Positions 1-64,000 of a DNA stretch of 64,000 bases are shown here, in pieces. The notes beneath the pieces are model-generated. The model was not told the origin of the DNA. It did no database searches and saw only the letters and a program-made list of their open reading frames with translations. The translations under genes were made by a program, and so were the position numbers. Source of the DNA: Aliiglaciecola sp. LCG003 (lineage in GTDB: Bacteria > Pseudomonadota > Gammaproteobacteria > Enterobacterales > Alteromonadaceae); contig NZ_CP128185.1 in assembly GCF_030316135.1 (NCBI RefSeq), positions 496,001 through 560,000 of the forward strand. The letters are read 5' to 3'. Within the stretch, counting starts at the first letter, position 1. Each line of letters begins with the position of its first letter.

Positions 1-2980
1 AGAGCGAGAAGCTCCGGAAGTATGGGATGTTTTGGATGAAGTTATCCGCGAACACCCTGTATTACTAAACCGAGCACCAACACTTCACAGATTAGGTATT
101 CAAGCTTTTGAACCTATTCTTATCGAAGGTAAAGCGATTCAGTTGCACCCATTAGTATGTGCGGCATACAACGCCGACTTCGATGGTGACCAAATGGCTG
201 TTCACGTACCTTTGACTATTGAAGCTCAGCTTGAAGCACGTGCTTTGATGATGTCTACCAACAACATTTTGTCACCCGCAAACGGTGAGCCTATCATCGT
301 TCCTTCACAGGACGTTGTATTAGGTTTGTACTATCTTACTCGTGACCGTGTAAATGGTTTGGGTGAAGGTATGGTATTTACCAGCCCGCACGAAGCTGAA
401 AAAGCATACCGTACTGGTAATGCTGAATTGCACGCCCGTGTGAAAGTACGTATCACTGAATATGATGTTGATGAAAGCGGAAACAAGAAAGAAAAAGTAA
501 CATTGACAGATACTACTGTTGGTCGCGCGATTTTCTCTTTGATCCTGCCTAAAGGTTTGCCGTTTGAAATTATCAACCAAGCCATGGGCAAAAAGCAGAT
601 CTCTCGTCTACTCAACACCTGTTACCGTGTACTAGGTTTGAAAGACACCGTTATCGCTGCCGACCAAATCATGTATACCGGTTTCCATTACGCGATGATC
701 GCGGGTGCGTCTGTTGGTATCGATGACATGGTTATCCCAGATGCCAAGAAAGATATTATCGAAGCCGCTGAAGAAGAAGTTTTCGAAATTCAGGAGCAGT
801 TCCAGTCAGGTCTTGTTACTGCTGGTGAGCGATACAACAAAGTTATCGATATTTGGTCTCGTGCAAACGAAGATGTAGCTAAGGCGATGATGTCCAACTT
901 GTCTAAAGAACAAGTGTTAAATCGCGATGGCGTAATGGAAGAGCAAGATTCTTTCAACTCTGTGTTTATGATGGCCGACTCTGGTGCTCGTGGTAGTGCC
1001 GCTCAGATTCGTCAGTTGGCGGGTATGCGTGGTCTGATGGCGAAACCAGATGGTTCAATCATCGAAACGCCAATTACTGCAAACTTCCGTGAAGGTTTGA
1101 ACGTACTTCAGTACTTTATTTCTACTCACGGAGCTCGTAAAGGTTTGGCCGATACGGCATTGAAAACAGCTAACTCTGGTTACTTAACCCGTCGTTTGGT
1201 TGATGTGGCGCAAGATTTGGTTATCAACAATACAGATTGCGGCACATTCGAAGGTGTGAAAATGACACCGCTAATCGAAGGTGGTGACGTTGTAGAGCCA
1301 TTGCGCGAGCGCGTATTGGGTCGTGTTGTAGCCGAAGATGTAGTTAAGCCAGGTTCAAACGATATTCTAGTCGAGCGTAATGTTTTACTAGACGAAGAAT
1401 TGGTTGATATGTTGGAAGCCAATTCTGTTGACCAAATCTTAGTACGTTCAGTTATCACTTGTGACAACGATTTTGGTGTGTGTGCAAGATGTTACGGTCG
1501 TGATCTAGCCCGTGGACATATGGTTGGTTACGGTGAGTCTGTTGGTGTTATCGCTGCACAGTCAATCGGTGAGCCTGGTACACAGCTTACCATGCGTACC
1601 TTCCACATCGGTGGTGCGGCATCAAGAGCTTCTGCAGAAAATAGTGTACAAGTTAAAACTAACGGTACATTGAAACTGCATAACGCCAAGTATGTTCGCA
1701 ACGCAGACGACAAAGTAGTTATAGTTTCACGTTCAACTGAAATCACCATTATTGATGATCAAGGTCGTGAGAAAGAACGTTATAAGGTTCCTTACGGTGC
1801 CATCTTAACGGTAGATGACAATGCAACAATTGCAGCTGGTGACGTTGTCGCTAACTGGGACCCGCATTCTCATCCTATTATCACTGAACGTGCTTCGAAG
1901 ATCACTTTTGCCGATATCGATGACTCAAATACTGAGATGCAGCAAGACGAGTTAACTGGTCTTACCCGTATCGTCGTTAAAGATTTGACTAAAGCGAACG
2001 CCAAAGAGCCAAAACTTATCTTGGAAAGTGACGAAGTCGGTCTTCAAGAAATACGCTTACCTAGCTTTACTACCATTGAAGCAACAGACGGTAAGATGGT
2101 TGCGGTAGGTGACGTGCTAGCGCGTATTCCTCAGGAGAGTTCGAAGACTCGTGATATTACCGGTGGTTTGCCACGTGTTGCTGATTTGTTCGAAGCACGT
2201 AAGCCTAAAGAGCCTGCAATCTTAGCTGAAGTATCAGGTACGATTGGCTTTGGTAAAGAAACCAAAGGTAAGAAACGCTTAGTGATCACACCTAAAGAAG
2301 GTGATCATTACGAAGAGATGATTCCTAAGTGGCGTCAACTTAACGTGTTTGAAGGTGAATCTGTAGAAAAAGGCGAAGTAATTGCCGATGGACCAGAGTC
2401 TCCACATGATATCTTGCGCTTGCGCGGTATCAGTGCAGTGGCTAACTACATTGTTAATGAAGTTCAAGAAGTATACCGTCTACAAGGTGTAAAAATTAAC
2501 GATAAGCACATTGAGGTTGTTATTCGCCAAATGTTGCGTAAGTGTATGATTACTCATTCTGGCGATACTCAATTCTTGGAAGGCGAGCAAGTAGAAGTTG
2601 CTAACGTTAAGATTGCTAACCGTGAGATGGAAAAACAGGGTAAATTCCCTGCCCAGTATGAAACGCAGTTGCTAGGTATAACCAAAGCATCGCTTTCTAC
2701 AGAGTCTTTCATTTCAGCAGCATCGTTCCAGGAGACCACTCGTGTTCTTACTGAAGCCGCTGTTCAAGGTAAAGAAGATGAATTACGTGGCTTGAAAGAG
2801 AATGTAATCGTTGGGCGTCTAATCCCAGCTGGTACCGGTTTCTCATACCATCAAAATCGCGCTAAGTTAAGAGCTGCGAAGATGACAGTAGAAGAACCTT
2901 CCGTTTCTGCATCTGATGCTGAACAAGCACTAACAGAAGCGCTTAACGCTGAAACGGGCAATAGCTCATCAGGCGAATAA
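1..2980 (+). CDS. rpoC: RNA polymerase beta' subunit (3' part, truncated by window start)
   Basis: Large catalytic subunit of DNA-directed RNA polymerase. The reading frame is open from base 2, so the gene starts upstream of the window. Roughly the first 400 residues are missing compared with the about 1400-residue family length. The visible part begins just before the LNRAPTLHR segment and contains the absolutely conserved [12 protein letters not shown] motif, whose three Asp residues hold the catalytic magnesium. The trigger-loop and C-terminal Zn-ribbon regions ([25 protein letters not shown]) follow. The C-terminal tail ends in a Ser/Ala/Glu-rich stretch. It lies directly upstream of the str operon, as in other gammaproteobacteria where rplJL-rpoBC precedes rpsL. 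Identification is certain; only the start is unseen. Confidence 0.98.
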
Positions 2981-3001
2981 GCAGCATATAGAATTGCAAT
3001 A

Positions 3002-3032
3002 AGTCTTTATCGGGCCGTGCCTGGTAAAGACT
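3002..3032 (+). terminator. Hairpin after rpoC
   Basis: An 8-bp perfect stem (AGTCTTTA at 3002-3009, TAAAGACT at 3025-3032) with a GC-rich 15-nt loop lies 21 bases after the rpoC stop. The following tract is only weakly T-rich, so it may be a leaky terminator or a processing site between the rpo and str operons. Confidence 0.4.
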
Positions 3033-3036
3033 TCTC

Positions 3037-3065
3037 TTGACAGTTCGAATTATGATCTATAGAAT
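3037..3065 (+). promoter_or_regulatory. Sigma-70 promoter of the str operon
   Basis: A perfect -35 hexamer TTGACA (3037-3042), a 17-base spacer and a -10 hexamer TAGAAT (3060-3065) lie about 100 bases upstream of rpsL. Start would be near 3072, leaving a leader of about 95 nt. That leader contains a GCCCGA/TCGGGC hairpin at 3122-3136 shortly before the rpsL ribosome binding site (AGGAG). The hairpin may take part in leader folding, but no known ribosomal-protein binding site could be recognised. Confidence 0.75.
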
Positions 3066-3168
3066 TCCGCGACCCGAAATTTGGTAATTCAAGTTTTAGG
3101 CGCGGATTTTTCGCTTTCAGAGCCCGATGTTCGGGCAATCAGTAGTTATTTTAACCAGGAGCTAGTTA

Positions 3169-3543
3169 ATGGCAACAGTTAACCAGTTAGTGCGCTCGCC
3201 ACGTAAGAAGCCCGTTGAGAAAAGCAACGTCGCTGCATTACAGGCTTGCCCACAAAAACGTGGTGTTTGTACCCGTGTGTATACCACTACACCAAAGAAG
3301 CCGAACTCTGCATTACGTAAAGTATGCCGTGTTCGTTTAACCAACGGTTTTGAAGTTTCTTCATACATCGGCGGCGAAGGTCATAACCTTCAAGAGCACA
3401 GTGTTGTTCTTATCCGCGGTGGCCGTGTAAAAGATTTACCAGGTGTTCGTTACCACACTGTTCGCGGTACTTTGGACTGCGCAGGCGTAAACGATCGTCG
3501 TCAAGCCCGTTCTAAGTACGGCGCAAAAAGGCCTAAGTCTTAA
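3169..3543 (+). CDS. rpsL: 30S ribosomal protein S12
   Basis: Decoding-centre protein of the small ribosomal subunit, 124 residues, the usual length. The sequence carries the conserved [13 protein letters not shown] loop (Lys42/Lys43) and the [12 protein letters not shown] loop (Lys87-88 region). These are the two places where streptomycin-resistance substitutions arise, and both have the wild-type sequence here. The start is supported by an AGGAG ribosome binding site. First gene of the str operon (rpsL-rpsG-fusA-tuf), behind a clear sigma-70 promoter. Confidence 0.98.
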
Positions 3544-3620
3544 CGGTTCTCCGTTAGTAAGGCCAAACTAATTTAATTTAGAGTTTTGGGTTATTCCTGA
3601 ATTCCACGGAGAGTATTAAG

Positions 3621-4091
3621 ATGCCAAGAAGAAGAGTCGTAGGTCAACGTAAAATCCTACCTGATCCTAAGTTCGGATCACAATTGCTTGCTAAATTCAT
3701 GAACGTTGTCATGTTAGACGGCAAAAAATCTACTGCTGAAAAGATCGTTTACGGTGCACTAGAAATTGTTGCTGAAAAAACCGGCAAAGCACACTTAGAT
3801 GTATTTGAAGATGCATTGGACAACATCCGCCCTACAGTCGAAGTTAAGTCTCGTCGTGTTGGTGGTTCTACGTACCAAGTACCTGTAGAAGTTCGTCCTA
3901 TTCGTCGTAATGCATTGGGTATGCGTTGGATGGTTGATGCTGCTCGTAAGCGTGGTGAAAAATCCATGGCTCAGCGCCTAGCTGCTGAAATGCTAGATGC
4001 GTCTGAAAATAGAGGTTCTGCGGTTAAGAAACGTGAAGACGTTCACCGTATGGCTGAAGCGAACAAAGCGTTCGCACATTACCGTTGGTAG
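3621..4091 (+). CDS. rpsG: 30S ribosomal protein S7
   Basis: Primary 16S rRNA-binding protein that nucleates assembly of the 30S head, 156 residues, typical length. It begins [20 protein letters not shown] and shows the conserved [16 protein letters not shown] segment. In E. coli S7 is the translational repressor of the str operon; the 77-base rpsL-rpsG intergenic region here is where that site would lie, but I cannot confirm the structure by eye. A GGAG-type ribosome binding site precedes the ATG. Confidence 0.98.
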
Positions 4092-4115
4092 TAAAAGCTT
4101 CAATGAGAGGGACAG

Positions 4116-6218
4116 ATGGCTCGTAAGCATCCAATTGATCGCTATCGCAACATCGGTATCGTTGCGCATGTTGATGCGGGTAAAACGACCACTACTGAAC
4201 GTGTTTTATTCTACACTGGCTTGTCTCACAAGATCGGTGAAGTCCATGATGGCGCTGCCACCATGGACTGGATGGAACAGGAGCAGGAACGTGGTATTAC
4301 TATCACATCAGCGGCGACAACGTGTTTCTGGTCTGGCATGCAAAAACAGTATGAACAGCACAGAATCAACATTATCGATACACCAGGTCACGTAGATTTT
4401 ACCATTGAGGTAGAGCGTTCTTTACGTGTGTTGGATGGTGCGGTAGTAGTGTTTTGCGGATCTTCGGGTGTCGAACCTCAATCTGAAACTGTATGGCGCC
4501 AAGCTGACAAATACCGTGTTCCGCGCATTGTATTTGTCAACAAAATGGACCGTGCAGGAGCTGACTTCGAGCGTGTAGTAAAACAAATACAAAATAGATT
4601 GGGTTCGATTTGTGTACCCATTCAATTAAACATCGGTGCTGAAGAAACCTTCAAAGGTGTTATAGATCTGATTAAGATGAAAGCCATTAACTGGAATGAT
4701 GCTGATCAGGGAATGACCTTTACCTACGAAGAGGTTCCCGCTGACCTTCTCGAGCGTGCAAACGCTATGCGTTTGAATATGGTTGAAGCGGCAGCGGAAG
4801 CATCTGATGAATTAATGAATAAATATTTGGAAGGCGAAGAGCTTTCCGAGGAAGAAATTAAAGCTGGATTGCGCATCCGTACGCTAAATAATGAAATAGT
4901 GGTGGCGACCTGCGGCTCAGCTTTCAAAAACAAAGGTGTACAAGCAGTTCTTGATTCGGTCGTAGAGTTTTTACCTGCGCCTGATGATGTTCCCGCTATT
5001 AAGGGCATCGCGAATGACAAGAATGAAAGTGAAATCGAACGTCATGCAGATGACTCCGAACCCTTTTCAGCCTTAGCATTTAAAATTGCTACTGACCCAT
5101 TTGTGGGCACCTTAACATTCTTCCGCTGCTACTCTGGTGTGGTTAACACCGGCGATGCAGTATTTAATCCTATTAAAGGTAAACGCGAACGCTTTGGCCG
5201 TATCGTTCAGATGCATGCCAAAGACCGTGAAGAGTTGAAAGAAGTGCGCGCCGGCGATATTGCGGCGGCAATTGGAATGAAAGATGTCACCACTGGTGAT
5301 ACCTTATGCGATCCTAATCATGTGATTACGCTTGAGAGAATGGAGTTTCCCGACCCGGTAATATCTATCGCGGTTGAGCCTCGCTCTACAGCTGATCAGG
5401 ATAAAATGGCTATTGCACTGGGTAAACTTGCTGCAGAAGATCCATCATTTCGTGTGGGCACTGATGCTGAGTCTGGACAAACAATTATCTCAGGAATGGG
5501 AGAATTGCATTTAGATATCATCGTTGACCGCATGAAGCGCGAGTTTGGTGTTGACTGCAACGTGGGTAAACCTCAGGTTGCATATCGTGAAACCATTCGC
5601 AAGAAAGTGGAAGTTGAAGGTAAGTTCGTCCGACAGTCTGGTGGTCGTGGTCAATATGGTCATGTTTGGTTGCGCGTAGAACCGAATGAAGAAGGCGCTG
5701 GCTACGAGTTCGTAAACGAAGTTGTAGGTGGTGTAGTACCTAAGGAATATATTCCTGCGGTTGATAAAGGCATTCAAGAACAGATGCAAAATGGTGTATT
5801 AGCCGGTTATCCAGTTCTTGATGTCAAAGTCACTTTATTCGATGGTTCGTTCCATGACGTTGACTCTTCTGAAATGGCGTTTAAGATAGCGGGTTCAATG
5901 GGCTTTAGAAACGGTTTGACCGAAGCTAATCCTGCTCTACTTGAACCAACTATGAAAGTTGAAGTCACCACTCCAGAAGATTGGATGGGTGATGTGGTTG
6001 GCGATTTGAATCGTCGCCGCGGTATAATTGATGGTATGGATGACGGCATTGCAGGTATAAAAATTGTACGTGCAAAGGTTCCGCTAGCAGAAATGTTTGG
6101 CTATGCTACTGCATTGCGTAGTGCAACTCAGGGTCGTGCATCCTACTCTATGGAATTCTTTAACTATTCCGAAGCATCTAGTAATGTGACGAAAGCGATA
6201 GTTGAAGCACGAAATTAA
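4116..6218 (+). CDS. fusA: Elongation factor G (str-operon copy)
   Basis: GTPase that drives ribosomal translocation and, with RRF, ribosome recycling. At 700 residues it has the full five-domain length. G1 motif [12 protein letters not shown] lies at residues 17-28; the G3 motif DTPGH, the G4 motif NKMD and the domain IV tip region are all present. It sits 24 bases after rpsG in the str operon, the canonical place of the housekeeping EF-G. A second, divergent EF-G gene lies on the minus strand at 12.2-14.3 kb. This copy keeps all GTPase motifs and is expected to be the main factor. Confidence 0.97.
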
Positions 6219-6281
6219 TCTAAATGAAGGTTCGGTCCGGTCTATTGTTGGGTCGGACTTTTAAATTAGGAATATAGTAAA

Positions 6282-7466
6282 ATGGCAAAAGCAAAGTTTG
6301 AACGTACTAAAACCCACGTAAACGTCGGTACAATTGGCCACGTTGACCATGGTAAAACGACACTAACAGCGGCAATCACCACTGTTCTAGCTAAAACGTA
6401 CGGTGGTTCTGCATCAGCGTTCGATCAAATCGATAACGCTCCAGAAGAGCGTGAGCGTGGTATTACTATTTCAACGTCTCACGTTGAATATGATACTCCA
6501 GCTCGTCACTACGCACACGTTGACTGCCCAGGACACGCGGATTATGTGAAAAACATGATCACCGGTGCTGCACAGATGGACGGCGCGATTTTGGTAGTTG
6601 CTGCAACAGATGGTCCTATGCCACAAACACGTGAGCACATCTTGTTGGGTCGTCAGGTTGGCGTACCTTACATGGTTGTTTTCATGAACAAATGTGACAT
6701 GGTTGACGACGAAGAGTTGTTGGAATTGGTAGAAATGGAAGTTCGTGAACTTCTAACTGAATATGAATTCCCAGGCGACGACTTACCAGTAATTCAAGGT
6801 TCAGCGCTTAAAGCGTTGGAAGGCGATGAAGCATGGGAAGGTAAAATCATTGAGCTAGCGGAAGCACTGGATACTTATATTCCAGATCCAGAGCGTGCAA
6901 TTGATAAGCCATTCATCTTGCCAATCGAAGACGTATTCTCAATCTCAGGTCGTGGAACAGTAGTTACCGGTCGTGTAGAGCAGGGTATCGTTAAAGTAGG
7001 TGAAGAAGTTGAAATCGTAGGTATCCGCGACACAACTAAATCTACTTGTACAGGTGTTGAGATGTTCCGTAAATTGCTTGACGAAGGTCGTGCAGGCGAG
7101 AACGTTGGTGTACTACTACGTGGTACTAAGCGTGATGACGTTGAGCGTGGTCAAGTATTGGCTAAGCCTGGTTCAATCAACCCACACACTAAATTCGAAG
7201 CAGAAGTGTATGTATTGTCTAAAGATGAAGGTGGTCGTCATACTCCATTCTTCAAAGGCTATCGTCCACAGTTCTACTTCCGTACAACTGACGTAACAGG
7301 TGCTGTAGAGCTTCCTGAAGGCGTAGAAATGGTAATGCCAGGTGACAACTTGAAATTCGTAGTTGAGTTGATTGCTCCTATCGCGATGGACGAAGGTTTA
7401 CGCTTCGCTATCCGTGAAGGTGGTCGTACTGTAGGTGCTGGTGTTGTAGCTAAGATTATCGCTTAA
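6282..7466 (+). CDS. tuf: Elongation factor Tu
   Basis: GTPase delivering aminoacyl-tRNA to the ribosomal A site, 394 residues, the standard length. The P-loop [14 protein letters not shown] is near residue 18; [16 protein letters not shown] and the C-terminal barrel ([15 protein letters not shown]) are conserved. The NKCD variant of the G4 motif is common in gammaproteobacteria. Last gene of the str operon, 63 bases after fusA, followed by a strong terminator. Whether a second tuf copy exists elsewhere, as in many relatives, cannot be seen here. Confidence 0.98.
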
Positions 7467-7486
7467 TCTAAGTTCACGCGAGTCCC

Positions 7487-7514
7487 AAAAAAGCTGCCTA
7501 GTGCAGCTTTTTTT
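7487..7514 (+). terminator. Rho-independent terminator of the str operon
   Basis: A GCTGC/GCAGC stem (7493-7497, 7503-7507), flanked by an A-run and followed by seven T residues, lies 20 bases after the tuf stop codon. Confidence 0.85.
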
Positions 7515-7552
7515 ATGTCTGCTTTTTGATGTTCTAAATACCGTTACGAAAT

Positions 7553-8000
7553 TGTTATTTGGACAGCCATGATAATTTGGCTTTCCTCCAAGCTATCAAT
7601 ACGTGGACCAATACGTGGATGGACCAATACGTGGACAGGCATAGTGCAATACGTGGACAGGCATAGTAATTCGCATAGCAATTTGATTTCATTTCAAGGC
7701 AGTACCGTGCGACAAACACGGTGTGAATACGTCCTTGTACGTTTAGCCTTTTCATCCCTGAAAAGCATAGTTTGTAGCACAGTAGCAGCCTGTCCAAATA
7801 GCAATCATGCCTGTCCGAATAAAAGCGCAACTTCTTTATATCTGGACACCCACCTTTAAATCATTCCTAGGCAAGTAAGGCACTAAAAGACGCAGTGAAT
7901 GTAACTCTGTAAATTTAACCTTTTAGTCCCTCAAAGCGATATTTGTATCATGTTATCTGTCTTTGCATTTTGACGGATAAACATGCCTGTCCAGATAAGG
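7553..8000. repeat. Interspersed repeat patch with short tandem motifs and inverted copies
   Basis: No convincing gene lies here. Four copies of the 12-mer CAATACGTGGAC (one ending in T) occur at 7597, 7609, 7625 and 7647, two of them followed by AGGCATAG. The motif GGACAGCCATGAT near 7561 reappears inverted as ATCATGCCTGTCC near 7804, and ATGCCTGTCC again at 7983. A longer imperfect direct repeat links 7725-7782 and 7896-7950 (both run GTGAAT..., then CCTTTT and TCCCT, to TTTGTA). The whole looks like a decayed REP/MITE-type intergenic element cluster. Confidence 0.6.
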
Positions 8001-8014
8001 GCTATCCTTCAGTA

Positions 8015-8755
8015 TCAGCTTGCCGTTTTGCTCGAGTGCAGCAGGGATTGATTGAGTTTACTCATTTCATCTTCAGTTAGGTTTCGCCATTGACCAGCCT
8101 GTAGCCGAGTTAAATCAATATGCATGATACGAGTACGCTTTAATTGGGTCACTTCATAGCCTAAAAACTCACACATCCTTCGGATTTGACGATTGAGTCC
8201 CTGGGTAAGCACAATGTTGAACCTGTATCTTCCGATAGCAGTAACCTTGCAGGGTTTGGTTACTGTACCTAAAATGGGCACACCTGCACTCATGCGCGTG
8301 ATAAAGCGTTCACTGATGGGTCGTTTAACCGTAACTTCATATTCTTTGTCATGGGCGTTCTCAGCCCGCAAAATCTTGTTAACAATGTCACCATCACTTG
8401 TGAGCAAAATAAGTCCTTCGGACGGTTTGTCTAAACGACCAATGGGGAAAATCCGTTGCTTGTGCTTTATCGCGTCAATGATATTGCCTTTGACATGTCG
8501 TTCCGTGGTGCAGGTTATACCTACAGGCTTATTGTAAGCGATATAGACACGGTCGGATTTATTGTCCGGGCTTGCGCCAATAAGTTTGCCATCCACTTTG
8601 ACTTTATCTGAGGGCAACACTTTAGTACCCAATTCAGGGATTTTGTCGTTGATGGTGACTCGGTTTTGCTCGATCAGTTTGTCCGCTTCTCGACGGGAAC
8701 ATATGCCTGTCTCACTAATAAACTTATTAAGGCGTTTTCCTTCCACTGCATTCAT
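8015..8755 (-). CDS. rluF: 23S rRNA pseudouridine synthase, RluF-like
   Basis: Predicted pseudouridine synthase of the RsuA/RluB/RluE/RluF family, 246 residues. An N-terminal S4 RNA-binding domain (about residues 7-60, RLNKFISETGICSRREAD) is followed by the catalytic domain with the GRLDKPSEGL motif; Asp109 is the expected nucleophile. Conserved stretches such as YNKPVGI, KILRAENAHDKEYEVTV, MSAGVPILGTVTK and QGLNRQIRRMCE closely resemble E. coli RluF, which modifies U2604 of 23S rRNA. It lacks the long basic C-terminal tail of the E. coli protein. Divergent from the aldo/keto reductase gene; the 3' end abuts the repeat patch. Confidence 0.88.
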   Translation of the reverse strand: MNAVEGKRLNKFISETGICSRREADKLIEQNRVTINDKIPELGTKVLPSDKVKVDGKLIGASPDNKSDRVYIAYNKPVGITCTTERHVKGNIIDAIKHKQRIFPIGRLDKPSEGLILLTSDGDIVNKILRAENAHDKEYEVTVKRPISERFITRMSAGVPILGTVTKPCKVTAIGRYRFNIVLTQGLNRQIRRMCEFLGYEVTQLKRTRIMHIDLTRLQAGQWRNLTEDEMSKLNQSLLHSSKTAS

Positions 8756-8922
8756 AACTAATTTAGCTATTCCTAAGGTTGTATGGTGCGAACTATTTAG
8801 GGGTGTTAGTGTAGGTGTTTTGCGCTCAAACTGGTAGCATTTGCTATCTATAAATGGTGTATTTGAACCATTTCAGGTTTTTCTCACTATTGGTATTAAA
8901 CACCAACTGACAGGACATAAAC

Positions 8923-9975
8923 ATGCGCTATTCCAAACTCGGAAGCAGTGGAATTGAAGTTTCCAGAGTATGCCTTGGGTCAATGACTTGGGGACAACAG
9001 AACAATCAAGCTGACGCAGATCAACAAATCGACTTTGCATTATCTCGGGGTGTTAACTTCATTGATACCGCTGAAATGTACTCTGTACCACCTAGAGCTG
9101 AAACGTATGGAGCGACAGAATCTATCATTGGCAACTGGTTGTCACGTCATCAGCAACAGCGAAAGCAAGTATATATTGCCAGTAAAATAGCAGGTCCAGG
9201 ATTTTCCTACATTCGAGGTGGTAAACCCATGGATGGAGAAGGGGTGATTGCCGCTGTTGATGCATCTCTTAAGCGTTTAAACACTGATTATATCGACTTG
9301 TATCAACTCCATTGGCCGAATCGTGTCAGCCCTCATTTTGGTAAACACTTGCCGAATAATATTCGTTTTTCAAAGGTAAATGCCCAGACCGAAAGTAACG
9401 CTATGTTAGAAATCCTGCAAGCCTTGCAAGACTGTGTTGATGCCGGAAAGATCCGTCATTGCGGACTGTCAGATGAAACCACATGGGGCATAAATCAATA
9501 CATCAGATTGGCCGAGAAACATGCACTGCCCAAAATGGTGTCGATTCAAAATGAATTCAGTTTGCTGCACAGCAAAGATTGGCCCTACTTGATCGAGAAT
9601 TGTTTTCACGAAGATGTGGCTTATTTGCCATGGTCTCCTTTGGCGGGTGGGGCGCTTAGTGGCAAATACTTAAATGGTCAGCGCCCAGAAGGCAGTCGTT
9701 GGACGCTGGAACAGCGCAACGGCTTGTTCCGCGACAACCCTCAGTCCCAGCAGGCCATAGAGCAATACGTCAACATTGCCAAAAAATATGCAATAACTCC
9801 CAGTCAATTGGCGTTGGCTTGGTGTGACCAAATCGATGGGGTGACTTCAACCATTATAGGCGCAACTACTATCGAGCAATTATCTGAGAATTTAGATGCC
9901 TTTGATTTACCATTATCGGAGGAGGTATTAGCAGAGATTAATAGTACGCTGCAGACTTATCCTTCACCATTTTGA
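8923..9975 (+). CDS. NADP(H)-dependent aldo/keto reductase, Tas-like
   Basis: TIM-barrel aldo/keto reductase of 350 residues, resembling E. coli Tas. The catalytic tetrad can be placed as Asp48, Tyr53 (FIDTAEMYSVPPR), Lys88 (IASK) and His130 (LYQLHWP). The C-terminal cofactor-binding segment IIGATTIEQL is present. It probably reduces small aldehydes or ketones in the cytoplasm; the physiological substrate is not evident. Monocistronic, divergent from rluF, with a terminator shared with the convergent S9 peptidase gene. Confidence 0.88.
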   Translation: MRYSKLGSSGIEVSRVCLGSMTWGQQNNQADADQQIDFALSRGVNFIDTAEMYSVPPRAETYGATESIIGNWLSRHQQQRKQVYIASKIAGPGFSYIRGGKPMDGEGVIAAVDASLKRLNTDYIDLYQLHWPNRVSPHFGKHLPNNIRFSKVNAQTESNAMLEILQALQDCVDAGKIRHCGLSDETTWGINQYIRLAEKHALPKMVSIQNEFSLLHSKDWPYLIENCFHEDVAYLPWSPLAGGALSGKYLNGQRPEGSRWTLEQRNGLFRDNPQSQQAIEQYVNIAKKYAITPSQLALAWCDQIDGVTSTIIGATTIEQLSENLDAFDLPLSEEVLAEINSTLQTYPSPF

Positions 9976-10004
9976 GTCTGGTATGACTTACTGATGATAG
10001 ATAA

Positions 10005-10038
10005 TAAAAAAGGCACGACATAACAAACCGTGCCTTTC
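10005..10038. terminator. Bidirectional terminator
   Basis: A-run plus GGCACG (10012-10017) pairs with CGTGCC (10029-10034) followed by T residues. It lies between the convergent aldo/keto reductase and S9 peptidase genes and can serve both. Confidence 0.75.
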
Positions 10039-10063
10039 GTGTTGAAGCTTGGCAGCTTGTTAA

Positions 10064-12049
10064 CTAATTAGTCGCAGCATTGCCAATATTCACGTCAAGA
10101 AAATCCAGCAAGGCTTGATATAGTTCTTTACGTCCTTCTTCATCATATACGCCGTGACCACTCTTACCAAAATTCAAATACGGCACCTTTTTGCCTTGGG
10201 CCTCAAGGGCTGTGTGCATTTTGTTGGCATTAATAACCGGGACTCTTGCATCTTTGTCACCGTGTATCAACATTACCTCGGCCTTGATTTTATCCACATG
10301 GTTAATCGGTGAAAACTCATTTAATTGGGCGGTATCTCGGCCAATATATTTCTCAATGGCAGCTTCCCCACCGATGTATTGCATGGTATCGCTTTCTGAA
10401 TACATATAGTGCAAATTGTAAATTCCCACGTAACCTATTGTACATTGGTATAAATCAGGTGCCCGTATCACAGACATGAGCGCCGCATAACCGCCGTAAC
10501 TCGCACCGTAGGCACAGATGCGGTTACCATCAACCTTGTCTTGCTCAATAATGAATTGGGTAGCTTCATTGATGTCGGCAATCATCTTGCCGCCCCACTG
10601 GCGGTAACCCATTTCTTCGAACACTTTGCCATAGCCACCACTGCCGCGAAAATTTACTTGTAAAACAGCATACCCGCGATTCGCCAATAGCTGCACTTCT
10701 GAATCAAACTCCCACCGGTCGAATGGCCCGTGTGGGCCACCGTGGATCATCACCACCATTGGAGGCTTTTTGCTACTATCTTCGCTCTGAGGCATAGTTA
10801 GATAACCCTTGACCTCAACCTGATCAGAGGTAGTGAATTTGAATGGCTGCTTTGGCTGCATTTGTCGTGGGTCTAACCAAGAACGATTTGCCCAAAGAAA
10901 CCTAGCATTCATTGCTTTAGTGTCAAATATGTAGAATTCACCGGGGTTTATGTCACTTTGGACATGCACCAATAAAAATTGGCCATCTTCACTTTGACTG
11001 GTGACTATTACGGTTTGGTTATCGAAAGCTTCAACCAACATTTTATGTAGTTTAATTTTAGGAGTATCTGAATTTGGGTAGTGGTACTTGGTTTTGTTTG
11101 GGTGTGAATAGGCCATTATTGGCTGATTGCTGACGGGATCAAATGACCAGGAAATAAGGTCCATATCTAAATCACTGAATATCTCAGTCAACTTACCAGT
11201 AGCTAAATCAAGTTCATAAACATTGGCAAACCGTTGTTCACCACTACGACCTTTTAAGTAAACTTTGTCTGAGGTCTGGTTAATAGTCAGAGGAATGAAG
11301 GTTTGTTCTGTACCAAATGCCGTTTTTAAATCGACCCAGTCAGAATCAGCATTTTTGCGGTAAGCGGAAAAAACCTTATTCTGATTATCACTCCAACTCA
11401 TAAAGTTTACGTTACCGTTACTAGTGGCCAATACAGTGGCGTCAGGATGACTTAATGTTTCCACTTTACGTTTCCGACCATTGTAAATATTTAACTTACT
11501 GATGACAGGCTTGTTTTCTCGTAAATCATACAACACATTTTGCTTAAGGCTCCAAGGGTGCTCAATGATCAAAATATTGTCGTCATCTCCCTCTAGCGAA
11601 CTAATTATATAGGGTGTTGCCCGAGTCGATTTGCGTTTTTCCATACGAGAGCCACCGCTACTCTGCCCGGCTCGATAACCAAATAGCATTTCTGATTTAC
11701 TGCCATCTATATTGACGGCATACAATTCTCCGGTAGCCATAGGCGTATCAAAATCGCTATGTTTTTCAGCATATTGAAACACCACACGTTCATTATTTAT
11801 CCACTGTGCGGAGTGTATCGAATCGTTCTCTCTCGGCCGCACGCCACCGACAATCTTCATGGTTTTGGCATCCAAAAAGAACAAACCAACGAGTCCATCG
11901 GCCCTTGCTCGGGCAAGTAAGTGATTGCCGTCAGGTGATATTTTCATATCCAGATAGTCGCCATGGCGGACGAAATCATTCAAGGGGATTTCTGCGCTGT
12001 GGACTAGTGAGGTGAGCAAGATAAAGCAAAAGCAAAGCAGGGTTTTCAT
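10064..12049 (-). CDS. Secreted S9 family (prolyl oligopeptidase-type) peptidase
   Basis: Serine peptidase or acylaminoacyl-peptidase-like enzyme of 661 residues. A cleavable signal peptide (residues 1-19, cut before AEIPL) implies a periplasmic or exported protein. Residues about 30-400 form a beta-propeller (repeated ISPDG/WS-type blades), followed by the alpha/beta-hydrolase domain with HGGPHG (oxyanion region), GASYGGYA with nucleophile Ser517, Asp598/Asp600 (HGDKDARVP) and His632 (SGHGVY). All triad residues are intact. Such enzymes in marine Alteromonadales degrade peptides. Monocistronic, with a terminator shared with the convergent upstream neighbour. Confidence 0.92.
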   Translation of the reverse strand: MKTLLCFCFILLTSLVHSAEIPLNDFVRHGDYLDMKISPDGNHLLARARADGLVGLFFLDAKTMKIVGGVRPRENDSIHSAQWINNERVVFQYAEKHSDFDTPMATGELYAVNIDGSKSEMLFGYRAGQSSGGSRMEKRKSTRATPYIISSLEGDDDNILIIEHPWSLKQNVLYDLRENKPVISKLNIYNGRKRKVETLSHPDATVLATSNGNVNFMSWSDNQNKVFSAYRKNADSDWVDLKTAFGTEQTFIPLTINQTSDKVYLKGRSGEQRFANVYELDLATGKLTEIFSDLDMDLISWSFDPVSNQPIMAYSHPNKTKYHYPNSDTPKIKLHKMLVEAFDNQTVIVTSQSEDGQFLLVHVQSDINPGEFYIFDTKAMNARFLWANRSWLDPRQMQPKQPFKFTTSDQVEVKGYLTMPQSEDSSKKPPMVVMIHGGPHGPFDRWEFDSEVQLLANRGYAVLQVNFRGSGGYGKVFEEMGYRQWGGKMIADINEATQFIIEQDKVDGNRICAYGASYGGYAALMSVIRAPDLYQCTIGYVGIYNLHYMYSESDTMQYIGGEAAIEKYIGRDTAQLNEFSPINHVDKIKAEVMLIHGDKDARVPVINANKMHTALEAQGKKVPYLNFGKSGHGVYDEEGRKELYQALLDFLDVNIGNAATN

Positions 12050-12179
12050 TTTCTATCATCCTTAACGTACAACATACAAACCGTTCAGAGATAAATTGTA
12101 CCCGATGATAGTTTTTATTAGAAGTGCAGGTATCTTATAAAAATTAAAACTGTACCTAAAAACAAAACACGGAGCAAAA

Positions 12180-12208
12180 AAAAAGCCCCGATATTAATCG
12201 GGGCTTTT
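12180..12208 (-). terminator. Rho-independent terminator of the second EF-G gene
   Basis: Perfect stem AAAAGCCCCGAT / ATCGGGGCTTTT (12181-12192, 12197-12208) with an ATTA loop; on the minus strand it ends in a U-run, just after the EF-G stop. Confidence 0.85.
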
Positions 12209-12226
12209 CAAATCAGTAAAACTGAA

Positions 12227-14311
12227 TTACTTCTTAGCGTTACGTTCTTTAGTTTCTGCGATTACTTTCTCAGAAACGTTAGCAGGACACGGCATATAGT
12301 GGCTGAACTCCATAGAGAACTGACCACGACCAGATGTCATTGTACGTAAGTGACCGATATAACCGAACATTTCAGATAGTGGTACGTCAGCTTTAACACG
12401 AACACCTGTAGCGCCCGCTTCTTGATCTTTGATCATGCCGCGCCGACGGTTCAAGTCACCGATTACATCACCAACGTGATCATCAGGCGTATACACGTCA
12501 ACTTTCATGATAGGTTCAATAAGCTGAGGACCTGCTTTTGGAATTGATTGACGGAATGCACCTTTAGCTGCGATTTCAAACGCAATTGCAGATGAATCCA
12601 CGGCGTGGAATCCACCGTCATAAAGTTCAACTTCAACATCCAATACTGGGAAACCAGCTAACACACCTTGCTCCATCATGCTCTTGAAACCTTTCTCAAT
12701 CGCAGGGAAGAATTCTTTAGGTACGTTACCACCAACAACCACAGACTTAAATGTATAGCCTGTACCTGGCTCACCAGGACGGATGCGGTAGTCAATTTTA
12801 CCAAATTGACCAGAACCACCAGATTGCTTCTTATGGGTATAAGAATCTTCAACCGCTTGAGTGATAGTTTCACGGTAAGCTACTTGAGGTTGACCTACTT
12901 GTAGCTCAACTCCATATGTACGCTTCAAGATATCTACTTTGATATCTAGGTGAAGCTCGCCCATTCCTTTAAGGATGGTTTCGCCTGAATCTTCGTCAGT
13001 TTCAACACGGAATGAAGGATCTTCAGCAACCATTTTACCAATTGCGATACCCATTTTCTCAGAACCACCTTTATCTTTAGGTGCTACAGCAATCGAGATT
13101 ACTGGTTCTGGGAATACCATGGCTTCAAGTGTACAAGGATGTTTTGGATCGCAAAGTGTGTGACCAGTTTGTACGTTCTTCATACCAACGATAGCGATGA
13201 TGTCACCGGCTTGTGCACCACTTAACTCATTACGCTCATCGGCTTGCATTTCAACCATACGGCCTACACGCTCTGTTTTACCAGTGAAAGAGTTAAGGAT
13301 GGTGTCGCCTTTGTTCAATTTACCAGAGTAAATACGAACGAAGGTCAATGCACCGAAACGGTCATCCATGATTTTAAACGCTAGTGCGCGTAAAGGTTCG
13401 TCAACAGATACTGTTGCTACTTCGCCAGTTTCATTACCTTCTTCATCAGTTAACGGCTGAGGGTCAACTTCAGTTGGGCTTGGCAAGTAATCAACTACAG
13501 CGTCAAGGATGTTTTGCATACCTTTGTTTTTAAAAGCAGAACCACAGTAAGTCGGGAAGAACGACATATCACGAGTACCTTTACGGATACAACGTTTAAG
13601 GTCTTCAATAGAAGGTTCTTCACCGTCCATATAAGCCATCATTAGATCGTCGTCTTGCTCAACAGCAGTTTCAACTAGTAGTTCATGATACTCGTCTACC
13701 AAGTCAACCATATCAGCTGGAACGTCTTTGATTTCATAGTTTTCTGGCAAACCAGTGTCATCCCACACGTATGCTTGCTTAGTTAAAACATCAACTACAC
13801 CGATAAAGTCTTCTTCGATACCAATTGGTAACGTCATAACAAGTGGGTTAGCAGCCAATACGGTTTTAACTTGCTTAACTACACGGAAGAAATCAGCACC
13901 CATGCGGTCTAGTTTGTTAACGAAAATTATACGAGCTACTTCTGATTCGTTAGCATAACGCCAGTTAGTTTCTGATTGCGGTTCAACACCACCAGAACCA
14001 CAGAATACCCCAATGCCGCCATCTAGTACTTTCAGTGAACGATAAACTTCAACAGTGAAGTCAACGTGCCCAGGAGTATCGATAACGTTAAAACGGTGAT
14101 CTTTCCAGAAACAACTTACCGCAGCTGACTGAATTGTAATTCCGCGCTCAGCTTCTTGTTCCATGAAATCTGTAGTTGATTCACCATCGTGCACTTCACC
14201 GGTCTTATGAATTTTACCAGTTAGTTTCAAAATACGTTCTGTGGTGGTCGTTTTACCCGCGTCAACGTGGGCAAAAATACCGATGTTTCTATAATGAGAT
14301 AATTCTGACAT
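12227..14311 (-). CDS. fusA2: Second elongation factor G paralogue
   Basis: EF-G-like translational GTPase of 694 residues with the complete five-domain layout. The P-loop [12 protein letters not shown] is at residues 14-25; DTPGHVD and NKLD are intact, so GTP hydrolysis should be retained. It is clearly divergent from the str-operon EF-G and resembles the additional EF-G found in Vibrio and other gammaproteobacteria. It could be a specialised translocation or recycling factor; this division of labour is inference from other EF-G pairs. Its promoter has a consensus -10 and a GC-rich start region, like growth-rate-controlled translation genes. Confidence 0.92.
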
Positions 14312-14346
14312 TGGTCCACTCTGTGTCTAATAAAAAATTGCGCGGC

Positions 14347-14375
14347 ATTATACAAGAAAAATCCGCAGGTTACAT
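14347..14375 (-). promoter_or_regulatory. Promoter of the second EF-G gene
   Basis: On the minus strand a consensus TATAAT (complement of 14347-14352) lies 36 bases upstream of the start codon. It is followed by a GC-rich discriminator (GCCGCGC), a feature of stringently controlled promoters. The -35 region is weak. The remaining bases up to 14575 show no gene. Confidence 0.6.
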
Positions 14376-14575
14376 TGTTTCATTTGCTTTAAATTTCAGC
14401 AATTTGGAAAAGATATTTTTTCAATGCTGAAAATTCAATAAATTCAATTGCCTATAGCTATTTACCAGTCTTTGATCTGTCGTCGATAATGAACAAAAAT
14501 TAGCTGATAAAAGAAACTTACGCTTCGTATTGATGATTGTATCAGTGTTTTATGGATATTGATTGAATAATAAAC

Positions 14576-14607
14576 GCCGCGATCTTGTTCTGTTTTATTG
14601 ACGCGGC
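14576..14607 (-). terminator. Possible terminator downstream of the glycosyltransferase gene
   Basis: GCCGCG (14576-14581) can pair with CGCGGC (14602-14607). Read on the minus strand the stem is followed by a T-rich stretch, 15 bases after the glycosyltransferase stop. The loop is long (20 nt), so the call is tentative. Confidence 0.4.
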
Positions 14608-14621
14608 AGATTATTATTTAG

Positions 14622-15608
14622 TTATGCTCTCATGGCTAATGGTGTTAGCAAGCCACCTTGGGTTTCGGGGCGACTAGCATTTAGTGTTTCACCAGCCAAA
14701 ACCTTTTCGTAACATTGTTGGTAGCCGACGGCCATAGGATAAGAGGAGAACTTTTCTACGGCCATATCGTGGCACATCTGGCGTGAATAGCGATCTACAT
14801 TTACCACCGCGTCAGTGAGGGTAGAGTAAGAGTCAGATAGACAACCAATCTCAGGTATGGAAATGATCTCCGGTAGAGAGCCAAAAGGTGTGGCAATTAC
14901 CGGTGCACCAAAATACAGGCTTTCTGTGATCGCTAATCCAAAGGGTTCATGCCATGTAACTGGGAAGATTAAACCTTTGGAGTGGCGTAATACCGACATC
15001 TTTTTTTCACCGCCAACCATGCCATGAAATTTAATTGATGGCGATGGATAAAAGTAGGGCAGTTTGCGGATATTAAAACGATTGCCACCCAGCACGTGCA
15101 GGTCTACTCCTGCTTGACGGCTGATTTGCACAGTACCCGCCAAATTTTTTAATGGGGCTTTTGTTTTGCCCAGAAAATGAAAATAGTTTTTAGGAGAACT
15201 AATATTAGCTTCACCATAATCTTTCCAGTCTAGTCCGTTGTACACGAAGCAGGTAGCACCGTGATTGTTGGCATGGCTGCGAGACAAAAAGATGCAATTT
15301 TGAGAATAACTTTTAGGTTTATCCGCGTTACCGTGTTCGGTGCATACGTAGGGTTTATGGAGCGGACCGTCGTACGGGCGATGAAAATGCACAATATCTG
15401 CCCAATCATCAATATAGCTCTCGACTGGTTTGTGTTTCTCAGTGCGAATAGCATTGTCAGGGAGGTTAGGTACGTTGCCCCATAAGTAACGAACCTCATG
15501 TCCCATTTTCTGTTGTTCTTGAGCAAGATACCAAACTACACGTTCGGTGCCGCCATATTTTAACGGTGGCAGTGAGTAACGGCTTTGCATAACATGTAGA
15601 ATTTTCAA
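14622..15608 (-). CDS. Glycosyltransferase, GT4-like (GT-B fold)
   Basis: Predicted retaining glycosyltransferase of about 328 residues. The N-terminus MKILHVMQSRYSLPP and the GGTERVV motif are typical GT4 starts; the donor-binding region HEPFGLAITESLYFGAPVIAT holds the E-x7-E signature. No signal peptide or membrane segment, so cytoplasmic or peripheral. The likely start is TTG at 15606-15608, because AAAGGA lies 8 bases upstream and homology begins there; the in-frame ATG at 15641 lacks a ribosome binding site. A single gene with no polysaccharide cluster around it, so the acceptor (LPS, capsule, glycolipid) is unknown. Confidence 0.85.
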   Translation of the reverse strand: MKILHVMQSRYSLPPLKYGGTERVVWYLAQEQQKMGHEVRYLWGNVPNLPDNAIRTEKHKPVESYIDDWADIVHFHRPYDGPLHKPYVCTEHGNADKPKSYSQNCIFLSRSHANNHGATCFVYNGLDWKDYGEANISSPKNYFHFLGKTKAPLKNLAGTVQISRQAGVDLHVLGGNRFNIRKLPYFYPSPSIKFHGMVGGEKKMSVLRHSKGLIFPVTWHEPFGLAITESLYFGAPVIATPFGSLPEIISIPEIGCLSDSYSTLTDAVVNVDRYSRQMCHDMAVEKFSSYPMAVGYQQCYEKVLAGETLNASRPETQGGLLTPLAMRA

Positions 15609-15751
15609 AAATACATTCCTTTGGTGGATATAAGACCACAAACCATCAAAAATTTATGGTCCGGTAGAGTGGTGAGGTTAATGGTTCACAAGCAGTCGTT
15701 ATAATAAGTAATATCTTGATATTCAAGCAATAAAAATTAGCGTCCTACTCA

Positions 15752-16768
15752 CTATGACATCGGCATGACTCGATTACGACCCAAGCGCTTAGCATCGTAA
15801 AGTAATGTGTCCGCTCGTTCGATTAGGGCTAATTTTTTATCGGATGACTGTTTCTGAGCGACGCCAGCTGAGACTGTTATGTCACCAAGTATTTGGCCGG
15901 TGCGCCGATCTTTGACGGATATTTTTTCGATCCCACGGCGCATAACATCAGTAAGATGGCGTGCTTTTTTGAGATCAAAGCCGGGCATTAGAATGGCAAA
16001 CTCTTCACCCCCGTAACGAAAAATCTGGGCATTATCACGACAGCTTGCTTGCAGCTTTTTAGCCACCGCCCTGAGGACTAAATCTCCCATTTGATGGCCG
16101 TAGGTGTCATTGATTTTCTTGAAATGGTCAATATCAATAATACTCAAACTCAGTGTGTCTAATGCCAGCTTACTGTCCAATTCCGAATCAAAGTATCGTC
16201 TATTGCAAAGCCCGGTTAGGGCATCATATAAAGCTTCATGCTGGCTTTGCTGGAGTTTTAATTTAAGTGACTCAATTTCTTTTTCTGCGCTGACAAGGGC
16301 GCCGTTAAAACTAATGGTACTTTGCCTAATGACTTGAGATTCTTTTACCATATTGCGAACTAATCCCAGTACTTCCTCTACAGACCAGCCTTCTTTTTCC
16401 ACTTTACTGAGGTCATCTATGCATGAATCCATGACACGCTTGTAGGCTTGAGTGTCTGATTTAGTATCAATAAGTGACTGGGATAACTCAATCATCATCC
16501 CTTCTAATGACTGGCGCAATCCCCAAGCGGTCACTTCTTCTTTGTCTGAGATGAAGTTGCGGTATAGATCTTTGGCATGCAAATCTGACAACGGCAAGTT
16601 GTTTTCTACAGCAGCATCAAGCTTCTTATTTAATTCTGGGGAGTCGTTACTCACATAAGTATACCAAAGGGCGTAATTCGTTGGTATCGCAGAGATATTA
16701 TGTTTAATCAACAAAGGAATAGTTTGTTTTAGCGTTACAAAAGAGCACTCAATATCTTTGGATGACAT
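15752..16768 (-). CDS. Diguanylate cyclase (GGDEF domain)
   Basis: Predicted cyclic-di-GMP synthase, about 338 residues from the preferred start at 16768. GGGAGG ends 5 bases before this ATG, while the longer frame to 16846 has no ribosome binding site. The N-terminal about 165 residues are helical with no recognised sensor domain, followed by a short coiled coil and a GGDEF domain with the active-site motif RYGGEEFA. The inhibitory I-site pattern RxxD is not present upstream of GGEEF (RDNA instead), so product inhibition at that site is probably absent. No membrane segments: a soluble enzyme. Divergent from the HMG-CoA reductase gene. Confidence 0.9.
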   Translation of the reverse strand: MSSKDIECSFVTLKQTIPLLIKHNISAIPTNYALWYTYVSNDSPELNKKLDAAVENNLPLSDLHAKDLYRNFISDKEEVTAWGLRQSLEGMMIELSQSLIDTKSDTQAYKRVMDSCIDDLSKVEKEGWSVEEVLGLVRNMVKESQVIRQSTISFNGALVSAEKEIESLKLKLQQSQHEALYDALTGLCNRRYFDSELDSKLALDTLSLSIIDIDHFKKINDTYGHQMGDLVLRAVAKKLQASCRDNAQIFRYGGEEFAILMPGFDLKKARHLTDVMRRGIEKISVKDRRTGQILGDITVSAGVAQKQSSDKKLALIERADTLLYDAKRLGRNRVMPMS

Positions 16769-16931
16769 CATCACCTCCCGTTCATATTTTCTGAAGCATA
16801 GCAGAGTATGTGAAAAATTTAATGGCTTGAAAATGATCTGCGTCAAATCCTGATACCAGATTGTGAACTAACATTAAACAACAGCCACCCTAAGCACTCG
16901 TTAGATAACGTCAATTTAAGCTGGAGAGAAT

Positions 16932-18476
16932 ATGTTTATTCCAAGTATTTTGTTAAAACAACTGTATACCCACGGTAGCCTAAATAAAACCCTAAGTGGT
17001 GTATCGTTCAAACTGAAAAATCGACTCAAAGATGCCACTCTAAAGCAATTACTTTGGATAAGCATAGATGGCGAGAAAATTGAAACTAGCAAAATACGTA
17101 TTGGTACAGCAACGGGTGAGGTGATGTCCTTTGCGCAGATTAATGGTATGGGAGAGATAGATTTTCCATTAAAGAGTGTCATCACTATACATATTGATAT
17201 AAATCAGTCGATGCATTCCGAAAAGTATACGCTGGGTATTTCGTTCAAGGCGTCCCCGTTTGGAACCCTAGCATTTGAAGTCGATGACGTGGTTACCGAG
17301 CCAAAGCATGATCCTAAAAACGTACCTAGAGATGAGCACGACGATTTCTCTGAGCAGATTATCAAGCAACGTCAAAAAATGTTCGAAAACTTTGCAGGTG
17401 GCACTGTTGAACATATTGCAAAGTATTCTATTGACCCCAAAACGCTAAACGGCAATGTCGAAAATTTTATTGGGGTCGCGCAGGTTCCTATAGGTTTGGC
17501 CGGCCCTGTACTTATCAACGGTGAGTATGCCAAGGGTGAATTTTTAGTACCAATGGCCACCACCGAAGGAACATTAGTGGCCTCTTATACACGAGGTATG
17601 AAGCTACTTAATATGAGTGGTGGTATTACCGCAACTGTAGTGGATGATGCCATGCAGCGTGCACCTGTGTTTGTATTCGAGAACGCGCGGGGAGCACGGG
17701 ACTTTGTGGCTTGGGTGAAGGAAAATTTCGAGACAATTAAGCACGAAGCTGAAGCCACTTCAAATGTGGCAAATCTGACTTATATTGACAATTTTCTATC
17801 CAATAAATTTGCCTTTTTACGCTTCAATTTCAAAACCGGTGATGCAGCTGGTCAAAATATGGTTGGGCGTGCAACATTTGCAGCCTGTGGATGGATGTTA
17901 GATCACTACCCTGGAATTAAAAACTTCTATCTTGAATCAAACTTCGCCACTGATAAAAAAGCATCGCAGATCAATATTATGCGTACTCGAGGCAAGCGCG
18001 TGGTTGCTGAAGCAACGATTAAAAGGGAACACTTGCTAAGTGTGATGCGAGTCGAACCGAAACAGATTGACTACCATGGCCGCGTGGCAGCGGTAGGGTC
18101 ATTTTTGTCTGGCGTAAACAATACTGGTTTACACTCGCCGAATGGCATTACTGCAATATTTATTGCTACCGGACAGGACGTGGCCAACGTGTCTGAGTCT
18201 TCTGCAGGTATTTTGTATTCGGAATTGACGGACGAGGGCGATCTATATTTATCACTGACCATTCCATCATTAATTGTGGCGACCTACGGAGGCGGCACAG
18301 GTATTGGAACACAAAAAGAATGCCTGCAGTTGATGGACTGCTATGGTCGTGACAGAGTCTATAAATTAGCTGAAATTATTGGTGCCGTCGCGCTGGCAGG
18401 AGAAATCTCTTTGGCCTCTGCTATATCTTCATCAGACTGGGTTTCATCCCATGAAGCCTACGGTCGCAATCGCTAA
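16932..18476 (+). CDS. Hydroxymethylglutaryl-CoA reductase with extra N-terminal domain
   Basis: Converts HMG-CoA to mevalonate using NAD(P)H. Of 514 residues, about 150-514 form the catalytic domain with all four catalytic residues visible: Glu212 (ATTEGTLVASY), Lys342 (ATDKKASQIN), Asp416 (GQDVANV) and C-terminal His507. The ENFIGVAQVPIG substrate motif is also present. Residues 1-125 are a beta-rich extension of unknown function with no membrane segment, unlike the membrane anchor of eukaryotic class I enzymes. No other mevalonate-pathway gene is in the window. Gammaproteobacteria normally make isoprenoids by the MEP route, so this is an orphan enzyme of unclear role and possibly of foreign origin. 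A terminator follows. Confidence 0.9.
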   Translation: MFIPSILLKQLYTHGSLNKTLSGVSFKLKNRLKDATLKQLLWISIDGEKIETSKIRIGTATGEVMSFAQINGMGEIDFPLKSVITIHIDINQSMHSEKYTLGISFKASPFGTLAFEVDDVVTEPKHDPKNVPRDEHDDFSEQIIKQRQKMFENFAGGTVEHIAKYSIDPKTLNGNVENFIGVAQVPIGLAGPVLINGEYAKGEFLVPMATTEGTLVASYTRGMKLLNMSGGITATVVDDAMQRAPVFVFENARGARDFVAWVKENFETIKHEAEATSNVANLTYIDNFLSNKFAFLRFNFKTGDAAGQNMVGRATFAACGWMLDHYPGIKNFYLESNFATDKKASQINIMRTRGKRVVAEATIKREHLLSVMRVEPKQIDYHGRVAAVGSFLSGVNNTGLHSPNGITAIFIATGQDVANVSESSAGILYSELTDEGDLYLSLTIPSLIVATYGGGTGIGTQKECLQLMDCYGRDRVYKLAEIIGAVALAGEISLASAISSSDWVSSHEAYGRNR

Positions 18477-18489
18477 CTAACTGCAACAT

Positions 18490-18518
18490 AAAAAAGGCGC
18501 TGTTAAAGCGCCTTTTTT
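18490..18518 (+). terminator. Rho-independent terminator after the HMG-CoA reductase gene
   Basis: GGCGC (18496-18500) pairs with GCGCC (18508-18512), preceded by an A-run and followed by six T residues. The symmetry allows use also by the convergent amidohydrolase gene. Confidence 0.8.
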
Positions 18519-18543
18519 GTTGATCTAACTAACGAGAGCTAAA

Positions 18544-21500
18544 TCAGTGAACCCACTTGTGACGTTTAGCTTTTTCATGCATTTTGGTTGCCGTTTCTTT
18601 TGGCATAAAGGCTTGATTATCCTCTTCAAAGAAGAACGCTTGTCGTTGCTTTTTACTGCCAACTTCATTCATGGTTGCGGCATCGTATATACGGCCATTA
18701 ATCACAGTGTATTGCACATATTCACTGCGTTTCAAATCGCTCAATACATCGCCATCAATCACTACTAAATCTGCAACTTTGCCGGCTTCAATACTACCGA
18801 TTTGTTTATCCATACCCAGATGTTTAGCACCATCTATTGTGCCGCCGCGCAATGCTTCCCAAGGTGTAAAGCCACCTTGTTCCATTATCCACAACTCCCA
18901 ATGGGCAGCTAAACCTTCTCGTTGCCCGTGAGCACCAATGTGTACACTCACGCCTTTATCGCGCAATATTTTAGCGTAACTGGCTACATTAAAATGATTG
19001 TATTGGTTGTCTGGAGCAGTTGGACGACGTATAGAACGACGGTCAACAATGAAGTTAGGTGTATAACGCATTAAGCGTTCATTTTTCCACACTTCGGTAC
19101 GGTCGTACCAATATTCCTCGCCCATCAGGCCACCATATGAAACGACAAAGGTAGGTGTGTAACCAAACTCAGTAGCAGCCCACAGAGCGGTTAAATCATT
19201 ATAGCCTTTTTCAATTGGTAAAGAATGCTCCAACCCAGTATGACCGTCTACTAACATGGTCAAATTTTGCTGTAATTTGCCGCCACCTTCAGGCACTACC
19301 ATCATGCCTAGCTCGCGGGCAGCCGCCAAAACTTGTTGACGTTGATCACGACGAGGCTGGTTATAGCTTTTGACCGAAATCGCACCCACATCTTTCATGC
19401 GTTGGAGGTGATACTTAGCATCATCCAAGCTCTTAATAATGGCTTTGTAACCCAATCCTTCCGCGCCGTACAAAATAGTCCCGGTAGAAAAAATACGAGG
19501 TGCGACAATCTTGCCGGCTTTTTGCAATTCTGCGGCAGAAAATATCTCTGTGGTGTCATTTGATGGATCATGAATTGTGGTAACTCCAAAAGCTAGGTTA
19601 GAGTATTGACTCCAATTTTGTTGAGGAATAATTTCATCTGAACCTTGTGCGCCATGGGCATGGGTGTCGATCAAGCCGGGAATAACGGTCTTGCCACTAA
19701 TATCGACCACTTCAGCCCCTTCTGGAATAGCTACATCAGCCGCCTTACCAACAGATTCAATACGATTGCCTTTAATAATGATGACACCATTTTGAATGAC
19801 TTCCTGCTGGTTATTTGCATCACGCATGGTCACAACATTGCCGCCTACCAATGCTTTATAACCAGAAGGCTTGTCTGCTTGGTATTCAAAAGACAAATCA
19901 ATTCCCTCAGTAACTGGCTCAGGCAGGGTCTCCGGTGAATCGGGCAAAAATGCATAAGCATCTTTTAAATCACGTTCAAAGTAGTAAGGGCCATGATACC
20001 AACTGAGGGTCTTATTATTGGGATGCCAAGTCAGGTATTCACCAGCTCGGCTGGAAACTTGCTTAACCGGCACAGACGTACTGGTGGGTCCAATATTTTG
20101 ACGTTTACCTGTTTCCATAAATGGCGCGACATAAGCATTATATTGATGCACAAAAGCAATCCATTTTCCGTCATGAGATAAACGGTACTCAGACACTTTG
20201 TCGGCGCCGTATAAATGCTCGCGCTTGTCTTCACCGTGAATATCAACACTAACTAATTGAGTTTCTGTATAAGCGGTACCGCCGACCACAGTGGTAAAAT
20301 AAACTCGTTCATTATTGCCAGCAAAATGTGGGGCGACACCCGATTGCGATACTCGAGTATGCGTACCCTCATCTAAGTTTGCTACATAGATGCCGGGCTC
20401 AACGGACCACTTAGGTGACAGCAGATAGCCGCCAGTGATTTTACGATAGGTTACGAGTTCTCCGTCTAATGAAAAGCTTGGCTCTACGAAATGGCCAGGG
20501 TTTTTATTGATGGCTTTACCTTTTCCGCCGCTAGCTGAAACTATTCTAATGCTACCTAAATCTTGGTCATTCCAAGTGGTGTAAATGATCTTCTTTCCGT
20601 CGTTAGAGTAACGAGGAAAGTACTCGTCATGTTCATTTTGCTTGGTTAGGCGTTTAACCTTGCCGGATTTCACATCTTTGATATAAAGTTTGCCCAATGC
20701 CTGAAACAATATGGTTTTGCCGTTAGGAGATTTTTGTGCCCAACGGATCATCTTTACTTTAAATTTGTCTGGCGCGACATCGACATCAAATCTAACTGCA
20801 TCGGCATAGTGCATTTTGGTGTTAAGCGAGACAGGAATTGTCGAAAGTTCACCGCTTTTTACCTCAAGTTTATGAAATTTACCTGCGGTCCAGAAAACTA
20901 AGTGTGTGCCATCAGGTGTCCAATCGAAGTAGGCAAAGTACCCTTCGCTACCAAAGCCTTCTTGCATGTCCCGTTCTAAGTCCATGTATAAGGCTTTTTC
21001 ACTGCCATCAGTCAGGTTCTTAACAAACAAGGCTGTCTTGTTTTTGATTCTTTTGATAAAGGCTAATTGTTTGCCGTCAGGTGATGGAGTAGGGACGATG
21101 GCACCTCCTGTACCGCTAATGAATCGTTCTTCATCACCTTTTTCCATATCATAACGAGTAATCGCAAATATGGATTTGAGCGGGTCACGATTGTAACTGA
21201 ATCTCGATCCTGAGGTGATATCTTGAGTAAAGTAGACATATTTCCCATCAGGAGAAAACACCGGATCAGCAATATTCTTTTGGTCTTTCTTGCCGTTTAC
21301 CCGTGCCTTGATTTGAATACCTTCTCCTCCTGAGTGGTGGTACATCCATACTTCGCCAGCAGGTATGCTGCGGCTCGACATGATCCCTTTGGTGGCCAAA
21401 ATATATTGTCCGTCAGGACTCCATTTGGGCGAGTGCATAATATTGTTTTTTTCTTTTGTCACTTGCTTTAAATCTGTGCCATCAATATTCATGAGCCAGA

Positions 21501-21903
21501 TATTGGACAAACCACCACGGTCGGAACTAAATGCGATTTTTTTACCATTAGGGCTGACCGCCGGATGAATGTTCCAAGCAAAATCTTGCGTGAGTGCTCT
21601 GGCTTTGCCACCACTGGCGTCCACAATAAATAAATCCCCTAGGGTGTCGAACACCATATTCTTGCCATCAGGCGTAATATCCAAACTGGCCCAGGTGACT
21701 TCATCAGTTTCAATATCTAACGAGGAAAGATCAAATGGGGGATTTAACACATCCCATTTTTGGGACTCTTCTTTTGCGGTTTTTTCGATTTCAGCATCTT
21801 CGATTTCAGTCTCAGATTGTAACCCGATTGCCGAAAATGACGAGCCTAGAAAAAAGCTGAGCAGCAGCGCACGGAATTTAAAAGTGGCGAAGTATTGTTT
21901 CAT
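18544..21903 (-). CDS. Secreted beta-propeller/amidohydrolase fusion protein
   Basis: Very large exported metal-dependent hydrolase of about 1119 residues. An N-terminal signal peptide precedes a long WD40-like (PD40/TolB-type) propeller, about residues 70-650 of the longest frame, with many SPDGK-type blade motifs. The C-terminal amidohydrolase domain holds the metal ligands THAHG (His752, His754 of the longest frame), a possible bridging lysine in VKSYNQP, and later His residues in LEHSLP and VHIGAHGQ. The tail GSIEAGKVADLVVIDGD is typical of imidazolonepropionase/prolidase-like enzymes. The start at 21903 is preferred (signal peptide MKQYF..., GGA upstream); the frame could begin at 21915. 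Likely a periplasmic peptidase or amidase; substrate unknown. Confidence 0.85.
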   Translation of the reverse strand: MKQYFATFKFRALLLSFFLGSSFSAIGLQSETEIEDAEIEKTAKEESQKWDVLNPPFDLSSLDIETDEVTWASLDITPDGKNMVFDTLGDLFIVDASGGKARALTQDFAWNIHPAVSPNGKKIAFSSDRGGLSNIWLMNIDGTDLKQVTKEKNNIMHSPKWSPDGQYILATKGIMSSRSIPAGEVWMYHHSGGEGIQIKARVNGKKDQKNIADPVFSPDGKYVYFTQDITSGSRFSYNRDPLKSIFAITRYDMEKGDEERFISGTGGAIVPTPSPDGKQLAFIKRIKNKTALFVKNLTDGSEKALYMDLERDMQEGFGSEGYFAYFDWTPDGTHLVFWTAGKFHKLEVKSGELSTIPVSLNTKMHYADAVRFDVDVAPDKFKVKMIRWAQKSPNGKTILFQALGKLYIKDVKSGKVKRLTKQNEHDEYFPRYSNDGKKIIYTTWNDQDLGSIRIVSASGGKGKAINKNPGHFVEPSFSLDGELVTYRKITGGYLLSPKWSVEPGIYVANLDEGTHTRVSQSGVAPHFAGNNERVYFTTVVGGTAYTETQLVSVDIHGEDKREHLYGADKVSEYRLSHDGKWIAFVHQYNAYVAPFMETGKRQNIGPTSTSVPVKQVSSRAGEYLTWHPNNKTLSWYHGPYYFERDLKDAYAFLPDSPETLPEPVTEGIDLSFEYQADKPSGYKALVGGNVVTMRDANNQQEVIQNGVIIIKGNRIESVGKAADVAIPEGAEVVDISGKTVIPGLIDTHAHGAQGSDEIIPQQNWSQYSNLAFGVTTIHDPSNDTTEIFSAAELQKAGKIVAPRIFSTGTILYGAEGLGYKAIIKSLDDAKYHLQRMKDVGAISVKSYNQPRRDQRQQVLAAARELGMMVVPEGGGKLQQNLTMLVDGHTGLEHSLPIEKGYNDLTALWAATEFGYTPTFVVSYGGLMGEEYWYDRTEVWKNERLMRYTPNFIVDRRSIRRPTAPDNQYNHFNVASYAKILRDKGVSVHIGAHGQREGLAAHWELWIMEQGGFTPWEALRGGTIDGAKHLGMDKQIGSIEAGKVADLVVIDGDVLSDLKRSEYVQYTVINGRIYDAATMNEVGSKKQRQAFFFEEDNQAFMPKETATKMHEKAKRHKWVH

Positions 21904-22290
21904 TGCATGTTCCATATTTTTATTATTTGTAATATGACATATTCATCCAATAGATTAACAGCTTGGCCAGCAATAAAGGTTGTTACAGCACATGTAGTCG
22001 AACATGGGTTAATTCAACATGTATCGCTGATTACAAGTTTGCCGATTCTATAGATAAGCAAATTAATCTGGTGGATTTTCATTACTATACGATAAAAAAG
22101 CGGGAGGAAGATCGAATGCCATGCTTTTGGGCTAAATTTAAACTGTTTAATAAGGCAACTTTAGTTAACACTTTCGGCTGTAAAGCGCTTTAGAGATTCT
22201 GATTAACGACGAGTATGTTGTTAACTCTCCGCTATTTTAAATCCTCCTAATCCTATACAGCACAGGGTTTTATCGTTATCTAGATTTTCG
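21904..22290. other. Intergenic region with one possible 25-codon ORF
   Basis: About 390 bases without a recognised gene. On the plus strand 22116-22193 is a 25-codon frame (starts MPCFWAKFKL) with a strong GGAGG ribosome binding site 8 bases upstream. Coding status is uncertain. No terminator or repeat is obvious. Confidence 0.3.
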
Positions 22291-23196
22291 TTAGGTATCT
22301 AGAAGAGCAAGCAGGTCACCGGTTATCGGATAGCCGGTTAATCGTTCGAAATGGATAAACATTGGACTCGGATTTGCTTCAAGGAAGAAGTAACTACCCG
22401 TTGAATCACGACGCCAATCTATCGCGGACCAAGCCATACCTAGTCTCTCTGTTATGACTCGAGCGAGTTTTGCGATGTGTGAGGGGGTTTTTATCGGCAG
22501 GTGTTGTGCTTCTGCCTCTAACCTGAAGTCGACCTTTTCACTGATTATTTCCGCGCTATAAACATGTTTATCGATTACGAAGGTACGGATGTTGGTGCCT
22601 GAAATATAGCGCTGCAGTGTAACAGGTGCATAGCGCAACACTCTTCGTAGTCTCTCAGGTTCAATCAGATCGCTATTAACTAGCGCAGCGTGTGCGCCAC
22701 CATAGACGGGTTTAAAGAGAACTTGTGAAAATTGTTGGTAGAAATCTCGAATGCGCTCCGGATGATTTCCTATATAGGTTTCCGGAATACTTGCCCCACT
22801 TTTTGCTGCAATACTTAGTTGCCTAGGTTTCACTTTGTGACCGTCAAATACCTGCCAGGAATTGACCCAGCGAATGCGCTTATCCTCTAAAAATGTTCGC
22901 AGTAGGCTGTTACTATCATTTTGCGCAATCTGATTAATTGGCGTATGAGTACCTTGTCCAAGCAGTGGTTGATTTATTGTACTCCAAAATACGCTGCGTA
23001 TATCTGCAAATGAATATTCCGCTGTTTCCAGACAAAGCGAGCCACTTTCCTTATAGGGATCCCAACTGATGCAGTGATTATCAGGGAATTTTGCTGTATC
23101 AAACAAATCTGCTTCTATACCGCTTAGCTGACAGGCTTTTAGCATGTGTAAGGCGTGGCAGTCATTACTTGCCCCGAGGATAATTGCGACTGACAT
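22291..23196 (-). CDS. ATP-grasp ligase, putative RiPP (graspetide-type) maturase
   Basis: ATP-grasp enzyme of about 301 residues from the start at 23196, which has AAGGAAG 5 bases upstream (the frame extends further to 23310 without support). Residues 1-100 form the variable N-terminal domain; WVNSWQVFDGHKVKPRQL and IPETYIGN match the pre-ATP-grasp region of RimK/MvdC/MvdD-like enzymes. Nucleotide- and metal-binding motifs are FKPVYGG (Lys162), QRYISGTNIR, AID (Asp260) and FLEANPSP (Glu273, Asn275). It is the last gene of an operon with a double-glycine precursor peptide, an HTH protein and a C39 ABC exporter. This suggests it activates carboxylates of the precursor to form ester or amide links. 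The family is clear; the reaction is inferred from context. Confidence 0.8.
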   Translation of the reverse strand: MSVAIILGASNDCHALHMLKACQLSGIEADLFDTAKFPDNHCISWDPYKESGSLCLETAEYSFADIRSVFWSTINQPLLGQGTHTPINQIAQNDSNSLLRTFLEDKRIRWVNSWQVFDGHKVKPRQLSIAAKSGASIPETYIGNHPERIRDFYQQFSQVLFKPVYGGAHAALVNSDLIEPERLRRVLRYAPVTLQRYISGTNIRTFVIDKHVYSAEIISEKVDFRLEAEAQHLPIKTPSHIAKLARVITERLGMAWSAIDWRRDSTGSYFFLEANPSPMFIHFERLTGYPITGDLLALLDT

Positions 23197-23278
23197 AGTT
23201 CTTCCTTGAAATTGCCCTGTTGAATTGATTGGCGACGTCAGCCCAGTAAATCCAATCTGGGCTGACAATTCGGTCAGC

Positions 23279-23461
23279 TTAATACCAGAAGCCGCCGCCT
23301 TCTTCCCCAATTGCTAGCGTCGAGCCTAACTCCGGCTTTACTGGTGGGGTTGGGGATCTAGGATCTCTCTCTACTAGCTTAGAGCCTAACGACCCTGCGC
23401 CTGAGATTAAATCAGTAGTACATTCGTTGAGTTCCGTTTTCTGAGTGAATGGATGTTCCAT
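23279..23461 (-). CDS. RiPP/bacteriocin-like precursor peptide with double-glycine-type leader
   Basis: 60-residue peptide starting with a good ribosome binding site (AAGGA, 7-base spacing). The leader contains Leu11, Ile19 and a Gly21-Ala22 pair (ELNECTTDLISGA). Leu at -12, Ile at -4 and Gly-Ala at -2/-1 match the leaders cut by C39 peptidases. The predicted mature part, residues 23-60, has no cysteine, five acidic residues (E31, D33, E44, E53, E54), two lysines and six Ser/Thr. It contains a proline-rich stretch SPTPPVKPE and ends in GEEGGGFWY. It lies 82 bases upstream of the ATP-grasp gene in the same operon. No similarity to a known core is recognised; the precursor role is inferred from leader and context. 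Confidence 0.72.
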   Translation of the reverse strand: MEHPFTQKTELNECTTDLISGAGSLGSKLVERDPRSPTPPVKPELGSTLAIGEEGGGFWY

Positions 23462-23582
23462 ATCATTTTCCTTGTATTACTAGGTTAATTATTGCCACAC
23501 ACCATGTGATAGCATGTTAAGTATGGACTGTATTCCTCGAATTGTTAGTCTAGGCCAGTCCAGTTCTACCGTGAAATTATGC

Positions 23583-23807
23583 TCAGATTGCCTGATTGTA
23601 AAAATCAGGAAACAGGGTCTTTAGCATCTTTCTATTGCTCACCGTGAGCTTCTTGAAAATATTGGTACAGTGAAATTTGACCGTTCGCTCACTAATAAAT
23701 AGCTGATCTGCTATAGAGCGATTGGTTAATCCCTGACAGACTTTATCTGCCACTTGAGCTTCCCTTTTAGAAAGCTTTTTGTTAGTTGATGTTGTTGTCT
23801 TTTCCAT
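23583..23807 (-). CDS. Stand-alone LuxR/GerE-type HTH regulator
   Basis: 74-residue protein that is essentially one GerE/LuxR-type helix-turn-helix domain: LSKREAQVADKVCQGLTNRSIADQL, then FISERTVKFHCTNIFKKL. No receiver or autoinducer domain is attached. It lies between the exporter and the precursor genes, 30 bases downstream of the ABC gene, with its own AAGGA ribosome binding site. A GerE-family single-domain protein could bind DNA as a dimer and control the operon or the precursor transcript; this is inference. Possible leader sequences for such control lie in the 121 bases between it and the precursor gene. Confidence 0.82.
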   Translation of the reverse strand: MEKTTTSTNKKLSKREAQVADKVCQGLTNRSIADQLFISERTVKFHCTNIFKKLTVSNRKMLKTLFPDFYNQAI

Positions 23808-23836
23808 CTGATTTTTCCTTAAATAATTGAAATGGA

Positions 23837-25999
23837 TTAGGGCTGTTTTACCGACCAGGTGATGTCGACTAATTGTCCTTTATCTAAGCGCAGGATGCGG
23901 TCAGCACTGGCGATAGTTTGCGGACGATGAGCGACGATTACCCGGGTGATCGATAACTGTTTAATATGATTATTGATAGCGGCTTCATTGAGCACATCTA
24001 AATGGCTGGTGGCTTCATCTAAAAATAAAATTGCGGGGTCTTTGTATAAGGCTCTGGCAAGTATTATGCGTTGCTTTTGACCACCACTGAGACTGGTTCC
24101 CATATCTCCTACCAACGTGTTGTATTGCATGCTGGCAGCCATAATATCTTCGTGGACACAGGCTAAGTGAGCGCAAAATACAACCTTTTGCATGTCTATC
24201 TCAGAATTGAAGCATGCGATGTTGTCGGCTATCGTGCCGTTGAGTAACTGATCTTCTTGCAGTACTCCAGCGATACGCTGGCGGTATTGCGGCAACTGAG
24301 TTAAGGGTGTTTCGTCTACTAGTATTAGCCCGTTGGATGGCTGAAGCAAGCCCATCATACACTTTAACAATGTACTTTTTCCGCATCCGCTTGGGCCTGT
24401 TATGGCGATGGTCTGACCCTGAGGAATATCGATATGAAGATTGGAAAATACATCACTGTCCAACTGACTAAACCTGAAGCTCAAATCTGTCAGTTGAATA
24501 TTGCCTTGGATTGACTTGTTCACGGCAATTAAGTCAGGACTGCTAGCATGTTGTGGATGATTAATTAGGGGATCTATGGGGGTATAAACGATATCGGCAA
24601 GTCGATCAAAGTGCAGTTCCAGCATTCTGAATTCTATCCACTTTTCAATCAGGCTATCCATTGCCGAGATAAAGCGCCCTTTGTAACTGATAAAAGCGTA
24701 TAGCATGCCAACACTAAAGAGGCTGTCGGTTACCGCAAGTGCGGCAAAGTAAATAACGATGATGTTTTCCACCCCAAACAGGAATTTGTTGGCGGTATCA
24801 AAGCCTATTCCCCACTTGCTTAAGCGGATATCTTTGTTCATGGATTCGGCCAATTTATTCTGCCACTGGCTTTGGCGGTCAGACTCCTTAGCAAATAGTT
24901 TTATGGTTTGAATAGCACGTACCGACTCCATGAAATGACTGTTCTCTTTGGCGGCTGAGACAATATTTTCTTCACTGAGTCGGCGTAATGGGCGATAAAA
25001 TAAAACCCGCAGCAGTGCATATAAAATGACAACGGCAATAACGATAAGGGTGAGTTTCGGGTCATACAAAAACATCACTATCAGAGTTAGAAGAGCCATT
25101 AACCCATCTACCATCACTGTCACTAAACCTGTCGTAAGTAAATCTCGTATGCTCTGCAAAGAACCAAAACGAGAGACGACATCTCCCATGTGGCGTTTAG
25201 CAAAGTATTCCATGGGCAATTGTATCAAGTGCCTGAAGACATTAGCGGCCATCTGGATATTTAAGCGGCTGGACAGTTTCAGTATCACAATTTGCCGTAG
25301 GGCCGACGTGGCCGTATCCAAAATCATCATCAAACCAAATCCTAACGCAAGGATCAGTAATAAATTGATGTCTGAACGCAAAATCACATCGTCTACTACC
25401 GTTTGCATGTAATAGGGATGGACAATGGCAAAAAGTTGTAAGAATAAAGACAATAGAAATATGATTAGAAGCGAGCGTTTTAACCCGACGATACTCGACC
25501 AAAATTGGCCGATAGTTAAGGTTTGCTTTTCATGGCCTTTTTCAAAGGCAGTGGTGGGGGTTAATTCAAGCGCTACACCGGTAAACAATTTGTCAACTTC
25601 AGGCGGGCTCAAACTGCGCTCCCCCATAGCCGGATCTAGGATGATAATCTTGTGTTTGGTGACTTTTTTCAACACTACAAAATGCTTCATCTCCCAATGT
25701 AATATACAGGGCGTTTGGAGTTGTTCTAGTTGCTCCATCTCGAGACGCAAGGCCCGAGCGGATAAATTCATTTGTGTGGCGATTTGCATCAGTTGCTTAA
25801 GTGTCGAACCATGTGCTGAGATAGAAAATCGTCTGCGCAAACTCGCAAGGTCAGTCTGAAAACCATAGTAGCTGGTGATCATCGCCAAGCATGCCAAACC
25901 GCACTCGGTCGCTTCTGATTGCAAAATACAGGGTAACTTATTGCAATGGCCAAAATATAGCTGCGATTCTGGGCGGCTGACTGATTCGATAGCGGCCAT
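23837..25999 (-). CDS. Peptidase-containing ABC exporter (C39 domain, bacteriocin/RiPP type)
   Basis: 720-residue half-transporter that removes double-glycine leaders and exports the peptide across the inner membrane. Domains: C39 cysteine peptidase (about 20-150) with Gln27, catalytic Cys33 (SEATECGLAC), His106 (MKHFVVL) and Asp122 (ILDPAMG); ABC transmembrane region (about 165-460); ATPase (about 495-715) with Walker A GPSGCGKST, signature LSGGQ, Walker B ILFLDEATSHLD and H-loop IVAHR. All catalytic residues are intact. Its start codon overlaps the HlyD stop codon by one base (TAATG), so the two are probably translationally coupled. The tail of the operon encodes a matching precursor peptide. 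Confidence 0.95.
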   Translation of the reverse strand: MAAIESVSRPESQLYFGHCNKLPCILQSEATECGLACLAMITSYYGFQTDLASLRRRFSISAHGSTLKQLMQIATQMNLSARALRLEMEQLEQLQTPCILHWEMKHFVVLKKVTKHKIIILDPAMGERSLSPPEVDKLFTGVALELTPTTAFEKGHEKQTLTIGQFWSSIVGLKRSLLIIFLLSLFLQLFAIVHPYYMQTVVDDVILRSDINLLLILALGFGLMMILDTATSALRQIVILKLSSRLNIQMAANVFRHLIQLPMEYFAKRHMGDVVSRFGSLQSIRDLLTTGLVTVMVDGLMALLTLIVMFLYDPKLTLIVIAVVILYALLRVLFYRPLRRLSEENIVSAAKENSHFMESVRAIQTIKLFAKESDRQSQWQNKLAESMNKDIRLSKWGIGFDTANKFLFGVENIIVIYFAALAVTDSLFSVGMLYAFISYKGRFISAMDSLIEKWIEFRMLELHFDRLADIVYTPIDPLINHPQHASSPDLIAVNKSIQGNIQLTDLSFRFSQLDSDVFSNLHIDIPQGQTIAITGPSGCGKSTLLKCMMGLLQPSNGLILVDETPLTQLPQYRQRIAGVLQEDQLLNGTIADNIACFNSEIDMQKVVFCAHLACVHEDIMAASMQYNTLVGDMGTSLSGGQKQRIILARALYKDPAILFLDEATSHLDVLNEAAINNHIKQLSITRVIVAHRPQTIASADRILRLDKGQLVDITWSVKQP

Positions 26000-27252
26000 T
26001 ACATTCTGCCTCGTAAGCTAAGTAAAGGTTCGAAAATCCACTCCAGCAAACTGCGCTCGTCTAGTTGTACATCTGCAGATAGTGTCATTCCTGATTTCAA
26101 ATCTATGTTTTTGCCGTAGGCAGAAACTTGTTGGGATGAGAGAGTGGCGTGAACCAAGTAAACCGGCTCTTGAATGTTCACTGGCGTAGCGTGGACCTCG
26201 CCGGGGAGTATTATCGAATCCGAAACTTGGGTAACTTCACCTGCATATAAACCAAATTTTTGATAAGGAAATCCATCATAGCGAATTTCTAATTTCTGAC
26301 CCGGCGCAATAAAGCCCGCGGCGCGCACAGAGACTAATAGTTTTGCTTGAATATCAGTATCATCAGGTACTATGGATAGCAGCGGCACTGTGGCGTCTAT
26401 TCTTTGTCCTTGGTACGCTTGTAAGTTTGACACCGTACCAGCTCTGCTTGCTTTAATAATATGCCCTTGTTGACTGCTCAGTTGAGTTACCTTTAATGAC
26501 AGTTCACTGAGGTGAGCTTTTAACTGGTTCACATCATCCTGATGGGATTGGGGTAGGGTAACCAACTGACTTTCTAGTATTTGTTGCTGATTAACTCTCT
26601 GAATCTGTTCACGCAGTAAAGCCTGTTCTTCGCTTTGTAACGCCAGCTGTTGCTCTTCGAGTTTATCCAATTCAATATTAGCAATGTGGCCATTGGCGTT
26701 GATCCCGCGGTAACTTATTATTCGCGCTTTTAATAGGGTTTGGCGTTTTGTTAACGTATCTATTTGGGCAGATAAACTGAATAGGTCGTCTTTCGCTGCG
26801 GCTAGTTTTAATTTCGCATTGGCCAGAGCTACATTGTGTAAAGACTGGCTAGTTTCAAGTTGTGCATATACCAGCTTTTGCTGGGTTGAATATTCATCCA
26901 ACAAGGTTTTTTCAAGATTCGAGCCGTCACTTAAGGTGCGATCCCCCTGGATGACTACCAACTCTTGACCTGCGGTGACAGACTGACCTTCACTTACCAG
27001 TACCTGCTTAATTCTGCCATTGGCACTTTGCGGAAAGATTTTCACTACGCCATTTGACGGCTCCAGCCAGCCACTGACTGTTTCTTGTCGAGCATATTGA
27101 CTCCCCACCAACCACACAAACACAGCAACTAGCCAAATAAATACACAGGATGTAACTATCACTATTGAGGTGCTGGGGATCAGCAGTACCTCACCATGCA
27201 ATCGATCCTGTTGGTGCTCCAGTGCACGTTGTCTAAATAGCCCTTCTTGCAT
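25999..27252 (-). CDS. HlyD-family membrane fusion protein (peptide export adaptor)
   Basis: 417-residue periplasmic adaptor. A single N-terminal membrane helix (about 29-51, SIVIVTSCVFIWLVAVFVWL) follows a short cytoplasmic tail. Then come a lipoyl half-motif (GRIKQVLVSEGQSVTAGQ), a long coiled-coil hairpin (about 130-255) and the second lipoyl/beta-barrel region (IIKASRAGTVSNLQAYQGQ). It would link the C39 ABC exporter to an outer-membrane channel such as TolC, which is not encoded here. First gene of the five-gene minus-strand operon. The closest architecture is that of adaptors for colicin V-type and RiPP exporters (CvaA/LagE-like). Confidence 0.92.
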   Translation of the reverse strand: MQEGLFRQRALEHQQDRLHGEVLLIPSTSIVIVTSCVFIWLVAVFVWLVGSQYARQETVSGWLEPSNGVVKIFPQSANGRIKQVLVSEGQSVTAGQELVVIQGDRTLSDGSNLEKTLLDEYSTQQKLVYAQLETSQSLHNVALANAKLKLAAAKDDLFSLSAQIDTLTKRQTLLKARIISYRGINANGHIANIELDKLEEQQLALQSEEQALLREQIQRVNQQQILESQLVTLPQSHQDDVNQLKAHLSELSLKVTQLSSQQGHIIKASRAGTVSNLQAYQGQRIDATVPLLSIVPDDTDIQAKLLVSVRAAGFIAPGQKLEIRYDGFPYQKFGLYAGEVTQVSDSIILPGEVHATPVNIQEPVYLVHATLSSQQVSAYGKNIDLKSGMTLSADVQLDERSLLEWIFEPLLSLRGRM

Positions 27253-27883
27253 AAAATTAACCTGCTCAATGCTGACAGCTTGTTAACTGACATTTTCTGG
27301 GGTGGTTGCCCCAACACATTGTGTTAAGTTGAAAAGGTAAAGTTCTCCATCCTTGGATTTACCGCTCCTTGTGCAAAAAATACGATGTGGACATCACCAT
27401 CAGCGTGATATTTGTCATCCTTGACTAAGCACAGATAAGCGATCTGTGACTGAGTCTACATTGTGCATTCTTGCGAGGTCTCCTTACCTAAATCCTTCAT
27501 CCTTGTTGCTTCCATGCAGTGACAATGTCATTGACGGTTTGGCCATCCTGACCTTGCGTTTTATTGACTTTGCGCACCTTTTTGTAGTCACAACCTTCCG
27601 TGGTTGTTCCTTTTGCTTCTCAGTCCGTTTGAGAAGCTGTCATTTTCCGTAATGACCATTGGAGACTAAAACATGGGTTATTTTATGCGTTGTAGGAATC
27701 GGGCAAAAACATGCAGGAATAGGACAACATCTAGCTTGAAGGAATAATTCGAGCAGGTGAAATGTAAAATTGGGTATGAAGGATATAGTTTTGGGACATG
27801 CTGAGCACCCACCAAAATTACACCGACCTGAATGAGGTTAAATCGGCAGCTATAGCTTGATACTCACTGGAGAGATAGGTTGC
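27253..27883. other. Gene-poor leader region upstream of the RiPP operon, with probable gene remnants
   Basis: About 630 bases. A small hairpin TGGGG/CCCCA lies at 27298-27313. On the minus strand there are two stretches that read like protein: 27497-27643 (starts MTASQTD, then an in-frame TGA, then ends in VTAWKQQG) and 27324-27455 (no start codon; ends in MENFTFST). They look like decayed small genes rather than functional ones. No confident promoter was found. Confidence 0.3.
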
Positions 27884-28192
27884 TTAAAATTTAAGTTTAC
27901 CGCTGAGAATATCTTTGTACATTACCCAGTCTGCCGCGAGGCTATAGAAGGGATATTGAAAAGTTGCGGGTTTATTATGTTCAAAAAAGAAATGACCCAC
28001 CCAGGCGAAACCGTACCCTAACAGGGGAATAAACAGCAGTAACATCCATTGCTGAGTAAAAATAGCAGTAAGAAGGGTCACCAATACCAAAGTCGAACCA
28101 ACGAAGTGTAGTCGCCGACAGGTTAAATTTTGATGTTCCTGAAGATAAAAGGGGTAAAACTCATCGAAACTGACGAACTGTTTAGTTGACAT
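27884..28192 (-). CDS. Mpo1-like / DUF962 small membrane protein
   Basis: 102-residue membrane protein of the DUF962 family. It has the family pattern: early RRLHFVG, two closely spaced hydrophobic helices (about 31-66), then GHFFFEHNKPATF and a C-terminal DWVMYKDI segment. The yeast relative Mpo1 is an iron-dependent dioxygenase in fatty-acid alpha-oxidation and uses conserved histidines of this kind. Whether the bacterial protein has that activity is unknown. Monocistronic, divergent from the cnoX gene. Confidence 0.85.
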   Translation of the reverse strand: MSTKQFVSFDEFYPFYLQEHQNLTCRRLHFVGSTLVLVTLLTAIFTQQWMLLLFIPLLGYGFAWVGHFFFEHNKPATFQYPFYSLAADWVMYKDILSGKLKF

Positions 28193-28380
28193 AAAACGCC
28201 TTGGATACTCTCGATAAACTAGGATTAAAATCCTAGCACAACCGTTTACGGTAAATTGTCGCTTAGTTAACAGTTCAACAAAAAATCACGGTGACAGCAA
28301 GCTGAAATTGATATTGGTTTTCACGTATACTATCCCCACTTATTAATTCAGCCACCTAATTAGCAGCAAAAGAGTAGCCA

Positions 28381-29226
28381 ATGCAGAATGTCGTAAATCT
28401 TAATATTGAAAATTTTCAGCAAATTATCATTGAACAATCAAAGCATAAACATGTTTTAGTAGACTTTTGGGCTCCCAATCTTGAAATGTGTGAAGAGCTT
28501 TCTCCAATTTTGCAAAAATTGGCTTCACAGCATGCTGAGCACTTGATTTATGCAAGAGTTAATTGTGAGCAAGAGCAGCAGATTGCTTCACAGTTCGGTA
28601 TTCGCAGCTTGCCAACAGTAATCTTGGTTAAAGATGGCCAGCCGGTGGATGGGTTCGCGGGCCCACAAATGGAAGAACAAATTCAAGAAATGCTTGAGAA
28701 GCATTTGCCCAATGCTGAAGATGGTTTGTATGAGAAAGCTGTAGCAAATGTCAATTTAGGCGACTACCAAGCCGCCTTTAGTGACGCAAAGCAGGCTCAT
28801 GATCTTGATCCTAAACGCGCTGATATCGCAGTCTTGTTAGCAGACTGCTATGTGGAGTTGGGTAATATAAATCAAGCTAAAATTCTTCTGGAAACTGTCA
28901 CTTTAGTCGATCAAAATGGTTATTATCATAGCGTTCAGGGTAAGGTTGAATTGGCCGAACAGGCCGCAGAATCCCCTGAAATCAAGCAGTTGCAAAAGCA
29001 GTTGGAGCAAGAGCCTGATAACATGCAAGTGAAGGTGGATCTTGCCATACAACTTCAACAAGCTAATCAGCCTGAAGAAGCGCTTGATTTATTGTTCTCA
29101 GTTTTAGCCAAAGATCTCAATTTTGGTGAGGCAAAAAAGTTTACCTTAGATATGATCAATGCGATGCCAGATGGGGATCCGTTAAAGTCCAAAGCTAGAC
29201 GAAAAATGTATAGTTTGCTCTACTAA
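28381..29226 (+). CDS. cnoX: Thioredoxin-fold/TPR co-chaperone, CnoX (YbbN)-like
   Basis: 281-residue protein: N-terminal thioredoxin domain (about 5-110, VLVDFWAP, cis-Pro in RSLPTVIL) and C-terminal tetratricopeptide repeats (about 115-280). The redox motif WCxxC is degenerate: the first Cys is replaced by Leu34 (NLEMC, only Cys37 kept), so it cannot act as an ordinary disulfide reductase. E. coli CnoX also lacks the first cysteine and works as a chaperedoxin handing substrates to GroEL and DnaK. A terminator shared with gppA follows. Confidence 0.87.
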   Translation: MQNVVNLNIENFQQIIIEQSKHKHVLVDFWAPNLEMCEELSPILQKLASQHAEHLIYARVNCEQEQQIASQFGIRSLPTVILVKDGQPVDGFAGPQMEEQIQEMLEKHLPNAEDGLYEKAVANVNLGDYQAAFSDAKQAHDLDPKRADIAVLLADCYVELGNINQAKILLETVTLVDQNGYYHSVQGKVELAEQAAESPEIKQLQKQLEQEPDNMQVKVDLAIQLQQANQPEEALDLLFSVLAKDLNFGEAKKFTLDMINAMPDGDPLKSKARRKMYSLLY

Positions 29227-29296
29227 GTCGGGGCTAGACAAGATCGGATTTTACCAAGTTTGGGCCTGTAAAAAGACGCGGGTAATGGGTAATACG

Positions 29297-29321
29297 AAAA
29301 AGGGCCAGCGGCCCTTTTTTT
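29297..29321. terminator. Bidirectional terminator between cnoX and gppA
   Basis: A-run, GGGCC (29302-29306), a 3-base loop, GGCCC (29310-29314) and a T-run. It can terminate both convergent genes. Confidence 0.8.
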
Positions 29322-29365
29322 AGAATTTAAATTGCTTAACGATGCAAATAATACACTTGCCAGGG

Positions 29366-30877
29366 CTATTTGAAGCTCAATTGCCAGCCAATTTTATGCT
29401 GTAGCCATTTTTCATTAGCTAACTCGACATCTATCAAAGGGTGTGAACGCAACCAACCATCGGGAAATTCAAGTTGCCAATGGTTGTCCTCAATGTTCAG
29501 CACTATTGGAGGAAGCACATTGTCTTTACGTCTGATTGATAGTAAACAAGCCAAGCGCAGTATTTTAACCAAGCCGAACAACAATGGTTGCAGCTCTGCA
29601 TGGTATTGATCAAATATCGAGAGGTCCAAATCCTGACGGTGGGATAATACCAAGTCTCGAATGCTTTTACGCTGCATGTGGGAGTAACCGTTCAATGCGT
29701 GATAGGCCAAGATATAAGCGCCATGCTTATGGTATTGCTTATATTCTATGTGCAATCCTAATTCGTGCAGTAAAGCGGCCGCTTCGATAACCGCCATAGC
29801 ATCGAAATTACAAATATTAGATTGTGCGCATAACTGTTTATAAAGATCCACCGCCACTAAAGATACTCGTTGAGCTTGGTCAGCATCGATGTGATATTTG
29901 TTAATGGTTTCCTGCAAAGAGTGCTGGCGTCTGTCATTCTTTTCTGTGTCTTCAAGCATGCCGTAAATGAGGCCTTCCCTTAGCGCTCCGCCAGATATTT
30001 GCATTTCGCGTATCTTCAATTGCTCAAATAACGCGATTAGAATGCATAGGCCACTTGGAAAAATAGCTCGCCGAGATTCACTTAATCCTTCGATGGCAAG
30101 TTGCTCGATATTGCCGCAATCGATGCATTGCTGCATTAAATTGTGCAAATAATCCAATCGAATTGCGTCGCTTATCCCTTGTTCTACCAGAATTTCCACA
30201 ATCGCTTGTGGGGTGCCTGAGGCGCCTAAACATTGTTCCCAGTCAAAACAAACGAAGTCGTCTATCACAGGAAGTAACTTCTGCTTGGCAACGCTGATGG
30301 CTTTTTGCACATGCTGTTCACTAAGTTCCCCATTTGGGAAGTACCTTTCCATAAAGGTAACGCATCCCATATCAAGGCTAACTAAGTTAATTGGTTGCAT
30401 GTCGTTACCAATAATGACTTCAGTACTTGCCCCACCTATGTCGATAACCAAGGTATTGCCTTGATTAGCCGAGGTATAGGCTACGCCAAGATAAATTTGT
30501 CGGGCTTCCTCTTCACCACTGATAACTTCTAATTTGTGGTTTAATATGGTTTGGGCTTTTTGAATGAATACATCGGCATTTTTAGCTAAGCGCAGAGTGG
30601 CAGTACCGACAATTTTGATATTTGAAAGGGGGATGTCTTGCAGTCTTTCCGCAAAGGTTGCTAAACAACTCCAACCCCGCTCCATACTAACATCATCGAG
30701 CACCATATTCTCATCTAGCCCGGCAGCTAAGCGGACCTTCTGTTTTACTTTACCAATAATTTGAACACTGCCAGAGACCACTCTGACAATCACTAAATGG
30801 AAACTATTGGAACCAAGATCAACGGCTGCGTAGAGTTGATCCTGGTTTAATGATGATGATATAGCTGTATTTTCCAT
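29366..30877 (-). CDS. gppA: Ppx/GppA family phosphatase (pppGpp phosphohydrolase)
   Basis: 503-residue enzyme of the actin-fold Ppx/GppA family, which hydrolyses pppGpp to ppGpp and/or inorganic polyphosphate. Visible motifs: phosphate-1 AAVDLGSNSFHLVIV, EEEARQIYLGV (catalytic Glu region), phosphate-2 DIGGASTEVI, LGASGTPQA, then a C-terminal HD-like domain (ALLHELGLHI). Its start codon overlaps the rhlB stop by one base (TAATG). The order gppA-rhlB next to trxA-rho matches E. coli, which favours GppA over Ppx. Confidence 0.9.
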   Translation of the reverse strand: MENTAISSSLNQDQLYAAVDLGSNSFHLVIVRVVSGSVQIIGKVKQKVRLAAGLDENMVLDDVSMERGWSCLATFAERLQDIPLSNIKIVGTATLRLAKNADVFIQKAQTILNHKLEVISGEEEARQIYLGVAYTSANQGNTLVIDIGGASTEVIIGNDMQPINLVSLDMGCVTFMERYFPNGELSEQHVQKAISVAKQKLLPVIDDFVCFDWEQCLGASGTPQAIVEILVEQGISDAIRLDYLHNLMQQCIDCGNIEQLAIEGLSESRRAIFPSGLCILIALFEQLKIREMQISGGALREGLIYGMLEDTEKNDRRQHSLQETINKYHIDADQAQRVSLVAVDLYKQLCAQSNICNFDAMAVIEAAALLHELGLHIEYKQYHKHGAYILAYHALNGYSHMQRKSIRDLVLSHRQDLDLSIFDQYHAELQPLLFGLVKILRLACLLSIRRKDNVLPPIVLNIEDNHWQLEFPDGWLRSHPLIDVELANEKWLQHKIGWQLSFK

Positions 30878-32136
30878 TAACGCCTTTTATGTTGGTGATT
30901 GCTTGGACGTTTTTGATATGTTTTACCACTTTGTAGACGTTTTTTAAACTGTGGCTTAGGCACTTTTACATCTTCAAGCAAAGACGATTGATCATAATTG
31001 CTAACCGGAATGGTCCGACCGATATAGGTTTCGATAGCGGGTAAATTCAGTGCATACTTCTCACAAGCAAAGCTAATCGCGTGACCGCTTTTACCAGCGC
31101 GTCCTGTTCGACCGATACGGTGTACATAATCTTCAGCATCGTCGGGTAAGTCAAAATTAAATACATGAGTCACTTTTTCGATGTGCAAGCCTCGGGCTGC
31201 TACATCGGTGGCAACTAATATATCGATTTTATCTTTACCAAAATCTTCTAATATTTTCAGACGTTTACGCTGGGGGACGTCGCCACTGAGTAAACCAACA
31301 CGGTGGCCATCCGCTTCTAACCAGTCGCTGAGTTTTTCACATACATGTTTAGTATTCGCAAACACGATAGCCTTTTCCGGCCATTCATCTTCTAAGAGCG
31401 TCAGTAACAGTAACATTTTGTCTTCGTCTGACGGATAGAATAGCTCTTCTTGGATTCGACTGGCGGTAACTTTGTCGTGGACAACTTCTACGTGGGTAGG
31501 GTTGTTCATATGTTCGTAGGCAAGCTCTTGAACACGATACGACAAGGTTGCTGAAAACAACATGCTTAATCTTTTCGTTGGCTCAGGCATGCGTCTAAAC
31601 ATATATCTGATATCTTTAATAAAGCCCAAATCGAACATGCGGTCGGCTTCATCTAAAACGGCCACTTGAATATTTTCTAGTGAAAACACGTTCTGTTTGT
31701 AATAATCAATGATGCGGCCAGTGGTACCAATTATGATATCAACACCGGATTGTAAAGATTCCCGTTGACTTTGGTAGCCTTCGCCCCCATAAATTAAACC
31801 AAGCGATATGCCTGTGTGCTTACTGAGTAATTCAGCATCGTTATAAATTTGCACAGCCAACTCGCGAGTTGGTGCCATAATAATGGCTCTGGGTTGCTTT
31901 TTAGACTCATTAGGATGTGTTAACAGACGATGAAATGTGGCAACCAAGAAAGCAATAGTCTTTCCGGTTCCCGTTTGTGCCTGTCCAGCAATATCCTGCC
32001 CATCTAACAAATGAGGTAGACTCAATGCCTGGATAGGAGTGCAATGTAAGAAATTCGCTTCTGTTAATGCTTTTAAAACATCCTCATGGATGGGCAAATC
32101 AGAAAAATGTGTTTCAGTTAAATGTGTTGTTTGCAT
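30877..32136 (-). CDS. rhlB: ATP-dependent RNA helicase RhlB
   Basis: DEAD-box helicase of 419 residues, in E. coli a component of the RNA degradosome. Motifs: Q motif ([10 protein letters not shown]), motif I AQTGTGKT (53-60), PTRELA, motif II DEAD (162-165), motif III SAT and motif [12 protein letters not shown]. The C-terminus is a short basic tail ([12 protein letters not shown]), which may bind RNA or RNase E. Divergent from trxA; upstream of and coupled to gppA, the conserved gammaproteobacterial arrangement. Confidence 0.95.
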
Positions 32137-32156
32137 AGCTTATAGCTTATCAGTGC

Positions 32157-32184
32157 TTGCATTAAAAAACAGTTTCTATATAAC
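32157..32184 (+). promoter_or_regulatory. Candidate trxA promoter
   Basis: TTGCAT (32157-32162), a 16-base spacer and TATAAC (32179-32184) lie about 50 bases upstream of the trxA start. The -35 is poor and the -10 good. Confidence 0.4.
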
Positions 32185-32236
32185 GTCTTATGACGCGCTG
32201 AGAGAGCTCAGCGAGAGACCTATTACGGAGAAAAGT

Positions 32237-32563
32237 ATGAGCGACAAAATTATCCAGTTGTCTGACGATAGTTTCGAGGCCGATGTTATCAATGCTGCTG
32301 GTCCTGTCCTAGTTGATTTCTGGGCGGAATGGTGCGGCCCTTGTAAAATGATTGCGCCAATTTTAGAAGAAGTTGCTGGCGACTTCGACGGCAAGTTAAC
32401 AGTTGCTAAGTTGAATGTCGATGAAAATAATGAAACACCCCCTAAGTATGGTATTCGTGGAATTCCTACTTTGTTGTTATTTAAAGACGGAAACGTAGCA
32501 GCGACTAAAGTTGGTGCATTGTCAAAAACTCAATTAGTTGAGTTTTTGAACGAAAACGTATAA
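32237..32563 (+). CDS. trxA: Thioredoxin 1
   Basis: General cytoplasmic disulfide reductase, 108 residues, classical length. Active site WCGPC with Cys33 and Cys36; cis-Pro in [11 protein letters not shown]. The start at 32237 is chosen because a GGAGA ribosome binding site lies 7 bases upstream and homology begins at [10 protein letters not shown]; the frame is open further upstream to 32039 but that part overlaps rhlB antisense. Lies between rhlB and rho as in E. coli, with its own terminator. Confidence 0.96.
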
Positions 32564-32585
32564 TTCATTTTTAATGAATTGAGAA

Positions 32586-32607
32586 GGCCCGGTTACCCGG
32601 GCTTTTT
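32586..32607 (+). terminator. Rho-independent terminator of trxA
   Basis: GCCCGG (32587-32592), loop TTAC, CCGGGC (32597-32602), then five T residues. Confidence 0.85.
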
Positions 32608-32834
32608 GCTTTTAGCGGCTAGGCTAATTAATCCCGACTTATAAAAAAAAGCAGCTATTCAGTTTTTTCGCTGGACGACACCCTTAATTGGTGCTAACTT
32701 TTAGTTGTTCATATCCTGAACTGCCCAAATTTCATACTCAATTCAGAGAGTTTAGAATTTTAAACAATCCAAATTATTAATCTATCAACTATGTGTGCTT
32801 ACTCGTGCATTCCAGATCATAAAGACCCACCAAT

Positions 32835-34100
32835 ATGAATTTAACAGAACTAAAGAACAAACCGATTAGCGAACTTGTAGCACTTGCCGAAGAAATGGGT
32901 TTAGAAAACATGGCCCGCGCGCGCAAGCAAGATATTATTTTCGCCATTCTAAAAACACACGCAAAAAGCGGTGAAGACATTTTCGGCGACGGTGTGTTGG
33001 AAATACTCCAAGATGGCTTTGGCTTCTTGCGTTCTTCTGATTCTTCGTATTTGGCCGGCCCAGATGATATTTATGTATCACCCAGTCAAATTCGTCGCTT
33101 CAATTTGCGCACGGGTGACACCATTGCTGGTAAAATCCGTCCTCCTAAAGACAGTGAAAGATATTTTGCACTGCTTAAAATAAACCAAGTTAACTTCGAC
33201 AAGCCTGAAAATTCGCGTAACAAAATCCTCTTTGAAAACCTTACTGCTCTGCATGCCAATAGACGTTTTACCTTGCAACGTGGTAACGGTAGTACCGAAG
33301 ATTTAACTGCTCGAATCCTAGACCTTGCATCGCCTATAGGTGCCGGTCAGCGTGGTTTGATTGTTGCACCGCCAAAAGCGGGTAAAACATTATTACTACA
33401 GAACATTGCGCAATCTATTGCAGCCAATCACCCTGAGTGTGTACTTATGGTGTTGCTAATTGATGAGCGACCTGAAGAAGTAACTGAAATGCAACGTTTG
33501 GTGCAAGGTGAAGTGGTAGCGTCAACGTTTGACGAACCCGCTAGCCGCCACGTACAAGTTGCTGAAATGGTAATTGAAAAAGCCAAACGCTTGGTAGAAC
33601 ATAAGAAAGACGTGGTAATTTTACTTGATTCTATTACCCGTTTAGCCCGTGCATACAACACAGTAATACCTTCCTCTGGTAAGGTATTAACCGGTGGTGT
33701 TGATGCTAACGCATTGCATAAACCTAAGCGATTCTTCGGTGCAGCTCGAAATGTTGAAGAAGGCGGTAGTTTAACAATTATTGCAACTGCACTTATCGAT
33801 ACCGGCTCTAAAATGGACGAAGTTATTTACGAAGAATTTAAAGGTACAGGTAATATGGAACTGCACCTTAATCGTAAAATCGCTGAGAAACGTGTCTTCC
33901 CTGCTATTGACTTTAATCGTTCAGGTACCCGTAGAGAAGAATTGTTAACCTCGCAAGATGAATTACAGAAGATGTGGATTTTACGCAAAATCGTACATGA
34001 AATGTCTGAAATTGACGCGATTGAATTCTTAATTGGTCGTTTAGCCATGACCAAGACAAATGAAGAATTTTTCGATGCGATGAAACGTCAAAAAAGCTGA
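32835..34100 (+). CDS. rho: Transcription termination factor Rho
   Basis: Hexameric RNA-dependent ATPase, 421 residues, standard gammaproteobacterial length. N-terminal helical and cold-shock-like RNA-binding domains (about 1-125, [23 protein letters not shown]), Walker [12 protein letters not shown] (about 177-187), Walker [16 protein letters not shown]-loop and R-loop ([14 protein letters not shown]). The 271-base stretch after trxA probably contains its leader; in E. coli rho is autoregulated there. I could not identify rut sites by eye. Confidence 0.97.
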
Positions 34101-34128
34101 TATTTAGTATTTAAATAGCATCTACAAC

Positions 34129-34164
34129 AAACCGCAGACGTTTAGGCTTCAGCGGTTTTTTTTG
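34129..34164 (+). terminator. Rho-independent terminator of rho
   Basis: AACCGC (34130-34135) pairs with GCGGTT (34152-34157), followed by an eight-base T-run, 30 bases after the stop codon. Confidence 0.75.
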
Positions 34165-34239
34165 GCTATTTTGGTTGTTAAAATTATGCTATAAAAGGCG
34201 CTGAAACTTCCAAAAACATAATAAAAGTTGAAGTCTGAT

Positions 34240-35520
34240 ATGAAAAAGCTACTTGCCATACTATTACTCACCCCTTCTCTATGCATCGCTAACACGGTTG
34301 ATGAAATGTCCTCAGCTATTGAAAGCAAGGTTGTCGAATGGCGTCATCATTTGCACCAGAACCCTGAGCTATCAAATCGGGAATTCAAAACAGCCGCTTA
34401 TATTGCAGATCATTTAAAGAAGTTGGGATTAGAAGTACAAACGGGTGTGGCACTGACCGGTGTAGTAGCTATTTTGGATAGTGGTAAGCCTGGTCCTGTA
34501 GTGGCGCTGCGAGCTGATATGGATGGGTTACCGGTTGAAGAGCAGGTTGATTTACCTTGGAAGTCAACCCAGCGCGGGATGTTTAACGGTAACGATGTAC
34601 CCGTTATGCATGCATGTGGTCATGACACTCATGTTGCTATGTTGATGGGAGCAGCTGAAATATTAGTGGCGATGAAGAGTGAGTTACGTGGCAAAGTGAA
34701 GTTTTTTTTCCAACCCGCAGAAGAAGGTGCCCCGGAAGGTGAACGAGGCGGCGCGGAATTAATGGTTGAGGAAGGTGTACTAAAAAATCCTGACGTCGAT
34801 GCAATTTTTGGTTTACACATTAGTGCCGATACTGATGTGGGCAAGGTGCGATATCGCGAAGGCGGCGTAATGGCATCGGTAGACCCCTTCAAGATTGTGA
34901 TTAAAGGTAAGCAGGCTCATGGTGCCTATCCATGGTTAAGTGTTGATCCCATCACCACTGCTGCCCAAATGATTATGAGCGTGCAAACTATAGTAAGTCG
35001 CGAGATTCGATTGTTAGATGACGCGGCCGTGATAACATTTGGTTCGATCCACGGTGGTAACCGCTCAAACATCATCCCTAATGAAGTGGAGCTAGTAGGG
35101 ACAATTAGAACCCTAAATGAGGCGGCTCGACAACATATATACGAAGCGCTGCCACGCAAAGTTAACGGAATTGCCGACAGTATGCGTGCTCAAGCAACCC
35201 TGACTTTGCCTCTTGATTACAGTTACCCGATTACATTTAACGACCATGAATTGATGGCGCAAATGCTGCCTACATTGGTGAACACTGCTGGACAGGACAA
35301 CGTGCTTTACAGTAAGCCGGTTACGGGTGCTGAAGACTTTTCGTTTTTCCAACAAAAGGTGCCAGGAGTTTACCTATGGATTGGTGGCAAGCCTGTGGAT
35401 GTTGCACCTAAAGATGCGCCTGCTCATCATACACCAGATTTTTATGTTGATGATGAGGGCATGAAGTTAGGTGTGCGTCTTTTGACAAATCTAACCCTTG
35501 ATTACATGGCTAAATCTTAG
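34240..35520 (+). CDS. Secreted M20 family amidohydrolase/peptidase
   Basis: 426-residue metallohydrolase of the M20D (hippurate hydrolase/aminoacylase) type. The ATG at 34240 opens a clear signal peptide (MKKLLAILLLTPSLCIA); the in-frame TTG at 34228 has no support. Metal ligands: Cys126 and His128 in HACGHDTH, catalytic Glu161 and ligand Glu162 in PAEEGAPEG, His in GLHIS and a C-terminal HHTPDF. The dimerisation lid (KQAHGAYPW) is present. It would cleave N-acyl amino acids or amide conjugates in the periplasm. Monocistronic or loosely linked to the following kinase gene, 23 bases downstream. Confidence 0.9.
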   Translation: MKKLLAILLLTPSLCIANTVDEMSSAIESKVVEWRHHLHQNPELSNREFKTAAYIADHLKKLGLEVQTGVALTGVVAILDSGKPGPVVALRADMDGLPVEEQVDLPWKSTQRGMFNGNDVPVMHACGHDTHVAMLMGAAEILVAMKSELRGKVKFFFQPAEEGAPEGERGGAELMVEEGVLKNPDVDAIFGLHISADTDVGKVRYREGGVMASVDPFKIVIKGKQAHGAYPWLSVDPITTAAQMIMSVQTIVSREIRLLDDAAVITFGSIHGGNRSNIIPNEVELVGTIRTLNEAARQHIYEALPRKVNGIADSMRAQATLTLPLDYSYPITFNDHELMAQMLPTLVNTAGQDNVLYSKPVTGAEDFSFFQQKVPGVYLWIGGKPVDVAPKDAPAHHTPDFYVDDEGMKLGVRLLTNLTLDYMAKS

Positions 35521-35543
35521 TTACACAAAATAAGGCTAGTTGA

Positions 35544-38309
35544 GTGAAAAAGCGGTTGTTGAGTACGTTTTTACTGACCTGTTTAGGCTTGTTAGTCAAT
35601 ATGACACCTGCCCCATTTCAAAGTGATGCGGTGTTTGCCTTTGGCTTTGCATTCTCTGCGCTGGTTGGTTTTCTCTACGGTGGCAGATATGCGACGGTGA
35701 GTGCGCTTGTTTTATTGCTAGCGTCACTCCAATCCGGCTTTGATCTCGTTATTTTGCTACTGGCCATTCAAGTTTCATTGGTCGCGTTTATCAGTCACGG
35801 AAAAGACGCCACTCGACCTGTCACTATGACCTTGGTCTACTGGTTGATTTTCGCCAGTGCGGCAATCTATATAGAAAAACAATTATCCGGAAATCTGTTT
35901 ACTAGCCAAGACATAGGCGCTCTACTGACTAATATTATCAATGCCATGGTCGTGACCTTGTCAGGTCATTTCGCGTTTATAATCACCTCCATTATCAAGC
36001 CTAATCGTATTCTTAAACCGATGAACCTTGGGTACTTATCAAGGTATTTTTTCACCGGTTTGTTTTTCTTCTCGACAACCGTCTTGGCCTATACCTTTAT
36101 TAGTTTTTACCAAAACTCCAAGTATCAAGAGCTACAAAATTATCTGTCCCAACGCACGACTGTGGTAACCAATCAGTTGGATGCGTTTATTGACTCCAAC
36201 AAAAGTGCTTTGACCTTATCAGCGTTAGCGATACAAGACGATGTGGAGTTGGCCAATAAACGCCTATATGATTTGTCGAGTAATTATCCTTACTTTTTGA
36301 CTTTTTCGGTTGCTGATTCTACAGGCCAGATTACCCAATCTTATCCAACTTCCCTTTATCGCAAAGCCAAGCAAGCTTCGATGTTAGACATCAGTCAACG
36401 GGACTACTTTACTCAGACTAAAAAATATGGCGATACTTATGTTTCCTCTGCCTTTCAGGGCATCGGTTTTGGTAGTGAGCCGATAGTAGCGATCGCGGCA
36501 CCTTTCTATTACCCCAATGGTGATTTCAGGGGCATTCTGGAAGGCTCGTTAGATTTATCTACATTTTCAGTGTATGACGAAAACGAGATTGACTCGAATG
36601 TAAAAATGCTTATCACTGATGCTGAGCATAATGTGGTATATGCCAGTCACGGCATCGGATTTAAAGCCCTTGATGTTATTAACAATACAGATTGCGCCGA
36701 GCTAAAATGTATTTTGGGTGAAGCGAAAAGTACCGCTGGGAATGCGATGATTTCATCCAGCAAAGCCAGCAAACTGCATGGCTGGTATATTTATAAGTTC
36801 TATCCGCGCTCTACATTCCTACAACAAATGTCGGAATATATTATTTTAGCCTTGGTGATTATCGTTCTGCTCAGTGGTTTGGCGAACATCGCCAGTTATT
36901 TCGTCGCTGCATCAATCTCCAGGCCCTTGCGGATTTTACTAGATAACTTTTCCCATTTTGATCCAAGTGACCCAGACACAGCCGACATTCAGAAGATAGA
37001 TACAACTTACCTAATTGAAGTGAAAGAATTGGACAAAGGCTTTTTAGCCTTGACCTCAAGATTGCTGCAATTGTTTGAACAACTTAATTCGTCTCAACTT
37101 AAACAGGGACAGTTAAATGTGGAGTTGAAAAAACTCAATTCCTCTCTTGAGCGAAGAGTTGAAGAGAAAACTCAATCTTTGCAACAGGCCGTATTGCTGG
37201 CAGAGGCAGCTAATGAGGCCAAATCACAATTCTTAGCTAACGTGTCCCATGAAATACGTACGCCAATGAATGGCATCATAGGTTCATGTCAGAATATACA
37301 ACTAAAAGACTTAAGTGATAAAAATCGCCGCAAACTAGATGCCATTTATCAGTCAGCCCTCAATCTAATGGACTTGCTCAACAGCGTACTAGATTGGTCC
37401 AAAATTGAAGCGGGCAAAATGGTGTTAGATGAAAACATCTTCAATCCAAATAGTCTGCTAGAAAACAGCCTTGAATTGAATAAACCCTTGGCGGTGATTA
37501 AAAAATTAGAATTAGTGAATGAGATATCAACAGAATTGCCCAATTGGCTGATGGGGGATTCCGCCAAGATAAACCAAATCGTCAACAACCTAATGAACAA
37601 TGCCCTTAAATTTACCCAAACGGGACGGATCACTCTGGCTGCAGATTACACGGATGGAAGATTGCAGATAGTGGTTTCTGATACGGGAATCGGCATCCCT
37701 AAGCACAAGCATCAATTGGTGTTGGAGCAATTTACTCAGGCAGATGATTCGACGACCAGGTTATTTGGTGGTACCGGTTTAGGCTTACCTATTTGTCAAG
37801 AGTTGGCCTCTTTAATGGGAGGCGAATTACGGTTAGAAAGTGAAGAGGGAGTAGGCACTCAAATATTTATATCTTTACCTTTAGCTGTCGCGATTCAAGA
37901 TCCAATCGGAGAGATTGGCGAAAAACTCTCATTACCCAGAGGTAGCAAAATTCTACTGGCGGAAGACAACGATATAAATGCTGAAGTTGTGCTAGATATG
38001 CTCTCATCCGAAGATATCCGCGTGATCCGAGTGAGAAACGGCAAAATGGCCTATGAAGCCGCCTCTCATCATCAGTTTGATTTGGTTCTGATGGACTGTC
38101 AAATGCCCGTAATGGACGGTTATATGGCCACAATGGAAATTAGAAAATTAGCGAATGGCTGGGCAAAAACGCCGATAATCGCGTTAACCGCCAATGCCTA
38201 TAAAGAAGATCGGCAGCGCTGTTTAGCCGCGGGTATGAATGACCATGTGGCAAAACCCATCGACAAAAAGCAGTTGTTTTATGTAATGCACAAATGGTTA
38301 ACCGAATAA
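35544..38309 (+). CDS. Membrane-bound hybrid sensor histidine kinase
   Basis: 921 residues starting with GTG (AAGG upstream). Six or so hydrophobic segments fill residues 1-190 (a MASE-like membrane sensor). Then a Cache-like extracytoplasmic domain (about 190-430, with DISQRDYFTQ and the PFYYPNGDFRGI blade), a membrane helix (431-455), HAMP-like linker and coiled coil (500-560). His-kinase dimerisation domain follows with phospho-His569 (SHEIRTPMNG), the ATPase with N-box NQIVNNLMNNALKF and G-boxes DTGIGIP/GGTGLGLPI, and a C-terminal receiver with phospho-acceptor Asp851 (MDCQMPVMDG). No partner regulator is adjacent; the output and ligand are unknown. Confidence 0.9.
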   Translation: MKKRLLSTFLLTCLGLLVNMTPAPFQSDAVFAFGFAFSALVGFLYGGRYATVSALVLLLASLQSGFDLVILLLAIQVSLVAFISHGKDATRPVTMTLVYWLIFASAAIYIEKQLSGNLFTSQDIGALLTNIINAMVVTLSGHFAFIITSIIKPNRILKPMNLGYLSRYFFTGLFFFSTTVLAYTFISFYQNSKYQELQNYLSQRTTVVTNQLDAFIDSNKSALTLSALAIQDDVELANKRLYDLSSNYPYFLTFSVADSTGQITQSYPTSLYRKAKQASMLDISQRDYFTQTKKYGDTYVSSAFQGIGFGSEPIVAIAAPFYYPNGDFRGILEGSLDLSTFSVYDENEIDSNVKMLITDAEHNVVYASHGIGFKALDVINNTDCAELKCILGEAKSTAGNAMISSSKASKLHGWYIYKFYPRSTFLQQMSEYIILALVIIVLLSGLANIASYFVAASISRPLRILLDNFSHFDPSDPDTADIQKIDTTYLIEVKELDKGFLALTSRLLQLFEQLNSSQLKQGQLNVELKKLNSSLERRVEEKTQSLQQAVLLAEAANEAKSQFLANVSHEIRTPMNGIIGSCQNIQLKDLSDKNRRKLDAIYQSALNLMDLLNSVLDWSKIEAGKMVLDENIFNPNSLLENSLELNKPLAVIKKLELVNEISTELPNWLMGDSAKINQIVNNLMNNALKFTQTGRITLAADYTDGRLQIVVSDTGIGIPKHKHQLVLEQFTQADDSTTRLFGGTGLGLPICQELASLMGGELRLESEEGVGTQIFISLPLAVAIQDPIGEIGEKLSLPRGSKILLAEDNDINAEVVLDMLSSEDIRVIRVRNGKMAYEAASHHQFDLVLMDCQMPVMDGYMATMEIRKLANGWAKTPIIALTANAYKEDRQRCLAAGMNDHVAKPIDKKQLFYVMHKWLTE

Positions 38310-38335
38310 AATATTAGCAACAAATCAATGCAAAT

Positions 38336-38364
38336 TTGGGCTTGTGGAAAATTTGCGCTACAAT
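38336..38364 (+). promoter_or_regulatory. Sigma-70 promoter upstream of purEK
   Basis: TTGGGC (38336-38341), a 17-base spacer and TACAAT (38359-38364). It leaves an untranslated leader of about 185 nt before purE. No clear PurR operator was seen. Confidence 0.55.
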
Positions 38365-38421
38365 CTTCGCCCCTAAACTTGGTACTTTGTATTTTTGAAC
38401 CAAAGTGAACAAGGTTGGCTC

Positions 38422-38490
38422 ATGAGTGAGTGGACGAATGTGTTGTACATTGGCATCGCTGATGTTTCTCGCGACTCAATAATCAATTAG
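38422..38490 (+). CDS. Possible 22-residue leader peptide upstream of purE
   Basis: A 23-codon frame (starts MSEWTNVLYIGI, ends in SIIN, stop TAG) with AAGG 7 bases upstream of the ATG. It lies inside the predicted purEK leader, 64 bases before purE. It could be a regulatory upstream ORF or chance; no family recognised. Confidence 0.3.
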   Translation: MSEWTNVLYIGIADVSRDSIIN

Positions 38491-38554
38491 TTAATTAACA
38501 ATCTAAGTGACTACCTAACCGTGTTGCTTAATAGGCTATTTTTCAGGAGCCGTT

Positions 38555-39046
38555 ATGCCAAAAGTGGCGATAGTGATGGGGTCGAAATCAGATTGGCCCA
38601 CCATGCAGCAAGCTGCAATTATGCTCAAAAACCTTGGTGTTGATTATGATGCCAAAGTGGTGTCTGCACATAGAACACCAGATTTGCTTACAGACTTCGC
38701 CAAAGAGGCGGCCGACCAAGGCTACCATGTGATCATTGGTGGGGCAGGCGGAGCAGCACATTTACCTGGCATGATTGCCGCTCATACCCATCTTCCTGTG
38801 TTCGGCGTACCTGTACGTTCAAGTCAGCTCAATGGCATGGACTCTTTGTTGTCTATAGTACAGATGCCTAAAGGTGTGGCTGTGGGAACCTTAGCAATTG
38901 GTGAAGCGGGAGCGGCCAATGCTGGCTTATTGGCAGCTCAGGTTATTGCCTTGCACGATAGTAAAGTGGCTGATGCAATCAAAACCTTCCGTCAGACTCA
39001 AACTGACACTGTGTTAGCCCTTGATGAGTTGGAGTTGCCTGAATGA
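38555..39046 (+). CDS. purE: N5-carboxyaminoimidazole ribonucleotide mutase
   Basis: Purine biosynthesis enzyme converting N5-CAIR to CAIR, 163 residues. Conserved [32 protein letters not shown] and the late [15 protein letters not shown] segments identify the class I PurE. The stop codon overlaps the purK start (ATGA), so the two genes form an operon. A GGAG ribosome binding site precedes the ATG. Confidence 0.97.
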
Positions 39047-40188
39047 ACGTACTGATCTATGGGTCAGGCCAATTGGCACAGATGATGTATTTGGCTGCTG
39101 TTCCGCTAGGTATCCAAGTCAAAGCGGTAGATGTGGCCAATCACAGTGTAGTGGATCCCATTAGCAAGCAAGTGCTAAACATTACGTTGAGTGAAGCGAT
39201 TGAGCAGGCGGATACCCTATCGGTTGAATTTGAACACGTACCAGAAGATTTGTTAGCGCAAGCCCAGGCCAGTGGCAAGTTAATGCCCGGCATGGAAGCG
39301 ATATTAACTGGCGCAGACAGAGTGCGCGAGAAACAAGTTTTACAATCGCTTAATATCGCTAACAGTGCCCACGCTATTATCACGGATATTGCGCAATTAG
39401 ATGACTCAGTGGCAAAGCTCGGTGAGCATTTGATCATTAAAGCCAGCCGTGACGGCTATGATGGCTATGGTCAATGGCGTCTATCCGGCAAAGCCCAGTT
39501 AGCTGACCTAAAGCAGCAACTAGCCGAGCTAGATTTACAAGCTGTACCGCTAATAGCCGAGCAGTTAGTACCCTTTGACCGTGAGTTGTCATTGATAGGC
39601 GTGCGCAGCCAGCAGGGCGATATACGCTATTATCCGCTGGCCGATAATTTGCATCATCAGGGCCAATTGCATGTGTCGGTTGCACCGGCCCCGCACATAA
39701 CTGATGAGTTGCAAGCACAGGCTAAAAGCGCTTTTAAAAAGTTAGCCGAGCACTTTGATTACGTCGGTGTATTGGCTGTCGAGTTTTTCCAAGTAGGTAA
39801 CACTTTACTGGTTAACGAAATCGCGCCACGGGTTCACAACTCAGGGCACTGGAGTATGCAAGGTGCAGACACCAGTCAATTTGAAAACCATATTCGCGCC
39901 ATAAGCGATTTACCCCTTGGCAACACCCAAGCGAATACCATCAGCGCCATGATCAATATTATCGGCTGTGATGACTACTCACTTGATTTGTTAGGGCTTG
40001 ATCACTGTCACTTGCACCTTTACGGCAAAAGCGTGCGCGCTAAGCGCAAAATGGGCCATATTAACTTAACCGCAGACAGCTACGCTGATTTGGCCGAAGT
40101 GATGACCACCTTAGCCAAATTCCTGCCCATGGAGCATTTCCCGAAATTGCTCAGCGAAGCGGATAAATTGGCGCAGATAAACTCATAA
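39043..40188 (+). CDS. purK: N5-carboxyaminoimidazole ribonucleotide synthase
   Basis: ATP-grasp enzyme that carboxylates AIR to N5-CAIR with bicarbonate, acting with PurE. 381 residues. Typical segments: N-terminal [25 protein letters not shown] (ATP site), [18 protein letters not shown], and [26 protein letters not shown] near the active site. Overlaps purE by four bases. A hairpin terminator follows. Confidence 0.96.
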
Positions 40189-40206
40189 CTGCGATGCGTT
40201 CAGACC

Positions 40207-40229
40207 AAAAAGGGGAAATTCCCCCTTTT
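40207..40229 (+). terminator. Terminator of purEK
   Basis: AAAAAGGGG pairs with CCCCTTTT around a short AAATT loop (40207-40229), 19 bases after the purK stop. Confidence 0.75.
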
Positions 40230-40274
40230 ACTGAACACTAATGCAGCAAACAGCACAAAAGCTGAAATCAGCTA

Positions 40275-40302
40275 TTGACAACCCAGTGCGAATAACTAAA
40301 AT
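40275..40302 (+). promoter_or_regulatory. tRNA-Thr promoter
   Basis: Perfect TTGACA (40275-40280), 16-base spacer and TAAAAT (40297-40302). It is followed by a GC-rich discriminator (AGCGCC), typical of stringently controlled stable-RNA promoters. Confidence 0.65.
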
Positions 40303-40367
40303 AGCGCCTCGCTTTTGAGACAAGTTCTACCAACCTTGTTATCCAATCAAAAGCAGCACCCCAGTGT

Positions 40368-40443
<76 letters not shown>

Positions 40444-40540
40444 TTTTTCCTTTTCTAATCTAATTATATCCTCCTGTAAAAACATCTTAAAATCGGAATT
40501 CGTTTTTCTATACAAATAAATTTTGAAGTCTAAAAACTAT

Positions 40541-40729
40541 CTACACATTCGGAATTACTTTTTTCTTTTTTCGTTTGGGGTTCGTAGGTTGGTTGAATTT
40601 TGGGTCATCAACAAATGCTGGTGGACCAGTTAATTCGATGGAATTTAAGCCACCACTTACCAAACTTGTATATTGTGAACTTAATACTTCTATCCCTTTA
40701 AAATTATTTAATTTATATGAATGAGTCAT
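40541..40729 (-). CDS. Orphan double-glycine-leader peptide
   Basis: 62-residue peptide with an AGGGA ribosome binding site 5 bases upstream. Residues 16-27 (LSSQYTSLVSGG) match the double-glycine leader pattern: Leu at -12, Ser at -11, Val at -4, Gly-Gly at -2/-1. The predicted mature part (28-62) has no cysteine. It holds SIELTGPPAFVDDPKF, then a basic run (KRKKKK) and the end VIPNV. No exporter or modification gene is adjacent; the nearest is the C39 exporter operon about 13 kb away. Divergent from the hybrid regulator gene, with only 73 bases between. Family not recognised; secretion by a C39-type exporter is inferred. Confidence 0.62.
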   Translation of the reverse strand: MTHSYKLNNFKGIEVLSSQYTSLVSGGLNSIELTGPPAFVDDPKFNQPTNPKRKKKKVIPNV

Positions 40730-40746
40730 TTTTTTCCCTATTATGT

Positions 40747-40795
40747 TGTATGCTTTTCATACATATTAATCGTAGTATACAAAATTCGTAGTGTA
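40747..40795. promoter_or_regulatory. Candidate operator sites in the divergent intergenic region
   Basis: An inverted repeat TGTATG/CATACA (40747-40763) is followed by two 16-base-spaced direct repeats, TCGTAGTATA near 40770 and TCGTAGTGTA near 40786. AraC-type domains, such as the one at the end of the adjacent regulator, usually bind direct repeats. The sites could control both the peptide and the regulator. Confidence 0.35.
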
Positions 40796-40802
40796 ATAAA
40801 GT

Positions 40803-43800
40803 ATGAGACAAAAGCTTATAAAATTCAGACATTCGTTTATATTGGGAATATTTATCATTGCATCTTTGTTTTCTTTTTCGGGGCAAAGCGCTACTTCAGA
40901 GACTGTATTTTTAGATAAGCCCATTGGGACAGTCTATGCCGTACATAGAGGTCAAAAAGCACTTTGGTTCGGGGGCGAAAATGGGTTGTTTTCAATAATT
41001 GGTCCTCATGCAAGTTACTTTGGCCCAGAAGTAACAAATATTAATACAGATATAGAAGATCTCTATGAAGATGAACTCGGACGGCTTTGGATTGCAACTT
41101 TTGGTAACGGTATTCTTATATACGACGGAACATCATTTACAAAACAAGTTATAGAGACTGAACAAAAAATTGCAGGTAACTATTGCAGAAATGTAACTGG
41201 AGCTTTGCATTTCATATTTGTCAGTTGTGGAGGGAGTGTATATAAGTATTCAATGGTCAATCATAAGATGACACAAGTTCTTGACTTCAAAATATTTGAT
41301 ACAAAAGATATTACAAAAATTTATTATGCTAATGAGATATTATTCGTTATTGATAGCTATTCACGACTCTTCAAAATACAAAACTCGAAAATTTCAGAAG
41401 TCAAATTGAATTCTTTGAAAGATGAACATAGAGGTATCAATACTTTATTCTTGAACAATGACAATCTTATATTAATAGGCACTACTGCGGGGTTAATAGT
41501 GTATGATTTGTTTACAAATACTGATGAACTATTCTTTGATATTTCTTTTAAAAGCAGTATTTCTCAAATATTCGAGACTTCTAATGGTAAACTTTGGATT
41601 TATCAATATGGATTTAAGTTAGTCGACTTTAAAGAAGGTTTGACTACACCACGTCAAACTCCTGCCATACATTTACCCACATACAATTCTAGTGAAATAT
41701 ATGATGTTGAGGTTCTGTCAAATGGTGGGTTCATCTTTTCTGCACCTCTGATCGGTTTAAGTTCTTATAGCGAATTTTCATCTTCTCTCACTAAATTAAA
41801 TATGCTTCCTTCTACAATTGAAACTATACAATATTCATTATCTGATTCGGATGATGTAATACTAGCTATCGAAGATAAGTTGTTCATGCTTGAATTAAAG
41901 TCTAATTCCATTAGAAAAGTATCTGACTATAACGGCTTTGTAAATTCAATAAGCAGAATAGGCAAAGAAACTTTAATAGTTACATCTGATGAACTTGGTC
42001 TCCAGATACTTCATGAAAACGAGCTTGGTAAATACGAATCAACATCTAGCCAAGTCGATATTAACGGAGGATTTATATCTTCAATTTTACCTTTGTCAGA
42101 TAGCAAATACTTGTTAGGAATATCCGGAGGTAATAGGCCAGGTTTATATCAGTATCAAATTGATGGGCAGCTGAATATATTAGCTGAAGACGTTGTGGTG
42201 GATCTCTTGCTTAAAACCATAGATGGCAGAGTCTTCATAGCGCTCAGGCTATTTGGAATACTAGAATTAGACCTAGATGAATTAAAAAGTATGGATTTAT
42301 CTCATAACGTTTTTGTAAATGCATTCATCAATAATTGTCTTCTTGAAGATCGAGATGGATTGATTTGGATCTGTACTGACGGAGGAGGCCTTGGTTACTA
42401 CGATTTAGAATCTAAAAGTGTTCAATATATTGATTCTAAACATACGGGAGGCTCACGGCATATCAGAGAACTTTTGCAAGACACCGATGGGTATTTTTGG
42501 GTCATGACAAATCAAGGCCTGATCCGATACGATCACAAAAATAAAACTTCAATTCGGATTGGTAAAGAAGAAGGAATTAATGATGTAGATTTTGAGATAA
42601 CAGCATCTCTTAATTTACCAAACGATCAAATTTTGGTTGCTGGGGACACCGAAAATTATTTAATAAATACGAAAACAGCAAATATTTATCTAAACGAGCG
42701 CGTGAATAAGGTGACAGAAGCCGTTTTTGTCGATTTTGAAGTGCTCAATAGAGAAGGGCATGGGACTATTTCTAAACGCCAGGCTTTGAATGAAGCAATT
42801 AGTCAAAATGAGGCAATTGAAATATCTAATGACGAATACTTATTTAGGATAAAATTTGCTGCGAACAACTTTATAGATCGAAAAATTTTAGGATTTGAAT
42901 ATAGGCTCAAGGGGCTGGATGAAACTTGGATTGATGGCTCCCCTTCCGAATACACAGCCACTTATTCCACTTTACCTAGCGGAACCTATACTTTTGAAGT
43001 TCGTGTAAAAGACCCAAAAAGTTTCGTAGAGCAACCTATCAGTTCAATTCGACTATCCATCTTACCCCCAATATGGCAAACTTGGCCAGCCTATATGTTT
43101 TACATTATTTTCTGTTGCTTAAGCCTCCTATTATTTTTCAAATACAGAACCATACAATCAGTTAAATTTACAGAGAAACTAGAAGATTTAGTTTTAGGTC
43201 GAACAATTGAGCTAGCAAGAAGCCAAAACAAACTCGGAAAAATGTTAAGGGATAAGGAAGCATTATATGCAAATGCATCCCATGAACTCAGAACTCCATT
43301 AACACTGATTTCTGGGCCGCTAGAGCAAATAAACGATTTGTGCAATAACAACGAGCAAAAAAAGTATATTGAAATAGTTGGCAGGAATGCCCATCGAATT
43401 TCAAACATCATCGACCAGATCCTTGTACTTTCCCAAATAGACTCTTGCAGAGCTAATGAAAAAATACTTTATGATTTACACAAGTCTATATCAATTATTG
43501 TTGAAGCATTTCGTTCCACTACCCGTCTTAAAGATCAGACTTTGATTTTTGACAATCGAAGTGAAGGTAATGCCCGCCTAATTAATGATTCACTAGAGCA
43601 AATACTGTCAAATCTGCTAGTCAATGCTTATAAATACACTCCAAAATATAAGAATATAGAGGTATATGCATACAACGAAAATGACTATGTTGTGATACAA
43701 GTTTCCGATCAAGGACTGGGCATAAAGCAAGAAGATCTCACTTCTATTTTTGATCGCTTCACGAGATTAAGCAATGCACAGAATATAGTCGGAACGGGCT

Positions 43801-44807
43801 TGGGCCTGGCAGTTGTGAAGGAACTAATACATGCGAATGGCGGTACTATTTCCGTTGAAAGCTCGCCAGGATTAGGCGCTACTTTCACTGTTCACCTACC
43901 TATTTCTGACATCAATACAGAAAGTAAAATAGATTTAAAAGAAGTTAAAGTGTCGCCTCACGTTTTGGAGGACAGCCCGACATTTGAATTTGAAAAAGAG
44001 CTAGAAGAGGCCAATACCGATCAGCTGGAGACGGTTCTGATTGTAGAAGATGACATGGAAATGAGTTCATATTTGTGTGATTTACTATCTGAAAAATACC
44101 ACTGTATGATTGCTAATAATGGTGAACATGGCATTCAAAAAGCAATTGAAGCAATACCTGATTTGATTCTCTCGGATGTAATGATGCCAAAAATTGATGG
44201 TTTCGAGTTATCTGATGCTATTAGGGAAAACGACTTAACTTGCCATATCCCTATAGTTTTATTGACAGCGAAAGCCGATCTAAACAGCCAAATGGATGGT
44301 TGGACGCATAATGTGGATGACTATATTTTCAAGCCTTTCAATAAAGCAGAACTTTTAGCTCGAATTCGACGGTTATTAGTTATCAGGGAAAAGGTGAAAA
44401 ATCATTTTGCAGAACCAAGTCAATTTGAAAACGAGAAAAACCTTTTCGAGATCAGTGATACTGATTTTTACTCTGAGCGAGATAGGCTCTTTTTTGAAAA
44501 ATTTGTCCATTTGATTGAAACCAATTATTTAGACAGAACTTTCGACAAATGTCAGGCTGCGGACCTCTTAGCGGTAAGCGATAGGCAATTAAGCCGCAAA
44601 CTAAATGCTTTAACCAATTTCGGGTTTGTTGATTTACTTAGGAAGTACCGTTTAAACATGGCTAAGCAAAGATTAATCGAAGGAGGCCAAATTTCAAATG
44701 TGGCCTACGATGTTGGATTTTCTTCTCCTTCATATTTTAGTCATTGCTTCAAAGACGAATTTGGCTTGTCACCTAAGGCTTTTGTTGAGCAGATCCAACA
44801 GCACTAA
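40803..44807 (+). CDS. Hybrid two-component regulator (propeller sensor, kinase, receiver, AraC HTH)
   Basis: 1334-residue HTCS-type protein combining sensor and response regulator. Signal peptide (1-30), fourteen or so Reg_prop propeller blades (about 40-660), a Y_Y_Y domain (about 690-755, ending GTYTFEVRVKDP), one membrane helix (about 758-780). His-kinase domain with HELRTPLTLISG (His about 826), ATPase with NLLVNAYKYTP and GTGLGLAV, receiver with SDVMMPKIDG (Asp about 1125) and a C-terminal AraC HTH (VGFSSPSYFSHCFK). In Bacteroidetes such proteins sense glycans in the periplasm and activate utilisation genes; they also occur in Alteromonadales. Here no glycan genes are adjacent, but a double-glycine peptide is divergent. 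The gene is visibly more AT-rich than its housekeeping neighbours. Confidence 0.92.
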   Translation: MRQKLIKFRHSFILGIFIIASLFSFSGQSATSETVFLDKPIGTVYAVHRGQKALWFGGENGLFSIIGPHASYFGPEVTNINTDIEDLYEDELGRLWIATFGNGILIYDGTSFTKQVIETEQKIAGNYCRNVTGALHFIFVSCGGSVYKYSMVNHKMTQVLDFKIFDTKDITKIYYANEILFVIDSYSRLFKIQNSKISEVKLNSLKDEHRGINTLFLNNDNLILIGTTAGLIVYDLFTNTDELFFDISFKSSISQIFETSNGKLWIYQYGFKLVDFKEGLTTPRQTPAIHLPTYNSSEIYDVEVLSNGGFIFSAPLIGLSSYSEFSSSLTKLNMLPSTIETIQYSLSDSDDVILAIEDKLFMLELKSNSIRKVSDYNGFVNSISRIGKETLIVTSDELGLQILHENELGKYESTSSQVDINGGFISSILPLSDSKYLLGISGGNRPGLYQYQIDGQLNILAEDVVVDLLLKTIDGRVFIALRLFGILELDLDELKSMDLSHNVFVNAFINNCLLEDRDGLIWICTDGGGLGYYDLESKSVQYIDSKHTGGSRHIRELLQDTDGYFWVMTNQGLIRYDHKNKTSIRIGKEEGINDVDFEITASLNLPNDQILVAGDTENYLINTKTANIYLNERVNKVTEAVFVDFEVLNREGHGTISKRQALNEAISQNEAIEISNDEYLFRIKFAANNFIDRKILGFEYRLKGLDETWIDGSPSEYTATYSTLPSGTYTFEVRVKDPKSFVEQPISSIRLSILPPIWQTWPAYMFYIIFCCLSLLLFFKYRTIQSVKFTEKLEDLVLGRTIELARSQNKLGKMLRDKEALYANASHELRTPLTLISGPLEQINDLCNNNEQKKYIEIVGRNAHRISNIIDQILVLSQIDSCRANEKILYDLHKSISIIVEAFRSTTRLKDQTLIFDNRSEGNARLINDSLEQILSNLLVNAYKYTPKYKNIEVYAYNENDYVVIQVSDQGLGIKQEDLTSIFDRFTRLSNAQNIVGTGLGLAVVKELIHANGGTISVESSPGLGATFTVHLPISDINTESKIDLKEVKVSPHVLEDSPTFEFEKELEEANTDQLETVLIVEDDMEMSSYLCDLLSEKYHCMIANNGEHGIQKAIEAIPDLILSDVMMPKIDGFELSDAIRENDLTCHIPIVLLTAKADLNSQMDGWTHNVDDYIFKPFNKAELLARIRRLLVIREKVKNHFAEPSQFENEKNLFEISDTDFYSERDRLFFEKFVHLIETNYLDRTFDKCQAADLLAVSDRQLSRKLNALTNFGFVDLLRKYRLNMAKQRLIEGGQISNVAYDVGFSSPSYFSHCFKDEFGLSPKAFVEQIQQH

Positions 44808-45495
44808 ATCATCCGCTAGGCTGCAGTATTCAACGAAGGTAGCTTATTTAACTCTGTTGATGAGCGGAATTAATTTACCCCAAATTTCTCTACTCTAGTC
44901 AGTGAAAAATAGTAAATGTGCTGCACGATATTCCATTGGATTTCAAAATTCCGCAAATACATTGGAAAATATACGCTTATGAGGGAATTAGACGCAGCGC
45001 TGAAATTGCTGTCAGCCTAATTCCACCAGAGGCTATTGGTGGACACATTGGACGGAGATATGCATCTATTTTGTCAACCTAAAAAAATGCTAAGACGCCA
45101 CCACAGCAATATCGATGTTCACTTTACGGCATTGGAAATGTCGAACGCCCAGAAGCGCCAAAGATATTGGGCGTCAGGGTAAAAGGTGAATATGCATTAG
45201 CGACGGGAGTATATACCACAAGTGGCAGGAACAATATTTACTCAGACATTGAGTAAAGGCCCTTATCAGGGTTTACCTGTTAGGTCTTGATGATATTACT
45301 GAGGTTCAACGGAACACCGAAGGCTACAAGCGCTCATTAAGTAATTCAAACTGAAAATTATCTATAAGAAAAATGGTCAGTTTCAATCCAATAAGATAGA
45401 TAAATAAAGGATTTAAGAAGTTTTGAAAAACATTATGAGAAAATAATTGAAATATTGGTGCGTAACTGAGTATTACGCACCAAAAGTAGAGCTCG
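44808..45495. other. Gene-poor stretch downstream of the hybrid regulator
   Basis: About 690 bases with no convincing gene. A hairpin-forming repeat GTAAA..CCCT/AGGG..TTTAC lies at 45253-45276, and CCACC/GGTGG near 45020-45040. A 40-codon frame at 45060 lacks a good context. The stretch probably represents decayed sequence in the island. Confidence 0.4.
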
Positions 45496-46116
45496 TTATT
45501 TTTGTTTTCTGCGTCGAATAGCTAGACCAGCAAAACCTAAACCTAGAATGGCGAGGACAGAAGGTTCAGGCACCGCATTAGGATCAGTAAATTCTCTGGA
45601 ATCGCCTATGAAGACGTTTGGGCCAGAAAATCCAAATTCTGAATCTGTTTGAGTCCCTCCAACATAGTTAGCAATACCGTCGCTGTCTGAAGCCCAAGAG
45701 TTAGAAATATATGCAATATTTGAATCGAAAACGTGGTTCACGTTGTCCCAAGTATAATTATCGCCGTTACTTACTCCCACAACTTGATAGATACCTGGAT
45801 CAAGCACGAGTTCAGTTATTGTTACATATCTGAAAAAGTTAAAAACATCGAAAGTATTAGTAACAACAACGCTTGCAAGCAAATTCTGGTTCGAATCATA
45901 AAGCGCAACAGCATTATCATCGACAGCATTAGTATTGGGATCTGCATAGTAGCCTAGCCCCGTTACCGTTACTTGGTTCAAAACTTCAAAGTTAAGGGCG
46001 AAGTCCCAACTTCCATTTGTAAAAGAGTTACCTGGCTCATCAAAGCTAAAAATTGGAGCCGCGTGTGACGCACTTGTGTAAATCACAAATAGTAAATATG
46101 AGAAAATCTTTTTCAT
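45496..46116 (-). CDS. PEP-CTERM sorting domain protein
   Basis: 206-residue exported protein with signal peptide (1-19) and a C-terminal PEP-CTERM signal: VPEPSVLAILGLGFAGLA, then a basic IRRRKQK tail. Such proteins are processed by an exosortase and end up at the cell surface or in the matrix. The middle part (about 20-175) is beta-rich (DUF4082-like) and low in cysteine. It faces the end of the hybrid regulator, 690 bases away. The second PEP-CTERM gene at 47.2 kb has the same orientation and also faces a (broken) copy of the regulator's end. Confidence 0.88.
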   Translation of the reverse strand: MKKIFSYLLFVIYTSASHAAPIFSFDEPGNSFTNGSWDFALNFEVLNQVTVTGLGYYADPNTNAVDDNAVALYDSNQNLLASVVVTNTFDVFNFFRYVTITELVLDPGIYQVVGVSNGDNYTWDNVNHVFDSNIAYISNSWASDSDGIANYVGGTQTDSEFGFSGPNVFIGDSREFTDPNAVPEPSVLAILGLGFAGLAIRRRKQK

Positions 46117-46995
46117 GCTGCATCATTCCTTATATGAGTGAAATTAAGAGTTTAAAAAACTGATAATTCAAACTTCATGCCAATATTCAAGCATCTGTTT
46201 TATATTGTTTTTTTTATTTCATCATAAAATAGTGTAAAATTTATGGACGTTTTTTGTACGATTTAAGCTGTTCGGGTGTGTACAAAGTCCGAACGAGTCG
46301 AACAGCTTATAGATAGTCAGGCGAATATAACCATGGTGTTACTTGTAATAAAGTTCACATTATGGCTTGGCTGTTTGACGCGTGTGAATTTTATTTTCCA
46401 CGCTTTTGGTGATCAAGCATACGAGAAATAACATATGGAAGTGAATGTTCAAATTCAATACACTCCAAAAACGTTGGATATATGTCACAGCGCCTGTACT
46501 TGGATATTTCTTGAGATAGCTTGTGCGATGCAAAATGTCTATGGGGATCGTTCGATGAATGATTTATATGATTTGACTGAGTTATTTAGAGCAGCGGGCA
46601 AACACTAGACGATCGGAAACTTACGTTGAACAGGCATCGCATTTACTATCTAGTCGTGGAAACAGACTGATAGTGCTTTGAAGCAAACGATCTGCATATT
46701 GTTTTTAAATTAACGTCAGGCATTGCGCAAAACTGAGTTTACATTCATGGAATCAGTGTTTAGTTAGTTTTTGAGGGATATTCAGTTCAAATGGCTCGAA
46801 TGTCCCTAAGTTGCAGCTGTTTTTTGGAGATTTTAGTAAATTATCCGAGTATTAGCGCCGATTCTATTTCCTCAAAAAGGGCTGTCTCGGAGGTTTGTTG
46901 CATTACATCTATACACTCGGTTTGTGCCCGTCTACTCAATAGTTTTAGCAAACGAGTTTCAAGTTACTCTGACCCTTTAATTTCTTTAATTTTCG
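46117..46995. other. Gene-poor stretch with palindromes and gene fragments
   Basis: About 880 bases without an intact gene. It contains a perfect 11-bp inverted repeat at 46264-46309. A 57-codon frame at 46435-46608 has poor initiation context. A minus-strand open stretch (about 46852-46977) reads like protein (ETRLLKLLSRRAQTEC...) but has stops at both ends. Looks like degraded insertions. Confidence 0.4.
46264..46309. repeat. Perfect inverted repeat with nested alternative pairing
   Basis: TAAGCTGTTCG (46264-46274) pairs exactly with CGAACAGCTTA (46299-46309). Inside, GTTCGG (46270-46275) can alternatively pair with CCGAAC (46289-46294). No T-run follows. Function unknown; could be a terminator remnant, recombination site or protein-binding site. 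Confidence 0.5.
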
Positions 46996-47138
46996 AAGAA
47001 AAGTTAATTGCAGGGGGGCAAATTTCTAACGTGGCATACGATGTAGGATTCTCTACCCCTTCGTACTTTAGCAATTGTTTTAAAGACGAGTCGGGATTAT
47101 CTCCAAAAGCCTTTGTTGAGCAGTTGAAGCAACGCTAA
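46996..47138 (+). pseudogene. 3' remnant of a second hybrid regulator (AraC HTH end)
   Basis: The last 40 or so codons read GGQISNVAYDVGFSTPSYFSNC, FKDESGLSPKAFVEQLKQR in frame. They match the C-terminus of the intact hybrid regulator ending at 44807 (GGQISNVAYDVGFSSPSYFS..., FVEQIQQH), and the DNA is also similar. Nothing upstream of about 46996 matches the regulator. So this is a truncated duplicate, not a functional gene. Confidence 0.8.
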
Positions 47139-47165
47139 GCTTTTAGTCAGGTTGTTGTAATCAGA

Positions 47166-47219
47166 AGGGCCTGTGAAAATTAAATTCTGTTGCTGAACAG
47201 AACTAATTAACACGGCCCT
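47166..47219. repeat. Long imperfect hairpin between regulator remnant and PEP-CTERM gene
   Basis: AGGGCC...GGCCCT outer stem (47166-47171, 47214-47219), GTG/CAC, TTAA/TTAA and an inner TTCTGTT/AACAGAA stem around GCTG. No T-run is adjacent, so it may be a weak terminator for the two convergent units or a transposon-derived end. Confidence 0.5.
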
Positions 47220-47229
47220 AATACTATAT

Positions 47230-47850
47230 CTATGAAACTATATTTCTGCGACGGGTCAGCGCTAGCGCAACTAGACCTAAGCCAAGCAAAGCTAAAGGCG
47301 CTGGAGTAGGTACTTGAGCAGGCTCTTGAGCTTGTACTACTAAATTATCAAGGGCTGGATTAAAGTTCATGCTATCTGCCCCTACACGCCCAAAGAAGTC
47401 TACCTTGGTTAAGCCAGTCCAATTCAATGATTCGGTTACCCATGCATTTGAAGTGTCGACAGAGGCAGTGACACTGCCGCCGCTAGATAGGTAGCCCGTC
47501 ACTTCAATAATACCCATTGCAGGGGTTAAATCTAAATTTGAAAAATCAAAAGACAACAGGTTGAAGTTCTTAGCGTTACTCATTGCAACGGAAATCATAT
47601 TACCGATGCCACATCTAAGGCACCAGCCAAAAACTGCACTGCCGTTGCTATTTACCGCATTGGCTCCAAAAATCCCGTCTACCGGTTCGGGTACTCTTGA
47701 ACTGTTTAAAATAAAACCGTCTTCTGAATAGGGTGAAACCTGTATCATTGATGAATTGTCAGGGACAACGCCCTCAAAATCAATCACAGCTGCGTTTGAC
47801 CCAAGTGGTGCGGACAAAATTAAAGCAAAAAATAGTATTCTCTTAATCAT
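47230..47850 (-). CDS. PEP-CTERM-like sorting domain protein (VPTP variant)
   Basis: 206-residue exported protein with signal peptide (1-20, ending SNA), a beta-rich passenger and a C-terminal sorting signal VPTPAPLALLGLGLVALAL plus basic RRRNIVS. VPTP replaces the usual VPEP, a known variant in Alteromonadales and Vibrionales. The passenger resembles jelly-roll or lectin-like folds only in its beta character (LSFDFSNLDL, LDNLVV end); no specific family is claimed. Cysteines occur only in a WCLRC pair, which may form a disulfide. Precedes a 400-base gene-free stretch. Confidence 0.85.
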   Translation of the reverse strand: MIKRILFFALILSAPLGSNAAVIDFEGVVPDNSSMIQVSPYSEDGFILNSSRVPEPVDGIFGANAVNSNGSAVFGWCLRCGIGNMISVAMSNAKNFNLLSFDFSNLDLTPAMGIIEVTGYLSSGGSVTASVDTSNAWVTESLNWTGLTKVDFFGRVGADSMNFNPALDNLVVQAQEPAQVPTPAPLALLGLGLVALALTRRRNIVS

Positions 47851-48253
47851 GGTTTTCCCGAAGTTTTATTTTTTACAACTTAGAATAGATTCAATTAACC
47901 CAAAGAATGTAAGTCTTGTAATATCGCAGTGGCAAACAAGCACATATCAGGCCAAAAAATATTACCCTTATATTTCATTTGGTTATAAAAAGTACAACTG
48001 TTCAGCTTTTATATGTGTAAAAAAATCCGACACAAATCTCTTGTATATACCGTTTTGTCGAGTGACTTGGCTAAAAGGTCAAGCAAACTCAATGTGCTTA
48101 ATTAGGTTATTTATTTGCCCAATCAATCAATCTGTATTAGGCTATTTTTTGTACAAAAGATGCTGTAGCAAGGTTGCCTGTGTCTATTTAGCCCCTTTCT
48201 TTCCTTGGTTATCTTCAATTTATTTTTAAATTACAAAACTTTAGGGAAGAGTT
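47851..48253. other. AT-rich intergenic region before the catalase/LodA fusion gene
   Basis: About 400 bases between divergent genes with no supported coding region, repeat or RNA. It presumably holds promoters for both directions; a GGGAAG ribosome binding site precedes the start at 48254. Confidence 0.4.
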
Positions 48254-51199
48254 ATGAAACACAATTCGAATAAACACTCATCAGTGGATAAAGAGCCATC
48301 AGCCAATACTGTCAAATGCTGGGAGGGGCAGGCAGACCCTACAGAACGATTGAAACAGATGTTCGTTGATTTGGGGCAAAAACGCGATATTGCCAGTGGC
48401 AGCAAACCTGCCCGACGAGCGGTATTCAGAAAACAGCATGGTATTGTTTATGGGCATTTCAACATCAGAGATGACATAAAAGCTGAGTGCAAATTAGGTA
48501 TTTTTGCCGGTGATAAATATGAATGCGCAGTGCGCTTTTCCAGTGATACCGGCCCTACTAGCCCTGACTTAAGCTCAACAATGGGGGTGGGTTTAAAGCT
48601 TTTTGGTGTGAAGGGCAAGAAGCTATTTGGAGAGGGCAATAACGCCGACTTTATTTTTCAGAATATTGACCGATTTTTTGCCAAAGATGCCAAACAGTTC
48701 TGTGAGTTTACTACCGCTGGCGTAGTCGATCACAACTATGCTCAGTACCTAGAAGAGCACCCTGAAGTGGCACAGATCCTGACTGATATGGAAAAAATCG
48801 AAGCCAGTTGTCTGACCGCAAGTTATTGGGCGATATTGCCATTTAAGCTGGGTGATAAGCACATTGTTAAGTATCGTTTAGTACCAGAGGACTCCCTTGG
48901 AGGCGCTGCCTTTGATGACGATAACTATCTGGCGCTAGATTTAGCCAGCCGTTTGCGCAACGGCGAAGCAAAATTTCGTTTTGAAATTCAACTGCGCACT
49001 GGTGACGACATGCCCATCGATAATGCACAAAAGGTTTGGAGTACCCAAGCCAGCCCTTTTATGTGCATCGCCGATTTGATTTTTCCACAACAAGACATAT
49101 GCGCGATTGGTCAGAGTGAGTTTGGGCAAAACTTGTCATTTAATATTTACCGGACACTTGCTGAGCATGAGCCTTTAGGCAGTATTGCCCAAGCCCGCAA
49201 GGTAGTGTACCAAGCTAGCGCAGATGCTAGGCATCAAGCAAATGGTCAGTCAATGCAAGAGCCTGAGCAGATAAACCCTGCTTTTAAAGATGATGAAGAG
49301 GACGATAGCGATTGCATTGTTTATGCAGGTATCTATCCGCCAATTGGAGTAATGCGAGTAGGTAATAGCAAGCACGAATATTTTATCGGCCCTGAGGTTA
49401 ACCAGCCAAAAGCACAGCACGGTATGCAGGCTTATCGGGATAAGACCGGCGCCATTAAACGTCAAGCTGCGCGCTTTCGCGTATATGGTTTTAACGCTGC
49501 AGGTAAGGCGGTTAAAGAATTAACCGCTGATAATGCCAAGATAAAATGGCATAGCCACTTAGCCAACCAGAAGTCTTCCTGGTATGAGTTTCAGTTAGCC
49601 TTAGACATACCAGAAGCCGCCGATGCGCCGTCGTCGATGTTGCGCAACAGCAATGTTGCAGATCGCAGTCGATTACTGATTGATGGCGGCAAAAAATCTA
49701 TTTCGGGTAAACAGCAGGGTAGCGAGAAATTTAACGGTAAATTTCTGGGGGAGTCGGTGTATTTAGGCGAAATGTTTACAGATGAACTAGGCCGCTTAAT
49801 TATGCTCGGCGGTCACGGCAAAGCCGAAAATATTAATGGTGATTTGGCTATTACTTTTGCCAATAATGAAGGCTGGTATGACGATACATCCGATGGCCCT
49901 GTGACTGCTGAGGTGGAATATGAGGGGATAAGCATTAGGGTATTACCCGCCTGGGTTATCTGCGCGCCACCGGATTTCGCCCCTATGCAAAAGTCAGTGC
50001 GTACCATGTGGGATTTGATGCGTGATGTCGCTATCAACAGCGGTATGCTGAATCGTCCACCACGACCGTCGTTTAGCCAAGACATTTTACCCATTTTTCA
50101 GCGTATGACGGATCTGCAATGGGTAAATGCCGGTTTTGCTGCGGCCTTTGGTTGGGGGGGGCCGTTTGACTACACAACGGCTGAATGGATTGCAAAGTTA
50201 GCCGATCCCTCTTCGGCAAATTTTGAGATGCGTCACGTCATCTCCAATAGTTTTCGCCGTTATCATTTTAGCGGTGCCCAATCCCCGCAGCTTTGGCCAT
50301 GGGTGTATGGCGATGCCATGAGTGTACCTGCGTCAGGCTCAGTACGGCAAAATGCGACCTTATCTGATTTGCAGTTGGCCTTTTTAGAACAGTGGGCTGA
50401 TGGGGACTTTATTGCCGATTATGCTCAACAGCAAACCCCAGCTTCTCATGTAGAGGAGCTACCGATAGAACAGCAACCGGATATGTTAACTCAGGCTGCA
50501 ATGGAGTTTTGCTTAGCCGATGCGTTTCATCCAGGTTGTGAAATGACTTGGCCGATGCGAAACCCAGGCATGTACATGACACCTTACCGCCTGCAGCACG
50601 CTAAAAAAACGCAGCCGACCAACGGGCATTATTATGGCCCTGTGATGAGCAGCGATGTGATTAGCTTACCGGAAGGGCCTCTTATGGGAGGGCAAGTCGC
50701 TGGTGGTATTACACGCTGGATGGCAATTCCTTGGCATTGCGATACCGCAAGTTGTCGAGATGGCTATGAATCAAAATATGATCCTTATGTGCCCACATTC
50801 TGGCCTGCTCGTGTACCGAATAACATATTGAGTGAGGCTATGTATAACAAGGTACTAGATAACAACTTATCGGCGCAGGAGCGTAAACAATCATTTGCCT
50901 ATCGTGAAGCTTGGTTGAATGACTTGCCTATTGAAGAGCCAGTGACTTATACCAAGCAAATCAATGGGATGATCAAACATTTCGATAGTTTAGCGATCGT
51001 GCAGCAATCTAAGGAGACCAACTCGGATATTGATTTTCCGCCAAAGATGCAAATTGGCATCACCGCGCCGAGTGTTAAACACGGGGCTTATCAAGGGTTA
51101 AAAAGCACAGATAATGGACGCCCTATGCATAGTGAGGGTCAGCGCAGTAAAGTTGATTTACGCCACACAGAAAAGGTCAATCGATTCAACAAAAAATAA
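48254..51199 (+). CDS. Fusion of catalase-like domain and LodA-type CTQ oxidase
   Basis: 981 residues. About 20-335 is a catalase-fold domain of the y4iL/SrpA-like type (HGIVYGHFNI with His62, CAVRFSSD, FNIYRTLAEHEPLGSIAQARKVVY). About 350-900 is a LodA-like quinoprotein oxidase (IYPPIGVMRVGNS, EYFIGPEV, FHPGCEMTWPMR, IPWHCDTASC). In LodA the cysteine tryptophylquinone cofactor is built from Cys516 and Trp581; here Cys762 and Trp827 keep the same 65-residue spacing. LodA oxidises L-lysine and releases hydrogen peroxide, which is antibacterial. Substrate here is unknown. No signal peptide is obvious. It is followed after 11 bases by the LodB-like gene. The catalase-like domain may bind heme; activity is unproven. 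Confidence 0.85.
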   Translation: MKHNSNKHSSVDKEPSANTVKCWEGQADPTERLKQMFVDLGQKRDIASGSKPARRAVFRKQHGIVYGHFNIRDDIKAECKLGIFAGDKYECAVRFSSDTGPTSPDLSSTMGVGLKLFGVKGKKLFGEGNNADFIFQNIDRFFAKDAKQFCEFTTAGVVDHNYAQYLEEHPEVAQILTDMEKIEASCLTASYWAILPFKLGDKHIVKYRLVPEDSLGGAAFDDDNYLALDLASRLRNGEAKFRFEIQLRTGDDMPIDNAQKVWSTQASPFMCIADLIFPQQDICAIGQSEFGQNLSFNIYRTLAEHEPLGSIAQARKVVYQASADARHQANGQSMQEPEQINPAFKDDEEDDSDCIVYAGIYPPIGVMRVGNSKHEYFIGPEVNQPKAQHGMQAYRDKTGAIKRQAARFRVYGFNAAGKAVKELTADNAKIKWHSHLANQKSSWYEFQLALDIPEAADAPSSMLRNSNVADRSRLLIDGGKKSISGKQQGSEKFNGKFLGESVYLGEMFTDELGRLIMLGGHGKAENINGDLAITFANNEGWYDDTSDGPVTAEVEYEGISIRVLPAWVICAPPDFAPMQKSVRTMWDLMRDVAINSGMLNRPPRPSFSQDILPIFQRMTDLQWVNAGFAAAFGWGGPFDYTTAEWIAKLADPSSANFEMRHVISNSFRRYHFSGAQSPQLWPWVYGDAMSVPASGSVRQNATLSDLQLAFLEQWADGDFIADYAQQQTPASHVEELPIEQQPDMLTQAAMEFCLADAFHPGCEMTWPMRNPGMYMTPYRLQHAKKTQPTNGHYYGPVMSSDVISLPEGPLMGGQVAGGITRWMAIPWHCDTASCRDGYESKYDPYVPTFWPARVPNNILSEAMYNKVLDNNLSAQERKQSFAYREAWLNDLPIEEPVTYTKQINGMIKHFDSLAIVQQSKETNSDIDFPPKMQIGITAPSVKHGAYQGLKSTDNGRPMHSEGQRSKVDLRHTEKVNRFNKK

Positions 51200-51210
51200 T
51201 AGGGTTTAGT

Positions 51211-52299
51211 ATGCCAATCCAGGTTACTGCAGACATTGCGATTGTTGGCGCTGGGGTCGCGGGCTGCATAGCCGCGATTGCTTTAGCGCCACATTTTAAT
51301 GTCTTGCTCATTGATAAAGACGCGCAACCCCCAGCGCGTATTGGTGAATGCTTACCCGGCGTGGCCCTGCGTATTCTTAAACAACTGAATATTGAGGAAG
51401 CATTCACCCAACAGACCCATTTAGTCAGTCAGGGGATGGAGTCATATTGGGGTAGTGATTACAAGCAAATAACAGACAACATAACCAACCCTGACGGGTT
51501 TGGCTGGTATTTAAACCGCCCTGAATTTGAAGTTTTACTTCGAAAAACCGCACTGGCGCGCGGTGTAAACTGCATGTGGCAGACCAAGCTTATTGGCAGT
51601 GAATCTTGTTTGCAGGGGTGGCAACTTATCACTGATGTCGCCGCGCCAATTAGGGCCAAATTTGTGATTGATGCCGGAGGCCGGCAATCGCCCTTTGTGC
51701 GCCATCGCGGCATCGTGCGCCAACAACATGACAAGTTGGTTTCCTGTTGGCTCACTGTACCCGATCAAACTGAATATCGTATGGGGGTGATTGCCGCGAG
51801 TGAAAAGGGCTGGTGGTATAGTGCTCCCATCCCCGGTAACAAACGAGTGATTGCCTTTCAGACCGACTCTGATTTACTGCCCCCTGCCACTCGACACGAT
51901 CTCGCGCCGCTGATGGAGCACGCCAATTTCTGTCCAGAAATTGCCGGTTTACTCGCCGACAAAGCCGCTGATTCAATCGAATATCATGGCGTGACTACGG
52001 CTAATTCCTCAAGGTTGGTAAGGGGGGCGGGTAGCAATTGGGCAGCACTTGGAGACTCGGCGGTCAGCTTTGATCCCTTGTCATCACAGGGGATGTACAA
52101 TGGGATGGCCAGCGCGATGCAGTTGGCTGAAATATTGATACTCAAAGGCATGTTTGACGATCACTATCAAAAACAACTAGATAATATTTGGCACTCATAC
52201 TTACAACACAAAAACCTGTTCTATCGGGCGGAAACCCGCTGGAAACAACGGGAATTTTGGCAAAGAAGGATCAAAATACAGGCTAGCGAGCAAACTTAG
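51211..52299 (+). CDS. LodB-like FAD-dependent oxidoreductase (CTQ maturation)
   Basis: 362-residue flavoprotein with an N-terminal Rossmann motif (AIVGAGVAGCIAA, about 9-21), a GECLPG segment as in halogenase/hydroxylase-like flavoproteins, and a second FAD motif (LGDSAVSFDPLSSQGM). LodB proteins are needed to form the cysteine tryptophylquinone of LodA. Position 11 bases after the LodA-like gene fits that role. Its 3' end overlaps the convergent phosphatase gene by 17 bases. Confidence 0.87.
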   Translation: MPIQVTADIAIVGAGVAGCIAAIALAPHFNVLLIDKDAQPPARIGECLPGVALRILKQLNIEEAFTQQTHLVSQGMESYWGSDYKQITDNITNPDGFGWYLNRPEFEVLLRKTALARGVNCMWQTKLIGSESCLQGWQLITDVAAPIRAKFVIDAGGRQSPFVRHRGIVRQQHDKLVSCWLTVPDQTEYRMGVIAASEKGWWYSAPIPGNKRVIAFQTDSDLLPPATRHDLAPLMEHANFCPEIAGLLADKAADSIEYHGVTTANSSRLVRGAGSNWAALGDSAVSFDPLSSQGMYNGMASAMQLAEILILKGMFDDHYQKQLDNIWHSYLQHKNLFYRAETRWKQREFWQRRIKIQASEQT

Positions 52300-54196
52300 T
52301 TTCCTCACCCTTTGCACTAATTACCGATGCGTCTACTTGCTTACAACCATCATGCAGCTCTAATAATCCTATTCCAGAACCATTGTGCAAGGTGCGCACT
52401 TTGTCATTATTGGGTTTTCGATGTTTAATCTTCATATTGCGTCTTTGGGTGAGCCAGTTCAGTGGTGACTTTGGATGAAACAAAATGCGATTGAGTCGGT
52501 CAAACCAAGTGAGTAACTTTTTGGGAAACTCGTTTTTAATTCCGCTGCAGGTAATTTGCGTGATCTGTGGGCTGTTGCGACGGAATTTTAAAGTAATGTC
52601 GTAGACAAATGAATAGTGGACATCGCCAGACAAGATCACAAAGTTGGGTGGGGTGCGAAAGTGGCGGAAAATATTCAGAATAACACTTGCAGTACCCTTG
52701 TGGGCCATCCAATTTTCCGCGTCTACCATCAGTGACTTACCAAAAAAGGTGAAGATCCGCTGGACCGTCTCAATCAATTTTACTCCGAATATCGGCGCGG
52801 CAGACACCATGATCACCGCGTCTTGACCAATCAGTTCCTGCTGCAATTCACATAATGCTTCCCAATCCATCAAACCCGAAGGTTTGACTAAACTTGACTC
52901 AGAGCGCCAGCGTTGGGTGCGGGTATCCAACACAACCACTTTAGGTTGGGTGTCTAAGGCAAAATGCCATTGATCCCAATCTAGCAGAATATCAATAACC
53001 CGATCATGCTCAAGGATACCTTGAGTGGAAAATTTATCGCATAACTGCTGGGCCAACGGAGTCATTTTAGCAGTGTCATTGGCCCAACCTTGGCACAACC
53101 AATAGCCAATCAGAGCGTTACCAACGATCCGCCGAGCAAAGGGATTATTGTAGACGGCGTCTTCCCAGCCCCGGGTTAAATTCCAGTCGTCAGTCACATC
53201 GTGATCATCAAAAATCATGTACACAGGTACGTGCGCTAACGCCCGACGAACCCTGCTCATACCCTCTGCAAAATCTTTTACCAGTGGCAATTCAGTATGA
53301 AAAATATCTTTAAATTGTGTGGGTATACGTTCATCCATCATATTTAGCCGCCGCCACATCTCAGGTGACCATATCAACGTGTACATCGCCATTACTTCAG
53401 CAAAAGTGACAAGGTGATTATTCGCATTTACCGAGGTGAAAATTGGTTTTTTCTTACCCGCGAAAAAATACGATATTACCGTCTGGTGGGCAACATCATC
53501 GGGTAATAGCAATGGGCGTTGATAATAGCACTGCTCATTAGTAAGTAATTGCTTACCATCGGTAATATCTTCTATAAGTATGTCTTCATCGTATAAGCCT
53601 AAGATTTCAACAACTTGATGAATAGCCACTAGCGTCGGGCCTGCCACATCATCAACATAAACCTGATCGCCACTCATTATCAGCATGTCAACCTGTTCAT
53701 CTGTCTGATTCAAGGCTTGCTGCAATTGACTGTCAACCGCCAGCAATCCATCATCGCTAGCATGATGAGGTTTGCGACAAGAGCCGTGCAACACTCGGCT
53801 AAGCTGTTGATTAAAAACAAAGCTAGGAAGGTGCTGATCTGGGTATAAAATATCGGGTATTAGCTCGGCTAACCCTTGGATCTCATGTTGTGGGTTGGTG
53901 ACTGAAAAATCATAATAGTAACGCTGACCATCGCTAAGTGGTTGCTCTGGTACTAGGGTGATGACACACACATAGGCATGAACTCCAACTCGTACTCTAT
54001 GGATTTGCTCATCAAAGAGCCAGGTATCCAATATGCTCTGGCGCTGGGTGTTCTGTAAACTAAAGCGTATCGGGCAGTCAGAACTAGTCATCATCCAAAA
54101 TGTTAGACTTTTAGAGGTTACTTTCCTCACCATGGGACCAGCCAGAAAAGTTGGTAAAACTGAAGGTGAAGTTGACTTGTGCAAATTTTCTCGCAA
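52283..54196 (-). CDS. PhoD-like metallophosphatase
   Basis: 637-residue protein of the PhoD-like (alkaline phosphatase D-type) metallophosphatase family. Conserved metal motifs: SGDQVYVDD, FDDHDVTDDWN and LSGDVHYSFV. The N-terminal PTFLAGPMVRKVTSKSLTFW matches the family's leading beta-domain. Unlike classical PhoD there is no twin-arginine signal, so it may be cytoplasmic. The start is uncertain: TTG at 54196 or TTG at 54184 (GAG spaced 6 bases upstream). No ATG precedes the conserved domain. Substrate unknown. Overlaps the LodB-like gene tail-to-tail. Confidence 0.82.
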   Translation of the reverse strand: MRENLHKSTSPSVLPTFLAGPMVRKVTSKSLTFWMMTSSDCPIRFSLQNTQRQSILDTWLFDEQIHRVRVGVHAYVCVITLVPEQPLSDGQRYYYDFSVTNPQHEIQGLAELIPDILYPDQHLPSFVFNQQLSRVLHGSCRKPHHASDDGLLAVDSQLQQALNQTDEQVDMLIMSGDQVYVDDVAGPTLVAIHQVVEILGLYDEDILIEDITDGKQLLTNEQCYYQRPLLLPDDVAHQTVISYFFAGKKKPIFTSVNANNHLVTFAEVMAMYTLIWSPEMWRRLNMMDERIPTQFKDIFHTELPLVKDFAEGMSRVRRALAHVPVYMIFDDHDVTDDWNLTRGWEDAVYNNPFARRIVGNALIGYWLCQGWANDTAKMTPLAQQLCDKFSTQGILEHDRVIDILLDWDQWHFALDTQPKVVVLDTRTQRWRSESSLVKPSGLMDWEALCELQQELIGQDAVIMVSAAPIFGVKLIETVQRIFTFFGKSLMVDAENWMAHKGTASVILNIFRHFRTPPNFVILSGDVHYSFVYDITLKFRRNSPQITQITCSGIKNEFPKKLLTWFDRLNRILFHPKSPLNWLTQRRNMKIKHRKPNNDKVRTLHNGSGIGLLELHDGCKQVDASVISAKGEETKFAR

Positions 54197-54346
54197 AACG
54201 ACACTACGGTAAAGATAAATGGGATTTCATAAGTCTGCACCAAATATACTTCTAGGATCAAATTTAATCGCTTTTTTGCTAGCTTACACTTGATATTAAT
54301 GAGCGATACCTTTATAAATTCGGTCTGTTGAGCGCTAGGAACCTCC

Positions 54347-55459
54347 ATGAACAAATTTCCCATTGCTTTTTTGCTAGTTATTTTAGGATTAATGGGCTGT
54401 GCAGAGACGCCTCCCAAAAATACTGAACTCCATTTACAAGGCAAATGGCTGGTTGAGGCTAATGGCGAAGTTATGCTTGATCCTCAAACTTCTGGTCTCA
54501 AAGCGTGGCGCGGAAAACTTGTCAGTGTTTCTGATGGCAGCGCCCATGTTTCTCAACGAAAGAAGCTGCATATAATTGATCCTGAATCGGCTAGCTTACA
54601 AGCTCAGCCATTAAAGATGATAATGTCTGACAAAGTTGAAAAAAGTTGTTTTGCAGATTATCTAGCCGATGCACCTGATTTAGAAGCCATCGCAGTTGAC
54701 CCCCGCGATGACCGTGTATTTGTTCTGGTAACGGAAGACGCCACCCGCAGTTCTGGCATGTCACAAGCCTGCCACCTGCGTTACAAAAACAGCGGTTCCA
54801 CTGATTATCCGACAGTGTTGATAAGGCTAGAGCTGCAAGCAGACAATACTGTATTAATGACCGATGTACGGCCAATTCAATTTGCTGAATCGTTCGCGGT
54901 GGGGAATTTTCCCAATGATGGTATTGAAGGCTTGTCATTTGCGCCAGACGGTACTTTGTACCTTGCATTAGAAAAAGATAAAAAGTCCAATGCTCGTATA
55001 TTTTCCATCAAGATTGATGAGCAATTTTGGCAAACTGAAGAGTTTGCTCAGGTAAGTGATCCCCAATTAGAATTTCCTTCTATTTCATCGGGTAATCATC
55101 CGATAAATGGCATGGACTATTTCGCTGTAGAGGGGCACAAAGGGTTTTTGATCGCAGGAGCGCGCAATGATAGCCAGTTATGGGTGATTGACCTAGAAAA
55201 GAAAATACCTACCAAAGTACTACCCTTACAGTTTCTTGCGCCAACGGGCAATGATGAGCCTAATTGTCAAAAATGGGAAGTGATGGACAACGCTTCGTTA
55301 GAAGGCTTAGCAGTGTCTGGTAACACTATCTGGACAATTAACGACCCGTGGAAACTGCACTACATGGACAATGTTCAATGTGAAGCCAACAGGGCTAAAT
55401 ATAGCAAGATGGCCCCATTGTTATTTTCATTATCAGCCGATCCTGCTTGGTTTGAATAG
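54347..55459 (+). CDS. Putative lipoprotein with beta-propeller (phytase-esterase-like)
   Basis: 370 residues. The signal peptide ends in a lipobox (LMGC, Cys18), so it is a lipoprotein. The body has propeller-like motifs (DLEAIAVDPRDDRVFVLVTED, DGIEGLSFAPDGTLYLALE, ASLEGLAVSGNTIWTIND), like the esterase-like activity-of-phytase domain. Three such glutamate-containing blades are visible. Function unknown; a periplasmic or outer-membrane hydrolase is possible. Upstream AGGA supports the start. Convergent with msrA. Confidence 0.7.
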   Translation: MNKFPIAFLLVILGLMGCAETPPKNTELHLQGKWLVEANGEVMLDPQTSGLKAWRGKLVSVSDGSAHVSQRKKLHIIDPESASLQAQPLKMIMSDKVEKSCFADYLADAPDLEAIAVDPRDDRVFVLVTEDATRSSGMSQACHLRYKNSGSTDYPTVLIRLELQADNTVLMTDVRPIQFAESFAVGNFPNDGIEGLSFAPDGTLYLALEKDKKSNARIFSIKIDEQFWQTEEFAQVSDPQLEFPSISSGNHPINGMDYFAVEGHKGFLIAGARNDSQLWVIDLEKKIPTKVLPLQFLAPTGNDEPNCQKWEVMDNASLEGLAVSGNTIWTINDPWKLHYMDNVQCEANRAKYSKMAPLLFSLSADPAWFE

Positions 55460-55508
55460 CCTGGCCACATCCATTGGCCGCTATCTATATTTACTGCAAA
55501 ATCTAATG

Positions 55509-56045
55509 TTACTTTAAGCGACTGGCGAAGTTCTTTTTGAATTTTGCCAGCTTGGGCGCAACCACCATATTGCAATATTGATTTTGCGGATTATTGGTAA
55601 AATAATCCTGATGGTAATCTTCAGCTTGAAAATAATTGTCCACCGCTGTAATTTCTGTCACCACTGGGTCAGGCCAAATTTGCTGTTGCTCAATTTCGGC
55701 TATAATTTGCTCTGCTTGGGCTTTTTGCTCATGGTTGTGAAAATAGATCGCACTACGATACTGAGTGCCCACATCGTTACCTTGTCTATTTAACTGAGTA
55801 GGGTTGTGCAGTGCAAAAAAGATTTCCAACACGTCTCGATAGCTTAACGTATCTGCATCAAAATTGACCCTCACAACCTCTGCATGTCCGGTATTGCCGC
55901 TACAAACTTGCTCATAGCTAGGGTTATCTGTTTGTCCATTCGAATAGCCCGCGTAGGCCGACTCTATACCTGCCACAGAATTAAACGCCGATTCGATACA
56001 CCAGAAACAACCGCCTGCTAATGTTGCTTGCTGAATATTTGCCAT
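55509..56045 (-). CDS. msrA: Peptide methionine sulfoxide reductase MsrA
   Basis: Repairs methionine-S-sulfoxide, 178 residues. Active-site GGCFWC with catalytic Cys13, resolving Cys158 near the C-terminus (NQYC), and conserved YAGY and VGTQYRSAIY. The start at 56045 is chosen because GAGG lies 6 bases upstream; the frame is open to 56075. No MsrB is adjacent. Confidence 0.95.
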   Translation of the reverse strand: MANIQQATLAGGCFWCIESAFNSVAGIESAYAGYSNGQTDNPSYEQVCSGNTGHAEVVRVNFDADTLSYRDVLEIFFALHNPTQLNRQGNDVGTQYRSAIYFHNHEQKAQAEQIIAEIEQQQIWPDPVVTEITAVDNYFQAEDYHQDYFTNNPQNQYCNMVVAPKLAKFKKNFASRLK

Positions 56046-56159
56046 TTTATGCCTCGTTAACCAATTATCTATCAAAGATGGGTTCGAAAAGTATTTAGAT
56101 CAAGTCATCCATCATCATTTGTTTTACGTATAAGCTTATAAATTATTAGAACGGAGTAT

Positions 56160-56621
56160 ATGCCGGTGCAGTTCAAATTATTTTATGATGGTCTCTGCCC
56201 GCTTTGTATGTTGGAGATACGCAAGCTTGCAAACTTGGATCATCAGCTAAAGATTCACTTTGTCGACATACAAGCAGAACAATTTGCCCATGATTACCCA
56301 AGTTTAGATAAGGTTGTTTTGAGCAACAGAATTCACGCTCAGCTAGAAAATGGGCAGTTTGTTACTGGCCTAGATGCCAACTTCGAAGTATGGAAGCGTG
56401 TTGGACGAGGTTGGATTTTTGCACCGCTACGGTGGCCATTGGTCCGTTGGTTTGCAGATCGAGGCTACAATTTTTTTGCAAAACACCGTCACCGTATATC
56501 TTATTTAATTACCGGTAAAAAGCGCGCTCTATACTGTACTCCTTTGACTTGCGCCGGTGTGCAATCCAGAGATATTCCGTCCACTCAAAGCAAGATTAAG
56601 GTTGCACCTGCAGATGAGTAA
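56160..56621 (+). CDS. DCC family thiol-disulfide oxidoreductase-like protein (DUF393)
   Basis: 153 residues beginning KLFYDGLCPLCMLEI, the defining DxxCxxC start of the DCC family (Cys13, Cys16). The family has a thioredoxin-like fold of uncertain function. The C-terminal part contains hydrophobic segments (WIFAPLRWPLVRWFADRGYNF). Its end overlaps the start of the downstream SDR gene by eight bases, so the two are co-translated. Confidence 0.85.
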   Translation: MPVQFKLFYDGLCPLCMLEIRKLANLDHQLKIHFVDIQAEQFAHDYPSLDKVVLSNRIHAQLENGQFVTGLDANFEVWKRVGRGWIFAPLRWPLVRWFADRGYNFFAKHRHRISYLITGKKRALYCTPLTCAGVQSRDIPSTQSKIKVAPADE

Positions 56622-57348
56622 AGGTAACGCACTAGTGATCGGTTGCTCCGGCGGCATTGGTAAAGAGCTGTTAAAGCAGTTGCTCGTAAGTGAGCAGTAT
56701 CAAACTGTCTTTGGCGTATCTCGTTGTGTAGTCACCGATAAGGTTGCAGGGGTAAACTATTATCAACTGGCAGACCAAGATGAGAACGCTATTGAAAGGT
56801 GCATCGACTCGCTCAGGCAGCAGGGGCAGTTTTCATTGGTCACAAGCTGTATTGGCGCGCTTCACGGCCAGCAAAATGGTGTCAATCTTGCGCCTGAAAA
56901 ACGCCTCGAAGATATTTCTGCCCAACAACTGGCCAGCTATTTTCACATCAATACTATTATTCCCATGCTTTGGTTGAAACATATACTGCCATTGGTCAAA
57001 GGTCACAACAAAAGTCAGGTGGTGTTATTTTCTGCTCGGGTTGGCAGTATTAGTGAAAATAACTTAGGCGGTTGGTACGGCTACCGAGCGAGCAAGGCAG
57101 CCCTCAATATGCTGATTAAAACTAGCCAGATTGAATATACTCGTAGGGCGAAAAATGTTGAACTGGTCAGCTACCATCCCGGCACCGTAAATACAGCCCT
57201 CTCTGAGCCATTTCAAGCCAATGTGCCGTCTGGCAAGCTATTTGATGTTGAATTTACCGTGAGTCAATTGCTTACCCATTTAGCCAATCTCGAAATTGAA
57301 AATGCACCCCATTATATCGATTGGCAAAATGAAACAATAAAGTGGTAA
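56614..57348 (+). CDS. Short-chain dehydrogenase/reductase
   Basis: 244-residue SDR. NAD(P)-binding motif GCSGGIG (10-16), catalytic Tyr157 and Lys161 (YGYRASK), catalytic Ser in LFSARVGS. The start at 56614 (ATGAGTAAA) overlaps the DCC gene stop by eight bases; the frame extends upstream to 56557 but only inside that gene. Resembles C-factor-like (CsgA-type) SDRs. Substrate unknown. Confidence 0.88.
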   Translation: MSKGNALVIGCSGGIGKELLKQLLVSEQYQTVFGVSRCVVTDKVAGVNYYQLADQDENAIERCIDSLRQQGQFSLVTSCIGALHGQQNGVNLAPEKRLEDISAQQLASYFHINTIIPMLWLKHILPLVKGHNKSQVVLFSARVGSISENNLGGWYGYRASKAALNMLIKTSQIEYTRRAKNVELVSYHPGTVNTALSEPFQANVPSGKLFDVEFTVSQLLTHLANLEIENAPHYIDWQNETIKW

Positions 57349-57462
57349 CCAATAGTTCCACTTTTCGTCGAGCTTTAGTTCTCGAGGCAAAGACATTTTC
57401 AAATTAGCCTGCTACCATCGAACGTTAAACGACTCCTAAAATAAGAAAAAAAGGAAAACAAC

Positions 57463-58881
57463 ATGGCAGCTCGCGAACAGTTTGGTTCTCGTCTCGGGTT
57501 TATTTTAGCCGCAGCAGGTTCCGCTGTAGGTATTGGCAACATGGTAGGGTTTCCGGTAGCGGCAACCAAAAACGGCGGCGGAGCATTTTTGATTATGTAT
57601 GCCGTGTTTGTGGTGTTGATCTGTTTACCGGTGATGTTGGCAGAAATGTCAGTTGGGCGCAGAAGTCGCAAAGATCCTCTGAATGCCTATGCAACCTTAA
57701 CTAATAATGAGCCCCACTGGCGTGTGGCGGGATGGCTGTCAATCATAACACCCTTCATGATCGCGGTATTTTACCTAGTGATAACCGTGTGGATTTTTGG
57801 CTATTTGTTCCAATCCGCCACCGGTAATTTAGATAAGTTGGCTGATCCCGCCACCTTCGGTAATTTTATTCAATCCTATGAGTTATTCATCTATATGGTC
57901 GGGGTGCTGGCTGTGGTGTATCTAATTCTTCAAGGTGGGGTGAAACAGGGGATCGAAAAAGCCGCTAAATTTATGATGCCGGCATTGTTTGTGATGTTGA
58001 TCGGCTTGGTTATTTTTGTGCTTACGCTGGACAATGCGTTTGCCGGTGTTGAATATTATATTGTGCCTGATTTTAGTAAAATTGACGCGTCGGTTGTCAG
58101 TGCCGCGCTATCCCAAGCATTCTTTTCGCTATCCTTGGGTATGGGGATAATGATCACCTATGGCTCTTATTTGGACAGTAAAAGCGATGTGCCCGGTTCA
58201 GCCAAGTTCGTGGCGCTAGCAGACACAGCGGTAGCGTTCATTGCTGGTCTACTGATATTACCGGCGGTCTTCTCATTTAATCCCAATACGAATACCGCAG
58301 ATCTAAGTGACTCTTCAGTTGGGATGATTTTCACTTTCCTACCAAAAATATTCCTAGCGCTGCAAGCGTCTGTTGGTTACGTGGGAGCAAGTTTTGTTGC
58401 TAGCCTGTTTTTCCTACTGGTATTTTTCGCGGCAATAACCTCCCTAGTATCCATTTTTGAAGTGCCAGTTGCGGCCTTTATGGAATCGAGAAAAGCGTCC
58501 CGTAAAAAGGCCTTAAGTCTAATGGGATTATTGTTAGTGGTGACTTCTGCAATCGCTTCTATGTCATTTGGTATTTGGGATCAGGTGACCACCTTTGTCA
58601 GCTATGCAGGCCAAAATAAATCGTTGTTTGATGTGATAGTCGATGTGTTCTACGACACTATTTTGCCGCTCAATGGTTTATTAATTTGTCTATTCGTTAT
58701 TTACCGTTGGAAGAAAGAGAATTTCAACGCAGAACTGGACAAAGGTTCGCCAAACTATGAAAACAGTTTATTTGAAAAGTATGTAGATTTCTCAGTTGGA
58801 ACCTTCATACCGGTCATCTTATTTTTAGTTTTAGTTAATACCATTGCGCTTAAATACTTTGGTCAAGCACTGATTGGCTAA
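57463..58881 (+). CDS. Sodium-dependent transporter, NSS/SNF family
   Basis: 472-residue inner-membrane transporter of the LeuT/neurotransmitter-sodium-symporter family. Start with the typical FGSRLGFILAAAGSAVGIGNMVGFP helix that forms the first sodium site. About eleven to twelve hydrophobic segments follow. It would import an amino acid or related small solute with sodium; the substrate cannot be read. Strong AAGGA ribosome binding site; monocistronic with a terminator. Confidence 0.93.
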   Translation: MAAREQFGSRLGFILAAAGSAVGIGNMVGFPVAATKNGGGAFLIMYAVFVVLICLPVMLAEMSVGRRSRKDPLNAYATLTNNEPHWRVAGWLSIITPFMIAVFYLVITVWIFGYLFQSATGNLDKLADPATFGNFIQSYELFIYMVGVLAVVYLILQGGVKQGIEKAAKFMMPALFVMLIGLVIFVLTLDNAFAGVEYYIVPDFSKIDASVVSAALSQAFFSLSLGMGIMITYGSYLDSKSDVPGSAKFVALADTAVAFIAGLLILPAVFSFNPNTNTADLSDSSVGMIFTFLPKIFLALQASVGYVGASFVASLFFLLVFFAAITSLVSIFEVPVAAFMESRKASRKKALSLMGLLLVVTSAIASMSFGIWDQVTTFVSYAGQNKSLFDVIVDVFYDTILPLNGLLICLFVIYRWKKENFNAELDKGSPNYENSLFEKYVDFSVGTFIPVILFLVLVNTIALKYFGQALIG

Positions 58882-58917
58882 TGCCAAGTAAATTGCTTTT
58901 TGAAAAAGCTCTTTAGG

Positions 58918-58952
58918 GCCCCTTGACGTTTCAAAACGCAAGGGGCTTTTTT
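58918..58952 (+). terminator. Rho-independent terminator after the NSS transporter
   Basis: GCCCCTTG (58918-58925) pairs with CAAGGGGC (58939-58946), with a further inner stem ACGTTT/AAACG, then a six-base T-run. Confidence 0.85.
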
Positions 58953-59057
58953 ATATATTTAACTAATACCTCACTATCAACCTAGTAAAGTGTGCAAGGG
59001 TGAAGCTTTTGGCGATACTGATTGAAATCACGATATGAACATGAAACGGATGAGCTT

Positions 59058-59630
59058 ATGAAACTTGCAATACCCCACTTAGTTAGTGCATTAATACTGA
59101 TGTTCGCTGCGGTTTTTATCTCCTCAGCCAAAGCTGAAAAGGAAATCATCGCCCAAGCGCAGGACTTTGGGTGTTTGACCGATATGACCCCTGTAAGAGG
59201 CTTCTTTGTAGATAATTTGTTAGGTGATGTTGAGGCTACCGTGGCCGTAGCTAATTCAGAAAATGGCGGCGAATACCCTGTGGGTTCTGTCGTGCAACTT
59301 ATCCCCACAGAAGTCATGGTAAAACGTGAGGCTGGCTTTAATAAAGTAACTAAGGATTGGGAATTTTTGGAGCTAGAAGTCAATCAACAGGGCTCTAAAA
59401 TTAAAGTTCGCGGGGCCTTTGAAGTCGTCAATCAGTTCGGTGGAAACTGTTTTGCCTGCCATATCAAAGCAGAAGCCAAATGGGATATGCTGTGTGAGCA
59501 AAACCATGGTTGCGATCCTATAATACTGCCAAATGGCATCACCGTTTCTCAAGACATGATCAAAGCGATGCAGAAACAAGATCCACGCTGCAACGTGCCA
59601 CAAGTCGTAACCAAAAGAACGTTCGAGTGA
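59058..59630 (+). CDS. Exported protein with CXXCH motif (possible c-type cytochrome-like)
   Basis: 190 residues. A signal peptide (1-26, cut after AKA) precedes a beta-rich region. Residues 131-135 read CFACH, a heme-c attachment motif, followed by two further cysteines. Family not recognised. It might be a mono-heme protein or a structural disulfide protein. The start at 59058 has GGA 7 bases upstream; the frame is open from 59022. Single gene facing a convergent neighbour. Confidence 0.7.
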   Translation: MKLAIPHLVSALILMFAAVFISSAKAEKEIIAQAQDFGCLTDMTPVRGFFVDNLLGDVEATVAVANSENGGEYPVGSVVQLIPTEVMVKREAGFNKVTKDWEFLELEVNQQGSKIKVRGAFEVVNQFGGNCFACHIKAEAKWDMLCEQNHGCDPIILPNGITVSQDMIKAMQKQDPRCNVPQVVTKRTFE

Positions 59631-59643
59631 CCCAATCTTAGCC

Positions 59644-60456
59644 CTAAAGCATATCGTAGGGACTGGGGTAGGCGAGACTCATCGCCAAATCATCTAAACT
59701 GAGTTGGCTGTGTATCTGTTTGCCTTGGGCTGTAGAGGTTGGAATGGAAAATTCCGGTAAGGGGATGCCAAACTTTCTAGCCGCTGCACAATAATAATCA
59801 GCTCTGGAAGGATGGTCTAAAGCGCTAAGATGGTATGTTTGCGCGCAAGCTTGCTTATTCGCTACAGCTACAATTGCTTGAATTACATCATGGCGATGGA
59901 TCAAGTTGACCACTTGTTGACCGTTTTCAATCTGCTTGCGGCCAGACATGAATTTGGCAGGATGGCGATCCTCTGCAACTAAACCTGATAGGCGCAATAT
60001 AGTTCCTTGCGCGGCAAATACATGCTGAATGTATTGTTCTATTTTAACGTGAGCTTTTGCACTTTCTGTTTCGGGGGCAGTGTCGCTGTGCTCATAAACA
60101 ACACGACTGTCGTTACCATACACCGCAGTAGTGGATATAAATAATAACCTTTGGGTACCTGAGGATTTGGCTAAATTTATCAAATCACACATGTTTTGTA
60201 TGAAGCTATCAGCTTGGAATGACTTACGACCAGGTGGGATATTTAACACTAATAGGCCACAATTAAATAGGCGTTTCGAATCACTGGAGTTCGGGGTTGT
60301 ACCCAGATTAAACTGGATTGCCGCTAAACCTTTATTTGTGAGGTCAGCAGCGTCTTGAGCTAAACGTTTGGTTACCACCACATTGTGATTGAGTTGACTA
60401 AAGGTTTCGGCAAGTGGTTGTCCCAGCCAACCACCGCCAATAATAGAAATTTTCAA
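59644..60456 (-). CDS. NAD(P)-dependent epimerase/dehydratase-like protein (YeeZ-like)
   Basis: 270-residue Rossmann protein with N-terminal IIGGGWLGQPLA, LLFISTTAVYG and a downstream LRLSGLVAEDRHPA segment, as in YeeZ-type extended SDRs. The usual YxxxK dyad is not evident, as in other YeeZ-like proteins, so activity is uncertain. Follows the next gene on the same strand after 29 bases. Confidence 0.8.
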   Translation of the reverse strand: MKISIIGGGWLGQPLAETFSQLNHNVVVTKRLAQDAADLTNKGLAAIQFNLGTTPNSSDSKRLFNCGLLVLNIPPGRKSFQADSFIQNMCDLINLAKSSGTQRLLFISTTAVYGNDSRVVYEHSDTAPETESAKAHVKIEQYIQHVFAAQGTILRLSGLVAEDRHPAKFMSGRKQIENGQQVVNLIHRHDVIQAIVAVANKQACAQTYHLSALDHPSRADYYCAAARKFGIPLPEFSIPTSTAQGKQIHSQLSLDDLAMSLAYPSPYDML

Positions 60457-60485
60457 TATTAAACTCTCATCATATGGGTGCGATA

Positions 60486-61268
60486 TTACATTCTTTTGGC
60501 ACCATCATGCATTGATATAACATCTAGACCAGACAGTTCAGCTACCGATTTTTGCAAGTTGTTTTCAGCAAAATCGATATCAGCTAATTGCAGGCATAGG
60601 GCGTCAGCTCTTTTTTCTAATACCGCAGCTTGCGCTTCCACTTTTTGTTCAATGTCATCGGCAAAAGTTTCCATGCGCTGTTCGAAGTCTCCTGAATCGT
60701 CATCGCTAAACAGCATCTGAGTGCCCAGTGCTATCATTAAATGACCAATTGACGAGGTGACTACTTCTTCTACCGCATCAGAAAACTCTTCTTCCCATTG
60801 AGGGCCAAATATTTCGCCATCGGAAAAGCGCGTAGAATCTAACTGGATGCTACCATCAGCCGCATAAAAGTTATATTTGATCTTTTGGCTAATCTCATCA
60901 AGTTTCAAATTGATATCATCAATCGCTCTCGAGTCAGCACCAAGCAGGCCACCAAACACTTCTGTAACCGCAGTACTTGCAATAGCTACACCTTCTATGG
61001 CGATACTAGCTACTTCTGGGACCGCACGGTAAACACCCTGATAGTAATTCGACATCCACTCATACTGCTGACTAGTCAATTCAACAGATTTACCATTTAC
61101 ATATAATTGCTCTCCACCTTGGATGGCAATTACATCATTGTCGTCAGTAGTGATGGTCAGTACTTCGTTGACTAACGATACATTTCCTTCGATGTTAACA
61201 TTACATTCATTGGCGAGGGCTAGGCTAGAACAAAGTACTAAACTGGTCGCTATCAAGGTCTTTTTCAT
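60486..61268 (-). CDS. YggN-like exported protein (DUF2884)
   Basis: 260 residues with a signal peptide (1-20, ending in ALA). The sequence matches the DUF2884/YggN pattern (LTITTDDNDVIAIQGGEQLYVNG, acidic central region, late ALCLQLADIDFAENNLQ). Function unknown. The start at 61268 (ATGAAAAAG) is preferred because AAGGA lies 8 bases upstream; GTG at 61274 is too close. Confidence 0.78.
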   Translation of the reverse strand: MKKTLIATSLVLCSSLALANECNVNIEGNVSLVNEVLTITTDDNDVIAIQGGEQLYVNGKSVELTSQQYEWMSNYYQGVYRAVPEVASIAIEGVAIASTAVTEVFGGLLGADSRAIDDINLKLDEISQKIKYNFYAADGSIQLDSTRFSDGEIFGPQWEEEFSDAVEEVVTSSIGHLMIALGTQMLFSDDDSGDFEQRMETFADDIEQKVEAQAAVLEKRADALCLQLADIDFAENNLQKSVAELSGLDVISMHDGAKRM

Positions 61269-61492
61269 GCTCACTTTCCTTATTCGTTATAAAGTCACTG
61301 AATATTTTTAGCTAAATACTCGGTATGAAATAGAGTAGAGCAACACTTGGGCCAATTTTATAAATTATAATAAAAACAACAATCTAGGTTAAATCTATAA
61401 TAAACCTTGTGGATGTTAAAGCGCTTTATTAAGGGTTGGAACTAAAATATGGTCAATTTAACCATCACAGTGCTGCTATAATCTGTGCCGGT

Positions 61493-61535
61493 TTGATTTA
61501 GATCATTCCACAAAGTTTAGTTTTTGGTGCATAAT
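61493..61535 (+). promoter_or_regulatory. FNR/CRP-type site and -10 element
   Basis: TTGATTTAGATCAT (61493-61506) matches the FNR consensus TTGAT-N4-ATCAA in nine of ten positions. A CATAAT -10 (61530-61535) puts the site centre about 42 bases upstream of the likely start, the class II activator position. Confidence 0.55.
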
Positions 61536-61568
61536 ATAGCCATTGAAATTTGTTTGTTTGGAGAGAGC

Positions 61569-61751
61569 ATGTTTGACGCCGTGTTATTTGGAATGACTGT
61601 ACTTGCATTTGTCGTGGGTATGAGCTGTATTATCATGGGATTTATCCCATCACCTGCAAATGGGTTGAAAGAGAAAATAGAATATGGTTATTTCGGTGTG
61701 TCGGGGTTAGCCGTGGCGTTTTTATTCGCCCTAGCTCTAATGTGGCACTGA
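61569..61751 (+). CDS. Small two-helix membrane protein
   Basis: 60 residues with two hydrophobic helices (about 3-24 and 37-58) joined by a short loop with PSPANGLKEKIEYGY. The start at 61569 has GGAGAG upstream. Family unknown. An FNR-like site and a -10 lie upstream; a terminator follows. Anaerobic or cAMP-linked induction is suggested by the site only. Confidence 0.7.
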   Translation: MFDAVLFGMTVLAFVVGMSCIIMGFIPSPANGLKEKIEYGYFGVSGLAVAFLFALALMWH

Positions 61752-61787
61752 GGCATAAGGCTAAATAAATAGCCCAGCTTGCAATCG

Positions 61788-61823
61788 ACCCCTTGATGTT
61801 GAATACAACTCAAGGGGTTTTTT
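61788..61823. terminator. Bidirectional terminator
   Basis: ACCCCTTG (61788-61795) pairs with CAAGGGGT (61811-61818), with inner GTTG/CAAC, then a T-run. Serves the small membrane protein gene and probably the convergent MscS gene. Confidence 0.8.
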
Positions 61824-63063
61824 ATTTGTCACTCACTCTTTGGTAGGCCCGCAAATTAAATACTGTCAGCATAGCTAAGCAGTGATCAAAAATATCGGCT
61901 TGAATGCCTTCATAGTTAACCCAATTTTTATCTGCGCAAAAACAATATAATTCCAAGGGTAAACCAATTTCAGTGGGGGGCAATTGTCTGACCATAATAG
62001 TCATATCTTGGTTAATACTCGGATGATTGTGCAAATAGGCAGACATATAAGCTCTAAAAGTGCCTATATTGGTGAGACGGCGGCTATTCAACAAGTCTTG
62101 TTCATCGATTTGTTGCTGGCTATTGTATGCCTGTACCTCAGCTATTTTAGAGTCTATATAGTTGCTGATATAACGGATTTTCTTATACTGGGCGAGTGTT
62201 TCTTGGTCACAAAAGCGAATCGAACCAATATCGATTAACACCGAACGTTTGATTCTTCGCCCCCCAGATTCAGTCATTCCACGCCAGTTTTTCACCGAAT
62301 CGCTTATTAAAGTATAGGTAGGCACGGTCGAGATGGTTTTATCCCAATTTTGCACTTTAACGGTGGTCAAGCCAACCTGCAAAACTTCACCATCGGCACC
62401 ATATTTAGGCAACTCAATCCAGTCTCCTGTATTCACCATACGATTGGCAGCGATTTGAATACCGGCCACAAAACCTAAAATGGTGTCACGGAATATTAAT
62501 AATAAGATGGCAGTTACTGCACCCAACCCAGATATCAATAAGAAAGGCGATTTGTTCAATAAACTTGAGATGACAATTAATGTGGCAACAATTACTAAAA
62601 TTAATTTAGCGACTTGGATAAAGCCCGTTATAGGCGCTCTTTTGGCCAACTCCGAAGCGTTATACACATCTTCAACGGTATTAAAAAGGGCACTGCCTGC
62701 CCACACCATAGAAACAACAATATAGATTAGCATCGACTTTTGAATGATGGAGAACAACAAGTCTGTTTCGGACAATAACAGAGGGCATAAAATATAGACA
62801 ATGACAGCAGTTAAAGTGTGCCCACAGCGCCTAAAGAATCCATGTTTTTGCAGTTCATCGTCCCAATTGTTACGACTGGTTTTTACTAGTTTTCCGATAC
62901 GGCTCTTCACCACTATTCGGGCTAACTTAAAACTGCTGTAGGCGATAATAAATAGCAGCAGTAAGGAGCTCAATTGATACAGCCAGCTATGCTCTGTGAC
63001 GCCTTTATCTATATGGCTGAGTTGTGCTAATAACCAATTCTGCACTTGTATTCGTTCCAACAT
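61822..63063 (-). CDS. Mechanosensitive channel, MscS family (YbdG-like)
   Basis: 413 residues with about five membrane segments and the YbdG-type pore and beta domain: GLGAVTAILLLIFRDTILGF, then IQIAANRMVNTGDWIELPKYGADGEV, NWRGMTESGGRRIKRSV. E. coli YbdG is a small-conductance (MscM) channel responding to moderate osmotic stress. Start codon overlaps the upstream acyltransferase stop by one base (TAATG). Confidence 0.92.
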   Translation of the reverse strand: MLERIQVQNWLLAQLSHIDKGVTEHSWLYQLSSLLLLFIIAYSSFKLARIVVKSRIGKLVKTSRNNWDDELQKHGFFRRCGHTLTAVIVYILCPLLLSETDLLFSIIQKSMLIYIVVSMVWAGSALFNTVEDVYNASELAKRAPITGFIQVAKLILVIVATLIVISSLLNKSPFLLISGLGAVTAILLLIFRDTILGFVAGIQIAANRMVNTGDWIELPKYGADGEVLQVGLTTVKVQNWDKTISTVPTYTLISDSVKNWRGMTESGGRRIKRSVLIDIGSIRFCDQETLAQYKKIRYISNYIDSKIAEVQAYNSQQQIDEQDLLNSRRLTNIGTFRAYMSAYLHNHPSINQDMTIMVRQLPPTEIGLPLELYCFCADKNWVNYEGIQADIFDHCLAMLTVFNLRAYQRVSDK

Positions 63064-63959
63064 TATTTATTACCCACTAATTGTGCGATTAATTTGTCCT
63101 TTTGCAGCCAGACGTCGTTCAACCATAGCTGAAAATTGGTTTTAAACGTCTCATCGTTAAAGTAGTCACCCACCACTTGCTCAGATACCGGCAAAACATC
63201 AACATGTACAATCACTTTAGTTAACTTGCCACTGAGCATGTCCATCATGGGGTGCTTAGTGTTGTCTGGATACAAGATAGTGACATTCAAGATATTGGTA
63301 AACAGCTCTCCCATAGCAGCCAGTGTGAAGGCCACGCCTCCTGCACGAGGAGGCAGCAGATATCGGTATGGACTGGCCTTTTTCTGATGCTTTTCTGCTG
63401 TGTAGCGACTTCCTTCGACAAAATTAATCACCGTGGTTGGGGTGCGCTGAAATTTGCGACAAGATTTACGGGTGGTCTCGATATCTTTGCCCTTTAAATG
63501 CGGATTTTTTTCAACATATTCACGGCTGTAGCGCCGCATGAATGGCATATCTAGTGCCCATGCCCCTAGGCCCACAAAAGGTAGCCAAATCAACTCTTTT
63601 TTGAGGAAGAACTTCGGCGCTGGGATGCGTTTGGCGGCGAAGTCGATCAATAAGATGATATCCAAATAACTTAGATGATTGGCCATCATCAGATACCAAT
63701 GATTCTTATTTAATTGACTATCGATCTCGCATTGCCAATCGACCTTATTGGTCAGGCGAATCATCTTCACACTCACCACCCCAAAAGCAAACATCAAAAA
63801 ATGCATTACCGGGGTGAGGGCAGCGGCTACAAGTCCAAAGGGTAACAAAAGCTTGATTAACCCTAATAGAGTAATTAACAAGGCGCAGCATGCCAAATTG
63901 ATTATCTGAAAAATGAAATGAATAGGAAATAATATAAAAGCCGGTATCACGCTCAACAT
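63063..63959 (-). CDS. Acyltransferase, PlsC-like (YihG-like)
   Basis: 298-residue membrane-anchored lysophospholipid acyltransferase-family protein. Two hydrophobic N-terminal segments (1-60), catalytic H-X4-D motif (NHLSYLD, His95-Asp100), EGSR acceptor motif (182-185) and PPRAGG. Most like E. coli YihG, which acylates 1-acyl-glycerol-3-phosphate-type substrates. Coupled to the downstream channel gene, with a one-base overlap. Confidence 0.9.
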   Translation of the reverse strand: MLSVIPAFILFPIHFIFQIINLACCALLITLLGLIKLLLPFGLVAAALTPVMHFLMFAFGVVSVKMIRLTNKVDWQCEIDSQLNKNHWYLMMANHLSYLDIILLIDFAAKRIPAPKFFLKKELIWLPFVGLGAWALDMPFMRRYSREYVEKNPHLKGKDIETTRKSCRKFQRTPTTVINFVEGSRYTAEKHQKKASPYRYLLPPRAGGVAFTLAAMGELFTNILNVTILYPDNTKHPMMDMLSGKLTKVIVHVDVLPVSEQVVGDYFNDETFKTNFQLWLNDVWLQKDKLIAQLVGNK

Positions 63960-64000
63960 CTTAGTTTAATTACCTGCAGACATGGATTTAAGGGTTTGGT

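Follow-up and report, generated by a model that had tools for sequence, protein, structure and literature searches.

What does an operon make that combines an ATP-grasp enzyme with a 60-residue peptide and a peptide exporter of its own, and is the product of a new kind? The question is raised by a 64,000-nt stretch of the Aliiglaciecola sp. LCG003 genome (contig NZ_CP128185.1, positions 496,001 to 560,000), here called the window. A preliminary description had proposed a graspetide-class RiPP with an ATP-grasp macrocyclase, dedicated C39/HlyD export and a core motif that it could not recognize as that of plesiocin. The five consecutive minus-strand genes that it listed all lie where it had placed them (Table 1). 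They run in the order HlyD, C39 exporter, LuxR-type HTH, precursor and ATP-grasp, and the first two overlap by one shared base (TAATG at 25999).

Table 1. Features of the operon and its upstream region, in window coordinates
Feature	Position	Strand	Evidence
Array of small GGA-loop hairpins before the HlyD gene	27346..27656	(-)	Hairpin scan, folding
HlyD-type membrane fusion protein, type I secretion adaptor, 417 aa	25999..27252	(-)	Pfam HlyD_3 1.6e-13
C39 peptidase-containing ABC transporter, 720 aa	23837..25999	(-)	Pfam Peptidase_C39 3.7e-39
Stand-alone LuxR/GerE-type HTH protein, 74 aa	23583..23807	(-)	Pfam GerE 2.3e-20
Graspetide precursor, 60 aa	23279..23461	(-)	ORF, orthologues in the same gap, alignment A2
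Leader, residues 1-22, with MxHPF motif and predicted Gly21-Ala22 C39 cleavage site	23396..23461	(-)	Alignment A2
Core unit S47-T-L-A-I-G-E-E54	23300..23323	(-)	Alignment A2, PsnA2 comparison
ATP-grasp graspetide synthetase, 301 aa	22291..23196	(-)	Profile (PsnB 7drm 7.9e-41), predicted fold

The HlyD protein also matched the NCBIfam model type_I_hlyD (1.5e-37, under the cut-off), and the exporter carries the further Pfam domains ABC_membrane (8.8e-43) and ABC_tran (2.9e-31). For the ATP-grasp gene, ATG 23196 is the most likely start and is preferred to the TTG at 23310 upstream of it, because most homologues start at the corresponding residue. Between 21900 and 28300, promoter-like sites showed no excess (9, compared with 12.9 in shuffles), and the 6 terminator-like sites in the same region, compared with 4.7 in shuffles, were not judged to be an excess.

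We compared the ATP-grasp protein with family models, with solved chains and by its predicted fold. Its profile found PsnB as the best of the solved chains (143.5 bits for 7drm), compared with 113.5 bits for MdnC and 41.4 bits for RimK; all six graspetide synthetase sequences scored above RimK. With an AlphaFold2 model (pLDDT 91.4) as the Foldseek query, ranks 1-32 were all graspetide synthetases, PsnB taking ranks 1-2, and RimK appeared from rank 33. The modelled fold says that the protein is a graspetide synthetase, and no unrelated clade, which the preliminary description had named as a possible objection, outscored that family. Fold and tree alone fail to separate group 2 from other groups, because AMdnB (1.2e-25) and PruB (1.6e-25) are nearly level with PsnB (8.2e-26) in Foldseek, and PsnB, which is about 24% identical to the window's enzyme, lies on a branch of the tree that is very long and unsure. 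The assignment to group 2, we would say, rests on the sequence of the core, on the profile and on the published assignment of a relative.

Graspetide models, to which the preliminary description had pointed for both genes, pick up the enzyme but miss the precursor. The ATP-grasp matched the NCBIfam maturase models GRASP_SAV_5884 (4.3e-35) and MvdC (5.5e-25), both far under their curated cut-offs. The NCBIfam precursor model TIGR04186 (GRASP_targ) did not match the precursor and scored highest, at 14 bits, at another place in the genome. The precursor found no family in Pfam or NCBIfam at E up to 1, and its profile (alignment A2) matched no PDB chain at E up to 10.

Alignment with its relatives was more informative. 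Over 12 distinct precursors (alignment A2), M1, H3, P4, F5, P43, T48, A50, G52, E53, G55 and G56 are invariant; past the leader, only P43 and the residues listed after it do not vary. The last two residues of the window's leader are Gly-Ala, where relatives have Gly-Gly, Ala-Gly or Gly-Ala, and we placed the cleavage site by the rule for double-glycine leaders (Leu at -12, Ile/Val at -4). The sole cysteine, C14, lies in the leader, leaving the 38-residue core cysteine-free as described earlier. A variable Pro-rich spacer separates the leader from the C-terminal end, which in the 12 precursors consists of one unit, [S/T]-T-x-A-x-G-E-[E/D]-G-G. A six-frame search of the window for the pattern [ST]TxAxGE[ED]GG gave one occurrence; none of 50 shuffles had it. 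Most of the Lys, Ser, Thr, Glu and Asp residues of the core sit in the spacer, and the conserved unit has only S47, T48, E53 and E54. From the alignment we predict S47 and T48 as donors and E53 and E54 as acceptors. The precursor gene also holds a 17-nt direct repeat (88%; 23374-23390 and 23314-23330, 60 nt apart). In this strain only, the spacer contains SKLVERDP, whose residues have the spacing of a second unit, one with Lys.

The core unit has a close counterpart in a known graspetide. The window's STLAIGEE is identical at 7 of 8 positions to TTLAIGEE of PsnA2 (PDB 7drm), the loop fully so, with Ser replacing the first Thr. The PsnA2 chain ends in YTTLAIGEE in PDB entries 7drm, 7drn, 7dro and 7drp; it was reached through a four-unit relative (Pleionea, L057) at E 0.1, and the identity is a reading of the aligned letters. 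With the same Ser for Thr, the unit fits the group 2 pattern, TTxxxxEE (two donors, four loop residues, two acceptors). The match to the PsnA2 unit rules out a new core class: the apparently unknown motif turns out to be the plesiocin unit, encoded beside an ATP-grasp that matches PsnB best. We conclude from these sequences that the operon is a plesiocin-type (group 2) graspetide system with a single core unit, and that its core is not new. Enzymes of the microviridin/marinostatin type (MdnB, MdnC, MstB) share the fold and chemistry of the window's ATP-grasp. A PFFARFL leader motif and a TxKYPSD-type core are the marks of microviridins; neither is found in the 60-residue precursor, and the absence of PFFARFL rules out a microviridin identity. 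The leader motif itself is also given in PMC7823629.

Like plesiocin (PsnA2/PsnB), the system has a core unit TTxAxGEE-GG, a single ATP-grasp enzyme and a double-glycine-type leader. It departs from plesiocin in having one unit instead of four, which follows a long Pro-rich spacer and sits right at the C-terminus, and in a leader that starts MxHPF. Repetition of the unit, as in plesiocin, occurs among relatives: the Pleionea precursor carries four, and in a Leptolyngbya MAG (L059) an open frame with eight plesiocin-type units lies ~940 nt before the ATP-grasp gene. In PMC13097080, graspetides fall into 43 numbered groups, a similarity network of their ATP-grasps has a group 2 cluster at alignment score 70, C39-type transporters are frequent in group 2, and plesiocin is a hairpin and a potent serine protease inhibitor. 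At two further loci, L141 (genome G359) and L140 (G378), several short MHPF-leader precursors lie downstream of one ATP-grasp gene, and these clusters contain one-donor units such as VTMAIPEDG. The HPF start resembles the Phhx(1,2)h leader motifs described in PMC8939145. It is common to the window's relatives and cyanobacteria, and is absent from the precursors of L087, L089, L090, L092 and L094-L097, which are mostly one-donor.

Our main reading, to which we assign a probability of roughly 85%, is that this plesiocin-type group 2 operon makes a bicyclic, exported 38-residue peptide that is likely a serine protease inhibitor. For ring number, connectivity, cleavage site, export and protease inhibition we infer the following course. 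The ATP-grasp enzyme would bind the leader of the precursor, probably via MxHPF, phosphorylate the side chains of E53 and E54 and join them to T48 and S47. Two nested side-chain esters would result around the Leu-Ala-Ile-Gly loop, T48-E53 inside and S47-E54 outside. The C39 domain of the exporter would cut after Gly21-Ala22, and the C39/HlyD machine, with an outer-membrane channel supplied from elsewhere in the genome, would export a long Pro-rich arm carrying a bicyclic C-terminal hairpin. For the 38-residue core the calculated [M+H]+ is 3984.05 in linear form, 3966.04 with one ring and 3948.03 with two. The loop, which is the same as in the first PsnA2 unit, would then inhibit a serine protease; by analogy with plesiocin, the product is probably an inhibitor of that kind. 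By analogy with marinostatin-like inhibitors, the protease would recognize the residue that follows the inner Thr, which in the window is Leu.

The operon is conserved well beyond this strain. The operon was present in all eight of the genus's genomes with a completeness of 90% or more, and the ninth genome (59% complete) had no match. Among 98 relatives searched, 27 had matches at E <= 0.001; 12 of the matches, besides the window's own, were strong (39-60% identity). At the level of the family, a match to the profile at E <= 1e-30 was present in 66 of 394 genomes, 60 of which reached 1e-60 or better. A scan of contigs with the single ATP-grasp sequence as query found zero relatives, and the same scan with alignment A1 found 49 loci. 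The order HlyD-C39-HTH-ATP-grasp is kept in 12/12 strong loci (L031-L042), each with the HTH gene between exporter and precursor and with a small ORF for a precursor in the gap where the window has its own; it was not seen in seven weaker loci (L043-L049). Orthologous operons lacking the small ORF or a conserved core would have spoken against the preliminary description. The ORF is present in all 12, T48 and E53 do not vary, and the conserved operon supports a graspetide-class RiPP with an ATP-grasp macrocyclase and dedicated C39/HlyD export.

The neighbours, identified by eye, are genes for a large TolB-like amidohydrolase, a 102-aa protein, a thioredoxin-like protein and a Ppx-like phosphatase, and they are common to the genus and to some other genera on at least one side. 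Because these flanking genes are shared, we conclude from the gene neighbourhoods that the operon is an old chromosomal resident of the genus and some other genera and no recent arrival. On this view, a marine bacterial genus carries a group 2 graspetide operon as a stable part of its chromosome. In L037, L038 and L041, small ORFs that look membrane-like come after the HTH gene. L037 also has, 82-184 nt beyond that gene, a small TTG-started ORF, MTDDQLNQVSGGGFW..., that might encode a second double-glycine peptide.

One relative has been studied experimentally. Gra-5 of Glaciecola sp. KUL10 is reported in PMC9576775 as a group 2 graspetide that was expressed and showed one dehydration; it is without one donor and acceptor set relative to plesiocin, and its authors judged it inefficiently modified. 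KUL10 has a single ATP-grasp of this family (L090), with 36% identity to the window's, and the precursor beside it ends in VITLALGEDGG.... As KUL10 has only one such ATP-grasp, the L090 locus is very probably that of Gra-5. The window's system shares with Gra-5 the ATP-grasp family and the TxAxGE.GG end; unlike the window's unit, that of Gra-5 has Ile at the outer donor position (VITLALGED), and its precursor and ATP-grasp genes lie ~6.4 kb from the HTH gene.

We investigated whether outer donor and outer acceptor change together in 64 rows, one unit per relative with distinct enzymes. From 52 rows (the window, L034, L042 and the 49 loci of the A1 scan) 39 were used, after leaving out L052 (same as L034), L063 (doubtful frame TTFAIAEK), L064 (other repeat type), L080 (three precursors of mixed type) and those in which no unit was found (L066, L067, L069, L076, L082, L083, L085, L088 and L098). 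The other 25 came from the 49 regions L131-L179, of which 12 were omitted as genomes already in the set, L171-L175 for split enzyme hits (all ITMAIGEG, agreeing with co-change), L179 as a near copy of L155, and L137, L145, L169, L176, L177 and L178 because they had no unit. One unit was picked by eye where there were several precursors or units (L134, L138, L140, L141), and the L065 unit carries one extra residue.

The inner pair is T and E in 64/64 rows, partly by construction, since the unit patterns required S/T at the inner donor and E or E/D at the inner acceptor; in L059 the inner donor of one further repeat is S. An outer donor is present in 27 rows (5 S, 22 T), and the outer acceptor is E in 26 of these and D in the remaining one (L097, TT..ED). 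In the 37 rows without an outer donor (I, Y, F or V at that position) the acceptor position holds D, G, N, H or T and never E. Outer donor and acceptor thus change together in 63/64 relatives, but over only 4-5 events: the phylogeny has five donor and four acceptor changes, too few for significance, and of three supported independent pairs two agree, none disagrees and one shows no difference. L097 and the left-out, doubtful frame of L063 oppose the co-change. Within a Massilia locus the precursors differ from each other likewise (TTMAIGEE, compared with LTWGIGEA and ITYAIGEA), and genome G425 has both the two-donor and the one-donor kind, in two loci. Such co-change is what the nested pairing of S47-E54 outside T48-E53 predicts, and it would account for Gra-5 having a single ring. 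Natural variation from eight through four to one units, and from two to one predicted rings, offers a set for testing ring connectivity and could probe the link between ring number and protease inhibition.

These data bear on whether S47 is used at all. A single ring (T48-E53) with S47 unused, as predicted for the Alteromonas and KUL10 relatives, would suit the Ser, not Thr, at the outer position in the window and the loss of one water from the KUL10 product (PMC9576775). We nevertheless consider it unlikely, as that position alternates between Ser and Thr in close relatives, E54 being kept in all of them, and is Ile in KUL10. Slightly less credible still, in our view, are further or different crosslinks through the spacer residues S24, S27, K28, E31, D33, S36, T38, K42 and E44, including a Lys amide, which would leave no simple plesiocin hairpin. 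The lack of spacer conservation across the 12 precursors in the alignment argues against such crosslinks despite the spacing of SKLVERDP, its 17-nt DNA similarity (88%) to the real unit and the further units of some relatives.

The enzyme might also be no peptide macrocyclase, and be a RimK-like amino-acid ligase that merely lies beside a C39 substrate, as its Pfam name would have it (RimK ATP-grasp, 1.4e-4). We regard this as very improbable and rejected a RimK-type ligase on the profile scores and fold ranks, in both of which graspetide synthetases beat RimK. Operons in many genera, moreover, pair the enzyme with the precursor, whose core belongs to a known graspetide type.

How the operon might be controlled is suggested by the DNA upstream of HlyD. 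Aligning this region revealed conserved GGA-rich patches, and a scan for hairpins with at least four Watson-Crick pairs and a loop of 4-8 containing GGA found six in 450 nt of the window, with 0.43 expected. The densest 350-nt stretch on either strand of the window is the one before HlyD (6 hairpins, compared with a maximum of 3-5 in 20 shuffles). Over 20 operons, the 450 nt before HlyD hold 70 such hairpins, where the other stretches of these loci would lead one to expect 8.6. The enrichment reached p <= 0.02 in 16 of these operons and did not in L065, L091, L092 and L095. It is strand-specific (70 on the sense strand, 13 on the other), and GGA is the commonest trinucleotide in such loops, with 33% of its occurrences there compared with 12% for the other trinucleotides together. 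The stems of the first hairpin vary (GTCATT/AATGAC, GTCGTT/AACGAC, GACGTT/AACGTC) and the GGA of the loop is kept. Of 100 shuffles of the window's leader region, 99 fold less well than the region itself (z -2.94), and the predicted fold contains the first three GGA hairpins of the region.

Many short GGA-loop hairpins on one strand are a feature of CsrB/RsmZ-type RNAs and of CsrA-bound 5' leaders, and the genome encodes one CsrA gene. Unlike CsrB/CsrC RNAs, the array has no Rfam match: within 20000-32000 nothing reached the gathering score (CsrB RF00018 and CsrC RF00084 included), CsrC scored only 11.8 bits (E 0.4), and CsrB had no match in the genome. In L041/L086 and L042 the array also stands before HlyD where the flank is an HMG-CoA reductase gene, which rules out an independent csrB gene with a fixed place next to the thioredoxin gene. 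By its sequence the array is a candidate CsrA/RsmA-controlled leader or linked CsrB-like RNA, and a conserved RNA leader may control the operon. Among the best 8 of 367 matches of a literature search, none linked CsrA/RsmA with graspetides, microviridin or marinostatin. Dedicated regulation through the HTH protein, as the preliminary description suggested, is a guess; a GTCCCA-type repeat seen by eye upstream of the array was considered as its binding site and dropped, its frequency being no higher than in shuffles.

A wider proposal, which we hold tentatively and at somewhat less than even odds, is that a travelling multi-site GGA leader (or CsrB-like sponge RNA) puts these operons under CsrA/RsmA control, and that stepwise joint loss of the outer ring donor and acceptor has made monocyclic inhibitors in Alteromonas and its kin, the one dehydration of Gra-5 being complete modification. 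If the GGA-hairpin leader binds CsrA, changing Csr signalling could unlock production, which would be of practical help; the natural producers and roles of most graspetides are unknown. Against the reading of the array as a leader stand a few other upstream stretches of the operons with 3-5 GGA hairpins, before the HTH gene in L054, before the HTH and precursor genes in L055 and before the ATP-grasp gene in L058.
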